DNA from: Micromonospora zamorensis
Lineage (GTDB): Bacteria; Actinomycetota; Actinomycetes; Mycobacteriales; Micromonosporaceae
Direction of reading: 5' to 3'
NCBI RefSeq assembly: GCF_900090275.1
Contig: NZ_LT607755.1
Location: 4,216,001-4,280,000 of the forward strand
Length of the DNA stretch: 64,000 nucleotides
In this document: one piece after another, positions 1 through 64,000 of the stretch
Layout of the letters: each line of letters begins with the position of its first letter
Numbering within the stretch: the first letter of the stretch is position 1
Program-made: the position numbers and the translations under genes
Notes under the pieces: model-generated
The model's database searches: none
The model's input: only the letters and a program-made list of their open reading frames with translations
Told to the model about the DNA's origin: nothing

Positions 1-1
1 G

Positions 2-1855
<1,854 letters not shown>

Positions 1856-1872
1856 TCGCGTACGGCTGGTCG

Positions 1873-1904
1873 AGGGCCGCTCCCGCTCCGGCGGGGGCGG
1901 CCTT
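1873..1904 (+). terminator. hairpin terminator after acnA
   Basis: GC-rich inverted repeat 18 bases after the acnA stop. Left arm AGGGCCGCTCCCGC, loop TCCG, right arm GCGGGGGCGGCCTT, with two mismatched pairs. There is only a weak T-run, which is usual in this kind of genome. Confidence 0.6.
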
Positions 1905-1932
1905 CGCCGTTCAAGTCGAGGAAGGCTCGCGG

Positions 1933-2160
1933 TCAGAGCGGGAGCGCGAGGGCAGCCAGCCGTTGGTCTATCGCCGCATCCACTTCCCGGACATCGTAGC
2001 CACGTAGCCGCCGTCGCAGGCTGGCCGCCCGCAGCGCGTCTCGCGCGGCAGCCCGTGACACAGCGCTGTCAGTAGCCAGAGCCCCATCGACCTCGGCAAA
2101 GAGGTTCTCGACCTGACGCATGTCATAACCGCGCAGAGCAACGACGAACGGCAATTCCAT
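1933..2160 (-). CDS. small DivIVA-domain-like protein (75 aa)
   Basis: A 75-residue protein built from two similar helical segments, each with the motif LRGYDxRxVE/D: VALRGYDMRQVENLF near residue 8 and RLRGYDVREVDAAI near residue 51. The RGYDxxxVD signature is the N-terminal core of DivIVA/Wag31-type coiled-coil proteins, which sit at membrane poles. Here two copies are joined by an Ala/Arg helix with no long coiled coil after them. The ATG at 2158-2160 was chosen because the fold begins at once. The frame is open further upstream, but that stretch is low-complexity Arg/Pro. Function is unknown. It could bind another DivIVA protein or DNA-segregation partners, but nothing in the neighbourhood decides this. 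Confidence 0.6.
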   Translation of the reverse strand: MELPFVVALRGYDMRQVENLFAEVDGALATDSAVSRAAARDALRAASLRRRLRGYDVREVDAAIDQRLAALALPL

Positions 2161-2281
2161 GTGGCGACCATATCGGTCGCCGGCTGCGCCCAACAGGGAT
2201 GCGCGACAGGGACTCTCATCCGCTCGCGGATGAGGTCGTCGGCCCGGTCGATCACGGCCCGGCGCCCGACGGGGTGGGCCC

Positions 2282-2713
2282 TCAGCGCAGCCGCAGCGCG
2301 ACCGCACGGGCCTCCTCGTCGGTGAGGGGCAGGAACCAGAGGAAACGGCGGACGATGGCGACCGGATCGGGGCCGCCCGGCTGGCCGCGCAGGTCGCGGA
2401 TCGCCCGGCGGGTGATCCGCGAGAACTCGGGGATCAGGGTCGCTCGGCGGGCGAAGTCCGTCGGGGTCGCTCGCATTGTGGGGCAGGGCCAGTCCTGACC
2501 GCAGGCGTCGCACGTCCAGAGTGGGCCGTCGGCGGTGTGCGCGACCGGCGGGCCGCACCGGGAGCGCCAGCGTGATTCGGGTACGACGTTCGGCGCGCGA
2601 CCAGGGCCACGGTACGGAGGGTGCCGTGGCCCGGTCGGGCGGGGCAGGCTCGGCCTGACCGGTGGCGGGCCGCCCGTCGGCTTCGGGTGGTTCCGGGGCC
2701 TGTCCTCGGGCAT
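2282..2713 (-). CDS. conserved hypothetical protein with a short Cys motif, divergent from an XRE regulator
   Basis: A 143-residue protein. Residues 1-50 are Pro/Arg-rich and probably disordered. The middle has WTCDACGQDWPCPT, a CxxC...C arrangement resembling half of a zinc ribbon, followed by a helical C-terminal half with IPEFSRITRRAIRDL and LTDEEARAVALRLR. Proteins with a W-x-C-x-x-C-G-x-x-W-P-C box are commonly encoded next to XRE/DUF5753 regulators in actinomycetes. Here it is divergently transcribed from such a regulator (2826-3593) with 112 bases between starts. No catalytic residues are recognised. The start at 2713 could be later in the disordered region. Confidence 0.55.
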   Translation of the reverse strand: MPEDRPRNHPKPTGGPPPVRPSLPRPTGPRHPPYRGPGRAPNVVPESRWRSRCGPPVAHTADGPLWTCDACGQDWPCPTMRATPTDFARRATLIPEFSRITRRAIRDLRGQPGGPDPVAIVRRFLWFLPLTDEEARAVALRLR

Positions 2714-2825
2714 TCGTGCTCCCTCCTCGACGCTGTCTCAACACACCCTGCCGAGAGTTGCCAAGCCATCACACCGCGTAGAACTATTTCCTTCCGACGT
2801 CTGGAACGTTCTGAAGGGTCTGGGA

Positions 2826-3593
2826 ATGAATCGAGTCGTACAGGCGGCGATGGTCGAGAGGGGCCACACAGCGGACAGTCTTGCTGCTGAGATTGGTGTC
2901 GATCCGAAGACGGCCGCGAAGTGGGCGAGCACGGGACGAGTTCCCCAGACGCGTCATCGCGCCCGGGTTGCCGAGGTGCTCGGTAGGAACGTTGAAGAGC
3001 TGTGGCCGGACGTGTTGAAGCGCCGGACGCCGGCCTGGTTCCGGCCCTGGGCCGAGATCGAGCGTGAGGCGGTGTCGCTGCGGTGGTTCGAGTTCGCGTG
3101 GATACCGGGTCTCTTTCAGACCAAGGCGTACGCGCTGGCGACGCTTGTCGGCGAGGCGTTGACGCCGGCCGAGGCCGATGATCTCGCCGAGGCTCGGCTG
3201 AGCCGGCAGGCCATCCTGCGGCGGGAACGCCCACTGCGAATCGTCGCGGTCCTCGACGAGGGAATTCTCCGGCGCACCCTCGACGGTGACCGGGCCATGA
3301 TGCGCGAGCAGTGCGAGCGGCTGGCCGAACAGGCAGCCCTGCCGAACGTGTCGCTGTTCGTCGTGCCCACCGACGTCGGCATGTACCCGGGCCTCGGTGG
3401 GCCGTTCACGGTGGCGGAGATGCCGGACGGAGGGCGGGTCGCGCACGTCGACAGCCAGGCGCAGGCGCAGCTCATCGACAAGACCGCCGATCTTGCTAGC
3501 CTGGATCGACGGTGGGAGCGCATTCGCGACGGAGCCCTGTCGCGTGCGCAGTCCCTCAATTTCATCAGAGAAGCGGCGGCATCATGGACCTGA
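2826..3593 (+). CDS. XRE-family regulator with C-terminal DUF5753
   Basis: Helix-turn-helix DNA-binding protein of 255 residues. The HTH occupies about residues 8-55 (HTADSLAAEIGVDPKTAAKWAS), and the rest is DUF5753, starting at WFRPWAEIEREA and including the typical IPGLFQTKAYALA and MYPGLGGPF. Such regulators pair with DUF397 genes in streptomycetes and relatives, where some pairs influence development and antibiotic production (the bldB/abaA-type family). The ATG at 2826 is the first methionine directly before the HTH; an open frame further upstream is unlikely to be coding. Its stop overlaps the start of the DUF397 gene, so the two are probably translated together. Confidence 0.85.
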   Translation: MNRVVQAAMVERGHTADSLAAEIGVDPKTAAKWASTGRVPQTRHRARVAEVLGRNVEELWPDVLKRRTPAWFRPWAEIEREAVSLRWFEFAWIPGLFQTKAYALATLVGEALTPAEADDLAEARLSRQAILRRERPLRIVAVLDEGILRRTLDGDRAMMREQCERLAEQAALPNVSLFVVPTDVGMYPGLGGPFTVAEMPDGGRVAHVDSQAQAQLIDKTADLASLDRRWERIRDGALSRAQSLNFIREAAASWT

Positions 3594-3772
3594 CCGGCGC
3601 TCGGTGGCGCAAGAGCACCAAGAGTGGCAACAACGGCGGAAACTGTGTCGAGGTGGCCGACAACCTCGCGGGCGTCATCGGCGTACGTGACTCCAAAGAC
3701 CCGGCCGGTCCGACGCTCGCCTTCGACCCGACGGCCTGGGCCCGATTCCTGGCTATGGCCAAGCGGGGCTGA
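3584..3772 (+). CDS. DUF397 small protein
   Basis: A 62-residue protein matching DUF397 throughout: TGARWRKSTKSGNNGGNCVEVA, then VIGVRDSKDPAGPTLAFDPTAWARFL. The family is specific to actinobacteria and is usually encoded directly after an XRE/DUF5753 regulator, as here, where its ATG lies 10 bases inside the end of that gene. These pairs behave like regulator/modulator couples, and some have been proposed to act as toxin-antitoxin-like modules. The biochemical role is not known. Confidence 0.85.
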   Translation: MDLTGARWRKSTKSGNNGGNCVEVADNLAGVIGVRDSKDPAGPTLAFDPTAWARFLAMAKRG

Positions 3773-3782
3773 CCCCACTGCC

Positions 3783-5051
3783 CTACCCGGCGAGTTCGTT
3801 GGCCCGGTCGAGCAGCGCACGGCGTTCGGCGTCCGAGCCGACCATCGCCGCGGCCTCCCTGAAGAGCGCGGCGGCCCGCAGCCGGTCACCCTGCCGGGCG
3901 ACCAGATCGGCCCGCACCGCCACGGCGAGCGGGTTGCCGTCCAGCCCTCCCCCGGCCTGCGCCGCGTCGAGCAGGCCCAACCCGGCGTACGGCCCGTACG
4001 CGTAGCCGTGCGCGACCGCGCGGTTGAGCGCGATCACCGGTGAGGGCCGGATGCCGATCAGCGCGTCGTAGGCCCGTGCGATCGCAGGCCAGTCGGTGGC
4101 GTCGGCGGACGGTGCGGTGGCGTGGCAGGCGGCGATCCGGGCCTGCCAGGCGTACGGCCCGTCGTGGCGTACCCGAGAAAGGGCGTCCAGGCCCTCGGCG
4201 ATGGCCGCACGGTCCCACCGCGCGCGGTCCTGCCGTTCCAGGGTGAGCAGGTTGCCTGCGGCGTCCCGACGGGCGTCGCGGCGGGAGTGCTGGAACAGGA
4301 ACAGTGCCAGCAGCGCGGCCACCTCGGACTGCTTCGGCATCAACCGGTCGAGCAGCCGGGCCAGCCGGACCGCCTCGTCGGCGAAGGCCGGCTCGCCGTC
4401 GACGACGTAGCCCCGGGTGAACAGCAGGTACAACACGGCGAGGACGCCGGGCAGCCGCTCGGTCAGCGCCGGCCCGCTGGGCACCCGGTATGGAATACCG
4501 GCCTGCGCTATGCGGGTCCTGGCCCGGGTCAGCCGTCGGGTCATTGTCGACTCGTTGACCAGCAGGAGTCGAGCGATGTCGCCGGTCGGCACACCGCAGA
4601 CGGTTCGCAGCGTCAGCGCCACCCGGGCGTCGATCGCCAGCGCAGGGTGGCAGCAGGTGAAGATCAGGCGCAGTCGGTCGTCCACCACGTCCTCCGGGAC
4701 CTCCGGGTCGGGCTGCCCCTCAGGCGGCGTGAGCAGCGCCAGGTCGTGCAGCTTGCGGCGTTCCACAGTGGCCCGCCGCAGCACGTCGAGCGCCCGGTTG
4801 CGAGCCACCGTCATGAGCCAGCCGCCCGGGTTGCCCGGCACACCGTCGGCGGGCCAGCGCTCCAGTGCGACGGCCAGCGCCTCCTGGGCGCAGTCCTCGG
4901 CCAGCGCCCAGTCCCCGGTAACCCGGATCAGGGTCGCGACGATCCGGGGGTACGCCTCGACGCTGGCGTCGCCGACGGCCTGCGCCGCCGCAGCCGCCAC
5001 CGCGCCGGCCGGTGCGGGCGGGCGTACCGGCCGGGGCTGCGGTGTGGACAA
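3783..5051 (-). CDS. RNA polymerase sigma factor, ECF42 type, with helical C-terminal extension
   Basis: Extracytoplasmic-function sigma factor of 422 residues. Region 2 is at about residues 35-100 (DWALAEDCAQEALAVALERW, NPGGWLMTVARNRALDVLRR) and region 4 at about 135-190 (LTLRTVCGVPTGDIARLLLV). The remaining ~220 residues form a helical TPR-like/DUF6596 extension characteristic of the ECF42 group. Members are encoded with a DGPF (YCII-related) protein instead of an anti-sigma factor, and that partner is directly upstream, 4 bases away. ECF42 factors are thought to be controlled through their C-terminal domain. No target promoters can be deduced here. Confidence 0.88.
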   Translation of the reverse strand: MSTPQPRPVRPPAPAGAVAAAAAQAVGDASVEAYPRIVATLIRVTGDWALAEDCAQEALAVALERWPADGVPGNPGGWLMTVARNRALDVLRRATVERRKLHDLALLTPPEGQPDPEVPEDVVDDRLRLIFTCCHPALAIDARVALTLRTVCGVPTGDIARLLLVNESTMTRRLTRARTRIAQAGIPYRVPSGPALTERLPGVLAVLYLLFTRGYVVDGEPAFADEAVRLARLLDRLMPKQSEVAALLALFLFQHSRRDARRDAAGNLLTLERQDRARWDRAAIAEGLDALSRVRHDGPYAWQARIAACHATAPSADATDWPAIARAYDALIGIRPSPVIALNRAVAHGYAYGPYAGLGLLDAAQAGGGLDGNPLAVAVRADLVARQGDRLRAAALFREAAAMVGSDAERRALLDRANELAG

Positions 5052-5055
5052 CTCG

Positions 5056-5391
5056 TCAGGCGGACAGGTCCGCGAACGGGCGCAGTTCCAGCCGCCCTTC
5101 GTGGGCCATCGGGTGCGTCCGCGCCACCTCGATCGCCTCGTCCAGGTCCGCGCAGTCGAGCAGGTCGAAGCCCACGATCACCTCCATGGTCTCCGCGAAC
5201 GGCCCCTCGGAGACGAGCAGTTCACCGCCGCGTACCCGGACCGTGGTGGCCGCGGTGGTCGGAGCCAGCACGTTGCCGGTGAGGCGGCGACCACGGGCGT
5301 CGTTCTCCGCCACCCACTTGTGGATGTCGGGGAGTTCCGTCGGGTCGTTGTCCGGCTCGGTGTCGCTGCAAACGAACATCATGTACTTCAT
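5056..5391 (-). CDS. DGPF/YCII-related protein, partner of the ECF42 sigma factor
   Basis: A 111-residue YCII-like ferredoxin-fold protein beginning MKYMMFVCSDTEP. It has the conserved core GGELLVSEGPFAETMEVIVGFDLLDC and ends with HPMAHEGRLELRPF, the DGPF-family signature. The start at 5391 fits the family. The frame runs further upstream, but that part has no similarity to the domain. It lies first in a two-gene unit with the sigma factor, as in other ECF42 loci. DGPF proteins are linked to the sigma factor genetically; a direct enzymatic role has not been shown. Confidence 0.85.
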   Translation of the reverse strand: MKYMMFVCSDTEPDNDPTELPDIHKWVAENDARGRRLTGNVLAPTTAATTVRVRGGELLVSEGPFAETMEVIVGFDLLDCADLDEAIEVARTHPMAHEGRLELRPFADLSA

Positions 5392-5476
5392 CTGGTCGCT
5401 CCCTGGTTTCTCGGGGTGTCGCCAGCATGACGTTCGGGCGGGAGCGTTCCGGACACCCTTCCGCAAAAAATCTCGG

Positions 5477-6088
5477 TCAGTTTCCTCCGGCGGCACGGCG
5501 GCGGGCCTCGCGGGTCTTCATGGCGTGCTCCATCAGCGTGACGAGCACCTCCTTGCTGGACTCCCGCTGCCGGGCGTCGCAGAGCAGCACCGGCACACCC
5601 GGGTCCAGGTTCAGCGCGGTCTGCACCTCGTCGAGCCGGTACGACCGGGCGCCCTCGAAGCAGTTCACCGCGACCACGAACGGCGTGCCCCGGCCCTCGA
5701 AGTAGTCGATCGACGGGAAGCAGTCGGCGAGCCTACGGGTGTCGGCCAGCACCACCGCGCCGATCGCCCCCAGTGCCAACTCGTCCCAGACGAACCAGAA
5801 CCGGTCCTGGCCGGGTGTGCCGAACAGGTACAGCACCAGGTCGTCGCTGATGGTGATGCGGCCGAAGTCCATGGCCACCGTGGTGGTGGTCTTGCCTTCC
5901 ACCCCGGACAGGTCGTCGATGCCGACCCCCGACTCCGTCAGCACCTCCTCGGTGCGCAACGGTCGGGTCTCGCTGACCGCGCCGACCATCGTGGTCTTAC
6001 CCACGCCGAATCCACCTGCCACCAGGATCTTGATCGCGGTGGGCAGTGGGGGGGCTCCCGCCGGCCGGTCAGAGTGCCCGTAGTCCAT
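5477..6088 (-). CDS. cvnD: conservon small GTPase CvnD
   Basis: Ras/MglA-like GTP-binding protein of 203 residues, last gene of a four-gene conservon. Motifs are the P-loop GGFGVGKTT at about 26-34, a Thr-rich switch region (GKTTTTVAMDFG), G3-like GTPGQDRF, and AVNCF in place of the usual NKxD. CvnD proteins couple the CvnA kinase-like protein to a cytoplasmic output, and the complex resembles a eukaryotic G-protein-coupled system. Its ATG overlaps the end of cvnC by 20 bases, so translation is coupled. Confidence 0.9.
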   Translation of the reverse strand: MDYGHSDRPAGAPPLPTAIKILVAGGFGVGKTTMVGAVSETRPLRTEEVLTESGVGIDDLSGVEGKTTTTVAMDFGRITISDDLVLYLFGTPGQDRFWFVWDELALGAIGAVVLADTRRLADCFPSIDYFEGRGTPFVVAVNCFEGARSYRLDEVQTALNLDPGVPVLLCDARQRESSKEVLVTLMEHAMKTREARRRAAGGN

Positions 6089-6455
6089 TGATTACCGCCT
6101 CGAAGATGCTGTTGTCGGGAAGACCGGCCGTGGTCTGCGGCTCGCGGACCTGGACCAGGCTGCGGGCCGCCAGATCACCGAGGAGCACCCGAATGGTGCC
6201 CACCGGCAGGTCGAGATGGGCGGCTATCTCGGCGACGGACTGTATGCGCTGGCACAGCCCGATGATCGCCAGATGTTCCGGGCCGATACCGACCTCCGGC
6301 GTGACCTCGGCTCGGGTCGCGGTGACCAGGGAGATCAGGTCGAACGTGCCGGTGACGGGGCGGGCCCGACCGCGCGTCATGGCGTACGGGCGCACGACCG
6401 GACCCGCATGGTCGTCCACCCACTGATGGTCCGCTGCCTCACCCTGCACCGTCAT
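6069..6455 (-). CDS. cvnC: conservon DUF742 protein CvnC
   Basis: A 128-residue DUF742 protein. The core begins at VVRPYAMTRGRARP and continues with ISLVTATRAEV, IGPEHLAIIGLC, SVAEIAAHLDLPVGTIRVLLGDL (a winged-helix-like segment) and ends in DNSIFEAVINGLRAL. This is the standard third member of actinobacterial conservons. The ATG at 6455 starts 4 bases after the cvnB stop; the frame is open further upstream, but inside cvnB. It probably acts with CvnB and CvnD as part of a membrane-associated signalling complex. Confidence 0.9.
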   Translation of the reverse strand: MTVQGEAADHQWVDDHAGPVVRPYAMTRGRARPVTGTFDLISLVTATRAEVTPEVGIGPEHLAIIGLCQRIQSVAEIAAHLDLPVGTIRVLLGDLAARSLVQVREPQTTAGLPDNSIFEAVINGLRAL

Positions 6456-6459
6456 GCCG

Positions 6460-6882
6460 CTACCTCTCGCTGGCCGGCTGCTCAGGTCCCCGGGACGGGG
6501 ATGCGACGTACTTGCCGACGCGGGTGACGAGCATCGCCATCTCGTAGGCGATGAGGCCGACGTCGGCCTCATCGCTGGCCAGCACCGCCAGACAGGCGTT
6601 GCGGCCGGCCGCGGTGACGAACAGGAACGACGACTGCATCTCGATGATGGTCTGCTGCACCTGCCCGCCACCGAAGCGCTTACCGGCGCCCCGGGCCAGG
6701 CTCTGGATCCCCGCCGCCATCGCTGCGAGGTGCTCGCCGTCGTCCCGGCTCAACCCTCGGGAGGCGGCCATCAACAGGCCGTCGCTGGAGAGGGCGACCG
6801 CGTGCTCCGCCTGTTTCACCCGGCCCACCAGGTCATCCAGCAACCACGTCAGGTCGGCACTCGAAGCCGTCTTCTGGGCCAC
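6460..6882 (-). CDS. cvnB: conservon roadblock/LC7 protein CvnB
   Basis: A 140-residue roadblock/LC7-fold protein. It starts with DLTWLLDDLVGRV, has the domain core HAVALSSDGLLMAASRGLSRDDGEHLAAMAAGIQ and SSFLFVTAAGRNACLAVLA, and ends in DVGLIAYEMAMLVTRVG. In conservons this family acts as a regulator of the CvnD GTPase, comparable to MglB. It lies 4 bases before cvnC and 89 bases after cvnA. Confidence 0.9.
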   Translation of the reverse strand: MAQKTASSADLTWLLDDLVGRVKQAEHAVALSSDGLLMAASRGLSRDDGEHLAAMAAGIQSLARGAGKRFGGGQVQQTIIEMQSSFLFVTAAGRNACLAVLASDEADVGLIAYEMAMLVTRVGKYVASPSRGPEQPASER

Positions 6883-6971
6883 TTCGTCGTCCTCTTCTCG
6901 CCCGGCGTTGTCGCCGTACTCGTCTGGGGTTGACCGTCACGCTGCGCGGAGACCGCATCACCGGCAGCCGG

Positions 6972-9545
6972 TCAGGTCACGTCCGGATCCTCGGCCGGCT
7001 CCGGCGTCGCTGCCGGTTGGGCGTCGGAGGCGCCTCCCAGCAGCCGCGCCGCGTCGGTCCGACCACGCCGCGTGCCGGTCTGGTAGGAACTCATCATCTT
7101 GCGCACCTGCTCCGGCTGGCGTACCACGTCGTCGTGGTCGCTCTCCGTCGCGGGCTCGTCGCGCAACTCCGGCGCAATGCTCGCCTGCCGGACCCGGACC
7201 GGCAGGCCCGCGTTCGTCCGGTCCGCCTCGGCACGCTCCGGTCCGGGCCTGTCGTCACCGTTAACGTCCGACTCCATGGGGTCCGTGCCGGCCGTCGGCC
7301 GGGCGCCGTTGACCGCGGGCAGGCCGGTGGGCAACGTCGGGCCCTCCAGGGCCGGCTGCCCCTGGGTACGCCGGACCCGCGTGGGCAGCTCCGGCGTCCC
7401 GGTGGCCGGCGTCCCGGTGGCCAGCGTCGTCCGCCGCCGGGTGGGCAACGCGTCCGCCTCGGCACCGTCGGCCTCATCCGTTCCGTTGGCGATCCGCGCC
7501 TCGGTCGTGACCTGCGGTGTGTCCGAGTCGGGCGTTCCCGGTGCCGTCGGCCGCGCGGCCAGCGCCAGGGTGGCCGGGCGGACACTGTCGGAGGGGGCGG
7601 TCGGCCGCGCGGGCAGCGGGATCGCCGGCGAACCGGTCCGGATCCCGCCGGAGGTCTCCGCGTCCGCGGCCTCCGGGATCAGCTCCGCCGGGATCAGCAC
7701 GACGGCCGTGGTGCCGCCGTACGCCGACTCCTTGAGCCGGACCCGCACGCCGTGCCGCTCGGTCAGCCGGCTCACCACGTAGAGCCCGAGCCGCGCGGCG
7801 TTGGCGAGGTTCAGCTCCGACTGGTCGACGATGCGGTCGTTCGCGGCGGCCAGGTCGTCCTCGCTCATGCCGAGGCCCCGGTCCTCGATCTCGATGGCGA
7901 AACCGTTGGCCACCAGCTGACCGCGAACCTCCACGGTGGTGTGCGGCGGGGAGAACGAGAGACCGTTCTCGATCAACTCGGCGAGCAGGTGGATGACGTC
8001 ACCGACCGCACGGCCGGCCAGCGAGACCGGGCCGAGCGGCAGCACGTTGACCCGGGTGTAGTCCTCGACCTCGGCCACCGCGCCGCGCACCACGTCGACC
8101 ATCGGCACGTTGCGCCGCCAGGCCCGGCCCGGAGTCGAGCCGGAGAGGACGATCAGGTTCTCCGCGTTACGCCGCATCCGGGTGGCCAGGTGGTCGACCC
8201 GGAACAGATCCTCCAGCTCCTCCGCGTCGTGCTCGCGCCGCTCCATCGCGTCCAGCAGGGTGAGCTGGCGGTGCACCAACGCCTGGGTACGCCGGGCCAG
8301 GCTGAGGAAGACCTCGCGGACGTTGCGCCGCAGCTCGGCCTGCTCGACGGCGGTACGCAGGGCGGTCTCCTGCACCGCGTTGAACGCCTTGCCGACCTGG
8401 CCGACCTCGTTGTTGCCGAAATCGAGGGGAGGCGCCTCGGTGGCCACGTCGACCTCCTCGCCGCGACCCAGGCGCTCCACCACCCGGGGCAGCCGCTCGT
8501 CGGCGAGCTGCCAGGCGGCCTGGCGCAACCGTTCCAGCTGACGCAGCAGGGCCCGGGCCGTGGTGATCGAGACGACGATGGAGGCGATGACGGCGAGCAG
8601 ACCGAGGCCGGCGGCGAGCACCAGCCGGATGACAACCCAGATCGCGACCGGGGTGGCCCGCTGGACCAGCGCGTCCCCACCGACCAGCACGACGGCCTCC
8701 TGCTCCTCCAGAGCGGGAGCGAGGGCTGCCTGCCAGTCGTCGGCGGCGACCGGCAGAGGGGCGTTGGGTCGAGCGCTGGCGACCAGGCGGTCCTCAAGCG
8801 CTTGAAGCTTGGTGAAGGCCGGTCCCTCGGTCATCTGGAGGTACCGCTGGCGGTCGGCCTCGGGCAGTTCGGCCAGGGCCTCAGAGACGAGGAACCGCTG
8901 CGCGCCCACCAGGTGTGCGAACTGGGCTGCCTCCTTGTCGCTGATTCGACCCGCCGCCGCGACGCCGGCGAAGAGGGCGTCCTCCTGCGACATCAGCTCA
9001 CGCACGCGGAACAGCTGAGTGAGGGTGACGGTGTCCTTGGCGATCTGCTCGTCGTCGAGCTGACCCATGGCCCCGTAGACCCGGAAGAGCCCATCGAGGA
9101 CCTCGGTGTACGCCGCCGCCGCGCCAGCCCGGTCCACCGTGCCGGCGACAACGGCCTCCCGCATCTGGCCGAGCCCATCCAGCCGGGTGATCACCGCGTC
9201 GATCCGCGTGATCAGCTCGTCGCTCGACGCGAATCGGGCGCGCCAGTTGCGGGACGCCTCGGCGAAGGCGGCGGACTCCTTCTCGCTGCGCTCGTGCTGG
9301 GCCTGCAGCTGCTGCACCATGCCCGGGTCGCGACGTCCAAGGTAGGCCACCGACAACCGGCGCTCCCGCTGGAGCTCGGTGAACAGCGATTCACTGGGTT
9401 GGGCGACCTGCGCGTCAAGCGTCTGCACACCGAGCACGTTGAACCCGTCGCGCAGGGTCACCCACGCCGCGAACGCCCAGAGCGCGGCGAGCGAGACCAG
9501 CAGGGCCACAATCTTGGTGCGCAAACTTGCACTGCGGGAAGCCAT
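6972..9545 (-). CDS. cvnA: conservon sensor histidine kinase-like protein CvnA
   Basis: Membrane sensor protein of about 857 residues. A short cytoplasmic N-terminus is followed by a transmembrane helix (IVALLVSLAALWAFAAW) and an extracytoplasmic helical domain of about 250 residues resembling nitrate/nitrite-sensing (NIT-type) domains. A second transmembrane helix (LVLAAGLGLLAVIASIVVS), a HAMP-like linker and an HATPase domain follow, with the N-box LLAELIENGLSFSPP and the G-box IEDRGLGM. The last ~240 residues are Pro/Thr-rich and disordered. The ATG at 9545 (MASRSASLRTK) puts the first helix at the usual distance; the frame is open to 9632. It is 79 bases downstream of the terpene genes on the same strand. 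Confidence 0.88.
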   Translation of the reverse strand: MASRSASLRTKIVALLVSLAALWAFAAWVTLRDGFNVLGVQTLDAQVAQPSESLFTELQRERRLSVAYLGRRDPGMVQQLQAQHERSEKESAAFAEASRNWRARFASSDELITRIDAVITRLDGLGQMREAVVAGTVDRAGAAAAYTEVLDGLFRVYGAMGQLDDEQIAKDTVTLTQLFRVRELMSQEDALFAGVAAAGRISDKEAAQFAHLVGAQRFLVSEALAELPEADRQRYLQMTEGPAFTKLQALEDRLVASARPNAPLPVAADDWQAALAPALEEQEAVVLVGGDALVQRATPVAIWVVIRLVLAAGLGLLAVIASIVVSITTARALLRQLERLRQAAWQLADERLPRVVERLGRGEEVDVATEAPPLDFGNNEVGQVGKAFNAVQETALRTAVEQAELRRNVREVFLSLARRTQALVHRQLTLLDAMERREHDAEELEDLFRVDHLATRMRRNAENLIVLSGSTPGRAWRRNVPMVDVVRGAVAEVEDYTRVNVLPLGPVSLAGRAVGDVIHLLAELIENGLSFSPPHTTVEVRGQLVANGFAIEIEDRGLGMSEDDLAAANDRIVDQSELNLANAARLGLYVVSRLTERHGVRVRLKESAYGGTTAVVLIPAELIPEAADAETSGGIRTGSPAIPLPARPTAPSDSVRPATLALAARPTAPGTPDSDTPQVTTEARIANGTDEADGAEADALPTRRRTTLATGTPATGTPELPTRVRRTQGQPALEGPTLPTGLPAVNGARPTAGTDPMESDVNGDDRPGPERAEADRTNAGLPVRVRQASIAPELRDEPATESDHDDVVRQPEQVRKMMSSYQTGTRRGRTDAARLLGGASDAQPAATPEPAEDPDVT

Positions 9546-9624
9546 CCCACCCGTCCCTCGACCGTTTCGATTGGCTGAATGAGCCCAGCCCCCGGCCCGG
9601 CGCACGCTAGCAGTGTCCGGAATT

Positions 9625-11238
9625 TCACTCAAGCGATGCAGTCCAGCGGCTTGCTGGCATATGGGCGGAACCGTTCACCCGTACCGCAGCCGCCGCCCGG
9701 GCAGCCACCACCGCCGCTCGTACGATCAGTACCGGATGGTAGAGGTCCTTGTCATGCCACAGTGGACTCTCAATGGCCTCGTCTTGCATTGTGGACAGAC
9801 GGTGAGCAGCGGCGACCGTTGCGTCACGAGTCGTGGATGACGGCGGCACTGCCAGCAACACCAGCAGGCCGTAGGCGGTCTCCTCCGCCGTGCCCTGCCA
9901 TCGTCCCCACGAACCGTCGGCCCGCTGATTCTCGAGCACCCACGAGACGGCCCGCCGCAGCGTCGCGTCGGCCGACGGACCGCCGTACTCCCGCAGTGCG
10001 AGCACCACGCAGTAGGTGGCGTAGTAGGGCGAGGCGTGCCAACGGTCCGTCCATCGACCGTCGGCGTGTTGGTGGTCGATCAGCCAGCCGGTGAGCCGGC
10101 GCAGCACCGGTGCCGCGGCCGGGTCGTCGCCGCCGAGGCATCGCCCGAACGCCTCCAACACGTGCGCGTTCGTGGTCACCGACGCGCCGTCCTCGCCCTG
10201 CCAGGTGCCGAAGTGCTCCCCGGTGTCGAACCGCCGCAGGCACGTCGGATCGGTCGGGTGACCCAGGAGGGCCAGCGTGTAGAGCGTCACCGCCGTCGTG
10301 TCGGCGTCGGTGGGCAGCCCCGGCCCGGTGGCCGCGCCGTCCGGCCCAAGGGCGTCGCGCAGCCCGGTAACCAGTTGCGCCGGCGCGGTCGGGAGCACAC
10401 CCGCCCGCGCCAGGGTGCTCAGCACCCACGACCGTTCGAACACGGTGATCGGTGTGGCACACGGAACCGCTCCGCCGTGCTCGCCGAGCGCCCGGGTCAG
10501 GTAGTCCAGCGCGGCGGATTGAGTACCGTCGGGGTCACCGAGCCACGCGGCGGTGGCGGCCGGAGAGGCTCCGACCGGGCCGGCGGCGGTGGCGGTGACA
10601 CCTGCCGCTTGCCGGGCGGCCGGCCCGAGGATCTCCAGCGCGTGCAGCAGCTTCGGCGGAATCGGCCGACCGGATCCGACCAGCAGGCGTACCCGGTCGA
10701 GTCGCTGCCGATCCATGCCCGCGGGCATCGGCGGCGGGCCGACGCCTCGCCAGTGGGCCAACCACGTCGGCGGATCGGCGAGGTGGTCGGCGATCCGGTC
10801 GACCATTGCCGGGACGATCAGGTCGGCGGCCGGCAGGTCCGGCACGGGACAGGTCGAGGGGCCGGCCAGCCGGTCGAACAGCAGGCGTAGCGCCCTGTCG
10901 ATCGCGTCGTGCACCGCCGCCGGGGACCAGCCCACCGGCTCGTCGTTCAGCGAGGCCGCGAGCAGCCCCTCCACGGCGCTCAGGGTGGGTACCAGGGCGT
11001 ACCCTTCCGGCCCGCCCCAACCTCCGTCCGGGCGCTGCCCGGCGAGCAGGTACTGGATCCGGTCGGCGTGTCGGGGCAGCCAGGGTGCCAGGGAGACCAG
11101 ACGGGCGGTCTCGTACGGCGACGCGGATGTGCGACCGGACGGGTGCCGGCTCAGCTCGGCCATCAGCTCGTCGACGGCGCGCGTCGACCCGGAATCCTTC
11201 GCCCCGCCGGGGTCCCGGGTCAGTGCCTCGGTGCTCAC
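9625..11238 (-). CDS. class II diterpene cyclase-like protein (prenyl-diphosphate cyclase)
   Basis: A 537-residue (alpha/alpha)6-barrel protein of the squalene-hopene/class II diterpene cyclase superfamily. QW-type repeats are visible (QRPDGGWG at 68, HQHADGRW at 389, NQRADGSWGRW at 437). The general-acid motif is DADTT at 311-315 instead of the common DxDD. From memory, DxDTT is the form found in the M. tuberculosis halimadienyl-diphosphate synthase Rv3377c, so a labdane/halimane-type cyclisation of GGPP is the best guess. Length fits bacterial enzymes (about 500-540 residues). Its ATG overlaps the stop of the class I synthase by 4 bases. No prenyl-diphosphate synthase is nearby. Confidence 0.8.
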   Translation of the reverse strand: MSTEALTRDPGGAKDSGSTRAVDELMAELSRHPSGRTSASPYETARLVSLAPWLPRHADRIQYLLAGQRPDGGWGGPEGYALVPTLSAVEGLLAASLNDEPVGWSPAAVHDAIDRALRLLFDRLAGPSTCPVPDLPAADLIVPAMVDRIADHLADPPTWLAHWRGVGPPPMPAGMDRQRLDRVRLLVGSGRPIPPKLLHALEILGPAARQAAGVTATAAGPVGASPAATAAWLGDPDGTQSAALDYLTRALGEHGGAVPCATPITVFERSWVLSTLARAGVLPTAPAQLVTGLRDALGPDGAATGPGLPTDADTTAVTLYTLALLGHPTDPTCLRRFDTGEHFGTWQGEDGASVTTNAHVLEAFGRCLGGDDPAAAPVLRRLTGWLIDHQHADGRWTDRWHASPYYATYCVVLALREYGGPSADATLRRAVSWVLENQRADGSWGRWQGTAEETAYGLLVLLAVPPSSTTRDATVAAAHRLSTMQDEAIESPLWHDKDLYHPVLIVRAAVVAARAAAAVRVNGSAHMPASRWTASLE

Positions 11239-12137
11239 GACACACCCCAGAAGTCGGTGCTCCGGTAGAAGCCTGTGGTGTAGCCGAGCTGTCGGGTCAG
11301 GTATGCCGCCTCCCTCGGGGAGTCGGCCCGCAACTCGCCGAGCAGGTCGGTCGCCTCCGTGACCAGGCGCGCCAACTCCTGCTCCACCACTGCCCGGTCC
11401 TCCACCAGCATGATCGCGTTCAGGTCGTCCCAGCGGAGGTCCCGCTCGTAGGTGCTCAGGTCGTTGACCAGTCGAAGAGCGCGTTGCACCGCGTCACTGG
11501 CGAGGACCAGCCGGTCGAGCCCCGCCTCCGTGTCGGCCCCGCCGGTGCGAATCCAGTGCACGACGTTCACGACGGTGCAGGCCAGGTTGTCCGCGTTGTT
11601 CAGGTACTCGGTGAGGGTGGGCCGCGCCTGGAGGTTGTCCCGCATCGCCGTCTTCCACTGCCACTCCTGCCGCATCGCGTGCAGGGTCCGCCGGGCCGCC
11701 GCCCGCCACACGCCGCCCAGTTCGGCGAAGGCCGGCTCGGCGGCCAGGTCGGCGAGAAGATCGGCGAGGAGGCGACCCAGGGGGTCGTCCGTCGTCGCAG
11801 CCGCGCCGTCCGCGACGAGAAGCTGCTGGCGAACCAGTCGGTCAAGCGCGACGGCAGAGGTGGCCAGCCGGTCCACCTGCCAGTCCAGCGCGAACCCCCA
11901 GAGCACCGCCCGGTTGGTCAGACGCAGCTCGGCTGCCTCGCACCAGGGCGCGCTGAACGCGATGGCCAACGCGATGCTGCTGGTCAGCGCGCCATCGAAG
12001 GGCCCCTCGGCGAAGAGGTCCGGATGGGCGGCCAGGCACCGTTGCAGGTCACGTTGGCCCTGAGCGGCCAGGGCACAGACGCGCCCGTGCTCGGCGGCCT
12101 GCTGCAGTGCGTCCTCGACCACTTGTCGTTGTGCCAC
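11235..12137 (-). CDS. class I terpene synthase-like protein
   Basis: A 300-residue all-helical protein with both metal-binding signatures of class I terpene synthases. The Asp-rich motif is DWQVD at residues 85-89, and the NSE-type triad is NDLSTYERD at 225-233 (N225, T229, D233). It would ionise a prenyl diphosphate, most likely the bicyclic product of the neighbouring class II cyclase. The gene sits between the P450 (3-base gap) and the class II enzyme (4-base overlap), an order expected for a labdane-related diterpene pathway. It is somewhat shorter than typical sesquiterpene synthases but within the range of bacterial diterpene enzymes. The product cannot be predicted. Confidence 0.8.
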   Translation of the reverse strand: MAQRQVVEDALQQAAEHGRVCALAAQGQRDLQRCLAAHPDLFAEGPFDGALTSSIALAIAFSAPWCEAAELRLTNRAVLWGFALDWQVDRLATSAVALDRLVRQQLLVADGAAATTDDPLGRLLADLLADLAAEPAFAELGGVWRAAARRTLHAMRQEWQWKTAMRDNLQARPTLTEYLNNADNLACTVVNVVHWIRTGGADTEAGLDRLVLASDAVQRALRLVNDLSTYERDLRWDDLNAIMLVEDRAVVEQELARLVTEATDLLGELRADSPREAAYLTRQLGYTTGFYRSTDFWGVS

Positions 12138-12140
12138 CCG

Positions 12141-13523
12141 CTAGGCCAGGGCCGGTTGCCGATGGGGGGTGAGCAGCAGCGGCACCCGTTCCCCTGGTCG
12201 GAGCGTCGCGGCGAGCCGCGGCGATGGCAGTCCGGGCGTGCAGAGCCGGAACCGGAAGCGGCTGAGCAGCGTCGCCATGATCAGTGGCGCCTCGACCTGG
12301 AAGAAGTACTGGCCGATGCACTGGTGGGCGCCGCCCCCGAACGGATAGTAGGCGTACCGGTGGGCGCGCCGGGGGGCGTCGGGGGCGAAGCGCTCCGGGT
12401 CGAAGACCGTCGGCCGATCCCAGAAGCGTGCCAGCCGATGGGTCACGTACGGACTCAGGATGATCGTGTCACCGGCCCTGACCCGGGTGCCGCCGATGAG
12501 GTCGTCGGCGATCGCGGTCCGCGGCACCAGCCAGCCGGATGGGTAGGCGCGGACGAGTTCGTCCAGCACCATCCGGGTGTAGCGCAGCTCGCCAAGCTGT
12601 TCGCGGCTGATCACGTCCCCGGGGCCGACCACACGATCAATCTCCGCGTAGAGCCGCGCGGCGACGTCGGGCAGTTGCTCCAGCAGCGGGAAGATCCAGG
12701 TGAGCGCCGTGTAGGTGGTCTCGGTGGCGGTCACGAAGATCGACACCAGGTCGTCGCGTACCCGCTGGTCGTCGACCTTGTGGCCGTGCGCGTCACGGCC
12801 CCGGGCCAGCGACGCGACGAAGTCGTCGCCTCCGTCGTCGCGGGATCGCTCGGCACGGACCAACGGCAGGATAATGCTGTCGATGTTCCGGACCGCCCGA
12901 CGCAGTGCGCGGTCGCCGGGCATCGGCACGGCGTCCGGCAGGAACGGGATGAGCAGCCGGAAGCGCAGTGCGGTCGCCACGGTGTTCTGTTCCGCGACGA
13001 TCCGCACACCGTCGGCGACGGGGATCTTGTCGCCGAAGAAGACCCGGATGACGGCCTGGCAGATGATCCTCGAGATCTCGCTGGCCGCGTCGACCGGTTC
13101 GCCGTTTCGCGCCGGGACGTTCAACTCGTCGACCGCATCGCTGATCGCCCGGCTCAGACCGTCCACCACCGAGTCGATCCGCTTCGCGGTGAAGTGCGGC
13201 TGGAGCCGTCGGCGACTCGCCTCCCAGTCCGGGCCTTCGGCGAGGATGCCGTCACCGGCGATCTTCTTGACCGACTTCCACAACATGCCGTCGCCGGCCC
13301 GCGTGTAGTTGGCGGCGTTGTCGCGCAGCACGTGCTGGACGTGTGCGGGCTCGACGACCAGGTACGGCCGGATAGTGCCCAGGTTGAGTTTGACGACCTG
13401 CCCGGGCGACGCGTCGGCAAGCCCGACCAACGTGCCCAGTGGGTCCCGGAGCAGCTTGGGAAAGGTGCGTCGCAGGGTGGCGACGTGCGGCTGGCGGTAC
13501 GCGGGGGCGGTCGACTCAGCCAT
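12141..13523 (-). CDS. cytochrome P450
   Basis: P450 monooxygenase of 460 residues, first gene of the terpene operon and probably the tailoring oxidase. The heme-binding loop FGGGAHQCIG places the axial Cys at about residue 402. ExxR is ELVR at 322-325, and PERF at 376-379 matches the meander region. The I-helix reads TATETTY, with Glu-Thr at the usual acid/alcohol position but Ala-Thr where a Gly is more common. No membrane anchor is present, so it is a soluble bacterial P450 needing a ferredoxin and reductase from elsewhere. AGGTGA lies just before the ATG. Confidence 0.92.
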   Translation of the reverse strand: MAESTAPAYRQPHVATLRRTFPKLLRDPLGTLVGLADASPGQVVKLNLGTIRPYLVVEPAHVQHVLRDNAANYTRAGDGMLWKSVKKIAGDGILAEGPDWEASRRRLQPHFTAKRIDSVVDGLSRAISDAVDELNVPARNGEPVDAASEISRIICQAVIRVFFGDKIPVADGVRIVAEQNTVATALRFRLLIPFLPDAVPMPGDRALRRAVRNIDSIILPLVRAERSRDDGGDDFVASLARGRDAHGHKVDDQRVRDDLVSIFVTATETTYTALTWIFPLLEQLPDVAARLYAEIDRVVGPGDVISREQLGELRYTRMVLDELVRAYPSGWLVPRTAIADDLIGGTRVRAGDTIILSPYVTHRLARFWDRPTVFDPERFAPDAPRRAHRYAYYPFGGGAHQCIGQYFFQVEAPLIMATLLSRFRFRLCTPGLPSPRLAATLRPGERVPLLLTPHRQPALA

Positions 13524-13893
13524 CTTTCACCTGCACGGATCCGTCCTTTCCGGCGACACAGCGGGTTGCGCTCCGTGCTGCCTTGTTGATGGCGCGTGAC
13601 CATCCGGGCGAGCATCCCATTCATGAAACTGCTTTGCCATGGGACAGATCTGGAGTATTTCTCGCGTTGAGGGGACGACGGCCGTGCCGGATCCGGGCCG
13701 CGTGGCCGACTCAAAAGATTGCGCAGGTGAAGCCCCACGTCGGGCGGCATGGGGGCCGACCTGGGGATGGGCGTGAAAAAGGCCACATTGACATGTTGCT
13801 GCCAGTATGGGCGGACTCACCGATCGTGGTCTGACCCCACTATCGGCACACGAAGCCAGGCGCGTCGTGGGGCGCTGTGCCAGGCTCAGGAGC
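13524..13893. other. intergenic region between the divergent P450 and DUF2630 genes
   Basis: A 370-base gap that must contain the promoter of the P450-terpene operon on the minus strand and that of the DUF2630 gene on the plus strand. The P450 side has a Shine-Dalgarno AGGTGA. I see no clear -35/-10 pair, no strong palindrome and no tRNA. Confidence 0.6.
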
Positions 13894-14142
13894 ATGGACG
13901 ACAAGACCATCCTGAACCGGATCTCCGAACTGGTCGACGAGGAACACAAGCTGCGCGCGGACGCCCAGGCCCACGAGGCGGGCACCGAGGGCGAGGCCAG
14001 CGAGCGACTGCGCGCCCTAGAGGAATCCCTCGACCAGTGCTGGGACCTGCTGCGCCGTCGGCGGGCCGCCCGGGAGACCCACGGCGACCCGGACGCACAG
14101 GGCGAACGCCCCAAGCCCGAGGTGGAGCGCTACCTGCAATGA
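13894..14142 (+). CDS. DUF2630 family protein
   Basis: An 82-residue, highly charged helical protein matching DUF2630: MDDKTILNRISELVDEEHKL near the N-terminus and LRALEESLDQCWDLLRRRRA in the middle, with a C-terminal KPEVERYLQ. The family is small, soluble and actinobacterial, with no known function. The ATG at 13894 gives the family length; the frame is open earlier only in non-conserved sequence. It is a single-gene unit ending in a strong terminator shared with the convergent RIO kinase gene. Confidence 0.8.
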   Translation: MDDKTILNRISELVDEEHKLRADAQAHEAGTEGEASERLRALEESLDQCWDLLRRRRAARETHGDPDAQGERPKPEVERYLQ

Positions 14143-14150
14143 CCGACGCG

Positions 14151-14181
14151 GCGGGTCGGGCGGGCCGACCGCCCGACCCGC
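14151..14181. terminator. bidirectional terminator hairpin
   Basis: Perfect 13-bp inverted repeat (GCGGGTCGGGCGG / CCGCCCGACCCGC) with a 5-base loop, between the convergent DUF2630 gene and the RIO kinase gene. It is suited to end transcription from both sides. Confidence 0.75.
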
Positions 14182-14186
14182 TCTGA

Positions 14187-15119
14187 TCAGCGGATGCCCG
14201 CCTCACGCAGCAACTCCCCGGTCAACGTGCCCGGGTCGACCTGCTCGGCGGGCAGACCCCGGGCCGCGAACCAGGTGCCGACCACCCGCACATCGCGGGC
14301 CAGGAACTCCGGCCCCTGCGGGTTCGCCACCACGTCGACCACCTGCGGCAGGTCGATAACGACCAGCCGCCCCTGGTGCACGAGCAGGTTGTACGGCGAC
14401 AGGTCGCCGTGCGCGTAACCGGCCCGGGCCAGCACCCGCAGCGCCTCCACCATCTGGGCCCACAGGTCGCGCAGCTCGGTCGGGCCGGGTCGCAGCTGGG
14501 CCAGCCGGGGCGCCGCCTCCCCCGACTCGGCGTCGCCGACGAACTCCAACATCAGCTCGGTGCCCCGCAGCTGCACCGGGTACGGCACGGCGATCCGGTC
14601 GTGCCCGGCACCGATCTCCCAGAGCCGGGCCAGGGCGTCGAACTCGGCCGCGGCCCACTGCCCGGCGATCATCTGTCGGCCGAACGCCGTCCGGCCGGCC
14701 ATCGCCCGGTTCTCCCGGGACCGGCGCACACGACGGCCCTCCAGATAGCCGGCGTCCCGGTGGAACAGCCGGTGCTCGGGGTCGCGGTAGCGTTTGACCG
14801 CCAGCAGGCAGGACCGGTCGGTGTCGGGCACCGCGCGGCGCACCAGGTGGACGTCCGCCTCCTTGCCGGTCTTGAGCACGCCCAGCTCGGTGTCCCGGGC
14901 GGCCAGCTCGGTGACCAGCCATTCCGGGTGCGGCTCGGGCCCGTGCACGGCGTCGTCCCAGGACGACCAGCGCTCGCCGGTGTCCGGGTCAGGCTCGGTG
15001 TCGGGGTCCGCGGGCGGCTCGGTGGGCCGCCCGCGCTTCAGAAACTGTGATTCGTCGTCGTCAAAGCGGCTCTTGCCGCGGCTCCGGCGCTCAAGCGCCG
15101 GAAGGTCGTAATCGCGCAC
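14187..15119 (-). CDS. RIO1-family serine protein kinase/ATPase
   Basis: RIO-type atypical kinase of about 310 residues. Motifs are the flexible ATP loop GVLKTGKEADVHLV, the invariant Lys in LAVKRYR, the catalytic loop YAHGDLSPYNLLV (Asp and Asn present) and the metal-binding loop VIDLPQVVD. An acidic, disordered N-terminal ~80 residues precede the domain. I chose the GTG at 15119 (VRDYDLPALERR); the frame stays open to 15227, so a longer form is possible. RIO proteins function in ribosome maturation in archaea and eukaryotes. The role of the actinobacterial group is not established. Confidence 0.85.
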   Translation of the reverse strand: MRDYDLPALERRSRGKSRFDDDESQFLKRGRPTEPPADPDTEPDPDTGERWSSWDDAVHGPEPHPEWLVTELAARDTELGVLKTGKEADVHLVRRAVPDTDRSCLLAVKRYRDPEHRLFHRDAGYLEGRRVRRSRENRAMAGRTAFGRQMIAGQWAAAEFDALARLWEIGAGHDRIAVPYPVQLRGTELMLEFVGDAESGEAAPRLAQLRPGPTELRDLWAQMVEALRVLARAGYAHGDLSPYNLLVHQGRLVVIDLPQVVDVVANPQGPEFLARDVRVVGTWFAARGLPAEQVDPGTLTGELLREAGIR

Positions 15120-15431
15120 TGTGGTGAGGTTCCCTTGGTCGAGGCTGAGATAGGCAGCTGGAAGCGACCTGCGAAGACGGCCATGACCGACCTCCTCTCC
15201 ACGACCGGGCCCACGCCCGGGATGCACGATGCGCTGACAATGCTCGCGGCCCCACGGCAGCCGGTCAACCGAATTACCGAGCCGCTGTCACGCGGTCGGA
15301 TCAAGATCCACGCAACATCCCTGATGGTGCTGCCTTGTGGCGCGCGGAGGCAGCACCATCAGGGAAACTGTGCGGATCTTGGCGCGACGCAAGGCGGCGC
15401 AGACGGCGTGACGCGGCGCGCGGCGCGGGCG
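15120..15431. other. intergenic region containing hairpin repeat A1
   Basis: A 312-base gap between the HAD gene (upstream on the minus strand) and the RIO kinase gene. It contains one long hairpin repeat at 15302-15381, described separately. Nothing else gene-like is seen. Confidence 0.6.
15302..15381. repeat. family A hairpin repeat, copy 1
   Basis: Inverted repeat with two 34-base arms and a 12-base loop. Both arms start CAAGATCC from the outside, and the inner parts CCCTGATGGTGCTGCCT match perfectly. The same outer motif and inner GCTGCCT/AGGCAGC occur in three other gaps of this window. Confidence 0.85.
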
Positions 15432-16076
15432 TCAGCGGGCCAGGACTGTGGCGACCGCGGCGATCAACCCGTCCACCGTGTGGCTCGGCGCGAACCGGCC
15501 GTCGGTCCAGGTGCGCCCCCGGTGCAGCCAGACGCTGGGCAGCCCGACGGCGGCGGCACCGCCGATGTCCGCCTCCGGGCTGTCGCCGACCACCCAGGCG
15601 CCCCGCAGCGGCATCCGGACCCGCTGGGCGGCGAGCGCGAAGATCCGCGGGTTGGGCTTGCTGACGCCGGCTTCCTCGGAGATCACCCAGTCCGCGACGT
15701 ACTGGTCCAGGCCGGTCCGGCGAATCTTGGCGTCCTCGACGCGTACCGTGCCGTTGCAGACCACCACCGGCACCCAACCGGCGTCGTCGGCGATCCGCAG
15801 CGCGCAGGCGGTCAGCGGGTCGAGCCGGGTCTGCGCCACCACCCCGTCGTGCAGCTCCTCCACCAGGTCGATCGAGGGGATGCGCAGCTCGTAGCGGTCC
15901 CGGATGGCGTCGGCGAGATCCCAGCGGTCGGTCAGACCGTCGGCGTCGATCGAGAGCAGCCAGTCGATGTCGGTGTGGGGCGCGCCGATGCCGTCCAGGA
16001 AGCGCTCACCCCAGCGGCGGAACGGCCCGGCCCGATCCAGCAGGGTGTTGTCCAGGTCCAGCAGGAGCAGTGGCAC
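15432..16076 (-). CDS. HAD-family hydrolase
   Basis: Haloacid dehalogenase-like phosphatase of 214 residues. Motif I is LLLDLDNTLLD at residues 4-14, giving the nucleophile Asp and the +2 Asp. Motif II is near VVCNGTV, motif III supplies the Lys around EAGVSKPNPRIF, and motif IV is WVVGDSPEADIGGA. The short helical cap lies between motif I and II. The substrate is probably a small phosphorylated metabolite and cannot be named. It ends 65 bases after the nitrilase-family gene stop on the same strand and may be cotranscribed with it. Confidence 0.88.
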   Translation of the reverse strand: MPLLLLDLDNTLLDRAGPFRRWGERFLDGIGAPHTDIDWLLSIDADGLTDRWDLADAIRDRYELRIPSIDLVEELHDGVVAQTRLDPLTACALRIADDAGWVPVVVCNGTVRVEDAKIRRTGLDQYVADWVISEEAGVSKPNPRIFALAAQRVRMPLRGAWVVGDSPEADIGGAAAVGLPSVWLHRGRTWTDGRFAPSHTVDGLIAAVATVLAR

Positions 16077-16141
16077 TCGGGCACCCTACGGGACCGACGT
16101 GTTCGCCAACAGGTCCGGCGGGTATCCACCTGACGACGGGT

Positions 16142-17002
16142 TCAGCCGGACATCGACACCCGGGTGCCGCCCTGGTTCGGCAGGCGATCGGCGAGCATCG
16201 AATGGGCCGCCCGAGTGGCCGCGAGCACGGCGGGATCCAGGGTCGCCACCAGCACCTCCGTGCCGTCGTCGGCGCCCCGGGCCAGCACCCGGCCCTGCGG
16301 GTCGTAGATCGCCGCGCCGCCGTTGAACCGCCACGGGTCGACGCCGCCGACCGCGTTGGCGAAGACCACGAACATCGTGTTGTCCAGGGCTCGGGCGGCG
16401 TAGTAGAGGTCCCGGCGGTGCTCGGAGCCGGCCAGGTATCCGCTGGGGCACAGGTAGCCGTGCGCGCCGTCGAGGGCGGCGGCCCGGCCGTGTTCCGGGA
16501 AACAGCCGTCGTAGCAGATGCCCAGCCCGAGCCGCCAGTCGTCGACGAGCAGCGTGGCACCCCGGTCGCCCGCGCTGAACAGCTCGCGTTCGTCGCCCCA
16601 GAGCTGCTGCTTGTCGTACCCGACCCGCACCGCGCCGGCCCGGTCGATGACCAGCGCGGCAATGGTCCGCCGGCCGTCCGGGTGTCGGGCGGCGGCGCCG
16701 ACCAGCGCGGTGACGCCGGCCTCGCGCGCCGCGGCGCGCAGCGGGTCGAGCCGGGGATCCGCGACCGCACCGGCCGGGTCGGCCGCGACGTCCGTGCCGA
16801 CCGGATCGGCGGCAAGGCTCGGCGGGTGGTACGCGCAGAGGAACAGCTCCGGCAGGACGGCCACCCGGGCGCCCTGGTCACCGGCTCGGCGGACCAGGTC
16901 GGCGGCGGTGACCGCGTTGCCGGCGACGTCACCCGGCGTCGGGGTGGCCTGAACGGTGGCCACGGTCAGCGGGGCGGTGGGCACGGTGTGCGGCGGGGTC
17001 AC
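16142..17002 (-). CDS. carbon-nitrogen hydrolase (nitrilase superfamily)
   Basis: Amidase of the nitrilase superfamily, about 286 residues from this start. The Glu-Lys-Cys triad is visible: LPELF, GYDKQQLW and GICYDGCFPE. The domain opens with LTVATVQATPTPGD, as expected for the superfamily. Several starts are possible: GTG at 17002 (used here), a slightly later GTG, or ATG at 17050. The 17050 start would place a 20-base palindrome inside the first codons, which makes a later start more attractive. It hydrolyses an unidentified amide or nitrile-like substrate in the cytoplasm and is divergent from acnR. Confidence 0.85.
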   Translation of the reverse strand: MTPPHTVPTAPLTVATVQATPTPGDVAGNAVTAADLVRRAGDQGARVAVLPELFLCAYHPPSLAADPVGTDVAADPAGAVADPRLDPLRAAAREAGVTALVGAAARHPDGRRTIAALVIDRAGAVRVGYDKQQLWGDERELFSAGDRGATLLVDDWRLGLGICYDGCFPEHGRAAALDGAHGYLCPSGYLAGSEHRRDLYYAARALDNTMFVVFANAVGGVDPWRFNGGAAIYDPQGRVLARGADDGTEVLVATLDPAVLAATRAAHSMLADRLPNQGGTRVSMSG

Positions 17003-17027
17003 CAGGCGAGGGTAGTCGGCGATATCC

Positions 17028-17047
17028 CAAGCCGTACGTACGGTTTG
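17028..17047. promoter_or_regulatory. 20-bp palindrome, candidate TetR-type operator
   Basis: CAAgCCGTACGTACGGtTTG: the central 12 bases are perfectly symmetric, and only one outer pair (17031/17044) breaks the symmetry. It lies 32 bases before the proposed acnR GTG and in front of the divergent nitrilase gene. TetR-family repressors usually bind palindromes of this size, often in their own divergent promoter. Which regulator binds here is inference. Confidence 0.5.
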
Positions 17048-17079
17048 CATGCCCTGGGTTGACCTGCGACGATCGACGC

Positions 17080-17652
17080 GTGCCCAGAGTAAGCCAGGAC
17101 CAGCTCGACGCGCGTCGGCGGGAGATCCTCGCCGCTGCCCGGGCGTGTTTCGCCCGGCTCGGCTACGAGGGGGCGACCGTACGCCGCCTCGAGGAGGCCA
17201 CCGGCCTGTCCCGCGGCGCCATCTTCCACCACTTCCGGGACAAGGACTCGCTCTTCCTGGCCGTCGCCGAGGACGACGCCGCGGCGATGGTCGAGACGGT
17301 GGCCCGCAACGGCCTGGTGCAGGTGATGCGCGACCTGCTCGCCCGCGCCGTCTCGCCGGACACCACCGGTTGGCTGGGCAGCCAACTGGAGGTCTCCCGC
17401 CGCCTGCGCACGGACCCGGCGTTCGCCCGTCGATGGGCCGAGCGGTCCGCCGCTATCGCCGAGGCGACCCGGGACCGGCTGGCCCGCCAACGCGACGCCG
17501 GGGTGCTGCGCGAAGACGTCCCCATCGACGTGCTGGCCCAGTTCCTGGAGCTGGCCTACGACGGCCTCGTGCTGCACCTGGCCATGGGCCGACCGGCCGG
17601 TGACCTGGGCCCGGTGCTCGATCTGGTCGAGGAGGCGGTCCGCCGCCACTGA
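17080..17652 (+). CDS. acnR: TetR-family repressor of aconitase, AcnR-like
   Basis: A 190-residue TetR regulator. The HTH region reads LGYEGATVRRLEEATG then SRGAIFHHFRDKDSLFLA, and the C-terminal part has NGLVQVMRDLL, RLRTDPAF and VPIDVLAQFLEL. This matches my recollection of Corynebacterium glutamicum AcnR (188 residues), the repressor of aconitase, closely in both domains. The GTG at 17080 gives the family length; an ATG at 17059 is possible. In relatives acnR is next to acn, whereas here acnA lies about 15 kb away. The TIGR04222/DUF692 genes follow on the same strand after 81 bases. Confidence 0.85.
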   Translation: MPRVSQDQLDARRREILAAARACFARLGYEGATVRRLEEATGLSRGAIFHHFRDKDSLFLAVAEDDAAAMVETVARNGLVQVMRDLLARAVSPDTTGWLGSQLEVSRRLRTDPAFARRWAERSAAIAEATRDRLARQRDAGVLREDVPIDVLAQFLELAYDGLVLHLAMGRPAGDLGPVLDLVEEAVRRH

Positions 17653-17733
17653 CCGCCCGTACACCCGACTGCCGACCGTGGCGAGGCTGCTCCACAATGG
17701 GGCCGCGCATCCCTCCGGTGACAGGAGCAGTCG

Positions 17734-18657
17734 ATGATCGTCCACGCCGTGTCCGGCGACACCTGGGGCATCTCCGGCCCGACCTTCCTCCGGTACTACC
17801 TGTTGGCAGCCGCTCTGGTGGTGGCCGTCGCGGTGTACCACCGGGTCCGTCTGGCGGCCGCGTCGACCGCTGCCATGACCGCCGATCCACTCGGGCCGCA
17901 GCAGGTCGCGTACCTCAACGGTGGACCCCGACTCGCCGTACACGCCGCGTTGGGTGGACTGCGCGGCAGCGGCGCGATCGGCGTGCGGCCGGACCGTCGA
18001 CTGACCACCAGCGGGGTCGCGCCGACCGGGCTCACCCCACTGGACCAGGCCATCCACTGGGCCGCCCATCAGCACGCCCGGGTCGGGGACCTGCCGCAGG
18101 ACGAGCGCGTACGTGTCGCGCTGCACCAGATCCGCAACGGCCTGGAGCAGCGGGGTCTGCTGACCGACGACGCGCAACGCGCCCGCGCCCGCTTCTGGAC
18201 CACGATCCTGATCGCCCTGCTGGGCCTCGGCGTGCTCCGGTTGGTCTCCGGCCTGTTCAGCGGTCGCCCGGTCGGTTACCTGCTGCTGACCCTTGTTGCG
18301 CTCCTGATCGTCACCTTGGTGCTGCGCCGGGCGCCCGTGCTCACCCGGGCCGGTCGGTCCACGCTGCGCGGTGTACGCCGCGAGCACACCCACCTCGCTC
18401 CGGCCTCCACGCCGTCCTACGCCACCTACGGAGCTGCCGGCGCGGCGATGGGCGTGGCTCTGTACGGCACCGCCTCACTCTGGGCGCTCGACCCCGGCTT
18501 CGCCGAGCAGGCCGAGATCCAGCGCCAGGCCGCCTCCGGCAGCGGCTGGACGGGCGGCTCCGACGGATCGTCCGGAGGCGACAGCTCCGGTGGAGACGGC
18601 GGCAGCTCCTGCGGCGGTGGTGGCGGCTGCGGCGGTGGCGGGGGGTGCGGCGGATGA
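17734..18657 (+). CDS. TIGR04222 membrane protein with Gly/Ser/Cys-rich C-terminal tail
   Basis: A 307-residue protein with the TIGR04222 domain at the N-terminus (FLRYYLLAAALV, QQVAYLNGGPRLAVHAALGGL, LDQAIHWA). Likely transmembrane helices are at about 20-37, 152-172, 177-195 and 230-250. From about residue 270 the chain becomes Gly/Ser/Asp-rich and ends in a ladder with Cys at 293, 299 and 305, each separated by five Gly. These are the only cysteines in the protein. A Shine-Dalgarno AGGAG precedes the ATG. The stop overlaps the ATG of the DUF692 gene. TIGR04222 proteins often have such low-complexity tails and DUF692 neighbours, so this one may be a substrate for modification. Confidence 0.85.
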   Translation: MIVHAVSGDTWGISGPTFLRYYLLAAALVVAVAVYHRVRLAAASTAAMTADPLGPQQVAYLNGGPRLAVHAALGGLRGSGAIGVRPDRRLTTSGVAPTGLTPLDQAIHWAAHQHARVGDLPQDERVRVALHQIRNGLEQRGLLTDDAQRARARFWTTILIALLGLGVLRLVSGLFSGRPVGYLLLTLVALLIVTLVLRRAPVLTRAGRSTLRGVRREHTHLAPASTPSYATYGAAGAAMGVALYGTASLWALDPGFAEQAEIQRQAASGSGWTGGSDGSSGGDSSGGDGGSSCGGGGGCGGGGGCGG

Positions 18658-19472
18658 CCGGCCCGTCCGGAGTCGGCATCGGCTGGCGTCCGGAGATCGC
18701 TGGCTTCGTGGCCGAGCTCCCCGGCCTGCGCTTCGTGGAGGTGGTGGCCGAGGGGGTGCCCTCGTCCGGGCCGCTCCCGCCGGGTCTTGCGCAGCTGCGG
18801 GAGCGCGGCGTGACTGTCGTACCCCATGGGGTGCGGCTCTCCCTCGGCGGCGCCGAGCCGGTCGATCCGGCCCGCGTCGCCCACCTGGCCGCTGTGGCGC
18901 AGCAGGTCGACGCCCCGCTGGTCAGCGAGCACATCGCGTTCGTCCGAGCCGGCGGCCTGGAGGCCGGGCATCTGCTCCCGTTGCCGCGCAGCCGGGAGGC
19001 GGTCGACGCCGTCTGCGCCAACGTGGCGCGGGCGCAGGCCGAACTGCCGGTGCCGATCGCGCTGGAACCGATCGCCGCGTTGGTCGAGTGGCCCGACGAC
19101 GAGCTGGACGAGGCGGACTTCCTCACCGAGATCCTCGACCGGACCGGCGCACTGTTGCTGCTGGACGTGGCGAACGTGCACGCCAACGCCCGCAACCGGG
19201 GCACCGACCCGCTCGCGTTGCTGGACCGTCTGCCGCTGGAGCGGGTCGCGTACGTCCACGTGGCCGGCGGCGCCGAGCACGGCGGTTTCTACCACGACAC
19301 CCACACCGATCCGGTGCCAGCGGCGGTGCTGGAGCTGGTCGGCGCGCTCTGCGCTCGACAGCGTCCGCCGGCGCTGCTGCTGGAACGGGACGGCCACTAT
19401 CCACCGGCAGCCGAGCTGCGCGCCGAACTGGACGCCCTGGCCGCCGCCGCGGGCTTCCCGGCCGTGACATGA
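18654..19472 (+). CDS. DUF692 family multinuclear non-heme iron enzyme (MNIO)
   Basis: A 272-residue TIM-barrel protein of the DUF692/MbnB-TglH family, enzymes that use two or three iron ions and oxygen to remodel Cys (or other residues) in peptides. Expected metal-binding positions are present: H58 (VPHGV), E92/H93 (SEHIAF), E138 (LEPIA), D171, N174 and H176 (DVANVHANA), H202 (VHVAGG), H214/D215/H217 (YHDTHTDP) and E244 (LLERDG). It is coupled by 4-base overlaps both to the TIGR04222 gene before it and to the partner gene after it. Known MNIOs act with a partner protein on a Cys-containing substrate, which matches this arrangement. The reaction here is unknown. Confidence 0.9.
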   Translation: MTGPSGVGIGWRPEIAGFVAELPGLRFVEVVAEGVPSSGPLPPGLAQLRERGVTVVPHGVRLSLGGAEPVDPARVAHLAAVAQQVDAPLVSEHIAFVRAGGLEAGHLLPLPRSREAVDAVCANVARAQAELPVPIALEPIAALVEWPDDELDEADFLTEILDRTGALLLLDVANVHANARNRGTDPLALLDRLPLERVAYVHVAGGAEHGGFYHDTHTDPVPAAVLELVGALCARQRPPALLLERDGHYPPAAELRAELDALAAAAGFPAVT

Positions 19473-20014
19473 CCGGGCCGCGCGACGACAGCGGCAGGCG
19501 GTCGTCCGGCGATGTCGGCGGGCTCGCCCAGCGACAGGCGGAACTGGTCGCGACGTTGGTCGCCGGAGGGCCGCCGCCGCCAGGCTTCGCACCGGCCCAA
19601 CTGGCCGCCACCCGGGCGGCCCTGGGACGCAAACGTGCCGGCGAGGTGGCCCGACACTGGCCACTGCTCGCCGCCGGCCTCGGCGCCACCTGGTCGACGA
19701 CCTTCGCAGGCTGGGCAGCCGGGCGACCAACCGCCGGGTCGTTGCGCGACGGTTGGGACCTGGCCCGTGCGATGCGCGAACAGGGTGCGCTGCCCCCGGC
19801 CGCCGCCGAGGAACTGGCCGTCCGGGAGGCGCGCCTGCGCTACGACGGGCTCGGGGCGCCACGTCCGCGCCGGATGCCGGCCGTGGGCCGCGCCGGCGGC
19901 GCCGTGGCGGTGCAGATCGCCGGTCGGGTACGTCTGCTGCGCCCCGCCTCGCGTCCACCCGCAGTTGGTGGCGACGGTGTGTCGGATGCGGCAGGATCGA
20001 CCTTATGGATCTAG
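19469..20014 (+). CDS. putative MNIO partner protein (SCO6045-like)
   Basis: A 181-residue, Arg/Ala-rich, mostly helical protein encoded directly after the DUF692 enzyme, with its ATG overlapping that stop by 4 bases. The central block (LAATRAALGRKRAGEVARHWP, then TWSTTFAGWAAGRP and LRDGWDLARAMREQGALP) resembles the small proteins found beside actinobacterial DUF692 genes (SCO6045-like). It probably takes the role that MbnC or TglI-type partners play elsewhere, namely binding the substrate and presenting it to the enzyme. The last ~40 residues are low complexity. The role is inferred from position. Confidence 0.65.
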   Translation: MTGPRDDSGRRSSGDVGGLAQRQAELVATLVAGGPPPPGFAPAQLAATRAALGRKRAGEVARHWPLLAAGLGATWSTTFAGWAAGRPTAGSLRDGWDLARAMREQGALPPAAAEELAVREARLRYDGLGAPRPRRMPAVGRAGGAVAVQIAGRVRLLRPASRPPAVGGDGVSDAAGSTLWI

Positions 20015-20766
20015 GCCTGACCGACCACGTGTACGTCCTCACCGGCGCCTCTCGCGGCCTGGGCTTCGCAACCGCGCAGTGCCTGGTCGCCGACGGGGCA
20101 CGGGTGGTCCTCTCGGCACGGGACCCGGACGCCGTGGCCGCCGCCGCGCAGCAGCTCGGCGGTCCCGAGCATGCCGTCGGGCTGACCGCCGACCTAGCCG
20201 ACCCGGAGACCCCGGAGCAGCTCGTCGCCGCCGCCCGGGAGCACTTCGGCCGTATCGACGGCGCGCTGATCTCGGTCGGCGGGCCACCGGCGGGCAACGC
20301 CGCCGCGATCAGCGACGAGCAGTGGCGGCAGTCCTTCGAGACCGTCTTCCTGGGCACGATCCGCGCGGTGCGTACGGTTGCCGCCGCGCTGCCCGAGGGC
20401 GGTGCGATCGGGCTGGTGCTCTCCACCTCGGCCCGGGGCCCGGTGCCCGGCCTCGGCATCTCCAACGGTCTGCGGCCCGGCCTGGTCGGGGCGGCGAAGG
20501 ACATCGCCGACGACTACGGCCCGCGTGGCGTACGAGTGGTCGGGCTGCTGCCGGGCCGGATCCTGACCGACCGCAACCGGGAGCTCTTCGCCGCGACCGG
20601 CGACCCGGAACGCGCCCGCACCGAGGCGGAAGCCGCCATCCCGCTGCGTCGCCTCGGCGATCCCGCCGAGTTCGGCCGGGTGGCCGCGTTCGTGCTCTCC
20701 CCCGCCGCGAGCTACCTCACCGGGATCACCCTCCCGGTCGACGGCGGCGCGTTGCGCGGGCTGTGA
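20005..20766 (+). CDS. SDR-family oxidoreductase
   Basis: Short-chain dehydrogenase/reductase of 253 residues. The nucleotide-binding motif TGASRGLGFA is at residues 13-22. The NAG-like motif is replaced by SVGGPP. The active-site region has STSARGPVPGLGISNGLRPGL, in which the usual YxxxK is not present (SNGLRPGL instead of YSASKAAL). The C-terminus VDGGALRGL is typical. The loss of the Tyr-Lys pair suggests altered chemistry or a non-catalytic role, as in some SDR subfamilies. The start overlaps the preceding gene by 10 bases, so it may belong to the same transcript, though no functional link is evident. Confidence 0.82.
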   Translation: MDLGLTDHVYVLTGASRGLGFATAQCLVADGARVVLSARDPDAVAAAAQQLGGPEHAVGLTADLADPETPEQLVAAAREHFGRIDGALISVGGPPAGNAAAISDEQWRQSFETVFLGTIRAVRTVAAALPEGGAIGLVLSTSARGPVPGLGISNGLRPGLVGAAKDIADDYGPRGVRVVGLLPGRILTDRNRELFAATGDPERARTEAEAAIPLRRLGDPAEFGRVAAFVLSPAASYLTGITLPVDGGALRGL

Positions 20767-20833
20767 CCCCCGCCGGGGGCCGACCTGGCCGTGCCGTGAC
20801 GCCGCCCGAGCGGGCCCAGCCCGACCACCCGGC

Positions 20834-20916
20834 CGTTGATCGACTCGGCCTTCAGGAAACCGGGCGGTCGAGGCGGCCAGGACACCCCGACTTCCAGGAA
20901 CCCGAGTCGATCAACG
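20834..20916. repeat. family C hairpin repeat, copy 1
   Basis: Inverted repeat of about 37-base arms. The outer 15 bases (CGTTGATCGACTCGG) pair perfectly, followed by partly matched TTC..GGAA and a GGTC/GACACC region. It is closely related to the element at 63058-63132, sharing GATCGACTCG and TTC.GGAA. It lies between the SDR gene and mug. Confidence 0.8.
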
Positions 20917-20995
20917 TGCGGCACACCGGACGGCCGCCGGAACCCGGGGACCTGGCCGAGCGTCACCCGACGGCGACGCCCGACACGGCCCAGCC

Positions 20996-21112
20996 GACCC
21001 AGGCAGAGCTGGCGATGCCCGGGACAGCCCAGCCGACCCGGGCGGAGCTGGCGGCGGCCCGGACGACTCGTCCGACCCGGGCGGAGCTGGCGGCGGCCGC
21101 TGACCGGACCAT
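20996..21112 (+). repeat. 39-bp tandem repeat, three copies
   Basis: Three imperfect 39-base units beginning at about 20996, 21035 and 21074, each encoding a 13-residue module of the form QPTRAELAAARTT. The last unit is the natural start of the Mug fold; the first two appear to be duplicates of it. Confidence 0.8.
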
Positions 21113-21620
21113 CCCCGACGTCCTCGCGCCGGGGTTGGCGGTGCTCTTCGTCGGCATCAACCCCGGCCTCTGGTCGGCCGCAACCGGCTGGCACTTCGCC
21201 AGACCCGGCAACCGGTTCTGGCCCGCGCTGCACCGAGGCGGGTTCACCCCCCGGCTGCTGCACCCCAGCGAACAGGACGAGCTGCCCGCACTCGGGCTCG
21301 GCATCACCAACATGGCCGCCCGGGCCAGCGCCCGCGCGGACGAGCTGAGCAGCGAGGAACTCCTCGACGGTGCCGCGGTCCTGACCGACAAGGTGGGCCG
21401 CTACCAGCCGCGTTGGGTGGCGGTGGTGGGGGTGACCGCGTACCGGATCGGTTTTCAACGGCCGAAAGCCACCTTCGGGCCGCAGCCGGAGTCACTGGCC
21501 GGCGCCCGGCTGTGGGTGCTGCCCAACCCGAGCGGCCTGAACGCGCACTTCACCCCGGTCACGCTGGGTGTGGCGTTCGCCGAGCTGCGAGTGGCGACCG
21601 GCCTGCCCGAACGGCGCTGA
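21015..21620 (+). CDS. mug: G/U mismatch-specific DNA glycosylase (Mug-like)
   Basis: DNA repair glycosylase of the uracil-DNA glycosylase superfamily, removing U or modified bases opposite G. Motifs are VLFVGINPGLWSAATGWHFA (motif 1, with the Asn of GINPG) and RLWVLPNPSGLNAH (motif 2). With the ATG at 21015 the protein has 201 residues. A longer form starting from an upstream GTG inside the hairpin repeat region is possible, because the frame is open much further back. The N-terminus carries a duplicated PTRAELAAA module before the conserved PTRAELAAAADRTIPDV. Confidence 0.85.
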   Translation: MPGTAQPTRAELAAARTTRPTRAELAAAADRTIPDVLAPGLAVLFVGINPGLWSAATGWHFARPGNRFWPALHRGGFTPRLLHPSEQDELPALGLGITNMAARASARADELSSEELLDGAAVLTDKVGRYQPRWVAVVGVTAYRIGFQRPKATFGPQPESLAGARLWVLPNPSGLNAHFTPVTLGVAFAELRVATGLPERR

Positions 21621-21654
21621 CCGCGACGGACCTCGGCCCGGTGCCCGCGGGACG

Positions 21655-23643
21655 TCAGTTGGCCGCGGCGGGCGGCAGCACCTCGTCGGCGCGGTAGGTG
21701 CCCAGCGGCATGACCACCGGCTCGGGCCCGGTCGCGTCGACGAACGGGGTGGGCGAGTCGGCGACCGCGAACTGGGTGCGGTACAGCTCGGCGTAGAGCC
21801 CGCCGACCGCTACCAACTCGTCGTGCCGCCCCCGCTCGACGATCCGGCCGCCGTCGAGGACGAGGATCTGGTCGGCGTCGCGCACGGTGGAGAGCCGGTG
21901 TGCGATCACGAGGGCGGTCCGCCCGGTCAACGCCACCGACAACGCCCGTTGCACCGCCGCCTCGCTCTCCGAGTCCAGGTGGGCGGTCGCCTCGTCGAGG
22001 ATCACGATCGACGGCGCCTTGAGCAGCAGCCGGGCAATCGCGATGCGCTGCTTCTCGCCGCCGGAGAACCGGTAGCCGCGTTCCCCGACGGTGGTGTCCA
22101 GCCCGTCGGGCAGCGCCCGGACCAGGTCGGCCACCTGCGCGCCGGCCAGTGCGGCCCAGATCTCGTCGTCGGTGGCGTCGGGCTTGGCGTAACGCAGGTT
22201 CTCGGCGATCGTCTCGTGGAACAGGTGCGAATCCTGGGTGACGACACCGATCTCGTCCCGCAGGGAGGCGAGCGTCGCGTCGCGTACGTCCACCCCACCG
22301 ACCAGCACCTGGCCGTCGGTGACGTCGTAGATCCGGGAGATCAGCATCGACAGGGTCGACTTGCCGGCGCCGGACGGGCCGACCAGCGCGACCATCTGCC
22401 CTGGCTCCACGCTGAACGAGACTCCCTTGAGCACCGGCTCGTTGACCGTCCGGTCCAGTGTGGCGACCTCCTCGAGGGAGGCGAGGGAGACCTCGGCGGC
22501 GCTCGGGTAGCGGAACCGCACGTCGCGGAAGTCGACCCGGCCGGTGCCCCGGGGCACCGGCACCGCGTCGGGCTTCTCCACGATGCCCGGCTTGAGGTCG
22601 AGCACCTCGAAGACCCGGTCGAAGGAGACCAGGGCGCTCATCACGTCGACCCGCACGTTGGACAGCGCGGTGAGCGGGCCGTACAGGCGGGTGAGCAGCA
22701 ACGCGAGCGTCACGACGGTGCCCGCGCTGACGCCGCCGGTCACCGCCAGCCAGCCACCGAGACCGTAGGTGAGCGCCTGCGCCAGCGAGGCGACGAGCAG
22801 CATCGCCACGAAGAACGTGCGGGAGTACATCGCGGACTGGATGCCGATGTCGCGGACCCGCTCGGCCCGGCCGGCGAACCGCCCGGCCTCGATCTCGGGC
22901 TGACCGAAGAGCTTCACCAGCAGCGCGCCGGCCACCCCGAACCGCTCGGTCATGGTCGCGTTCATCTTGGCGTCGAGGTTGTACGCCTCGCGGGTGATGT
23001 CGGCCAGCCGTCGACCGACCCGTCGGGCCGGAATGATGAAGATGGGCAGCAGCACCAGTGACAGCGCGGTGATCTGCCAGGAGAGGGTGAACATCACCGC
23101 TGCGGTGAGCACCAGTTGGATGACGTTGCTGACCACACCGGACAGGGTGGAGGTGAACGCCCGCTGGGCGCCGAGCACGTCGTTGTTGAGCCTGCTGACC
23201 AGGGCGCCGGTCTGGGTACGGGTGAAGAACTGCAACGGCATCCGCTGCACGTGGTCGTAGACCCGGGTGCGGAGGTTGAAGATGATGCCCTCGCCGATGC
23301 GCGCCGAATACCACCGCTGGGCCAGGGAGAGCAGCGCGTCGGCGACCGCCAGCGCGGCGATGAACAGGGCCAGCCGCACCACGAGCCGGCCGGCCTCGGT
23401 GCCACCCCGGTTGATCGCGTTGATCACGTCACCGGCCAGCACCGGGGTGGCGACGCCGATGATGGCGGCCAGCACCACGGTGGCCAGGAAGACGATGATG
23501 TCGCGCCGGTAGGGCTGGGCGAAGGCGACGATGCGTCGGGCCACCCCATGCTTCAGGCGGTGGGTGGAGACCTCGTCCCGGTTGCGCATCGACCGGAGCA
23601 TGCTCCACCCGGCCATGCCACCTCCGGACATCGGGTTGGACAT
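21655..23643 (-). CDS. ABC transporter, fused permease and ATPase (exporter type)
   Basis: A 662-residue half-transporter. Six transmembrane helices lie in about residues 50-350, starting IIVFLATVVLAAIIGVA. The nucleotide-binding domain has Walker A GPSGAGKST at about 434, the signature FSGGEKQRIAIARLLL, Walker B IVILDEATAHLD and the H-loop IAHRLST. The domain order is that of MsbA/multidrug exporters, so it probably works as a homodimer or with an unlinked partner. The substrate is unknown. The gene stands alone, convergent with mug and downstream of nothing obvious. Confidence 0.92.
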   Translation of the reverse strand: MSNPMSGGGMAGWSMLRSMRNRDEVSTHRLKHGVARRIVAFAQPYRRDIIVFLATVVLAAIIGVATPVLAGDVINAINRGGTEAGRLVVRLALFIAALAVADALLSLAQRWYSARIGEGIIFNLRTRVYDHVQRMPLQFFTRTQTGALVSRLNNDVLGAQRAFTSTLSGVVSNVIQLVLTAAVMFTLSWQITALSLVLLPIFIIPARRVGRRLADITREAYNLDAKMNATMTERFGVAGALLVKLFGQPEIEAGRFAGRAERVRDIGIQSAMYSRTFFVAMLLVASLAQALTYGLGGWLAVTGGVSAGTVVTLALLLTRLYGPLTALSNVRVDVMSALVSFDRVFEVLDLKPGIVEKPDAVPVPRGTGRVDFRDVRFRYPSAAEVSLASLEEVATLDRTVNEPVLKGVSFSVEPGQMVALVGPSGAGKSTLSMLISRIYDVTDGQVLVGGVDVRDATLASLRDEIGVVTQDSHLFHETIAENLRYAKPDATDDEIWAALAGAQVADLVRALPDGLDTTVGERGYRFSGGEKQRIAIARLLLKAPSIVILDEATAHLDSESEAAVQRALSVALTGRTALVIAHRLSTVRDADQILVLDGGRIVERGRHDELVAVGGLYAELYRTQFAVADSPTPFVDATGPEPVVMPLGTYRADEVLPPAAAN

Positions 23644-23745
23644 CGCTCACCTCCGGGTCGTCGGGCAGACCGCGCCGTCAGGTCAATTCTCCCGACGACT
23701 GTGACAACCTCGGTCGTAACCCGGATCTTCCCGTGCGGTCCTTAC

Positions 23746-24513
23746 CTATTCTCCCCGGCCGGCCAGGTCGCGCAGCCGACGGGTCTGCGCCTCGCGCTCG
23801 GCGCGCTGCTGGTCGGCGTGCGACCGACCGGCCGCACCGGCGAGCAACGCCTTGATCTCCACCACCGCGTCGCGGGCCCCGGAGAGCAGGCCAGCGGTCA
23901 GGTCCTGGACCGCGCCGTCCAGCTCGGCTGGTGGCACCACCAGAGTGGCCAGCCCGATCCGGTCCGCCTCGGCGGCGTCCAACCGGCGGCCGGTGGCGCA
24001 GATCTCCAGCGCCCGCGCGTAACCGACCAGCTCGACGAGCCGTTTGGTGCCGGCCAGGTCGGGCACCAGGCCGAGGGTCACCTCGGCCATCGACAGTTTC
24101 GCGTCGGCGGCGAGGACACGCAGGTCACAGGCGAGGGCGAGCTGGAAGCCCGCACCGATCGCGTGACCCTGCACGGCCGCCACGGAGATGACGTCCGGCC
24201 GGTGCAGCCAGGTGAAGCCGCCCTGGAACTCCGCGATGCGCTCGGCGCACTCCTGCTCGGGCAGCGTGGCCAGCTCCGCGAACGAGCCCGGGCCGGACGC
24301 GCCAGCCACCGCGAGGTCGAGGCCGGCGGAGAACGCACGCCCCTCGCCCCGGACCACCACCACCCGCACGTCGCCGGGCAGGTCGCGGGAGAAGTCGCTC
24401 ATCGCCTGCCACATGGCCGGCGTCTGAGCATTGAGCACGTCGGGCCGGCACAACGTCACCGTGGCGACCGGCCCGTCGCAAGTCAGCCGGACCCCGGTCG
24501 CCTCGGCGGTCAC
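23746..24513 (-). CDS. enoyl-CoA hydratase/isomerase family protein
   Basis: Crotonase-fold protein of about 255 residues. The oxyanion-hole segments are present: RAFSAGLDL near residue 70 and QGHAIGAGFQLALACD near 110. A catalytic Glu is offered by MAEVTLGLVPD. It corresponds in position to echA12 (Rv1472) of M. tuberculosis, next to the ABC-F gene. The GTG at 24513 avoids a large overlap with the HTH gene upstream; the frame is open to 24588. The substrate is probably a short- or medium-chain enoyl-CoA in fatty-acid oxidation. Confidence 0.88.
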   Translation of the reverse strand: MTAEATGVRLTCDGPVATVTLCRPDVLNAQTPAMWQAMSDFSRDLPGDVRVVVVRGEGRAFSAGLDLAVAGASGPGSFAELATLPEQECAERIAEFQGGFTWLHRPDVISVAAVQGHAIGAGFQLALACDLRVLAADAKLSMAEVTLGLVPDLAGTKRLVELVGYARALEICATGRRLDAAEADRIGLATLVVPPAELDGAVQDLTAGLLSGARDAVVEIKALLAGAAGRSHADQQRAEREAQTRRLRDLAGRGE

Positions 24514-24559
24514 CGGACGGCCCGGGGAGCGGCGCTGCTGGACGACGCTGAGTGGCGGG

Positions 24560-24787
24560 TCACGCCTTCTTGCGGCGCCGGGCACCACCGCGCTGACGCA
24601 GCTGCACCCCGGACTCGGTGAGTACTCGGTGGATGAACCCGTAGGAACGGCCGGTCGAGGCCGCCAACGCGCGGATGCTCTCCCCCGAGGTGTACCGCTT
24701 TACCAGGTCCTTGGCGAGCGTCTGACGCTCGGCTCCGACGATCCGGCGACCCTTCTCAGTGCTGGTGGCTGTGCCAGTGGCTGCCAT
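24560..24787 (-). CDS. small helix-turn-helix protein
   Basis: A 75-residue, very basic protein with a single HTH: AKDLVKRYTSGESIRALAASTGRSYGFIHRVL at about residues 25-56, then a tail QRGGARRRKKA. It is close to a widespread actinobacterial family of short HTH proteins resembling resolvase/Hin-type C-terminal domains. The basic tail suggests DNA binding without an effector domain. It is divergent from the cadD-like gene, with 216 bases between the starts. Confidence 0.82.
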   Translation of the reverse strand: MAATGTATSTEKGRRIVGAERQTLAKDLVKRYTSGESIRALAASTGRSYGFIHRVLTESGVQLRQRGGARRRKKA

Positions 24788-24958
24788 GCTGTGTCCTCAC
24801 GTCCCAGACTGTGCGGTTCGGATACGGTCCCACCTATTAGACCGCCTCGAACGATCATGCGCCAGATATCAACTCTTCGCCAACCGACACGCTATGCAAT
24901 GTCAGCTTCCCGATAGAGTGATCCTGGCGATCGGCCCCCGCGCTGCCTCCGGGCGTAC

Positions 24959-24973
24959 CACCGTGGCACGGTG
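24959..24973. promoter_or_regulatory. 15-bp palindrome upstream of cadD
   Basis: CACCGTGgCACGGTG: a perfect 7-1-7 inverted repeat ending 30 bases before the cadD start. It is a possible operator for a metal or TetR-type regulator. No binding protein is identified. Confidence 0.35.
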
Positions 24974-25003
24974 ACGCCTGCCGACGACCCGTAGCCTTCG
25001 GTC

Positions 25004-25603
25004 GTGATCGACCTGTTGAGCACCGCGGGCGGAGCAGCAGTGGTCTTCGCCGCGACCGACATCGACGACATCGTCATCCTGACCCTGTTCTTCGTCGCGG
25101 CGCGCACCACCGGTCGACCCCACCCTTGGCAGATTGTCGCTGGTCAATACCTTGGAATCGGCGCGCTCGCGCTGGCCAGCGCGGTGGTCGCGGCGGGGCT
25201 GCTGGTCGTGCCGGACCCGTGGACGGGGCTGCTCGGCCTGCTGCCGATCGCGCTGGGCGTACGCGCGCTGCGCGCCTCTGACGACGACGTCACCCCCGCG
25301 GTCGTCACCGGAACGCTCGGTGTGGCCGGGGTGACGATCGCGAACGGCGCCGACAACGTGGCCGTCTACGTACCCGTCTTCCGGGCCCTCGGCGCGGCCG
25401 ACAGCGCGGTGTTCCTCCTGGTCTTCGTGCTGCTCATCGCGCTGTGGTGTGCCGCCGGCGCCTGGCTGGGCGGGCACCCCCGGGTGGTCCGGCTGGTCGA
25501 ACGCGCCGGCCACTGGCTGGTGCCGACCATCTTCATCGGCATCGGCGTGCTGATCCTGGTCAGCTCCGGTGTGCTCGGCCGGCTGGTCGACCTGCTCGGC
25601 TGA
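25004..25603 (+). CDS. cadmium resistance/transport CadD-like membrane protein
   Basis: Integral membrane protein of 199 residues with five to six hydrophobic helices. It opens with GGAAVVFAATDIDDIVILTLFF, the CadD/LysE-superfamily signature containing the acidic DIDD cluster. A repeated motif in the second half, VTIANGADNVAVYVPVF, contains the Asn-Gly-x-Asp-Asn typical of CadD. It probably exports a divalent cation such as cadmium; specificity is not proven. The start codon is GTG. It is followed by the convergent ABC-F gene. Confidence 0.85.
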   Translation: MIDLLSTAGGAAVVFAATDIDDIVILTLFFVAARTTGRPHPWQIVAGQYLGIGALALASAVVAAGLLVVPDPWTGLLGLLPIALGVRALRASDDDVTPAVVTGTLGVAGVTIANGADNVAVYVPVFRALGAADSAVFLLVFVLLIALWCAAGAWLGGHPRVVRLVERAGHWLVPTIFIGIGVLILVSSGVLGRLVDLLG

Positions 25604-25663
25604 GGACGGCCCGGTCGACCGCCCGCAGGACGCGACGGCCGGGCCGGCGGCAGGCCGGGCCGG

Positions 25664-27268
25664 TCAGGCCAGCTCGACCAGTTCGAGCAGGTCGTCGCTC
25701 CAGGCGTCCTCGTCGCCGTCGGGCAGCAGGATCGCGCGGTCCGGCTTGAGCGCGAGCACCGCGCCCGGGTCGTGGGTGACCAGGACGATCGCACCCGGGT
25801 AGTTGGCGATCGCGTCGAGCACCTGCTCCCGGCTGACCGGGTCGAGGTTGTTCGTCGGCTCGTCGAGCAGCAGCACGTTGGCGCCGGAACAGACCAGGGT
25901 GGACAGCGCCAGCCGGGTCTTCTCGCCACCGGACAGCACCCCGGCCGGCTTGTTCACGTCGTCACCGGAGAAGAGGAACGCACCGAGGATCTTGCGCAGG
26001 TCGGTGTCGGACTGCTCGACGGCGGCGGCGCGCATGTTCTCCAGGACCGTCCGCTCCACGTCCAGCGTCTCGTGCTCCTGGGCGTAGTAGCCCAGCCGCA
26101 GGCCGTGACCCGCGTGCACCTCGCCGGTGTCCGGGCTGAGCAGACCGCCGAGCATCCGCAGCAGGGTCGTCTTGCCGGCGCCGTTGAGCCCCAGGATGGC
26201 CACCCGGGAGCCGCGGTCGACCGCGACGTTGACGTCGGTGAAGATCTCCAGCGAGCCGTACGACTTGGACAGGCCGGTCGCGGTGAGCGGGGTCTTGCCG
26301 CACGGCGCGGGGCTGGGGAAGCGCACCTTGGCCACCCGGTCGGAGACCCGCACCTCCTCCAGGCCGGAGATCAGCTTCTCGGCACGGCGGGCCATGTTCT
26401 GCGCGGCCACGGTCTTGGTGGCCTTCGCCCGCATCTTGTCGGCCTGCGCCATCAACGCGCCGGCCTTCTTCTCCGCGTTGGCCCGCTCCCGGCGTCGGCG
26501 CCGCTCGTCGGTCTCGCGTGCCTCCAGGTACGCCTTCCAGCCCAGGTTGTACACGTCGATGACCGACCGGGTGGCGTCGAGGAACCACACCTTGTTGACC
26601 ACCGACTCCAGCAGGGCGCCGTCGTGGGAGATCACGATCAGGCCGCCCTTGTGGTTGGCGAGGAAGCCGCGCAGCCAGGTGATCGAGTCGGCGTCGAGGT
26701 GGTTCGTCGGCTCGTCGAGCAGCAGGATGCCGCCGCCGTTCTCGCCGGCGTCGCGGAACAGGATCCGAGCCAGCTCGATGCGGCGGCGCTGACCACCGGA
26801 GAGGGTGCCGATGGTCTGCGCGAGTGCCCGGTCCGGCAGGCCGAGGTTGGCGCAGATCCGGGCGGCTTCGGCCTCGGCCGCGTACCCACCCAGGGCGGCG
26901 AACTGGTCCTCCAGCGCGCCGTAGCGACGGACCAACTTGTCGCTGGCGTCCTCGGCGAGGCGGGCCTCGACCTCCTGCATCTGCGACATCAGGACGTCCA
27001 GGCCGCGTGCGGAGAGCACCCGGTCGCGACCGGTCGCCTCCAGATCGCCGGTGCGCGGGTCCTGCGGGAGGTAGCCGATGGCGCTGCGCTGGTCGATCTG
27101 GCCGCCGTACGGCTGACCCTCGCCGGCGAGCACCTTCAGCGTGGTGGTCTTGCCGGCGCCGTTGCGACCGACCAGGCCGATCCGGTCACCGGGCTGTACG
27201 CGCAGCGTGGTGTCGGACAGCAGGATCCGGGAACCGGCACGCAGTTCCAGGCCGGTGGCAGTGATCAT
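25664..27268 (-). CDS. ABC-F family ATPase (ribosome-associated)
   Basis: A 534-residue soluble protein with two ABC ATPase domains and no transmembrane segments. The first has GRNGAGKTTTLK, LSGGQRRRIELARIL and LLLDEPTNHLDADS; the second has GLNGAGKTTLLRML, LSGGEKTRLALSTL and LLLDEPTNNLDPVS. The linker between them (about 235-310) is Arg/Lys-rich and corresponds to the P-site interaction motif of ABC-F proteins. It is the positional counterpart of M. tuberculosis Rv1473. ABC-F proteins act on the ribosome, in translation control or antibiotic protection. The ATG at 27268 directly precedes the first domain. Confidence 0.9.
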   Translation of the reverse strand: MITATGLELRAGSRILLSDTTLRVQPGDRIGLVGRNGAGKTTTLKVLAGEGQPYGGQIDQRSAIGYLPQDPRTGDLEATGRDRVLSARGLDVLMSQMQEVEARLAEDASDKLVRRYGALEDQFAALGGYAAEAEAARICANLGLPDRALAQTIGTLSGGQRRRIELARILFRDAGENGGGILLLDEPTNHLDADSITWLRGFLANHKGGLIVISHDGALLESVVNKVWFLDATRSVIDVYNLGWKAYLEARETDERRRRRERANAEKKAGALMAQADKMRAKATKTVAAQNMARRAEKLISGLEEVRVSDRVAKVRFPSPAPCGKTPLTATGLSKSYGSLEIFTDVNVAVDRGSRVAILGLNGAGKTTLLRMLGGLLSPDTGEVHAGHGLRLGYYAQEHETLDVERTVLENMRAAAVEQSDTDLRKILGAFLFSGDDVNKPAGVLSGGEKTRLALSTLVCSGANVLLLDEPTNNLDPVSREQVLDAIANYPGAIVLVTHDPGAVLALKPDRAILLPDGDEDAWSDDLLELVELA

Positions 27269-27315
27269 GTTTTCGGGCTCGCTCTCGGGGTCTGGAAGGC
27301 TGACTCGGGGCACGC

Positions 27316-27360
27316 GAAACCGCCGGCGGGCTCAAGGGGCCCGACGGCGCGGGGCGGTTC
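27316..27360 (-). promoter_or_regulatory. GC-rich hairpin in the leader of the ABC-F gene
   Basis: A two-tier inverted repeat about 50 bases before the ABC-F start. The outer arms are GAA(A)CCGCC/GGCGGTTC and the inner GGGCTC/GGGCCC. A TACACT hexamer on the minus strand at about 27386-27391 could be the -10, placing this hairpin in the transcript leader. ABC-F genes are often controlled by attenuation, so this could be an attenuator. The call is speculative. Confidence 0.3.
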
Positions 27361-27531
27361 AGCCTTCGCAGCGCAGCACCTGACAAGTGTACCGGGCGCC
27401 GCTGGAGGGCCCGCCCGGATTACCGATCAAGATCATCGGGTACCGGAAGCGCTGTCCGGACCCCGTCCGGCATTTACAGGACAGAACGACATTCAGACGA
27501 CATTCACCGGCATACGGCGATCGGGGTCAGC

Positions 27532-28452
27532 ATGGAACTCAACGAGCGGGCCGAGCTCGACACCTCCCAGGTCAACGACCGGGGTCGGGGCGGTGGAGGG
27601 GGCGGCGGCCTCGGCATTCCACTTCCCGGCGGCGGTGGTCGCGGCGGGCTCATCGGCATCGTGGTGGCTGTGCTGGTCGCACTGCTCGGCGGCGGGTTCG
27701 GCCTGAACGCGATGACCAACGGCGACGAGGGCGGGCAGGCCGGCGGCACCGACCTGGAGCAGCTGTGCTCGCGCGACAACCCCCAGCGCTTCGACGACCT
27801 GCGCTGCCGCAACCTGGCCTACGTCAACAGCATCCAGGGCTACTGGCAGGAGGCGTACCCGGAGTTGGGCAAGGGGAAGTACGAGCCGACCGACACCAAC
27901 TACTTCCAGGCCGCCGTGAACACCGGCTGCGGTCAGGCCGACTCGGGCGTCGGCCCGTTCTACTGCCCCGCCGACCGGCAGGTCTACATCGACCTGGCCT
28001 TCTACGAGGAGTTGGCCTCCCGGTTCGGCGCCAAGGGCGAGTTCGCCCAGCCCTACGTGCTCGCCCACGAGTACGGCCACCACGTCCAGAACCTGCTCGG
28101 CACCAACGAGAAGGCCGGCCAGGGCGACCAGAGCGGCCCCCGCTCCGCGTCCGTGCGGCTGGAGTTGCAGGCCGACTGCTACGCCGGCGCCTGGGCCAAG
28201 CACGCCACCGAGACCAAGGACAAGACCGGCCAGGAACCGCTGTTCAAGTCGATCACCCCGGGCGACATCACCGAGGCACTGAAGGCCGCCGAGGCGATCG
28301 GCGACGACAGCATCCAGGAACGCTCCGGCGGGCAGGTCAACCCGGACTCGTTCACCCACGGCACCTCGCAGCAGCGGCAGCGCTGGTTCCAGCAGGGCCA
28401 CGACAGCGGCGACCCGAAGACCTGCGACACCTTCGGCACCGACCAGCTCTGA
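27532..28452 (+). CDS. neutral zinc metallopeptidase family protein (YpfJ-like)
   Basis: A 306-residue membrane-anchored protein. Residues 1-38 are Gly-rich and cytoplasmic, one transmembrane helix follows (GLIGIVVAVLVALLGGGF), and the rest is an extracytoplasmic zinc-peptidase domain. The catalytic motif HEYGHHVQNL is at about residue 180, with the further acidic ligand likely in LELQADCYAGAW. Four Cys in the ectodomain could form disulfides. This is the YpfJ/KPN_02809 family, whose physiological substrate is unknown. It is transcribed alone and ends in front of a long hairpin (28473-28553). Confidence 0.88.
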   Translation: MELNERAELDTSQVNDRGRGGGGGGGLGIPLPGGGGRGGLIGIVVAVLVALLGGGFGLNAMTNGDEGGQAGGTDLEQLCSRDNPQRFDDLRCRNLAYVNSIQGYWQEAYPELGKGKYEPTDTNYFQAAVNTGCGQADSGVGPFYCPADRQVYIDLAFYEELASRFGAKGEFAQPYVLAHEYGHHVQNLLGTNEKAGQGDQSGPRSASVRLELQADCYAGAWAKHATETKDKTGQEPLFKSITPGDITEALKAAEAIGDDSIQERSGGQVNPDSFTHGTSQQRQRWFQQGHDSGDPKTCDTFGTDQL

Positions 28453-28472
28453 CACTGGCACCGGTCGCCGTT

Positions 28473-28553
28473 CGCGTCGATCATGGAGTTGTGGTGCCCG
28501 ATATGGGCGGACGAGCGACCTTCGTCCACCACCACAACTCCATGATCGACGCG
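28473..28553. repeat. family B hairpin element
   Basis: Perfect 24-base inverted repeat (outer CGCGTCGATCATGG, inner AGTTGTGGTG) around a 33-base loop that itself has two small hairpins (GCCC/GGGC and GGACGA/TCGTCC). It lies between two convergent genes. One copy is seen in this window. Confidence 0.85.
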
Positions 28554-28577
28554 CGGAGGGCGCGGCGCGGGGCTGGG

Positions 28578-28937
28578 TCAGTTCAGCCTCGAGACCTGGT
28601 AGTGCGCGATGAGCCAGTCGTCGTCGATCCGCCGCAGCAGCACGCCCAGGTGCACCGTCAGCGCCGGACGGTCGGTGAAGCCGAACTCCACCTCCAGGTA
28701 GCCGAGGACCAGGTCGTCGGCGAGACGCCGGGTCTCCCGGATCTCATAGGCGGCGGTCAGGCCGAGCGGCTGGGCGGCGTAGTACGCGGCAACCCCGGCA
28801 CGGCCGACGGCGTACGGGTGCAGCCCCTGAAAGATCGCGTCTTCGGTGAAGTACGACGCGACCCGGTCCGGTTCGTGGGCGTCGACCGCCGACTTCCACC
28901 GGTCGAGGACGGTACGCAGGATCTGCGCGTCGGACAT
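28578..28937 (-). CDS. SnoaL/NTF2-like protein (SgcJ/EcaC type)
   Basis: A 119-residue alpha+beta cone-fold protein. Its pattern (LRTVLDRWKSAVDAHEPDRVASYFTEDAIFQGL, then GRAGVAAYYAAQP, then DDDWLIAHYQVSRLN) is that of the SgcJ/EcaC/SnoaL-like group. Members act as isomerases, hydrolases or non-enzymatic binding proteins, and the sequence does not indicate which. The ATG at 28937 starts the domain immediately; the frame is open to 29006. It is convergent with the metallopeptidase gene. Confidence 0.8.
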   Translation of the reverse strand: MSDAQILRTVLDRWKSAVDAHEPDRVASYFTEDAIFQGLHPYAVGRAGVAAYYAAQPLGLTAAYEIRETRRLADDLVLGYLEVEFGFTDRPALTVHLGVLLRRIDDDWLIAHYQVSRLN

Positions 28938-29051
28938 GATGCTCTCCCTGAGGTGTTGCGGCCACGGGTTACCGGGGCGATGCGCCCATCCTCGGACCGT
29001 CGGCACATCAGCAGACCAGGAACGCCGGTTTCCCTCCGTCGAGCGCCGAGG

Positions 29052-29705
29052 TCAGTCGGGTGCCGGGTCGCGCAACCTGATCCGCACCGCACGAGCCGCG
29101 GCGACCACTGCCACGAGCACCGCGTGCCGAGGCTCCGGCACGTCGAGCAACCGCTCGGCCCGCAGCGGCACGAGCGGAGCCAACCGCCGATCGGCCAGCA
29201 CCGTGTCCACCGCTTTCCGGTCGCCGCCGCAGACCATCGCCGTCAGCGCCGCCGCCTCCGGCAACAGCAGGCGTACGGCCAGGTCCGCCGCATCACCCAG
29301 CGCCGCCTTGGCCTGGTTGTCGCGACGCCGGGCGAACCGGTGCTGGGACCATCCCCCAGCCGCGGTGCGCCCCTGCACGTAGCGGGTGTCCACCTTGGAG
29401 ACGACAAGGTCGGCGCCCTCGGCCACGCCGACGGCCACCGCGCCCTTGCGGGCCAGCAGCAGGCCGATCCGGCGGGGCGTCACGGCGGCGGCCACGAACC
29501 CGGGAACGTCACCGCTGACCGGCGCGCCGGGTGGGGCGTACAGCTCGGCGGTGGCCCCGTCCGCGGCGGTGAGCAGCAGGCCGTACTCCCGCTCGGTCGT
29601 GGTGTACGGGCCGTGCCGGTCGGCGAAGCCCTCGACCCAGCGCCCGACGCGGGCCGGGTCGACCTCCACCCACCGACCTCCCCCGGCTGCGGGTCGACTG
29701 GTCAC
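29052..29705 (-). CDS. acVLRF1-family peptidyl-tRNA hydrolase
   Basis: A 217-residue protein of the actinobacterial Vms1-like release-factor family (acVLRF1). The eRF1-like core includes LVVSKVDTRYVQGRTAAGGWSQHRFARRRDNQA, with the loop Gln in GGWSQ expected to release nascent chains from stalled ribosomal subunits. The rest matches the family, including VCGGDRKAVDTVLADRRL. The GTG at 29705 is the first start preceding the domain. It is followed upstream on the same strand by a LysE transporter with a 50-base gap. Confidence 0.85.
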   Translation of the reverse strand: MTSRPAAGGGRWVEVDPARVGRWVEGFADRHGPYTTTEREYGLLLTAADGATAELYAPPGAPVSGDVPGFVAAAVTPRRIGLLLARKGAVAVGVAEGADLVVSKVDTRYVQGRTAAGGWSQHRFARRRDNQAKAALGDAADLAVRLLLPEAAALTAMVCGGDRKAVDTVLADRRLAPLVPLRAERLLDVPEPRHAVLVAVVAAARAVRIRLRDPAPD

Positions 29706-29755
29706 CGCCCGACCGTACGGCACGACAACGCGGATCGGGCGGTCGGGCGCGGCGC

Positions 29756-30388
29756 TCAGCCCGGCAGCAGCGCGACCACCGCCAGCGCGGCGATGAGCGC
29801 GCTGGAGACCAGCCCGGTAATCAGCCGCCCGCGCGGCCCGGTCAGGGCCCGCCCGACCATCGTGCCGCCGCCCGCGACGAGCAGCTGCCAGCTCGCCGAC
29901 GCCAGGAACACACCGGCCACGAACAGCGCCGCCGCGCCCGGGTCCGCGTCGGCGGTGTCCCGCCGACCGAGCACCAGCGCGCTGAAGTAGAGCACCGTCA
30001 TCGGGTTCAGCAGGGTCAACCCGAGCAGCGCCGCGTAGGCCCGCCCGGGCGTGCTCAGACCCCGCCCGACGGGTGCCGTCGGCGTCCGCCGCGAGCGGTG
30101 GGTGGACCAGGTCCGCCACAGACCGTGCGCGGCGAGACCGAGCAGGACGACGGCGGCGACCACCCGCAACGGCCCGGCGACCGGCGCGATGATGCCGGCC
30201 AGGCTGGCACCCCCGAGCGTTGCGGCCGCCGCGTAGAGCCCGTCGGCCGTCGCCACCGCGAGCGCTGCGGCCGCACCGACCCGAAACGAGGTACGCGCAC
30301 TCAGGCCCAGAATCAGGATCGCGATCGCGCCGACGGGGATGGCGACGCCGTAGCCGGCCACCAGACCGGCCAGGAACGCCCCGTTCAC
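29756..30388 (-). CDS. LysE-family amino-acid exporter
   Basis: Membrane protein of 210 residues with six hydrophobic segments. The LysE signature opens the protein (GLVAGYGVAIPVGAIAILIL) and LTLLNPMTVLYFSAL follows at about 130, both typical of the RhtB/LysE family. It probably exports an amino acid or derivative; the substrate cannot be assigned. The ATG at 30388 places the first helix at the N-terminus as usual. Confidence 0.85.
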   Translation of the reverse strand: MNGAFLAGLVAGYGVAIPVGAIAILILGLSARTSFRVGAAAALAVATADGLYAAAATLGGASLAGIIAPVAGPLRVVAAVVLLGLAAHGLWRTWSTHRSRRTPTAPVGRGLSTPGRAYAALLGLTLLNPMTVLYFSALVLGRRDTADADPGAAALFVAGVFLASASWQLLVAGGGTMVGRALTGPRGRLITGLVSSALIAALAVVALLPG

Positions 30389-30647
30389 GGACGTCGGTGT
30401 CGGGTCGAGGCCCGTCCCCGGGCCGGCCGCTGTCGACGCACGGCGGTGGCCGCACGGACAGGGACCTGCATCGTGTACGCCTCAATCACACGCGCATCCT
30501 GCGCGCCGAACCCACGCCCGCGCCACCAGATTTCCCGCGGCCCGCGGCCGGCGCACTCCGCCCTGCCGCCCCACGTCCCCGCGCCGTGCACCCCGCACCC
30601 CGAGCCGTTCCGGCGCTGTCCCAAGCCCTCCTCGCGGGGGCTGCGAC

Positions 30648-30727
30648 CAAGATTCGTGCAACTTCGGGGATGTTGCTGCCTCCGAGACGCCGGAGGCAGC
30701 AACATCGCTGATGTTGCGCGGATCTTG
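30648..30727. repeat. family A hairpin repeat, copy 2
   Basis: Inverted repeat with 37-base arms and a 6-base loop. The left arm begins CAAGATTCGTGCAAC and the right arm ends GTTGCGCGGATCTTG. The innermost part GATGTTGCTGCCTCCG pairs perfectly. Confidence 0.88.
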
Positions 30728-30773
30728 CCGGGTGGACGGGTGCGGCGGCGCGCGCGGCACGGGGGGCGGAACG

Positions 30774-30811
30774 CGTCGAGCGCGACGCCCCTGGGGGCAT
30801 CGCGCTCGACG
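30774..30811 (-). terminator. terminator at the end of the SUF operon
   Basis: A 15-bp inverted repeat (CGTCGAGCGCGACGC / GCATCGCGCTCGACG, one mismatch) with an 8-base loop, 23 bases after the sufT stop on the minus strand. A second small hairpin (AGCCGAC/GTCGGCT) lies between it and the stop. Confidence 0.75.
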
Positions 30812-30833
30812 GGCAGAGCCGACCGGAGTCGGC

Positions 30834-31289
30834 TCAGACGTTGAAGCCGAGGGAACGGAGCTGGTCCCGACCCTCGTCAGTGATCTTGTCGGGGCCCCAC
30901 GGCGGGAGCCACACCCAGTTGATTCGGATGTCGTTGACCAGGCCGCCGCCCGGGCCGGTGGTCAGCGCCTGCCGGGTCTGGTCCTCGATCACGTCGGTCA
31001 ACGGGCAGGCCGCCGAGGTGAGCGTCATGTCCAGGGTGGCGACGTTTTCGTCGTCGACGTGCACGCCGTATACCAGACCCAGGTCGACGACGTTGATCCC
31101 GAGTTCCGGGTCGACGACGTCCTTCATGGCCTCTTCGATGTCGGCGATCATGGCCTTGCTGACGCCGGCCGTCGGTGCGTCGCCGGCCTCCGGCGTCGCG
31201 GTGGCGTCGGTCGTCACGGAGTCGACCTGCGACGCCGCGACGGCGTCACCGGCCTCCGGCGTCGCTTCGGTAGCCGTGTTCTCGCTCAT
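30834..31289 (-). CDS. sufT: Fe-S assembly protein SufT (MIP18/DUF59 family)
   Basis: A 151-residue protein with an Ala/Thr-rich, disordered N-terminal ~50 residues and a DUF59 domain from about residue 55. Motifs are MKDVVDPELGINVVDLGLVYGV and LTSAACPLTDVIEDQ, whose Cys is the conserved one of the family, and VWLPPWGPDKI near the end. SufT-type proteins assist Fe-S cluster delivery; the M. tuberculosis counterpart is Rv1466. It is the last gene of the SUF operon. The ATG at 31289 was chosen over an upstream extension that lacks similarity. Confidence 0.92.
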   Translation of the reverse strand: MSENTATEATPEAGDAVAASQVDSVTTDATATPEAGDAPTAGVSKAMIADIEEAMKDVVDPELGINVVDLGLVYGVHVDDENVATLDMTLTSAACPLTDVIEDQTRQALTTGPGGGLVNDIRINWVWLPPWGPDKITDEGRDQLRSLGFNV

Positions 31290-31365
31290 GCCGTCCCTCC
31301 GCTTCGCTCCGTGACGCCGACAGGCGCCACGGTGCTGCAACAATGATTGGCTCGCTGACGCTCGA

Positions 31366-31839
31366 TCACGCCTTCACCTCCGGGCTCGCGCCCACACCCG
31401 CGCGTGCCGCGGCGTCCTTGAACGCCATCCACGGCAGCAGTGCGCACTTGACCCGGGCGGGATAACGGGCCACACCCGCGAAGGCCACCCCGTCACCCAG
31501 CACGTCCTCGTCCGGCGTGACCTGACCACGTCCGGACATCAACTCCACGAACGCCTCGTGCACCTCGAATGCTTCCCGGGCACCCCGACCGCGCAGCAAC
31601 TCGTGCAGGACGCTCGCCGAGGCCTGGCTGATCGAGCAGCCCATGCCGTCGTACGAGATGTCGTGCAGCACAGTGCCGTCGGTGGCCACCCGGACGGTGA
31701 CCTCGTCGCCGCAGGTCGGGTTGACGTGGTGCGCCTCCTCGACCCGGTCGCCCGAGTCTTCGGCGTCGCGCAGACCGCGCCCGTGTGGGCGCTTGTAGTG
31801 GTCCAGGATGATCTCCTGGTAGAGCTGGTCGAGCTGCAT
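31366..31839 (-). CDS. sufU: Fe-S cluster assembly scaffold/sulfur acceptor SufU
   Basis: A 157-residue SufU protein. It starts MQLDQLYQEIILDHYKRP, and the zinc/sulfur ligands are VNPTCGDEV, the Asp/Cys in YDGMGCSISQAS, and ARVKCALLPW. SufU accepts the persulfide from SufS and passes it to SufBCD. Its ATG overlaps the sufS stop by one base, as expected for partners made in equal amounts. Confidence 0.95.
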   Translation of the reverse strand: MQLDQLYQEIILDHYKRPHGRGLRDAEDSGDRVEEAHHVNPTCGDEVTVRVATDGTVLHDISYDGMGCSISQASASVLHELLRGRGAREAFEVHEAFVELMSGRGQVTPDEDVLGDGVAFAGVARYPARVKCALLPWMAFKDAAARAGVGASPEVKA

Positions 31840-33143
31840 CAGTCGAACACCTTCCGCACCTGCTCCAGACCGGCCACCAGAGCGTCGATCTCCTCGGTGG
31901 TGGTGTAGAGGTAGAACGAGGCCCGGGTCATGGCCGGGACGCCGAACCGGCTGCACACCGGCTTGGCACAGTGGTGACCCACCCGCACCTGCACGCCGAG
32001 CGAGTCGAGCACCTGACCCACGTCGTGCGGGTGCACGTCGCCGAGCGCGAACGAGATGGTGCCGCCCCGGCCAACCGGCACGGTCGGGCCGAAGATCCGA
32101 AGGTCCGGCACCGAGCCGAAGGCGTCCAGCGCGTACGCCGTCAGCTCCTTCTCGTGCCACTGGATGGCCCGCATCCCGACACCGGTCAGGTAGTCGACGG
32201 CAGCGCCGAGCGCGACCGCCTCGGCGATCGGCGGGGTGCCGGCCTCGAACCGGGCCGGCGGGGCGGCGAACGTCGATCGGGCCATGGTGACCGTCTCGAT
32301 CATCGAGCCGCCGCCGAAGACCGGTGGCATGGCCGCGAGCAGCTCACCCCGGCCCCAGAGCACCCCGATGCCGGTCGGGCCGCACATCTTGTGGCCGGTG
32401 AACACGATGTAGTCGGCGTCCAGGTCGACCACGTCGATGGGCAGGTGCGGCACCGACTGCGAGCAGTCCAGCAACAGCAGCGCGCCCACCTCGCGGACCC
32501 GCGCGGTGATGCGGGAGGTCGCGTTGACAGTGCCGAGGATGTTCGACACGTGCACCAGCGAGACGATCTTCGTCCGTTCGGTGACCAGGTCCTCCAGGCC
32601 CGACTCGTCCAGTCGGCCCTGGTCGGTGACGGGGAACCAGCGCAGGGTCGCGCCGGTCCGTTCGCAGAGCAACTGCCACGGGACGATGTTCGAGTGGTGC
32701 TCCATCTCGGAGATCACCACCTCGTCGCCGGGGCCCAGGCGGAACCGCGGGTCCGCGTCCGGGCGCAGCGAGGCGTTCGAGAAGGCGTACGCCACGATGT
32801 TGATCGCCTCGGTGGAGTTCTTGGTGAAGACCACCTCGTCGACGCTGGGCGCGTTGATGAACGCGGCGATCTTCGCCCGCGCCCCCTCGTACGCCTCGGT
32901 GGCCTCGGTGCCCAGGGTGTGCACCGACCGCGAGACGTTGGCGTTGTGCCGCGCGTAGTGCTCGTCGAGAACGTCGAGCACCTGGCGGGGTTTGTGCGAG
33001 GTGTTGGCGCTGTCGAGGTAGACCAGCGGGTGCCCGTTGACCTCGCGATCCAGGATCGGGAAGTCGGCGCGTACCCGGGCCACGTCGAAACGCGGCACGT
33101 CGTCGTACTGCGGCATCCCCTCGGGGATCGCGATGCTGGTCAT
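31839..33143 (-). CDS. sufS: cysteine desulfurase SufS
   Basis: PLP-dependent desulfurase of 434 residues that takes sulfur from cysteine for Fe-S cluster assembly. It opens with VRADFPILDREVNGHPLVYLDSANTSHKP. The PLP Lys is in IVFTGHKMCGPTGIGVLW. The active-site Cys lies in RVGHHCAKPVCSRFG. Group II (SufS) features and the position before sufU support the call. It is 20 bases downstream of sufC. Confidence 0.97.
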   Translation of the reverse strand: MTSIAIPEGMPQYDDVPRFDVARVRADFPILDREVNGHPLVYLDSANTSHKPRQVLDVLDEHYARHNANVSRSVHTLGTEATEAYEGARAKIAAFINAPSVDEVVFTKNSTEAINIVAYAFSNASLRPDADPRFRLGPGDEVVISEMEHHSNIVPWQLLCERTGATLRWFPVTDQGRLDESGLEDLVTERTKIVSLVHVSNILGTVNATSRITARVREVGALLLLDCSQSVPHLPIDVVDLDADYIVFTGHKMCGPTGIGVLWGRGELLAAMPPVFGGGSMIETVTMARSTFAAPPARFEAGTPPIAEAVALGAAVDYLTGVGMRAIQWHEKELTAYALDAFGSVPDLRIFGPTVPVGRGGTISFALGDVHPHDVGQVLDSLGVQVRVGHHCAKPVCSRFGVPAMTRASFYLYTTTEEIDALVAGLEQVRKVFD

Positions 33144-33163
33144 CTCGGCAGCGCCTCTCCCGC

Positions 33164-33937
33164 TCAGGCCTTGGCCGTGCCGGCCCCGGCGGCGTACCGC
33201 TCGTAGCCCTCGGCCTCGAGCTTGTCGGCCAGCTCCGGGCCGCCCTGCTCGACGATCCGGCCGGCGATGAACACGTGCACGAAGTCCGGCTTGATGTAGC
33301 GCAGGATCCGCGTGTAGTGGGTGATCAGCAGCACGCCGGTGTCGCCGTCGTCGCGGACCCGGTTGACGCCCTCGCTGACCACGCGCAGCGCGTCCACGTC
33401 GAGGCCCGAGTCGGTCTCGTCGAGGATGGCGATCTTCGGCTTGAGCAGCTCCAGCTGGACGATCTCGTGCCGCTTCTTCTCACCACCGGAGAAGCCCTCG
33501 TTGACGTTGCGCTGGGCGAACGCCGGGTCCATCTGCAGGCGCTCCATCGCGCCGCGCAGCTCGCCACCCCAGGTGCGCAGCTTCGGTGCCTCGCCGTCGA
33601 TGGCGGTCTTCGCGGTGCGCAGGAAGTTGGCCACCGAGACGCCGGGCACCTCGACCGGGTACTGCATGGCCAGGAAGAGGCCGGCGCGGGCCCGCTCGTC
33701 GACAGTCATGGCGAGCACGTCCTCGCCGTCGAGGGTCACCGTGCCGCCGGTGATCTCGTACTTGGGGTGACCGGCGATCGAGTACGCCAGGGTCGACTTG
33801 CCGGAGCCGTTCGGGCCCATGATCGCGTGGGTCTCGCCGGACTTCACGGTCAGGTCGACGCCGGACAGGATCGGCTTGAGCTCACCCTCGGGCAGCTTGA
33901 CCGACACCTTCAGGTCGCGGATCTCCAGGGTGCTCAT
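33164..33937 (-). CDS. sufC: Fe-S assembly ATPase SufC
   Basis: Soluble ABC-type ATPase of 257 residues. Motifs are Walker A GPNGSGKSTLAYSI, the signature FSGGEKKRHEIVQL, Walker B IAILDETDSGLDVD and the H-loop LLITHYTRIL. It powers the SufBCD scaffold complex. The start overlaps the stop of the ferredoxin-like gene by one base. Confidence 0.97.
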   Translation of the reverse strand: MSTLEIRDLKVSVKLPEGELKPILSGVDLTVKSGETHAIMGPNGSGKSTLAYSIAGHPKYEITGGTVTLDGEDVLAMTVDERARAGLFLAMQYPVEVPGVSVANFLRTAKTAIDGEAPKLRTWGGELRGAMERLQMDPAFAQRNVNEGFSGGEKKRHEIVQLELLKPKIAILDETDSGLDVDALRVVSEGVNRVRDDGDTGVLLITHYTRILRYIKPDFVHVFIAGRIVEQGGPELADKLEAEGYERYAAGAGTAKA

Positions 33938-34263
33938 TATCGGGTCACTCCATTACTCGGCGTCAGGCTGAGGTAGATGTCGCCGTCGCGGACTTCGACG
34001 GGGTAGACGGGGACGGGTTCGGTGGCGGGCAGCCCGGTCGGCTCACCGGTGCGCAGGTCGAAGCGCGAGCCGTGCAACCAGCACTCCAGCGTGCAGCCGT
34101 CGACCTCGCCCTCGGAGAGGGCGACCGAGGCGTGCGAGCACTCGTCGTACACGGCGTAGAAGTTGCCGTCCTCGCCGTGCACCAGGGCGATCGACGTGCC
34201 GTCGACGTCCGCGCTGATGGCGGTGCCCTTCGGTACGTCCTCGGTGGAGCAGATCCGGATCAT
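33937..34263 (-). CDS. Rieske-type ferredoxin within the SUF operon
   Basis: A 108-residue non-heme-iron oxygenase ferredoxin subunit family protein. The Rieske motif has its ligands in ECWLHGSRF (Cys, His) and in YDECSHASVAL (Cys, His). The spacing and order are C-x-H then C-x-x-H, with the first pair in DECSH and the second in CWLH. Such a gene sits between sufD and sufC in many actinobacteria, but not in M. tuberculosis. It may donate electrons for cluster assembly or repair. One-base overlaps on both sides suggest cotranslation. Confidence 0.9.
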   Translation of the reverse strand: MIRICSTEDVPKGTAISADVDGTSIALVHGEDGNFYAVYDECSHASVALSEGEVDGCTLECWLHGSRFDLRTGEPTGLPATEPVPVYPVEVRDGDIYLSLTPSNGVTR

Positions 34264-35411
34264 CAGGCGCCCGCCTTGGTCAGCCGGGCCTCGATCGCGT
34301 CGCCCAGGCGCTCGCGCAGGGACTCCACCGGGATCTTGTTGATCAGCTCGGCGAAGAAGCCGCGGACCACCAGGCGGCGGGCCTCGCTCTCCGGGATACC
34401 CCGGGCCATCAGGTAGAAGAGCTGCTCGTCGTCGAAGCGGCCGGTCGCGCTGGCGTGGCCGGCGCCGGCGATCTCGCCGGTCTCGATCTCCAGATTGGGT
34501 ACGGAGTCCGCCCGAGCGCCTTCGGTGAGCAGCAGGTTCCGGTTGATCTCGTACGTGTCGGTGCCGGTCGCCTCGGCGCGGATCAGCACGTCGCCCACCC
34601 AGACGGTGTGCGCGTCCTCGCCCTGCAGGGCGCCCCGGTAGCCGACGTAGCTGCGGCAGTCCGGCACGGAGTGGTCGACCAGCTGCCGGTGCTCCAGGTG
34701 CTGACCGGAGTCGGCGAAGTAGACGCCGTACAGCTCGGCCTCGCCACCCCGACCGGTGTATTCCACGCTGGTGAACTGCCGGACGAGGTCACCACCGAGG
34801 GTGACCTGGATGTGCACGACCCGGGCGTCGCGGCCCAGCTTCACCTGGATGTGCTGCGCCTGGACCGCGTCGGAGGCCCAGTCGGCGATCGTGACCAGGG
34901 TCAGCTTCGCGCCGTCGGCGACGAACACCTCGACGTTGTCGGCCAGCGTGGCCGAGCCCTCCTGGGAGAGCACGACAGTGGCCTCCGCGAACCGACCCAC
35001 CTGGACCTGGGTCCGGGCGAAGGCCAGCTCCTCGGGGTACGCGCCCAGCAGTCGGACGATCACCGCGTCGGACACCACCGCGTCGGCGGCCACCTCGACC
35101 AGCGTGACCCGCGCGGCACCGCCGTGCGCCAGTGCGCTGATCCGGTCGGTCGGCACCGGCGCGGACGCGACGCTGGCGTCACTCGGCTCGACGAGCCGCA
35201 CCGACACCCCGGCCGGCAGGTCCGGGTGCTCGATGGTGACGCCCCGGCCGGTGGCGGCGGAGGTGTCCGCCGTGGCCAGGCCGCGGAGGCGCTTGAGCGG
35301 GGTGAAACGCCACTCCTCCTCCAGGCCGGTGAGGGCCGGGAAGTCGGCGACGTCGTACGAGCGCAGCGCCTGCGACTTGGTGCTGGGTGGCGCGGAAGCC
35401 TGGGTAGTCAT
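34263..35411 (-). CDS. sufD: Fe-S assembly protein SufD
   Basis: A 382-residue right-handed beta-helix protein, the partner of SufB and SufC. The C-terminal core is typical: DEQLFYLMARGIPESEARRLVVRGFFAELINKIPVE and, before it, GAGHASATGRFD. The N-terminal ~100 residues are more variable, as in the family. It starts 91 bases downstream of the sufB stop. Confidence 0.94.
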   Translation of the reverse strand: MTTQASAPPSTKSQALRSYDVADFPALTGLEEEWRFTPLKRLRGLATADTSAATGRGVTIEHPDLPAGVSVRLVEPSDASVASAPVPTDRISALAHGGAARVTLVEVAADAVVSDAVIVRLLGAYPEELAFARTQVQVGRFAEATVVLSQEGSATLADNVEVFVADGAKLTLVTIADWASDAVQAQHIQVKLGRDARVVHIQVTLGGDLVRQFTSVEYTGRGGEAELYGVYFADSGQHLEHRQLVDHSVPDCRSYVGYRGALQGEDAHTVWVGDVLIRAEATGTDTYEINRNLLLTEGARADSVPNLEIETGEIAGAGHASATGRFDDEQLFYLMARGIPESEARRLVVRGFFAELINKIPVESLRERLGDAIEARLTKAGA

Positions 35412-35502
35412 TTCTTCCTTGGTCTGTCTGTTCCGTGGCGACGAGGTGGGGTCCTGGTGTGGCGGGCCGAGGTTCCCGGCCCGCCACGCGGGAGCGGCGG
35501 CG

Positions 35503-36933
35503 TCAGCCGACCGCGCCCTCCATCTGAAGCTCGATCAGGCGGTTGAGCTCCAGGGCGTACTCCATCGGAAGCTCCTTGGCGATCGGCTCGATGAAGCCAC
35601 GCACGATCATGGCCATCGCCTCGTCCTCGCTCAGGCCCCGGCTCATCAGGTAGAAGAGCTGGTCGTCGCTGATCTTGGACACGGTCGCCTCGTGACCCAT
35701 CGACACGTCGTCCTCACGGATGTCGACGTACGGGTAGGTGTCCGAGCGGGAGATGGTGTCGACCAGCAGCGCGTCGCACTTGACAGTGCTCCGGCTGTGG
35801 TGCGAACCCTCCAGCACCTGCACCAGACCCCGGTACGAGGTGCGGCCGCCGCCCCGGGCGATCGACTTGGAGATGATGGTCGAGGAGGTGTGCGGCGCGG
35901 CGTGCACCATCTTGGCGCCGGCGTCCTGGTGCTGGCCCTCGCCAGCCATCGCCACCGAGAGCACCTCGCCCTTGGCGTGCTCGCCGGTCATGTAGACCGC
36001 CGGGTACTTCATCGTCACCTTGGAGCCGATGTTGCCGTCGACCCACTCCATGGTCGCGCCCTCGTGGCAGACGGCGCGCTTGGTGACCAGGTTGTAGACG
36101 TTGTTCGACCAGTTCTGGATGGTCGTGTAACGGCAGCGCGCGTTCTTCTTGACGATGATCTCCACGACCGCGCTGTGCAGCGAGTCGGAGGAGTAGAGCG
36201 GCGCGGTGCAGCCCTCGACGTAGTGCACGTACGCACCCTCGTCAACGATGATCAGCGTCCGCTCGAACTGGCCCATGTTCTCCGTGTTGATCCGGAAGTA
36301 GGCCTGCAGCGGGATCTCCACCTGCACACCCTTCGGCACGTAGATGAACGAGCCACCGGACCACACGGAGGTGTTCAGGGCGGCGAACTTGTTGTCGCCG
36401 ACCGGGATCACCGTGCCGAAGTACTCCTTGAAGACGTCCTCGTGCTCGCGCAGCGCCGTGTCCGTGTCCAGGAAGAGAACTCCCTGCTCCTCAAGGTCCT
36501 CACGGATCTTGTGGTAGACGACCTCGGACTCGTACTGCGCCGCGACACCCGCGACCAGCCGCTGCTTCTCCGCCTCCGGGATGCCCAGCCGGTCGTACGT
36601 GTTCTTGATGTCCTCCGGCAGGTCCTCCCAGCTGGTGGCCTGCTTCTCGGTGGACCGCACGAAGTACTTGATGTTGTCGAAGTCGATCCCGCTGAGGTCC
36701 GCGCCCCAGGCCGGCATCGGCTTGCGGCCGAACAGCCGCAGGCCCTTCAGCCGCAGGTCGAGCATCCACGCCGGCTCGCTCTTCTTGGCCGAGATGTCCC
36801 GCACCACCGCCTCGTTGATGCCGCGCTGGGCAACCGCCCCGGCGGCGTCCGGGTCGGACCAGCCGTACTCGTACCGACCCAGGGCCGCGAGCTGCTCTTC
36901 CTGGGTCAGGGGCTGGACGATCTGCTCGGTCAT
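35503..36933 (-). CDS. sufB: Fe-S assembly scaffold SufB
   Basis: A 476-residue scaffold protein on which Fe-S clusters are built. Typical blocks are [47 protein letters not shown], the Cys-containing [22 protein letters not shown] and the C-terminal [29 protein letters not shown]. No intein is present (M. tuberculosis SufB has one). Its ATG overlaps the sufR stop by 4 bases. Confidence 0.97.
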
Positions 36934-37730
36934 CTATCTGTCCTCACAGTGGTGACGGGATTACCGGATTGAACACGGCCCGGCTGGGTCGGAATGTGCG
37001 TGGTGCACACCCCGTCGCCGTGCGCGATGGTGGCCAGGCGCTGCACGTGGGTGCCGACCAGACGGGAAATCACCGCGGTCTCGGCCTCGCACAGCTGGGG
37101 AAACTCGGCGGCCACGTGCGCCACCGGGCAGTGGTGCTGGCAGAGCTGACCGCCGGAGGCGATCGTGGTCGCATTGGCAGCGTAACCCTCGGCGGTGAGC
37201 GCCGAGGCGAGTGCCTCGGCACGCGCGAGAGGGTCCTCGCCGGCGTCTTCCATGGCCGCTCGACAGCGGGATTCCAGGGCCGACACCTGCTCGGTGGCGA
37301 ACGCCTCGACCGCGCCCGAACCGCCGCTGCGGGCGATCCACCGCAACGCGGCGGTGGCCATGTTGTCGTAGTGGTGTGTGCCACAGCGCACCCGGGCGGC
37401 CTCGGTCAGCATGAACACCTTGGCCGGACGCCCACGCCCGCGGCTGCCCTGCACGGTCTGCTCGCGGGCATAGACGTCACCCTCGGCGAGCATCGCGTCC
37501 AGGTGCCGGCGAATCGCCGCCGGGCTGAGCCCGAGGGCCGCGCCAAGCTGAGCAGCGGTGGTCGCACCCCGCTCCAGCAGCAACTGGGTGACCCGGTCCC
37601 GGGTGGAGATCTCGGTCGCCGTGCCGGCGCCGAGGGCGGTCGAGGTGGTCGTGACGAGCGCGGACGCGGACGCGCCGACGGCCGGAACAGCCGCCGACTG
37701 GTGCCCGGAGAGCGCCGCCGCGTTTTTCAC
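36930..37730 (-). CDS. sufR: Fe-S-sensing repressor SufR
   Basis: A 266-residue ArsR/DeoR-like winged-helix regulator. The HTH is at about 50-95 ([30 protein letters not shown]), and a cluster-binding region near the C-terminus has [24 protein letters not shown]. Those cysteines are the expected [4Fe-4S] ligands. In this family the holo-protein represses the suf operon, so low iron or oxidative stress turns it on. It is the first gene of the operon. The start codon is GTG, and a second GTG about 25 residues later is possible. Confidence 0.92.
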
Positions 37731-37743
37731 AACGCCAACGTTA
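37730..37743. promoter_or_regulatory. near-match to a SufR box at the sufR start
   Basis: The sequence CAACgccaacGTTA on the plus strand differs by one base from the CAAC-N6-GTTG inverted repeat described for SufR binding in cyanobacteria. It overlaps the sufR GTG and would fit autoregulation. The call rests on recalled consensus only. Confidence 0.35.
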
Positions 37744-37846
37744 CGTAATTACCCGGAGGGTCGCAAACCCGGGCCCCGGTGATCCGAACCACCGAGCCGA
37801 CGGAGTCGGACGAACCTCGATCACTACAGTGCGTAGGATTTGCGCC

Positions 37847-38794
37847 GTGAACCGAATCGTCCGTCCGGTCTCCGGCATCCTGCTGCGCCGCCTCGCGCTC
37901 GCCTCGATCATCGCGAACGTGGGCATCGTCGTCACCGGCGGGGCCGTCCGGTTGACCGCCTCGGGCCTCGGCTGCCCCACCTGGCCCCGGTGCACCGACG
38001 ATTCCTACGTCACCACGCCCGAGATGGGCGTGTACGGGGTGATCGAGTTCGGCAACCGGATGCTGACGTTCGCGGTGGGCCTCATCGCGCTGGCCACCGT
38101 GCTGGCCGTACTCCTGCACCGACCCCGCCGACCCGGGCTCCTCGCCCTGGCCGTGGCGGTCTTCCTGGGCATCCCCGCCCAGGCGGTGATCGGTGGCATC
38201 ACCGTGCTGACCAACCTCAACCCGTGGGTGGTCGGGCTGCACTTCCTCGCCTCGATGGCGGTGATCGCCGCCGCGTACGCCCTCTGGCGGCGCATCGGCG
38301 ACCCCGACGGCCCGCCCGTGGCCGTGGTGCCCGCACCGCTTCGCGCGCTGGCCCGGGTCACCACCGGCGTCACCGTCGCCGTGCTGGTCGTCGGCACCTG
38401 GGTCACCGGCAGCGGCCCGCACGCCGGCGACCACGGCGCCGCCCGCAACGGGCTCGACCCGGAGACGATCTCGCAGGTGCACGCGGACGGCGTCTTCCTG
38501 CTGATCGGGCTGTCGGTGGCGCTGATCTTCGCGTTCCGCGCCGTCGGCGCCCAGCGGGCCACCCGCGCCGCGATCGTGCTGGTCGCCGTGGAGTTGGGCC
38601 AGGGCCTGATCGGCTTCGTGCAGTACTTCACCCACGTGCCGGCGATCCTGGTCGGCGCACACATGCTCGGCTCCTGCCTGGTGCTGCTGGCCGCGCTGTC
38701 GGTGCAGTGGTCGACCCGCGAACGCCGCCCGGTCACCCCGGCAGCAGATGTCGCAGCGACCCGCGCCGAGGAATCCGTCCCGGTCACCGCCTGA
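37847..38794 (+). CDS. ctaA: heme A synthase (COX15/CtaA family)
   Basis: A 315-residue membrane protein with about eight helices that oxidises heme O to heme A for cytochrome oxidase. The first helix region has VVTGGAVRLTASGLGCPTWPRC, and four conserved His positions are seen: EFGNRM-adjacent, LHFLASM, QVHADGVFLL and VGAHMLGS. The paired Cys of the first loop is CPTWPRC. It is divergent from sufR, as in many actinobacteria. The GTG at 37847 was chosen; the frame is open 18 bases further. Confidence 0.92.
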   Translation: MNRIVRPVSGILLRRLALASIIANVGIVVTGGAVRLTASGLGCPTWPRCTDDSYVTTPEMGVYGVIEFGNRMLTFAVGLIALATVLAVLLHRPRRPGLLALAVAVFLGIPAQAVIGGITVLTNLNPWVVGLHFLASMAVIAAAYALWRRIGDPDGPPVAVVPAPLRALARVTTGVTVAVLVVGTWVTGSGPHAGDHGAARNGLDPETISQVHADGVFLLIGLSVALIFAFRAVGAQRATRAAIVLVAVELGQGLIGFVQYFTHVPAILVGAHMLGSCLVLLAALSVQWSTRERRPVTPAADVAATRAEESVPVTA

Positions 38795-38911
38795 CCCCAG
38801 GGCGCGGCCCCGCGCCCCGCGCCACCGGTCCGAGCCCTCCCGCGTCGGGCGTCCGGTTCTGCGCTTCCGCAAGGAGCGGCCGGACGACGCCTGACGCCTG
38901 CCGCCCCGCGC

Positions 38912-39001
38912 CCCGCCAAGATCCGCGCAACTTCGGGGAAAGTGCTGTGTCCCGGGGCCCTGAGGCACCAACTTCACCGAAGTTGCCCGGATCTTGGCGG
39001 G
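38912..39001. repeat. family A hairpin repeat, copy 3
   Basis: The longest copy: arms of about 40 bases beginning CCCGCCAAGATCCGCGCAAC and ending GGATCTTGGCGGG. The inner GTGCTGTGTC/TGAGGCACC part is degraded compared with the other copies. It lies between the convergent ctaA and ATP-grasp genes. Confidence 0.82.
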
Positions 39002-39066
39002 GCGCGGTGGCCCGCTGCGCGGTGGCGCGCTGCGCGGTGGCACGGCGGGCGGTGCGCCGGGGGCGG

Positions 39067-39987
39067 TCAGGCGCGGCGGGCCAGGTGGGTGGCGATCGCG
39101 GCGGCGAGGCGGTCGGGGGCCCCGTCGGCGTACCCGATGAAGAGCGACGGCTCGGTCAGCTCCAGCTCGACCAGGACCGGCTCGCCGTCGGGGCCGGGGA
39201 TCAGGTCGACCCGGGCGTAGAGCAGCTGCCGCGTGCCGCCGGGCACCGTGGCGAGGGTCTTCTCGGCCACCGCGAGCTGTTCGGGTCGGGCGGTACGGGA
39301 GGTGATCTCCTCGGCCTTGTAGAGCCCGTCCGGGCCGAGGTCCGGGCCGGTCAGCATCGGCCCCTTGCGGATCGCGTGGCTGAACGTGAGCCCGTCCGGC
39401 CCTGCCAGGAAGAGCAGTGCCGTCTCGCCCTCGGTGTCGACGGCGCGCAGGTACGGCTGGACCATGGTCACCCGGCCGGCGTCGGAGAGCCGGCGGACAT
39501 GTGCGGCGGCCAGGTCCCGGTGCTCCGGGTCGGCCAGGTCGTAGCGGCCGGTGTCCTGGCTGCCGGCGCTGACCGAGGGCTTGAGCACGTACTCGCCGGT
39601 TTCGGCGGGCGGTTGCCAGCTCTCCCCCGGCTCGACCCACGACGTCGGAACGGTCGGCACCCCGGCGGCGGTCAGCTCGGCCAGGTAGCGCTTGTCGGTG
39701 TTCCAGCGGACCACGTCGGCCGGGTTGACCAGCGTTGGGACGGTTGCCGCCCAGGCGACGAACTCGTCGCGGCGCAGCGCGTAGTCCCAGGGTGAGCGGA
39801 GCACGACCAGGTCGTACGAGGACCAGTCGACATCGGGGTCGTCCCACACCGCGGTGTCGACGGCGATGCCATGGGCGCTGAGCGGGGCGAGGACCAGCCG
39901 GTCGTCCGGGTCGAGGTCGGCGAGGTCGGCGCAGGTGACGAGAGCGACCCGGGGTTCCCCCCGGGTCGACTGGTGATCGGTGGTCAA
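39067..39987 (-). CDS. ATP-grasp domain protein (RimK/DcsG-like)
   Basis: A 306-residue ATP-grasp protein. The N-terminal half is a pre-ATP-grasp fold (VALVTCADLADLDPDD, SYDLVVLRSPWDYALRRDEF). The C-terminal half has EYVLKPSVSAGSQDTGRY as the ATP-binding loop and PVLVELELTEPSLFIGYADG with metal-binding acidic residues. It resembles DcsG of cycloserine biosynthesis and many uncharacterised relatives that ligate an amino acid or small acid. No biosynthetic neighbours are present, so the substrate is unknown. Confidence 0.85.
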   Translation of the reverse strand: MTTDHQSTRGEPRVALVTCADLADLDPDDRLVLAPLSAHGIAVDTAVWDDPDVDWSSYDLVVLRSPWDYALRRDEFVAWAATVPTLVNPADVVRWNTDKRYLAELTAAGVPTVPTSWVEPGESWQPPAETGEYVLKPSVSAGSQDTGRYDLADPEHRDLAAAHVRRLSDAGRVTMVQPYLRAVDTEGETALLFLAGPDGLTFSHAIRKGPMLTGPDLGPDGLYKAEEITSRTARPEQLAVAEKTLATVPGGTRQLLYARVDLIPGPDGEPVLVELELTEPSLFIGYADGAPDRLAAAIATHLARRA

Positions 39988-40000
39988 TTCAGGTGTCTAT

Positions 40001-40336
40001 TCAGCGGGCCATCGTGCGCCGGGCCATCGACCGCCACAGGTCGTTGCTCGGACGCATCTGGTCCATCAGTTCACGCTCCCAGGCGTTCTCGACGGTGACT
40101 CCCGCCTTGGCGCACGCCTCCCGGGCGGTGACGGTGTCGTCGGCGAACTGGTCGCCCCACTCACCGTCGGACCCGACCAGGACGATTCGCGCGCCACGCT
40201 TGCCGACGTACTCGATGACCGCCTTCGCGCCGCCGTGCCCGGCGGCGAACGCCTTGAGGCCCGCAACCAGGCCCTGGGGCGTCTGCTCGCCGGCGGTCTG
40301 CTCGGCCGTCAGCGTCGTATCGGAACCATCTGCCAT
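40001..40336 (-). CDS. conserved hypothetical protein
   Basis: A 111-residue alpha/beta protein with no motif I recognise. The core KAVIEYVGKRGARIVLVGSDGEWGDQFA looks like a small Rossmann-like or ferredoxin-like fragment and ends in a helical, Arg-rich tail. The ATG at 40336 is followed by a Thr/Glu-rich lead. It ends 13 bases before the start of the ATP-grasp gene on the same strand, so the two are probably cotranscribed. Confidence 0.6.
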   Translation of the reverse strand: MADGSDTTLTAEQTAGEQTPQGLVAGLKAFAAGHGGAKAVIEYVGKRGARIVLVGSDGEWGDQFADDTVTAREACAKAGVTVENAWERELMDQMRPSNDLWRSMARRTMAR

Positions 40337-40650
40337 GACGCGAAGCCTAAGCAGACCCGCACCCTCTCGGGCGAGAACCATGAACCTTTTGTGATGCCAA
40401 TTACCTACAGGTTTAAGGCCGACCACAGGCAAGCTGTCCGTTTATATACGGACTTTTCATCGCAAAACTTCGCGGCAAACCCCTGCGCATCCGCCACAGG
40501 TTGAGCCCATCCGGCTCATGCCGAAAGTTACCCTGATGTGACGTTAAACCGGACAACTCATCCATGGGCATGATTAGTCGGACGACGAAGGCCACCCACT
40601 CGATACGGCGGGGCGGAACCGCGAGGCGGGCCTCAGACGCGAGGCGGGCC
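40337..40650. other. intergenic region, unusually AT-rich in the middle
   Basis: A 314-base gap downstream of ctaB. Bases about 40375-40500 are clearly lower in GC than the rest of the window and contain a small palindrome (40437-40454). The remainder shows no genes. A promoter for the ATP-grasp/hypothetical pair probably lies here. Confidence 0.5.
40437..40454. promoter_or_regulatory. AT-centred palindrome GTCCGT-TTATAT-ACGGAC
   Basis: Perfect 6-bp arms around TTATAT. It could be an operator/promoter element for the minus-strand gene at 40001-40336, or a small terminator reading rightward because TTTT follows on the plus strand. The reading direction is unresolved. Confidence 0.35.
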
Positions 40651-40655
40651 TCAGA
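40621..40655. repeat. 17-bp tandem duplication at the 3' end of ctaB
   Basis: The unit GCGAGGCGGGCCTCAGA occurs at 40621-40637 and 40639-40655. The second copy covers the ctaB stop codon. It looks like a recent slip duplication. Confidence 0.75.
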
Positions 40656-41598
40656 TCAGCGCGTCGAGCGCGACGGCCACGAACACGATCGTCAGGTACG
40701 TGGTCGACCAGTGGAACAGCCGCATCGGCTTGACCGCCTCGCCCCGCGTCGCGCGCCGGCAGAGTCGGTGTGCCTCGACGATGAAGATGGCGCCCACCAC
40801 CAGGGTCGGCACGCCGTAGATCGCGCTGAGCCCCAGCGGCCAGACAGCCAGGGAGGTGAGCACGGTGAGCCACGCGAAGATCAGGATCTCGGCGTTCACC
40901 CGTCGGGTCGACGCCACCACCGGGAGCATCGGGATGCCGGCCCGCGCGTAGTCGTCCTTGTATTTCATGGCGAGCGGGTAGAAGTGCGGCATCTGCCAGA
41001 AGAAGACCACCGCGAACAGCCCCCAGGCCGCCGGGGCCAGCCCGCCGGTGACCGCCGCCCATCCGATGAGCACCGGAGCGGCCCCGCAGGCGCCTCCCCA
41101 GAACGTGTTCGTCGGGGTGGAGCGCTTGAGCCACAGCGTGTAGACGACGTCGTAGTAGACGATCGCGGCAAGGGTCAGCCCGGCGGCGAGCAGGTTGGTG
41201 AACGCCGCCATCAGGACGATCGAGATCGCCGCCAGCACCAGACCGAAGACCAGCGCGCTGCGTGGCGACACGGTGTGCGCCGGCAGTGGCCGACGCTTGG
41301 TACGCCGCATCAACTGGTCGATGTCCCGGTCGATGTAGCAGTTGAGCACGCTGGCCGCGCCGGCGGCGAGCGAGCCACCGATCAGCACGATGGCCATCAA
41401 CCACAGCGACGGGAGCCCGCCCTCGGCGAGCATCATCGCCGGGATGGTGGTGACCAGCAGCAGCTCGACGATCCGCGGCTTGGTGAGCGCCACGTACGCC
41501 GAGAGGACCGCGCGTACGTCCCGCCGGGCCACCGGGCCCTCGGCCGCCCGCGCCGGGTGCTGCCCGGCCGGGTTGCTCGCGGGGCGCTCGGTGATCAT
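40651..41598 (-). CDS. ctaB: protoheme IX farnesyltransferase (heme O synthase)
   Basis: UbiA-family membrane prenyltransferase of 315 residues that attaches farnesyl to heme B. The first Asp-rich motif is in [16 protein letters not shown], the second region is [16 protein letters not shown], and eight to nine hydrophobic helices are visible. The family's [19 protein letters not shown] is near the N-terminus. The ATG at 41598 was chosen; the frame is open to 41679. It is divergent from tkt, as in M. tuberculosis (Rv1451/Rv1449c). Confidence 0.94.
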
Positions 41599-41870
41599 GC
41601 TCACGGATTGCCACCTTCCGGCATCGGGCACGGGGAGATCGGATTGGTCGGGACCGCCCGGGTCCGCATACCGACCCACACACTACGCGTTGTCGTTTTG
41701 GCTGCCCGGCCGACCCGACAACGGTGCGGACGGTCACACCACCGGGTTGACCGGCGCGACGGGTTCGTCACGTAGCGCACACCATGCGGAGATCCCCGGG
41801 CGCGCGTTTAGGGACGCTCGATAGGGTCATCAGTGAGGGTTCCGCCCATCTGCCGAGGAGCACAACCATC

Positions 41871-44009
41871 GTGGCTGCCAAACGACCCGAGCACTCCGCA
41901 CTGAACTGGTCCGACCTCGATCGCCGGGCCGTCGATACCGTCCGCGTGCTGGCCATGGATGCCGTGGAGAAATCCGGCAACGGCCACCCGGGCACCGCGA
42001 TGAGCCTTGCGCCCGCGGCGTACCTCCTCTTCAACCGGGTCATGCGGCACAACCCGGCCGACCCGAACTGGCCCGGCCGTGACCGGTTCGTCCTCTCCGC
42101 CGGGCACTCCAGCCTGACCCTCTACATCCAGCTGTTCCTGTCCGGTTACCCGCTGGCCCTGGACGACCTCAAGTCGCTGCGGCAGTGGGGCTCACTCACG
42201 CCGGGTCACCCCGAGCACGGGCACACCCCGGGCGTCGAGACCACCACCGGCCCCCTCGGGCAGGGTCTGGGCAACGCGGTCGGCATGGCCATGGCGGCCC
42301 GTCGCGAGCGCGGCCTGTTCGACCCGGAGGCCGAGCCGGGCGCGTCGGTCTTCGACCACAACATCTGGTGCATCGTCTCCGACGGCGACATCGAGGAGGG
42401 CATCAGCCACGAGGCCAGTGCCCTCGCCGGGCACCAGCAGCTGGGCAACCTCACGGTGATCTACGACGACAACGAGATCTCGATCGAGGACGACACCCGC
42501 ATCGCCAAGAGCGAGGACGTGGCAGCCCGCTACGAGGCGTACGGCTGGCACGTGCAGACCGTCGACTGGCGTAGCGGCGACGCTGACCAGGGCGACTACC
42601 ACGAGGACGCCGAGGCCCTGCACGCCGCGCTGCTGGCCGCCAAGGCGGAGACCGGCCGTCCCTCCTTCATCGCCCTGCGCACCATCATCGGCTGGCCCGC
42701 ACCCAACAAGCAGAACACCGGCAAGATCCACGGCTCGGCGCTCGGCGCCGACGAGGTGAAGGCCACCAAGCAGATCCTCGGCTTCGACCCGGAGCAGACC
42801 TTCCAGGTCGACGAGGAGGTGCTCGCCCACGCCCGCACGGTGATGGGCCGCGGCTCCGACGCCGAGCAGGCATGGACCGGCGAGTTCGACGCCTGGAAGA
42901 AGGCCAACCCGGAGCGCACCGCGCTCTACGAGCGGATGGCCGGGCGGGTGCTCCCCGACGGCTGGGCCGACGCGCTGCCGGTCTTCCCCGCCGACGCCAA
43001 GGGCGTGGCCACCCGTGCCGCGTCCGGCAAGGTCCTGGAGGCGCTCGCGCCCGTGCTGCCGGAGCTGTGGGGCGGCTCGGCCGACCTGGCGGAGAGCAAC
43101 AACACCACCATGAAGGGCGAGCCGTCGTTCATCCCGGCCTCGCACGCCACCAAGGACTTCCCCGGCCACGAGTACGGCCGCACGCTGCACTTCGGCATCC
43201 GTGAGCACGCCATGGGAGCGATCCTCAACGGCATCGCCCTGCACGGCGGCACCCGCCCGTACGGCGGCACGTTCCTGGTGTTCAGCGACTACATGCGCCC
43301 GTCGGTGCGGCTGGCCGCGCTGATGAAGCTGCCGGTGACCTACGTCTGGACGCACGACTCGATCGGCCTGGGCGAGGACGGCCCGACCCACCAGCCGGTG
43401 GAGCACCTGACCGCGCTGCGCGCCATCCCCGGTCTGGACGTGGTCCGCCCGGCGGACGCCAACGAGACGGCCTGGGCCTGGCGGATGGCGCTGGAGCACA
43501 CCGACCGGCCGACCGCCATGGCGCTGAGCCGCCAGCCGCTGCCAACCCTGGACCGGGACGTCCTGGGCAGCGCGGAGGGGGTCGCCAAGGGCGGCTACGT
43601 GCTGGCCGAGGCGTCCAACGGCAAGCCTCAGGTGATCATCGTCGGCACCGGTTCCGAGGTGCAGCTCTGCCTGACCGCGCGGGAGCGCCTGGAGGCCGAC
43701 GGCACCCCCACCCGGGTGGTTTCGATGCCCTGCCAGGAGTGGTTCTACGAGCAGGATGAGGCGTACCGGGAGTCGGTGCTCCCACGCGGGGTAAAGGCAC
43801 GGGTGAGCGTGGAAGCGGGCATCGCGATGTCCTGGCGCGGCGTCGTCGGCGACCTCGGCGAAAGCGTCAGCCTGGAGCACTACGGAGCGAGCGCCCCGCA
43901 CACCGTGCTCTTCGAGCAGTTCGGCTTCACCGGCGACCGGATCGTGGCGGCGGCGCACGCCTCGCTGGCCCGGGTGGGCGACATCACCGGTTTCACGACC
44001 GGCAACTGA
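41871..44009 (+). CDS. tkt: transketolase
   Basis: TPP-dependent transketolase of 712 residues. Motifs are MDAVEKSGNGHPGTAMSLAP near residue 30, the TPP-binding SDGDIEEGISHEASALAGH, and the second-domain THDSIGLGEDGPTHQPVEHL. It moves two-carbon units between sugar phosphates in the non-oxidative pentose pathway. The GTG at 41871 has a good Shine-Dalgarno (GAGGAG) 10 bases upstream. It is the first gene of the tkt-tal-pgi-zwf-opcA run; TAGGGT at about 41823 could be its -10. Confidence 0.97.
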   Translation: MAAKRPEHSALNWSDLDRRAVDTVRVLAMDAVEKSGNGHPGTAMSLAPAAYLLFNRVMRHNPADPNWPGRDRFVLSAGHSSLTLYIQLFLSGYPLALDDLKSLRQWGSLTPGHPEHGHTPGVETTTGPLGQGLGNAVGMAMAARRERGLFDPEAEPGASVFDHNIWCIVSDGDIEEGISHEASALAGHQQLGNLTVIYDDNEISIEDDTRIAKSEDVAARYEAYGWHVQTVDWRSGDADQGDYHEDAEALHAALLAAKAETGRPSFIALRTIIGWPAPNKQNTGKIHGSALGADEVKATKQILGFDPEQTFQVDEEVLAHARTVMGRGSDAEQAWTGEFDAWKKANPERTALYERMAGRVLPDGWADALPVFPADAKGVATRAASGKVLEALAPVLPELWGGSADLAESNNTTMKGEPSFIPASHATKDFPGHEYGRTLHFGIREHAMGAILNGIALHGGTRPYGGTFLVFSDYMRPSVRLAALMKLPVTYVWTHDSIGLGEDGPTHQPVEHLTALRAIPGLDVVRPADANETAWAWRMALEHTDRPTAMALSRQPLPTLDRDVLGSAEGVAKGGYVLAEASNGKPQVIIVGTGSEVQLCLTARERLEADGTPTRVVSMPCQEWFYEQDEAYRESVLPRGVKARVSVEAGIAMSWRGVVGDLGESVSLEHYGASAPHTVLFEQFGFTGDRIVAAAHASLARVGDITGFTTGN

Positions 44010-44024
44010 GGGAGCGTGGACGGC

Positions 44025-45200
44025 ATGACGGACAAGCTGAATGAGCTCACCGCCGCAGGCGTGGCGGTGTGGCTCGACGATCTTTCCCGGGTACGACTGA
44101 GCTCCGGCGGGCTGGACCAGCTCCGCCGTGAGAAGCACGTGGCCGGTGTCACCACCAACCCGACGATCTTCGCAAAGGCGCTGAGCGACGCCGACGAGTA
44201 CAACTGGCAGCTGCGCGACCTCGCCACCCGTGGCATTGAGGTCGAAGAGTCGGTGCGGATGCTCACCACGTACGACGTGCGGTGGGCCTGCGACGTGATG
44301 CGCCCGTCCTACGACGGCAGTGCGGGGGTCGACGGCCGGGTCTCCATCGAGGTGGACCCCCGGGTGGCGCACGACAGCGACCGGACGGTTGCCGAGGCCA
44401 AGGCCCTGTGGTGGCTGGTCGACCGCCCCAACCTCTTCATCAAGATCCCGGCCACCGAGGAGGGCCTGTCGGCGATCACCGACACGCTGGCCGAGGGGAT
44501 CAGCGTCAACGTGACGCTGATCTTCGGCCTGGACCGCTACTCGGCGGTGATGGAGGCGTTCCTCGCCGGCCTGGAGAAGGCCAAGGCCAACGGCCACGAC
44601 CTGTCCACCATCGGCTCGGTCGCGTCGTTCTTCGTCTCCCGGGTGGATGCCGAGGTGGACAAGAGGCTGGAAAAGATCGGCTCCGAGCAGGCCAAGTCGC
44701 TCCGGGGCAAGGCCGCCGTCGCGAACGCCCAGCTGGCGTACGAGCGCTACACCGAGGTGTTCTCCTCCGACCGCTGGAAGGCGCTCGCCGACGCGGGGGC
44801 GCACCCGCAGCGGCCGCTGTGGGCGTCCACCTCGACGAAGAACCCGGACTACCGCGACGTCATCTACGTCGAGGAGCTGATCGCCCCCGGCACTGTCAAC
44901 ACCATGCCGGAGTCGGTCATCCACGCGTACGCCGATCACGGCGAGACCCGCGGCGACACCATCACCGGCGCCTACGACGCGGCCCGCAAGGTCTTCGCGG
45001 ACCTGGAGTCGGTTGGGGTGGACATGGCCGACGTGATCGCCACCCTGGAGCGCGAGGGCGTGGAGAAGTTCGAGGCCAGCTGGCAGGAGCTGCTCGACGG
45101 CGTCCGCAAGTCGCTGGAGGCGGCGGCGAAGGGTAAGGGTTCTCCGAACAAGGCTGCCAAGGGCAACGCCAAGGGCGCCGAGAAGGCCGGTGGCGCATGA
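44025..45200 (+). CDS. tal: transaldolase
   Basis: A 391-residue TalB/TalAB-type transaldolase. The Schiff-base Lys is in [11 protein letters not shown], and [17 protein letters not shown] and [23 protein letters not shown] are family landmarks. The C-terminus carries an extra Lys/Gly/Ala-rich tail (about 25 residues). The ATG at 44025 is 15 bases after the tkt stop. It transfers a dihydroxyacetone unit in the pentose-phosphate pathway. Confidence 0.96.
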
Positions 45201-45243
45201 GCGAGCGAATCCGTGCCACCGTCGAGCGCAGTGAGGTAGCGGC

Positions 45244-46893
45244 ATGAGTGACCTGTTGGCAGGGAAGGTGGAGGCCGCCGCCGGGCTGGCCGTGTACGGC
45301 GCGGACGCGGTCGACAAGTCCGCTCCCGCCTCGACCCGGGACGCGCTGGTCAAGGCCGGCGTCCCGGGCAAGCTGGCCGGCAAGGACGCGAGCCTGTGGG
45401 GTCCGGACGCCGAGGCCGAGGCGAAGGTCCGGCTCGGCTGGGTGGACACCCACCAGCGCAGCCGGGAGCTGCTGGCCCAGCTGGCCGAGCTGACCGCGGA
45501 GCTGGCCGACCTGGACCACGTGGTGCTCGCCGGGATGGGTGGCTCGTCACTGGCCCCCGAGGTGATCACGCGGACCCTGGGCCGCCCGCTGACCGTGCTG
45601 GACACCACCGACCCGGGCCAGGTCCGAGCGGCGCTCGGCGACCGGCTGGAGCGCACCGTCGTCGTGGTGGCGAGCAAGTCCGGTTCGACCGTGGAGACCG
45701 ACAGCCACCGGCGCGCCTACTGGCAGGCGTTCCTGGACGCCGGGATGACGGAGGCGGAGGCCGGCCGGCACTTCGTCATCGTCACCGACCCGGGCTCGCC
45801 GCTGGAGGCCACCGCGACCGAGATGGGCGCGTTCACCGTGCTCGCCGACCCGAACGTGGGCGGCCGGTACTCGGCGCTGACCGCGTTCGGCCTGGTGCCC
45901 TCGGCGCTGGCCGGGGTCGAGGTCGCGGAACTGCTCGACCAGGCCGACGCGCTGGCCGCGTCGCTCGGCGCGGACCGGGACAACCCGGCGCTCGCCCTGG
46001 GTGCCGCCCTGGGCGCGGCGGCGACGCTGGCCCGGGACAAGATCGCGCTGGTCTCCGACGGCACCGGCATCGACGGGCTCGGCGACTGGGCCGAGCAGCT
46101 GATCGCCGAGTCGACCGGCAAGGCCGGGGTGGGCATCCTGCCGGTGGTCGTGGAGTCTCCGCAGAGCCCCGGCGCCAGTGGTGCGGACGTGCTGACCGTC
46201 AGCTACGGCGGCGCGCTGGCACCTGGTGACATGCCGGGGGGCGGCGCGGCCCCGGACGTGGCCGTCAACGGCCCGCTGGGCGCGCAGTTCCTGGCCTGGG
46301 AGTACGCGACCGCGGTGGCCGGTGTGGTGCTCGGCATCGACCCGTTCAACCAGCCGAACGTCACCGAGTCCAAGGAGAACACCAACAAGATCCTGGCCTC
46401 GGGCCTGCCGGCGGAGACGCCGTCGTTCACCGAGGGCGCGATCGAGGTGTACGCCCCGCAGGGCGCCCCCGGGGACCTGGCCGGGGTGCTGCGCTGGCTG
46501 CTCGACGGGCTGGGCGACGACGGTTACCTCGCGGTGATGGCGTACCTCGACCGGTTCGCCGACGCCGACATGGCCAAGCTGCGGCCGCTGCTGGCCCAGG
46601 CGGGCGGCCGGCCGGTCACCTTCGGTTGGGGACCGCGGTTCCTGCACTCGACGGGTCAGTACCACAAGGGCGGCCCGCAGGTGGGCAGCTACCTCCAGGT
46701 GACCGGCGCGGTCGCGGAGGACCTGGCGGTGCCGGGCAAGCCGTACACCTTCGGTGAGTTGCAGGCGGCGCAGGCTGCCGGGGACCGGCAGGCGCTCGCC
46801 GGCCGGGAGCGCCCGGTGCTGCGGCTGCATCTGACCGACCGTGCCGCCGGTGTCGCCCAACTGCTCGACGCGGCCGGTGATCTGCGGGCGTGA
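45244..46893 (+). CDS. pgi: glucose-6-phosphate isomerase
   Basis: Pgi of 549 residues interconverting glucose-6-P and fructose-6-P. Phosphate-binding and catalytic regions are GMGGSSLAPEV, VASKSGSTVETDS, and in the C-terminal part the Lys and His in LHSTGQYHKGGP. It follows tal by 43 bases and belongs to the same run of genes, linking glycolysis with the pentose pathway. Confidence 0.95.
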   Translation: MSDLLAGKVEAAAGLAVYGADAVDKSAPASTRDALVKAGVPGKLAGKDASLWGPDAEAEAKVRLGWVDTHQRSRELLAQLAELTAELADLDHVVLAGMGGSSLAPEVITRTLGRPLTVLDTTDPGQVRAALGDRLERTVVVVASKSGSTVETDSHRRAYWQAFLDAGMTEAEAGRHFVIVTDPGSPLEATATEMGAFTVLADPNVGGRYSALTAFGLVPSALAGVEVAELLDQADALAASLGADRDNPALALGAALGAAATLARDKIALVSDGTGIDGLGDWAEQLIAESTGKAGVGILPVVVESPQSPGASGADVLTVSYGGALAPGDMPGGGAAPDVAVNGPLGAQFLAWEYATAVAGVVLGIDPFNQPNVTESKENTNKILASGLPAETPSFTEGAIEVYAPQGAPGDLAGVLRWLLDGLGDDGYLAVMAYLDRFADADMAKLRPLLAQAGGRPVTFGWGPRFLHSTGQYHKGGPQVGSYLQVTGAVAEDLAVPGKPYTFGELQAAQAAGDRQALAGRERPVLRLHLTDRAAGVAQLLDAAGDLRA

Positions 46894-46932
46894 GGATGGA
46901 CGACGTGACTGAGGCGGAAGCGAGGGGGCGCC

Positions 46933-48507
46933 GTGAGCGCGAGGAGTGAGCCGGGTTTGCGAGCCCCGCAGTCGCGAACCGACGATGGCTCGGTGAACCC
47001 GCTGCGCGACCCGCAGGACCGCCGGTTGCCCCGGATCCCGGAGCCCTGCGCTCTGGTGATCTTCGGGGTGACCGGCGACCTGGCCCGCAAGAAGCTGCTC
47101 CCTGCCGTCTACGACCTGGCCAACCGAGGGCTGTTGCCGCCGGGTTTCGTGGTGCTCGGTTTCGCGCGCCGCGACTGGGGAGACGGCGACTTCGAGACGC
47201 TGGCCTGCGAGGCCGCCCGCAAGCACGCTCGTACTCCGTGGCGGGACGAGGTGTGGGCACGGCTGGCCGGCAACATCAAGTTCGTCGGCGGGTCGTTCGA
47301 CGACGACGCGGCCTTCGACCAGCTCGCCTCGACGCTGGACGACCTGCGCCAGACCCACGGCATCACCGGCAACGCGGCGTTCTACTTCTCCATCCCCCCG
47401 GCCGCGTTCCCCGTCGTGCTCAAGCAGCTGGCCCGCACCGGGATGGCCGACAACGAGAAGTCCGGCGGTTGGCGTCGGGTCGTCGTGGAGAAGCCGTTCG
47501 GCAACGACCTGCCGTCGGCGAAGTCGCTCAACGACCTCGTCGACGACGTGTTCACCCGGGAGGACGTCTTCCGGATCGACCACTACCTGGGCAAGGAGAC
47601 GGTCCAGAACATCCTGGCCCTGCGGTTCGCCAACAACCTGTTCGAGCCGCTGTGGAACTCCAAGTACGTCGACTCGGTGCAGATCACCATGGCCGAGGAT
47701 GTCGGGATCGGCACCCGCGCCGGCTTCTACGACACCGTCGGCACCGCCCGTGACGTGCTCCAGAACCACCTCCTGCAACTGCTCGCCCTGGTGGCGATGG
47801 AGGAGCCGACCAGCTTCGACGCCGACGAGATCCGGGCCGAGAAGCTGAAGGTGCTCAAGGCCATCACCCTGCCCAAGGACGTCGCCCGGGACACCGTTCG
47901 CGGTCAGTACCTGCCCGGCTGGGTGGGCGGCGAGCGCGCTGTCGGTTACCTGGAGGAGCAGGACGTTCCGAGCGACTCCACCACGGAGACGTACGTGGCG
48001 GTGCGGCTGGGCATCCAGAACCGCCGCTGGGCCGAGGTGCCGTTCTACATCCGGGCCGGCAAGCGGCTGCCCCGGCGGGTCACCGAGGTCGCCATCATGT
48101 TCAAGAAGGCACCGCACCTGCCGTTCAACGACGCCGACATGGAGTCGCTGGGCAACAACCAGCTCGTGATCCGGGTGCAGCCGGACGAGGGTGTGGTGCT
48201 CAAGTTCGGCTCGAAGGTGCCGGGCACCACGATGGAGGTCCGCGACATCGCGATGGACTTCCAGTACGGCGAGGCGTTCACCGAGTCTAGCCCCGAGGCG
48301 TACGAGCGGCTGGTCCTGGACGTGCTGATCGGCGACCGCACCCTGTTCCCGGACGCGTCCGAGGTCGAGCAGAGCTGGCAGGTGATCGACCCGCTGGAGC
48401 ACGCCTGGGCTGGCACCACGCCGGAGCCGTACCGGGCCGGCGAGTGGGGTCCACGCGCCTCAGACGAGATGCTGGCCCGCGAGGGCCGCGCTTGGAGACG
48501 AGCATGA
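46933..48507 (+). CDS. zwf: glucose-6-phosphate 1-dehydrogenase
   Basis: G6PDH of 524 residues, the entry enzyme of the oxidative pentose pathway. The NADP-binding motif is [18 protein letters not shown]. The catalytic region [19 protein letters not shown] holds the conserved His/Lys. The first GTG (46933) has a strong GAGGGGG in front. A second GTG at 46993 (VNPLRDPQD) matches the start of many homologues, so the first 20 residues are uncertain. Its stop overlaps the opcA start. Confidence 0.96.
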
Positions 48508-49520
48508 TCGGGCTGTGGGACACCACCGGCAACGAGGTGGTCAAGGCGCTCGCCGCCGAGCGGCGCAGTGCCGGCGGGGTGGCCAGCGGCATGGCGCTCA
48601 CCCTCATCGTGGTGGTGGACGAGAAGCGGGTCCGGGAGGCGGAGGCGGCGGCGACGATCGCCGCCGCCGCCCACCCGTGCCGGCTGGTGGTGGTGGTTCG
48701 CTCCGAGATCGAGCGGGACCGCAACCGGCTGGACGCGGAGATCGTCGTCGGTGGCCGGCTCGGCCCGTGCGAGGCCGTGGTCACCCGGATGTACGGGCGG
48801 CTGGCCCTGCACGCCGAGTCGGTCGTGATGCCGTTGCTCGTCCCCGACGTGCCGGTGGTCACCTGGTGGCACGGCGAGCCACCGGCGGAGATCGCCACCG
48901 ACTTCCTCGGGGTGGTCGCCGACCGGCGGATCACCGACTCGGCGCAGGCCGCCGACCCGGTGGAGGCGCTGCACCAGCGTGCCCGGGACTACGCCCCGGG
49001 CGACACCGACCTGGCGTGGACCCGGATCACCCCGTGGCGGACCCTTGTCGCCGGGGCGTTCGACACCACCAGCGAGCGGGTCACCGAGGCGACAGTCGTC
49101 GCGCCGCCCAGCGACCCGACGGCGGCGCTGATGGTCGGTTGGCTGTCCAGCCGGCTCGGCATCACCCCGCGCCGGGTGGACACCAACGAGTTCCCCCGGA
49201 TGCGGGAGGTGCAGTTGAGCTGCGCCAACGGCGATCAGCTCACGCTGACCCGCGAGGAGAGCATGGCCGTTTTCCGGCGGACCGGCCAGGACGACCGGGC
49301 TCTGCCGTTGGTCCGCCGTCCGCTCGGTGACGAGCTCGCCGAGGAGCTGCGCCGACTGGACGCCGACCAGGTGTACGCGGAGGCGCTGGGTGCGACGGTC
49401 GGTCTGCGGGGGTTGGAGCAGCGTCCCCCGCAGCGGGTGCACGTCTGGAAGGATCCGGCCACCGCCCGGCGCGCCGAGGCCGGGGTCACCGCACACGCCG
49501 GCACCAGCGGCGAGGGCTGA
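48504..49520 (+). CDS. opcA: glucose-6-phosphate dehydrogenase assembly protein OpcA
   Basis: A 338-residue protein that helps Zwf oligomerise and become active. It begins [20 protein letters not shown], with TLIVVVDE and [10 protein letters not shown] in the core, characteristic of the OpcA/Rv1446c family. The ATG overlaps the zwf TGA (ATGA), indicating coupled synthesis with its target enzyme. Confidence 0.94.
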
Positions 49521-49543
49521 GCCCGACCGGGGCACGACAACGT

Positions 49544-49580
49544 CGGGGCAGGGCCGGGTCACCCACCGGGCCCTGCCCCG
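49544..49580 (+). terminator. hairpin between opcA and pgl
   Basis: Perfect 12-bp inverted repeat (CGGGGCAGGGCC / GGCCCTGCCCCG) with a 13-base loop. There is no T-run. It may reduce read-through into pgl or act as an RNA processing site. Confidence 0.5.
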
Positions 49581-49674
49581 GAACCTCCGGGGCACTCGCC
49601 CCGCCACCTCGGGCCTCCAGCCCGGGTACGACTCGACAGCGACCGCACGCGGTCGGGAAACGAAGGCGCAACCC

Positions 49675-50445
49675 ATGAGTGAGGCGAGTGTCGCGGTCCA
49701 CGCCGACGCCGATCTGCTGGCGCAGGCCGTGGCCGCCCGGTTGCTGGTGAAGATGCTCGACGCCCAGGCCGACCGGGGTGAGGCGTCGGTGGTGCTCACC
49801 GGCGGTCGGATCGCCGCCGCCGTGTACCGGGCGGTGGCGACGCTGCCCGCCCGCGACGCGGTGGACTGGTCCCGGGTCGACGTGTGGTGGGGTGACGAGC
49901 GGTTCCTGCCCGCCGGCGACCCGGACCGCAACGAGACCCAGGCCCGGGCCGCCCTGTTGGACGTGGTGCCGCTCGACCCGGCCCGGGTGCACCCGATGCC
50001 GGCCTCCGACGGCCCCGCCGGCAACGACCCCGAGGCCGCTGCGGCCTGGTACGGGGAGGAGTTGGCCCGCGCCGCCGGACCCGGGCACGGCACGCTGCCG
50101 CACTTCGACGTGCTGATGCTGGGCGTCGGCGAGGACGGGCACGTGGCGTCGATCTTCCCCGAGCACCCGGTGCACTACGACACCCGCCCGTGCAGCGCCG
50201 TGCGGGGCAGCCCCAAGCCGCCGGCCGTGCGGACCACCCTCACCCTGCCGGCGATCAACACCGCCGAGGAGGTCTGGCTGGTGGCCGGCGGCGCCGACAA
50301 GGCCCGCGCGGTGGGTATGGCGCTGGCCGGGGCCGGGCCGGTGCAGTTGCCGGCCGCCGGGGTGCACGGTGTGGGTCGCACCCGCTGGCTGCTGGATCGG
50401 GCCGCCGCAGCCGACGTACCCGCCCGGCTGCGCAGCCTCCGCTGA
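49675..50445 (+). CDS. pgl: 6-phosphogluconolactonase
   Basis: A 256-residue Pgl (DevB/Rv1445c family) that hydrolyses 6-phosphogluconolactone. Landmarks are VVLTGGRIAAAVYRA, VDVWWGDERFLPAGDPDRNE and VLMLGVGEDGHVASIFPEH, with the catalytic His in GEDGH. The ATG at 49675 is the first methionine of the domain. It completes the oxidative branch begun by zwf and is separated from opcA by a hairpin. Confidence 0.95.
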   Translation: MSEASVAVHADADLLAQAVAARLLVKMLDAQADRGEASVVLTGGRIAAAVYRAVATLPARDAVDWSRVDVWWGDERFLPAGDPDRNETQARAALLDVVPLDPARVHPMPASDGPAGNDPEAAAAWYGEELARAAGPGHGTLPHFDVLMLGVGEDGHVASIFPEHPVHYDTRPCSAVRGSPKPPAVRTTLTLPAINTAEEVWLVAGGADKARAVGMALAGAGPVQLPAAGVHGVGRTRWLLDRAAAADVPARLRSLR

Positions 50446-50450
50446 CCGAC

Positions 50451-50480
50451 AGGAAGGGCCCCTCGACGGGGGCCCTTCCT
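50451..50480. terminator. bidirectional terminator between pgl and rbpA
   Basis: Perfect 12-bp hairpin (AGGAAGGGCCCC / GGGGCCCTTCCT) with a 6-base loop and flanking T-rich sequence. It sits between the stops of two convergent genes. Confidence 0.9.
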
Positions 50481-50482
50481 TC

Positions 50483-50824
50483 TTATTCGCCGCGGCGGCG
50501 GCGGAGCGCTGCGAGCGCCTCGGCCAGCAGCGCCTCGCCTTCCTCGGCGGTACGCCGCTCCTTCACGTACGCCAGATGGCTCTTGTACGGCTCGGCGCGG
50601 ACCCGGCCGGGCGGGTTCTGCGCGTCCCGCCCGGCGGGCAGGCCGCAGCGGGGGCAGTCCCACAGGGCCGGCGCCTCGGCGTCCGCGGCGATCCGGATGT
50701 CGATCCGGTGGTCGTTGCGGCACCAGTAGGTGACGTCCTGTCGGGGGGCGGGTTGGTGCCGCTCGTCGGGCCGCATGGGTGCGGACCCGACTCGGGCGCC
50801 GCGGATGACGTTGCCACTTGGCAC
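50483..50824 (-). CDS. rbpA: RNA polymerase-binding protein RbpA
   Basis: A 113-residue actinobacterial transcription factor that binds the principal sigma factor and RNA polymerase. It starts MPSGNVIRGARVGSAPM, has the zinc-binding core (VTYWCRNDH, LWDCPRCGLPAG) and ends with the sigma-interacting EPYKSHLAYVKERRTAEEGEALL. Length and motifs match the Streptomyces and mycobacterial proteins. Confidence 0.95.
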   Translation of the reverse strand: MPSGNVIRGARVGSAPMRPDERHQPAPRQDVTYWCRNDHRIDIRIAADAEAPALWDCPRCGLPAGRDAQNPPGRVRAEPYKSHLAYVKERRTAEEGEALLAEALAALRRRRGE

Positions 50825-50908
50825 GGCTGCTCGCTCCTGTCGTCGGAGGGGACCCGCCGTCTTTTTCTCAGGATGGGCGGCGGGCGACGCGGTGCAGCGG
50901 AGAAAAGC

Positions 50909-50944
50909 CTGCGCGCGGCCCGTCGAGTGACGGACCGCGCGCAG
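50909..50944 (-). terminator. terminator of the gap-pgk-tpiA-secG operon
   Basis: A 16-bp stem with a 4-base loop (CTGCGCGCGGCCCGTC / GACGGACCGCGCGCAG). In the minus-strand transcript the only irregular pair is G-U, and it is followed by GCTTTTCTC. It lies about 25 bases after the secG stop. Confidence 0.85.
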
Positions 50945-50967
50945 ATTGTACGACTTGGCGAGCCTGC

Positions 50968-51228
50968 TCAGGCGCCGCTGTTCATCTGGAGGCGGAGCCA
51001 GAGCCCGAGCCCGACGATGGCGGCGAACCAGACGACGCTCACCAGGACGGTGTAACGGTCCAGGTTTTTCTCCGCGACCGAAGAGCCGGCGAGGCTGGAG
51101 CTGACGCCACCGCCGAACATGCTCGACAGACCGCCGCCCTTGCCGCGGTGCAGCAGGATCAGCAGGGTGAGCAGAATGCTCGTGATGACCAGCAACACGA
51201 TCAACGTGTATGCGAACCAGATCGGCAT
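50968..51228 (-). CDS. secG: preprotein translocase subunit SecG
   Basis: An 86-residue membrane protein with two hydrophobic helices (FAYTLIVLLVITSILLTLLILL and VLVSVVWFAAIVGLGLWL) and the connecting loop HRGKGGGLSSMFGGG, diagnostic of SecG. It is part of the SecYEG export channel. The ATG at 51228 gives the family length. It follows tpiA by 96 bases, the order known from M. tuberculosis. Confidence 0.94.
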   Translation of the reverse strand: MPIWFAYTLIVLLVITSILLTLLILLHRGKGGGLSSMFGGGVSSSLAGSSVAEKNLDRYTVLVSVVWFAAIVGLGLWLRLQMNSGA

Positions 51229-51324
51229 GGCTGGGGTCAGTTCCTCTCGTAGCGATCCTCGCCCGGTCTGATCGGGCACGGTGGCACCGACCGGTGGACG
51301 GGCGGTGTCAAGGATACCGAGCGA

Positions 51325-52116
51325 TCAGCGAGCGAGGTGCTCCGGGAAGCGGCAGATCTGAGCGAATTCCTCCGCGTCCAGGCTGGCACCCCCCACCAGG
51401 CCCCCGTCCACGTCCGGCTGGGCCATGATCGAGGCGACGTTTGACGCCTTGACCGAGCCGCCGTAGAGGACCCGGACCTGGTTCGCGGTGTCCTGGTCGA
51501 AGCGCTCCGCCAGTCGCTGGCGGACCGCCCCGCAGACCTCCTGGGCGTCCTCCGGCGTCGCGGTCTTGCCCGTGCCGATCGCCCAGACCGGCTCGTACGC
51601 GATCACGACCTGGCGCACCTGCTCGGGGGTGAGCCCGGCGAGGCCCCCGTCGAGCTGGTCGGAGCAGTGCGCCACGTGGGTGCCCTGCTCGCGCACGTCC
51701 AGCCCCTCCCCCACGCAGAGGATCGGGGTCAGGCCGTGCGTCAGCGCCGCCTTCACCTTGGCGTTGACCAGCGCGTCGTCCTCGTGGTGGTAGGCCCGCC
51801 GCTCGGAGTGCCCGACCACCACGTACGTGCAGCCGAGCTTGGCCAGCAGCGGACCGGAGATGTCCCCGGTGTACGCGCCGGACGCGTGCGGCGACAGGTC
51901 CTGCCCGCCGTAGCCGATCAGCAGCTTGTCGCCGTCCACCGCGGTCTGCACGGTACGCAGGTCGGTGAAGGGCGGCAGCACGACCGTCTCGACGGCGGTG
52001 AGCTGCTTCTCGGTGAGGCTGGCCGCCAGCTTCTGCACCAGCAGGTTGGCCTCGAGGTGGTTGAGGTTCATCTTCCAGTTGCCGGCCATCAACGGCCGGC
52101 GGGTGGTGCTCGACAT
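51325..52116 (-). CDS. tpiA: triosephosphate isomerase
   Basis: TIM of 263 residues. All catalytic residues are present: Lys in AGNWKMN, His in VVGHSERR and Glu in [11 protein letters not shown]. The phosphate-binding [10 protein letters not shown] and the C-terminal [11 protein letters not shown] follow. The start is directly adjacent to the pgk stop, so the genes form one transcript. Confidence 0.97.
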
Positions 52117-54509
<2,393 letters not shown>

Positions 54510-54579
54510 CTATCCGAGCGTGCGAGACCCCGCTGCGCCGGGTAGTGCCCCGGGCGCACCGTGCGGCCCCACCGTCCTA

Positions 54580-55560
54580 TCAGACCACGAGCATGTCGGG
54601 CGTGACGGCTGCTTCCGTATCCGGGATGCCGAGGTCCCGGGCCCGCTTGTCGGCCAGCGCCAGGAGCCGGCGGATCCGCCCGGCGATGGCGTCCTTGGTC
54701 AGCGGAGGGTCGGCCAGCGCGCCCAACTCCTCCAGCGAGGCCTGCCGGTGCTCCAGGCGCAGCCGCCCGGCGTCGGTCAGGTGGTTGGGCGCCTCGTCGG
54801 CGAGGATCTCCAACGCCCGGGTGACCCGGGCGGCGGCGGCGACCGCCGCGCGCGCCGAGCGACGCAGGTTGGCGTCGTCGAAGTTGGCCAGCCGGTTGGC
54901 GGTGGCCCGCACCTCGCGGCGCACCCGACGCTCCTCCCAGGCCAGCACGCTGGAGTGCGCGCCGATCCGGGTGAGCAGCGCGGCGATGGCGTCGCCGTCC
55001 TTGACCACCACCCGGTCCACCCCGCGTACCTCACGGTTCTTGGCGGTGATGCCGATCCGGCGGGCCGCGCCGACCAGCGCCAGCGCCGACTCCGGCCCCG
55101 GGCAGGTGATCTCCAGGGCGCTGGAGCGGCCGGGCTCGGTGAGCGAGCCATGCGCCATGAACGCGCCCCGCCAGGCGGAGACCGCACAGCAGACGTTCGC
55201 AGCCACCACGTGCGGGGGCAGCCCGCGCACCGGACGACCCCGCACGTCGAGCAGGCCGGTCTGCCGGGCGAGAGCCTCGCCGTCCTTGACCACGCGCACG
55301 ATGAAGTGGCTGCCCTTGCGCAGCCCACCGGAGGCCAGCACGTGGATCTCGCTCGGGTACCCGTAGACCTCCGCGATCTCCCGGCGCAGCCGTCGGGCCA
55401 CCGCCCCGGTGTCCAGTTCAGCCTCCACCACCACGCGGCCGGAGACGATGTGCAGCCCGCCGGCGAAGCGCAGCAGTGCGGCCATCTCCGCCCGCCGACA
55501 GCAGGGTTTGGGCACGTCGACCCGACTCAGCTCGTCCTTGACCGCGGCCGTCATCGCCAT
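54580..55560 (-). CDS. whiA: sporulation/cell-division regulator WhiA
   Basis: A 326-residue protein with an N-terminal LAGLIDADG-like fold and a C-terminal DNA-binding domain. It opens [35 protein letters not shown]. The C-terminal HTH region is [32 protein letters not shown]. WhiA works with WhiB to switch actinobacterial hyphae to sporulation septation and is conserved in non-sporulators. The ATG at 55560 (MAMTAAV) or 55554 is the start. It is the last gene of the rapZ-yvcK-whiA cluster. Confidence 0.96.
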
Positions 55561-55614
55561 TGTGCGTCCCCTCACGGACCGGTTCCGGCGTGTCGCCGGA
55601 GATTACGTACGTGT

Positions 55615-56715
55615 CTAACGATCGGCACCCAGGACAGGCACCAGTGCGGCGCCCAGGGCAGCCGGATCATGGCGGGGAGTGCCACCGGTGACGGCGACAG
55701 GGGCGAGGACCAGGCGGGCACCCAGCGATTCTGCCGCACGTTCGACCGGTTCGGGGTCACCCACCGCCTTGGCGTCGGCGAGCACGAGATCCACCTTGAG
55801 CTCGGGCAGGTACCAGTGCAGCGCCGCGAGATGATCGGCGACGGAGAGTCCGAGAGTTTCCTTCTCGGCCGCGAGGTTCAACGTGACCAACCGCCGGGCC
55901 GAGGTGGACACGATAGCGTCGGCCAACTGCGGCACCAGCAGGTGCGGGAGAACGCTGGTGTACCAGCTGCCCGGCCCGAAGATCAACCAGTCCGCCGCCC
56001 TGATCGCCTCGATCACCTCGGCGCAGGCCGGCGGGGCGGGCGGGGTGAGGCGCAGCGACTCGACCCGCCCGGTGGTGACCGCCACCTGGTGCTGGCCGCG
56101 CACGGTGCGTACCTCGTCGGGGGCGGCCGGGTCGACACCTCGGACCTGCGCCTCGATGCCGACCGGCTGACGGGACATCGGCAGCACCCGGCCGACAGTG
56201 CCCAGCATCGCGCCGGCGTGCTCCAGCGCGGCCACCGGGTCGCCCAGCATCTCCATGAGGCCGCAGAGCACGAGGTTGCCCACCGCGTGCCCGGCCAGCC
56301 CGTCGGCGCGGATGCTCGCCCGCTCAGCGCCGGGGACGGTCGCGCCGGCGCCCTGGCTGTTTGCGCCCTGGTCGCGCGGGTCGGGGTTGCGGCGGTCGGT
56401 CGCCGCCGGGGCCAGGTCGGCTTCGCCGAGCGGGGGTACGCCGGCCGGCACGGCGGCGAAGCGGTGCTGGAACAGCCCGGCGCTGCGCCGGGTCGCCGGG
56501 TGATCCCCAGCCAGAGCCACCAGCGCCTGACGCAGATCACCCGGGGGCAGACCGCCCCGCTCGGCCCGCAACCGGCCGCTGGAACCCCCGTCGTCACCCA
56601 CGGTGACCACAGCGGTGATGTCGAGGTCGAGTTCGGGGGCACAGTGACGCAGCGCGCGCAGCGAGGCGGACAGCCCGTGCCCGCCGCCGAACGCCACCAC
56701 CCGCCGGGCCGTCAT
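55615..56715 (-). CDS. yvcK: YvcK/CofD-like gluconeogenesis factor
   Basis: A 366-residue UDP-sugar-binding protein. The Rossmann motif VVAFGGGHGLSASLRAL opens the protein, followed by VTVGDDGGSSGRLR and, further on, GHAVGNLVLCGLME and LIFGPGSWYTSVLPHLLV. In M. tuberculosis the homologue (Rv1422, CuvA) links cell-wall metabolism and growth on gluconeogenic carbon. Its start overlaps the rapZ stop. A Pro/Ala/Gly-rich insertion of about 25 residues (near 105-130) is unusual compared with the Bacillus protein. Confidence 0.94.
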   Translation of the reverse strand: MTARRVVAFGGGHGLSASLRALRHCAPELDLDITAVVTVGDDGGSSGRLRAERGGLPPGDLRQALVALAGDHPATRRSAGLFQHRFAAVPAGVPPLGEADLAPAATDRRNPDPRDQGANSQGAGATVPGAERASIRADGLAGHAVGNLVLCGLMEMLGDPVAALEHAGAMLGTVGRVLPMSRQPVGIEAQVRGVDPAAPDEVRTVRGQHQVAVTTGRVESLRLTPPAPPACAEVIEAIRAADWLIFGPGSWYTSVLPHLLVPQLADAIVSTSARRLVTLNLAAEKETLGLSVADHLAALHWYLPELKVDLVLADAKAVGDPEPVERAAESLGARLVLAPVAVTGGTPRHDPAALGAALVPVLGADR

Positions 56716-57644
56716 TCCCGCCCCAGATCACGGTGCTGGGCGTTGGCCGCCAACCCGGAGTGGCGCAACCGCCCGGCCAGCTCCTCGGCGATGGCCACGC
56801 TGCGATGCTTGCCGCCGGTACAGCCCACGGCGACCGTGAGGTAGCGCTTACCCTCCCGCTCGAAGCCGGCGGTGGTGGCGTTGACCAGGTCGGCGTACGA
56901 GGCGACGAAGGCGTCCGCACCCTCCTGACCCAGCACGTACGCGCTGACCGCCTCCTCCCGACCGGTGTGCTCGCGCAGCTCCGGCACCCAGTACGGATTG
57001 GGCAGGAAGCGGGCGTCCAGCACGAAGTCGGCGTCCGGCGGCAGACCGTACTTGAAGCCGAACGACAGCACGGTTACCCGCAGCCGGCGGGCGTCCTCGC
57101 CGCCGAACAGCTCCTCGATGCGCCGACGGAGCTGGTTGACGTTCAGGTGGCTGGTGTCGACGATCACGTCGGCCTGGTCGCGCGCCTCCTCCAGCAGACC
57201 GCGCTCCACGGCGATGCCGTCGGCCAGCCGTCCGTCGCCCTGAAGCGGATGCGACCGACGCACGCTCTCGAACCGTCGGATCAACACCTCGTCGTCGGCG
57301 TCGACGAAGACCACCCGGGGCGAGAACCCACGGTCCTTGAGCTCACGGATCGCCCCGGCCAGGTCCGTGGAGAAGGCCCGGGACCGCACGTCCAGCACCA
57401 TCGCGGTGCGCCGAGCGGCCCCGCCCGCCTTGAACGCCAGCTCGGCCATGTCCAGCATCAGTGCCTGCGGCAGGTTGTCGACCACGTAGTAGCCGACGTT
57501 CTCCAACGCCCTGGCAACCGTGCTGCGGCCACCGCCGGAGAGGCCGGTGACGACCACGAGTGTGGTCTCCGACTCGGCCGCCACCTGCCCGTCAACCACC
57601 GCCGGGTCGTCGATCCGGTCACCGGTTGTGCGCGCCTCGCTCAC
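56712..57644 (-). CDS. rapZ: RNase adapter protein RapZ (nucleotide-binding)
   Basis: A 310-residue P-loop protein. Walker A is VTGLSGGGRSTVARALENVGYYVVDNLP, and the C-terminal domain has LSFGFKYGLPPDADFVLDARFLPNPYWVPELR and VAVGCTGGKHRSVAIAEELA. In enterobacteria RapZ controls glmS through small RNAs. In actinobacteria (Rv1421) the partner is unknown, but the gene is always with yvcK and whiA. The GTG at 57644 was chosen; the open frame continues to 57695. Confidence 0.94.
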   Translation of the reverse strand: MSEARTTGDRIDDPAVVDGQVAAESETTLVVVTGLSGGGRSTVARALENVGYYVVDNLPQALMLDMAELAFKAGGAARRTAMVLDVRSRAFSTDLAGAIRELKDRGFSPRVVFVDADDEVLIRRFESVRRSHPLQGDGRLADGIAVERGLLEEARDQADVIVDTSHLNVNQLRRRIEELFGGEDARRLRVTVLSFGFKYGLPPDADFVLDARFLPNPYWVPELREHTGREEAVSAYVLGQEGADAFVASYADLVNATTAGFEREGKRYLTVAVGCTGGKHRSVAIAEELAGRLRHSGLAANAQHRDLGRE

Positions 57645-57815
57645 CCGTACCCCCAAGCCGTGGCGCCGCGGCCTCCGTTGGCCGCGATTGGTCAATCAGC
57701 GACTCTATCCCGCCACCGGCGCAAGCCCACGCACCCGCCACGGGTCGTGGGGTGAACACCCTTCGCTCGGGTGCGCCGGGTCGGCGGTGTCGGGGTGGGC
57801 TCGTAGACTCCGCAG

Positions 57816-59657
<1,842 letters not shown>

Positions 59658-59667
59658 GGACAAGACG

Positions 59668-59701
59668 AAAGGCCGGGCCCCGTGGTGGGGTCCGGCCCTT
59701 C
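59668..59701. terminator. bidirectional terminator between recQ and the C39-like gene
   Basis: Hairpin with AAAGGCCGGGCCCC against GGGGTCCGGCCCTT (one irregular pair), located between two convergent stops. A/T flanks on both sides support termination in both directions. Confidence 0.88.
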
Positions 59702-59719
59702 GCTTCGTGTCAGTCGCGG

Positions 59720-60376
59720 TCAGCTGGTGGCGTAGCCGCGGGTGGCGATCCAGTCGGCGAGGTGCTCGACGGTGACCTCGTAGGAGGCGGTGTTCGGGTC
59801 GGCGGAGTCGGCGATCTTCACGATCTGGCCGTTGTCGCGGTAGCCGACGACGCTGATGTAGTGCCCGCCCTCGAAGGAGTGGATAGCACCGTCGGTGTCG
59901 GTGGTGGTGCCGGCGATGTTGGCGACCACGGCCCGGCCGTCGTCGACGGTGCGGACGATGTCGGCGCGCAGCTTGTCGGTCTGCTTATCGTCGGCCGCGG
60001 GCGTGCTGATCTCCACGGACCGGTACGCGTCGTTCTTGCCGGTCTCCTTGTTCAGCACCGGGGTGATGTCGTTGATCGAGTTGGTGCCGGCCTCGGTGGT
60101 GCCCATCTCCTTGGCCATCGCGTCGACGCTGATGTCCTTGCCCTGCACGGAAAGGGCGTTACGGGTCGCGGCGGGCCCGCAGTAGTAGAAGTTCGGCTGC
60201 GCCTCGTAGCGCACACCCAGCTGACGCTCACCCGACGGCTTGCGGTCAGACTGCGTCTGCGACGCCGGCTTCGCGTCCGCGGCGTACGCGGCGGTGATCG
60301 GTCCAACGATCGCGCCGCCGGTGAAGGCCAGGCCAGCAGCGGTCAGAGCGGTCTTACGAATCAGATCGGTACGCAT
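59720..60376 (-). CDS. secreted C39-like (papain-fold) peptidase domain protein
   Basis: A 218-residue secreted protein. A signal peptide spans residues 1-32 (basic start MRTDLIRK, hydrophobic core, likely cleavage AYA/AD). The mature part is a C39-like cysteine-peptidase fold. The active-site Cys is in QPNFYYCGPAATRNALS (C66, with Q60 before it), the His in FEGGHYISVVGY and the Asp in KIADSADP. No ABC transporter or leader peptide is encoded nearby, so this is unlikely to be a classical bacteriocin maturation protease. It may act on the cell surface or on imported peptides. The ATG at 60376 gives a compact signal peptide. Confidence 0.8.
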   Translation of the reverse strand: MRTDLIRKTALTAAGLAFTGGAIVGPITAAYAADAKPASQTQSDRKPSGERQLGVRYEAQPNFYYCGPAATRNALSVQGKDISVDAMAKEMGTTEAGTNSINDITPVLNKETGKNDAYRSVEISTPAADDKQTDKLRADIVRTVDDGRAVVANIAGTTTDTDGAIHSFEGGHYISVVGYRDNGQIVKIADSADPNTASYEVTVEHLADWIATRGYATS

Positions 60377-61022
60377 GATGGCGTGCTCCTCTGCGATTGG
60401 GGGTGTCCGCACGGCACGTCACAAGGGGGAACGGCGACCGTGCGGGAAAGTCTCGGGGGGAACGCCGGCGATCCCCGGGGGACCTGCTCGGGCGTTGCGG
60501 GGGATGTAACCGGGGCGGCCCAGCGGATGTTCCCGGCCGGTGCGCCCTCGCCCCACGACCCGAAAGTCGCGGTGGCATGCCAGGTATAACGACCCCGCCC
60601 GGCCCACGATTCCGCCGCCAGGGTGGCGCCGACCACGCGACACCGACCCCCAAACCCGACACCCACCCCACGGCCGGATCCGCCGAACCGGACACCACAC
60701 CCCGCAACCCCGGGCGTGGGCAATCCAAGATCCGCGCACTTTCCAGGAAAGTGCTGCCTCAGACCACGCCGAGGCAGCAAGTTCCCTGATGTTGCGCGGA
60801 TCTTGACCCGGGTGGCGGGCGGCGGGCGGTTGCCCGATGTGTTTGCGCGGATCTTGATCGACCTGGCGATACCGGACACCGCACCCCCGGGGACGCCCCA
60901 CGCGACGCATCACCCGAGATCGTGCTCGCTCCACGAAACAGGCCCCGTCCGGCGCCGACGAGGCCACTACGAGCGCGATCATGCGTGCCGTGCGACTGAC
61001 TCCGAGGCCGCGCGGCGCGGCG
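60377..61022. other. intergenic region with hairpin repeat A4 and an extra half-copy
   Basis: A 646-base gap between uvrC (downstream end) and the C39-like gene (start), both on the minus strand. It contains the family A hairpin at 60726-60805 and an isolated half (GTTTGCGCGGATCTTGATC) at about 60841-60859. The rest is GC-rich without a convincing ORF. Confidence 0.6.
60726..60805. repeat. family A hairpin repeat, copy 4
   Basis: Inverted repeat with 35-base arms and a 10-base loop. The arms start CAAGATCCGCGCA from outside and end GCTGCCTC inside. A further single arm lies about 37 bases to the right. Confidence 0.88.
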
Positions 61023-63011
61023 TCAGGTGTTGGGGGTCGCCTCCGCGCTGTCGTCGGTCTTCGTGTCCTTGTCGAGCGCGGCCAGGATCGCCTCGGCGGT
61101 GCGTCGACCCACCCCGGGCACCTCGGTGATCTCCTCGACCGTTGCGGCAGAGAGCCGCTTGAGTGAGCCGAAGTGCCGCAACAACGCCTTGCGCCGCACC
61201 TCGCCGAGGCCGGGTACGTGGTCGAGTGCCGACTCGGTCATCCGCTTTGAGCGGCGCTGCCGGTGGAAGGTGATGGCGAACCGGTGGGCCTCGTCGCGGA
61301 TGCGTTGCAGCAGGTAGAGACCCTCCGAGGTGCGCGGCAGGATGACCGGGAACTCGTCGTCGGGGAGCCAGACCTCCTCCAGCCGCTTGGCCAGGCCGCA
61401 CAACGCCACGTCGTCGATGCCCAGGTCGGCAAGGGCCTGTGCGGCCGCCGCGACCTGCGGAGCACCGCCGTCGACGACCACCAGCTGCGGCGGGTACGCG
61501 AACTTCCGCGGCCGGCCGGTGGTCGGATCGATGAGCACACCGATCTGCGGCTCGGCCGCGTCTTCCGGGGTGATCGGGTCGTCGGCCGACTCGACGCCCA
61601 CCTCGCCCGTCTCCGCCCGCGAGTCCAGGTAGCGGGCGAAGCGACGGCGCAGCACCTCGGACATCGCGGAGAGGTCGTCGGTGGCGCCGCGGACGATGAA
61701 CCGTCGGTATTCGCTCTTGCGAGGCAACCCGTCCTCGAAGACCACCATGCTGGCCACCACGTCGGTGCCCTGAATCTGGGAGATGTCGAAGCACTCGATG
61801 CGCAACGGCGAGGTGCGCATGTCCAGTGCTTCGCTGATCTCGTCCAGTGCCTTGCCCCGGGTGGTGAGGTCACCGGATCGCTTCAGCTTGTGCCGGGCCA
61901 GCGCGTCCTTGGCGTTGCGCTCGACCGTTTCCATCAGTGAGCGCTTGTCGCCGCGCTGCGGCACCCGCAGCGACACCCGGCTGCCCCGGTGGTTGGAGAA
62001 CCATTCCGCCAGCGCGTCGGCGTCCGCGGGAAGCTCGGGCACCAGCAGCTCCCGGGGCACGTCGGCCTCGCCGTGCTCGCCGCCGTACACCTGGGTGCAG
62101 AAGTGGTGCACCAGGTCGCCGGTGGTCAGGTCCTCGGTCTTCTCCACCACCCAGCCGCGCTGCCCCCGGACCCGGCCGTCGCGGACGTGGAAGACCTGCA
62201 CGGCCGCCTCGAGCGGGTCGTCGGCGAACGCGACCACGTCGGCGTCGGTGCCGTCGCCCAACACCACGGTCTGCTTCTCCATGGCGCGGCGCAACGCGGC
62301 CACGTCGTCGCGCAGTTTGGCGGCCCGCTCGAACTCCAGCTGCTCGCTCGCCTCGGTCATCTCGCGCTCGATCTTGCGGACCATGGTGTCGGTGCGCCCG
62401 GCCATGAAGTCGCAGAACCCGTCCACGATCGCGCGGTGTTCGTCGGCGGAGACGGTGCCGACGCACGGCGCCGAGCATTTGCCGATGTAGCCGAGCAGGC
62501 AGGGACGACCGACCTGGCCGGCGCGTTTGAACACGCCGGCGGAGCACGTCCGGGCGGGGAACACCCGCAGCAGCAGGTCGAGGGTCTCCCGGATGGCCCA
62601 GGCGTGCGAGTACGGACCGAAGTAGCGCACCCCCTTGCGCTTGGCACCACGCATCACCTGGAGCCGTGGGTATTCCTCGTTGAGGGTCACGGCCAGATAG
62701 GGGTACGACTTGTCGTCGCGGTAGCGGACGTTGAACCGGGGATCGTACTGCTTGATCCAGGTGAACTCCTGCTGGAGCGCCTCGACCTCGGTGCCGACGG
62801 TGATCCAGTCCACCGACTCGGCGGTGGTGACCATCTGCCGCGTGCGCTCGTGCAGGTTCCAGACGTCGCCGAAGTAGGAGTTGAGCCGGCTGCGCAGGTT
62901 TCTCGCCTTGCCGACGTAGATCACCCGGCCGGTGCCGTCGCGAAAGCGGTAGACCCCCGGTAGCTCCGGGATGGTGCCGGGTGCGGGGCGGTAGGTCGAG
63001 GGGTCAGCCAC
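61023..63011 (-). CDS. uvrC: excinuclease ABC subunit C
   Basis: UvrC of 662 residues, which makes both incisions in nucleotide excision repair. The GIY-YIG domain is at the N-terminus ([31 protein letters not shown]). A UVR motif for UvrB contact lies near [19 protein letters not shown]. The second nuclease domain has [17 protein letters not shown], and tandem helix-hairpin-helix motifs are at the C-terminus ([29 protein letters not shown]). The GTG at 63011 ([13 protein letters not shown]) matches homologues; another GTG lies at 63035. Confidence 0.96.
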
Positions 63012-63057
63012 GTCAGCAAGCCTAGTCCGCAGCACCGACAGCCCAACTCAAGCTCTA

Positions 63058-63132
63058 GATCGACTCGGCTTCAGGAAAGTCGGGGTGTCGAGGGATCGCG
63101 GACACCCCGACTTTCCGAAACGCGAGTCGATC
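63058..63132. repeat. family C hairpin repeat, copy 2
   Basis: Inverted repeat with arms of about 33 bases. The outer GATCGACTCG and inner GGAAAGTCGGGGTGTC pair almost perfectly around a short GAGGGATCGCG loop. It is related to the element at 20834-20916. It lies just upstream of uvrC and downstream of the Rieske gene. Confidence 0.85.
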
Positions 63133-63183
63133 AGGCCGGCCGGACACGCGCCTGGCCGGGGGCGGTCGCCGGCCCCCGGACGG

Positions 63184-63675
63184 TCAGGCGAGCGAGATCT
63201 GGTCGCCGGTGACCTTGATGTTCTTCGGCGGCAGCGGCTTGGTGGCCGGGCCGGCCTTCACCGAGCCGTCCTCGATCGAGAACTTGCTGCCGTGGCAGGT
63301 GCAGTTGATGGTGCCGCCGTCGACGTTCGTGACCGGGCAGTTCTGGTGGGTGCAGATCGGGCTGAAGCCCTTGAACTGGCCCGGGGAGGGCTGGGTGATG
63401 ACCACACCGTCGGTGGCGAGGACCTTGCCGCCACCGACCGGGATGTCGGAGGTGGTGGCCAGTGACTGGGATCCCTGCCGGTCGCCGCCGCCAGCGTCAC
63501 CGGTGCTGGGCACGGCGGGGCCGCCACTGGTGGGTGCGTCACTGCCGCTGCCGTTGCCGCCGTCGTCGCTGCCGCAGGCAGCCAGGACAACGGCCGCGCC
63601 GACCGCCCCGACACCGGTGAGCAGGGTACGACGTGTCTGCGTACCCGGACCGGTCAGCGCCTGATCGTCACTCAT
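63184..63675 (-). CDS. Rieske (2Fe-2S) lipoprotein with Tat-type signal
   Basis: A 163-residue protein. The N-terminus has twin arginines (QTRRTLLTG) followed by a hydrophobic stretch and a lipobox LAAC with Cys at 34. A Ser/Gly/Asp-rich linker leads to a compact Rieske domain with ligands in CTHQNC and CTCHGS. The cluster would be inserted before Tat export and the protein anchored in the outer leaflet of the membrane. No partner oxidase or cytochrome is encoded here, so its redox role is unknown. Confidence 0.9.
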   Translation of the reverse strand: MSDDQALTGPGTQTRRTLLTGVGAVGAAVVLAACGSDDGGNGSGSDAPTSGGPAVPSTGDAGGGDRQGSQSLATTSDIPVGGGKVLATDGVVITQPSPGQFKGFSPICTHQNCPVTNVDGGTINCTCHGSKFSIEDGSVKAGPATKPLPPKNIKVTGDQISLA

Positions 63676-63903
63676 GCCTCGCCTCTCTCTAGCCCGCCGC
63701 GCCGGTCCGAAAGCCGGTCACACTTCTCCACACGGGCAACTGTGCCGGATGGTTCACCGCAGCATCTGTCCGACCCAGGAAATGGGACGGGGCGGGCTCC
63801 GGACCGGCTCGCCCGCGCCGCAATGGACGCGCACCAACCCGATCGGACCCGCCCCGCAACCGCCACACCAAACCCAGCCGGACCTGCCCTCGGAAAGTCG
63901 AGG

Positions 63904-64000
63904 TCAGCGGGCGCTGGCCGCCACCTTGCGGCTGGTCCGCGCCTTGGTCACACCGTTGGCCTTGGCCGCCCGCGTGGTGGCGGCGGCCGCGCCCTTGGCC
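63904..64000 (-). CDS. C-terminal tail of a partial gene (Lys/Ala/Thr-rich)
   Basis: The last 32 codons of a gene that starts beyond the window, ending at the stop codon 63904-63906. The tail alternates Ala, Lys, Arg and Thr (AAKANGVTKARTSRKVAASAR). Such tails occur at the C-terminus of actinobacterial UvrA and of HU/H1-like DNA-binding proteins. Because uvrC and a Rieske gene lie next to uvrA in relatives, UvrA is the first guess, but the visible part cannot prove it. Confidence 0.4.
   Translation of the reverse strand, partial: AKGAAAATTRAAKANGVTKARTSRKVAASAR

Follow-up and report, generated by a model that had tools for sequence, protein, structure and literature searches.

The window, a 64,000-nucleotide stretch of the Micromonospora zamorensis genome, contains a three-gene operon, here termed A, B and C, whose features are collected in Table 1. 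Both the A/B and the B/C junction read as ATGA in the sequence, in agreement with the four-base stop/start overlaps of the original prediction. As had also been recognised, the only cysteines of A are Cys293, Cys299 and Cys305 (codons at 18610, 18628 and 18646), which lie at the extreme C-terminus with five glycines between neighbouring cysteines, and the protein ends in CGG. The proposed family assignments are borne out by profile scores well over the respective cut-offs: A matches NCBIfam TIGR04222 (near_uncomplex) with 171.7 bits against a curated cut-off of 43, and B matches Pfam PF05114 with 270.4 bits against a gathering cut-off of 25, which makes B a member of the MNIO (DUF692) enzymes. 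Profile searches of the source genome returned one TIGR04222 match and one PF05114 match, and a scan of the 64-kb window found no second tail of the kind carried by A.

Table 1. Features of the operon, in window coordinates.
Feature	Position	Strand	Basis
Gene A, TIGR04222 membrane protein carrying the Gly/Cys tail, 307 aa	17734..18657	+	TIGR04222 E 1.9e-50; AlphaFold2 pLDDT 79.9
First membrane helix of A, residues 15-47, N-terminus predicted outside by the positive-inside rule	17776..17874	+	model
Hairpin of two membrane helices in A (146-175 and 181-198), which seems to interrupt a domain that is soluble elsewhere	18169..18327	+	model
Pre-tail helices of A, 229-244, 247-252 and 254-268, judged part of the cytosolic domain	18418..18537	+	hydropathy, paralogues, model
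Gly/Ser/Cys tail of A, residues 269-307, with Cys 293, 299 and 305 and the CGG end; proposed substrate	18538..18654	+	
Gene B, MNIO (DUF692, PF05114) enzyme, 272 aa, complete metal-site residue set	18654..19472	+	profile match, alignment
Gene C, MNIO partner, 181 aa; relatives labelled PF26136; probably PME-type 2	19469..20014	+	

The enzyme and its partner

The iron-binding His/Asp/Glu set expected of B is indeed present, and is near-invariant in an alignment of 165 MNIO rows, three of which are the window's own gene B. His58 and His93 are found in 163 rows, the other two having gaps, while Glu138, Asp171, Asn174, His202, Asp215, His217 and Glu244 are found in all 165. Position 139 is a proline in B and in 74/74 Micromonosporaceae, as opposed to an asparagine in 76 of the 90 other rows. 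By our own mapping, through an alignment with 3bww, Asn174, Asp215 and His217 correspond to Asn175, Asp242 and His244 of HvfB, which are described as essential in that enzyme (PMC13419390).

No Pfam or NCBIfam model matched C, and a Pfam search extended to E values of 10 gave nothing for C or three relatives, DUF2063 (the domain of PME-type 1 partners) included; a sequence profile found no relative of solved structure. The listed relatives of C carry the precomputed label PF26136, named in some records as the SCO6045-like C-terminal domain. PME-type 2 partners, as described by Antoine et al., come after the MNIO and resemble NGO1945/TglI in fold while lacking a DUF2063 match; C does follow the MNIO gene, and it is apparently orthologous to model B of that type in their paper. 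Among the 79 MNIO frames of loci L112-L251, a single open frame encodes both the C-type domain and the MNIO in 40, the two are separate in 34, and the domain was not found in five. The original reading of C as standing in the position of known MNIO partners, within a three-gene unit, is supported.

Conservation of the tail in Micromonosporaceae

The Micromonosporaceae sample comprised 80 loci, 74 with a complete A frame and six cut by contig ends. The CGG end and a downstream MNIO are present in 73 of the 74, the lone exception (L064) being a locus whose A reading frame stays open into another gene. The partner gene could be located in 70 loci; the four misses are L064 and three loci where the contig extends for just 925-962 bases beyond A. 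The TIGR04222 domain is itself free of cysteine in 68/74. Within the tails, which hold two to six cysteines, the glycine count and the spacing drift: neighbouring cysteines are five residues apart in 126 of 237 gaps, and these five residues are all glycine in 69 of the 126. The exact five-glycine spacing of A can therefore be dismissed as a conserved code, and what is kept is the repeated Gly/Ser-flanked cysteine and, in the TIGR04222 family, the CGG end. The neighbouring genes gave no clue to metals; TetR and SDR neighbours are kept in Micromonosporaceae only.

Co-occurrence of the Cys tail and MNIO

In a wider class sample, 147 TIGR04222 genes were scored, a Cys tail being defined as at least three small-residue-flanked cysteines in the tail. 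Seventy genes have such a tail, and the genome encodes an MNIO in all 70 cases (69 in the 98 MNIO genomes listed, and L206 by a frame in its own locus). For 62 of these the fetched locus also includes the MNIO, in the same orientation, and for eight it lies elsewhere in the genome. Cys-tailed TIGR04222 genes are thus always accompanied by a DUF692 gene in this sample, and the claim that the tail is the MNIO substrate appears likely on the strength of this co-occurrence, the chemistry itself being our extrapolation.

It may be asked whether the cysteines could instead have arisen by neutral low-complexity drift, with GGC codons of a Gly-rich linker turning into TGC, given that the two codons are one base apart and that glycine count and spacing vary. 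Yet among Gly/Ser-rich tails, the median number of cysteines in the last 40 residues is four where the MNIO is linked (n=60), three where it is elsewhere in the genome (n=11, four with none) and zero where there is no MNIO (n=11), ten of these last 11 tails having none at all. The near-universal CGG end in Micromonosporaceae likewise speaks against drift, though the ATGA overlap partly holds the last codon. This explanation is disfavoured by the present data, and is scarcely credible.

A second alternative is that the tail binds metal through Cys/His or serves in redox reactions without being modified, and that the MNIO and its partner act on another product, encoded nearby or elsewhere. One genome rated complete (G738) fits this, as it carries a tail while no MNIO was matched at E<=1e-40. 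Conversely, the confinement of Cys-tailed TIGR04222 genes of the class sample to MNIO genomes is not what this alternative would predict, and overall it is held to be distinctly improbable; further evidence on both sides is given below.

On the phylogenetic tree, the Cys tail changes at least ten times, and none of the sign tests of tail against MNIO was significant; with just three independent pairs on supported branches, the tree test is underpowered. Within one genus, probably Streptomyces, the tail pattern was found in 63 of 186 MNIO-bearing and two of 13 MNIO-free genomes (Fisher p 0.23), G738 being one of the two. In this genus an MNIO is present in 186 of the 199 sampled genomes, and the pattern is narrow.

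MNIO loci without an adjacent Cys tail

The original prediction had named Cys-less TIGR04222 proteins in the same operon context as evidence that would count against it. Such cases do occur: an MNIO lies in the fetched locus of 25 of the 77 Cys-poor TIGR04222 genes, and L188 is a locus in which an MNIO adjoins a TIGR04222 gene whose Gly tail is Cys-free. However, 23 of the 25 belong to the one genus that is probably Streptomyces, and 12 of these have a tail on another protein: in six loci a Cys-tailed paralogue also stands beside the MNIO, and in six more genomes a single-helix protein encoded away from the MNIO bears the tail. No tail was found for the remaining 11. Because of these paralogues and unlinked tails, the exception refutes the notion that every TIGR04222 protein in this context is a substrate, rather than the substrate idea itself.

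More generally, 26 of 85 loci with MNIO and partner lack an adjacent Cys tail. For 14 of the 26, no tail was found in trans, the search covering 13 of these genomes (all but G421) with a pattern of a single exact spacing; this favours action of the enzyme on another product. That a neighbouring DUF4142 gene takes the place of the Cys-tail gene was ruled out, as such genes also adjoin Cys-tail genes.

The tail on other carriers

Carriers outside the TIGR04222 family were found in nine of 97 fetched MNIO loci, seven with a single helix and two helix-free (best 19-residue KD 1.26 and 1.39). In six loci such a carrier lies between the MNIO and its partner, and the recurrence of the same tail on different proteins within the enzyme's own operons is difficult to reconcile with an unmodified tail. 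In the probable Streptomyces genus, 50 of the 59 pattern matches examined are single-helix proteins with the tail and four are TIGR04222 proteins. These single-helix carriers are about 100 residues long, the start codons of small carriers being guessed, and are unlinked to the MNIO; their layout is a helix, an Arg-rich stretch, WW, often a His-rich stretch, (SSCGGG)n and finally CGGGGGCGGGS. An HSC motif is present in 41 of 51, as an unmodified Cys/His tail might have. In all 51, the 30 residues after the helix hold more Lys and Arg than those before it (median 7 versus 0).

Among the other pattern matches, L326 and L329 were rejected as 36-residue frames and L336 as spurious, while L357 is too short to judge and L359 is cut by a contig end. 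A looser pattern gave mostly noise, its forward counts being close to the control, with two true tails (G023 and G555) among the matches listed; for the loose-pattern candidate in G172 (L379), no tail protein was found.

Together, the sequences of these carriers point to a portable tag shared by several unrelated proteins.

Topology of A and the side of the tail

In the original prediction, the tail was placed outside the membrane, so that modification would have to precede or accompany insertion. Antoine et al. likewise report a periplasmic tail from an AlphaFold2-based topology (PMC12452194), and the same enzyme and substrate could then operate with a tail that traverses the membrane by means of a fourth helix to act on the outer side, in the manner of a bufferin tethered to the membrane, bufferin precursors being described as having Sec signal peptides. 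An outside tail would need the pre-tail helices of A to serve as the fourth membrane helix. In Micromonosporaceae this segment is moderately hydrophobic and uncharged in 67/82, a charged residue falling in its best window in only 15, compared with 82/82 for helix 2, and in A a net charge of -5 follows it.

Against an outside tail, the pre-tail helix of the AlphaFold2 model spans 16 residues and is followed by a break. By hydropathy, a crude criterion, the best pre-tail window has a median KD of 1.33 in Micromonosporaceae (at least 1.6 in 3/82) and 1.10 in class Cys-tail genes (at least 1.6 in 9/63), compared with 2.15-2.48 for the hairpin helices. The loop ahead of the segment has a net charge of +6 in Micromonosporaceae and +4 in the Cys-tail genes of the class sample. 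In the latter, a charged residue lies in the best pre-tail window in 49/63, although the two accepted hairpin helices also have one in 35/69 and 32/67. Furthermore, four soluble paralogues (L229, L235, L236 and L242) are missing the hairpin and yet retain the pre-tail segment.

Since the pre-tail segment is poorly suited to span the membrane and soluble paralogues retain it, the sequences and the model together indicate that the tail of A is most likely cytosolic, where the enzyme is. The Arg and Lys directly after the helix of the single-helix carriers also make a cytosolic tail probable, and the helix-free carriers fit this as well. An outside tail is thus judged the less likely arrangement and, taken as a whole, that alternative is rather unlikely; the inferred need for modification before or during insertion is not supported.

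Proposed mechanism

The following explanation is therefore preferred, and is considered reasonably probable as a whole. A would be a three-helix membrane protein with its N-terminus outside and with a split soluble domain and a Gly/Ser/Cys tail facing the cytosol. The cytosolic MNIO B, with its partner C, would oxidise the Gly/Ser-flanked cysteines of this tail. By analogy with BufB and HvfB, the nearest named relatives of B, the likely product would be a thiooxazole-type ring. The tail would act as a portable substrate tag, borne by carriers with other anchors or none, near or far from the enzyme, and once modified would most likely act as a binder of soft metal, copper or another, on the inner membrane face. 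Of these elements, the analysis establishes the gene anatomy, its conservation, the co-occurrence within the class sample and the presence of one kind of tail on different carriers, and the topology, the modification with its chemistry and the binding of metal are inferences. A cytosolic topology removes the puzzle of export and predicts a metal store at the inner face.

A broader proposal, which we advance tentatively and regard as close to evenly balanced, is that a C-terminal Gly/Ser/Cys tag, portable between unrelated carriers that face the cytosol (TIGR04222, single-helix and helix-free), serves Actinobacteria as an MNIO substrate, that the enzyme acts after membrane insertion, and that the modified tails line the inner membrane face and bind metal there, as protein modification and not as a secreted RiPP. 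MNIOs are known as makers of peptide natural products; should membrane and soluble proteins have their tails modified in situ, these enzymes would also perform routine protein modification in common soil bacteria, and the portable tail would provide testable MNIO substrates in laboratory strains.

Comparison with known systems

B shares its enzyme superfamily, and B and C the logic of enzyme and partner, with MbnB/MbnC, TglH/TglI and ChrH, whose substrates are peptides, unlike A; B scores far under the MbnB (24.6 versus 325) and ChrH (51.2 versus 600) cut-offs. The named models closest to B are those of BufB (190 bits) and HvfB (155.6 bits), with both scores under the equivalog cut-offs (310 for BufB, NF050167, and 360 for HvfB). 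Cysteine substrates are common to BufABC, HvfABC and the present system, and thiooxazole chemistry is reported for those two. However, a bufferin precursor is small and has a Sec signal peptide, whereas A, the proposed substrate, has 307 residues and several membrane helices, and C has no DUF2063 match. A is also weakly similar to the DUF2207_C domain of DUF2207 membrane proteins (PF20990; E 0.0084, 16.3 bits versus a cut-off of 33), and PF20990 appears in the precomputed annotation of two relatives of A. In Streptomyces, StdE is described as an MNIO with a known substrate, within a RiPP cluster (PMC13174530); for the SCO6045-type MNIO-partner fusion, the literature available to us assigns no substrate.

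The closest counterparts are the TIGR04222-MNIO-PME clusters of Antoine et al. (2025, PMC12452194), where Gly/Cys tails as MNIO substrates have already been hypothesised, with Micromonospora examples. A-B-C shares with these clusters, as they are set out in the available text, both the gene set and the C-proximal cysteines in a Ser/Gly-rich tail that mark membership. One partner that the paper models as PME-type 2, of 158 aa and from Micromonospora matsumotoense, can be equated through its species name and length with the L082 orthologue of C, which is 68% identical to C. The principal difference is the side of the membrane, the tail being periplasmic in that account and judged cytosolic here. 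The same text describes no MNIO-partner fusion, other carrier of the tail or unlinked single-helix carrier, although its small 'adjamnio-V' proteins may be the single-helix carriers; the portability of the tail and its probable cytosolic side are thus what the present analysis adds.

Organization of the locus and its published family

Coordinates and reading frames agree with the original prediction of a TIGR04222 gene, a DUF692 (MNIO) gene and a partner gene joined by 4-base overlaps, which read ATGA at both the A/B and B/C junctions (Table). The sequence also bears out that A has cysteines only at 293, 299 and 305, all within SSCGGGGGCGGGGGCGG at its extreme end. C has no match in family searches of Pfam and NCBIfam, and a sequence profile search returned no solved structure related to it; PF26136 is a precomputed label on its listed relatives, worded 'SCO6045-like C-terminal domain' in some records. 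The genome (7.1 Mb) holds one TIGR04222 and one PF05114 match, and its nearest named relatives are Micromonospora.

Table. Genes of the A-B-C locus and the adjoining SDR gene (window coordinates)
Gene	Position	Strand	Basis
A, TIGR04222 membrane protein	17734-18657	+	read from sequence, family match
B, MNIO (DUF692) enzyme	18654-19472	+	read from sequence, family match
C, MNIO partner	19469-20014	+	read from sequence
SDR gene	20005-20766		

No metal genes are found among the nearest neighbours scanned, which encode a HAD hydrolase, a nitrilase-like protein, TetR and SDR proteins and a uracil-DNA glycosylase. The SDR gene starts 10 bases ahead of the end of C.

The locus belongs to a published family. 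Antoine et al. (2025; PMC12452194) propose the C-proximal Cys segments of TIGR04222 proteins as MNIO substrates, and the core idea put forward for the tail of A is therefore already in print. They also assign PME-type 2 partners to some of these systems, depict a TIGR04222 protein of Micromonospora purpureochromogenes, model a 158-residue partner from Micromonospora matsumotoense, and report that more than one TIGR04222 protein in four has no C-proximal Cys. Gene C shares 68% identity with the M. matsumotoense partner of 158 residues in our locus L082, and its putative assignment to PME-type 2 is based on orthology as judged from species and length. An excerpt of PMC5183585 mentions TIGR04222 within a bacteriocin cluster.

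Conservation in Micromonosporaceae

One scan of named genomes, with peptides outside the tail as queries, yielded 98 loci. Among the best 80, the contig ends inside A in six; in 73 of the other 74, A ends in CGG with the MNIO downstream, and in the 74th (L064) the frame of A continues in frame into another gene. The partner is present in 70 of the 74; three of the four misses have less than 1 kb of contig remaining, and the fourth is L064. An ATGA junction follows A in 62. Tails hold two to six Cys, and exact Gly5 spacing does not hold as a conserved feature: with L064 included, 126 of 237 Cys-Cys gaps are of five residues, only 69 of these being all Gly, and nearly all others span 3-14 residues. 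Of 165 aligned MNIO rows, which include the window's own gene three times, 163-165 retain the metal-site residues of B. Immediately after a conserved Glu, residue 139 of B is Pro in every one of the 74 aligned Micromonosporaceae rows and Asn in 76 of the 90 others. The TetR gene is present in 80/80 loci and a close relative of the SDR gene in 68/80, some loci being cut by contig ends; in the families sampled, both neighbours are kept in Micromonosporaceae only.

Among the 79 MNIO frames of loci L112-L251, the MNIO and C-type domain share a single open frame in 40 and occupy separate frames in 34, and five have no C-type match. The available portions of PMC12452194 make no mention of such fusions; an excerpt of the HvfB preprint (PMC13419390) describes an active construct, HvfBCfusion.

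Co-occurrence of tail and MNIO across the class

In 393 class genomes, TIGR04222 (E<=1e-8) occurs in at least 118, with the best seven candidates per genome scored, and PF05114 in 98. At least three flanked Cys are found in the tails of 70 of the 147 TIGR04222 genes scored from fetched loci. The proposed check, that Cys-tailed TIGR04222 genes always accompany a DUF692 gene, came out positively: all 70 lie in MNIO genomes, 62 with the MNIO in the fetched locus, in the same orientation, and eight with it elsewhere in the genome. The one apparent exception in the tabulation, L206, proved to contain an MNIO frame at the locus itself. In Gly/Ser-rich tails, the median number of Cys in the last 40 residues is four when MNIO-linked (n=60), three with the MNIO elsewhere in the genome (n=11, four with none) and zero in MNIO-free genomes (n=11).

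The 77 Cys-poor genes divide into 44 in MNIO genomes and 33 in genomes without. The counter-case named at the outset, a Cys-less TIGR04222 protein in the same context, does occur, as 25 of the 77 have an MNIO in the locus, 23 of these in genus g7 (probably Streptomyces). Phylogeny weakens the co-occurrence claim: kinship inflates the counts, and the supported branches of the tree yield no more than three independent pairs, for which the tail-MNIO test is not significant.

Several further arrangements were observed. Tandem TIGR04222 pairs beside an MNIO, one Cys-tailed and one tail-less, occur at six loci (L128, L135, L137, L150, L154, L165). At 17 related loci a tail-less TIGR04222 gene was found alone, with a DUF4142 gene in 10. 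In L215 (4319-5336) the Cys tail of a TIGR04222 frame extends into a short partner-domain match with no adjoining MNIO; the genome encodes an MNIO with a partner at another site (L270). Weak TIGR04222 matches (19-38 bits) to many frames of 500-900 aa in other classes of the phylum, and a DUF2207_C match of A, hint at one superfamily. A second MNIO type (G529:C34, G491:C22, G472:C1:4387705; ~367-370 bits), unlike the tail-linked MNIOs, perhaps represents ordinary bufferin-type loci.

The tail occurs on unrelated carriers

An MNIO frame above 60 bits is present in 97 of the class loci fetched (about 10 of 110 PF05114 matches, including the three top-scoring, lie outside this set). Of these 97, 55 have a Cys-tailed TIGR04222 protein, nine carry the tail on another protein, and 33 lack a tail encoded in the same orientation within the locus. 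Among the nine other carriers, seven are proteins of 83-119 residues with one N-terminal helix; in six the gene sits between MNIO and partner (L248, L249, L250, L252, L257, L258), and L266 has no partner match. L293 is an eighth single-helix carrier. L254 and L255 are helix-free carriers of ~450 residues (best hydropathy, KD over 19 residues, 1.26 and 1.39). No non-TIGR04222 carrier scanned exceeded any Pfam or NCBIfam cut-off. For 12 of the 26 loci with MNIO and partner but no adjacent tail, the tail lies elsewhere in the genome, on a single-helix protein in nine (G023, G182, G222, G404, G431, G448, G465, G555, G637) and on TIGR04222 in three (G363, G589, G323). It was not found in the other 14, 13 of them searched by a pattern of one exact spacing, with G421 outside that search. 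Judged by sequence, the tail is portable. Five soluble TIGR04222-like paralogues from MNIO genomes (L229, L235, L236, L242, L344), whose C-terminal regions contain a single Cys or two, are possible minor substrates.

In g7, the exact-spacing pattern occurs in 65 of 199 genomes, with 70 matches vs 15 for the reversed control. This search and the one for the loci without an adjacent tail together gave 78 distinct matches, and the 59 inspected comprise 50 single-helix proteins, four TIGR04222, four too short or cut, and one spurious. Around all 50, no MNIO or partner match lies within 3-4.5 kb of sequence; an MNIO is present at L355 (TIGR04222), and partner matches at L350, L353 and L355. Under a slightly different cut (n=51), the median length is 99 with starts guessed, WW is found in 48 and HSC in 41. 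These small single-helix proteins of ~100 aa (L320-L325, L327, L328, L330-L335, L337-L343, L345-L349, others to L378) show WW, often a His-rich stretch, and an SSCGGG...CGGGGGCGGGS-type tail; neither of two members scanned reached a family cut-off. An MNIO (E<=1e-40) is present in 186 of the 199 genomes, and the pattern in 63/186 with vs 2/13 without it (p 0.23). Both MNIO-free genomes with the pattern have a real-looking tail: G685 is an assembly in 1300 contigs with the tail gene cut, and G738, rated complete, counts against a strict tail-MNIO link.

Predicted topology and mechanism

The positive-inside rule predicts a cytosolic loop after helix 3 of A (net +6), and the side of the tail therefore depends on whether a fourth helix lies ahead of it. 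The median best-window hydropathy (KD) of this pre-tail segment is 1.33 for Micromonosporaceae genes and 1.10 for the Cys-tailed genes of the class, against 2.15-2.48 for the hairpin helices (2 and 3). Charge is a weaker argument than hydropathy: charged residues occur in the pre-tail window of 49/63 class Cys-tail genes, but also in the hairpin helices of 35/69 and 32/67, and in Micromonosporaceae they occur in helix 2 of 82/82 and the pre-tail window of only 15/82. In L229, L235, L236 and L242 the hairpin is absent and the domain matches on both flanks, pre-tail helix included, so both domain halves and this helix seem to form one soluble fold. A fifth hairpin-less paralogue (L233) matches the first half only; the hairpin is present in L193, L196 and L198, which are closely related. 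In the model of A (pLDDT 79.9) the segment begins as a 16-residue helix, which is interrupted and followed by two further helices. K/R are commoner after than before the helix in 51/51 and 8/8 single-helix carriers (two sets). Together, the weak pre-tail helix, hairpin-less paralogues, model and K/R bias make a cytosolic tail most likely, contradicting the original placement outside the membrane; both placements are predictions.

Modification of the tail by B and C would take place in the cytosol. B scores best against the BufB and HvfB models, though below their cut-offs, so that a thiooxazole-forming reaction is conjecture drawn from these analogues; that copper or another soft metal would be bound at the membrane's inner face is a second conjecture. 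The one mention found of SCO6045, in a table of the paper on the HbpS-SenS-SenR regulon (PMC4991794), is compatible with a role in redox or metal handling but goes no further.

In the portions of the literature searched, no earlier description was found of a portable tail, of a single-helix carrier unlinked to the enzyme or of a cytosolic topology, and these features open the substrate question to tests in laboratory strains. PMC12452194 assigns the tail to the periplasm; the present analysis favours the cytosol, and both assignments come from prediction.
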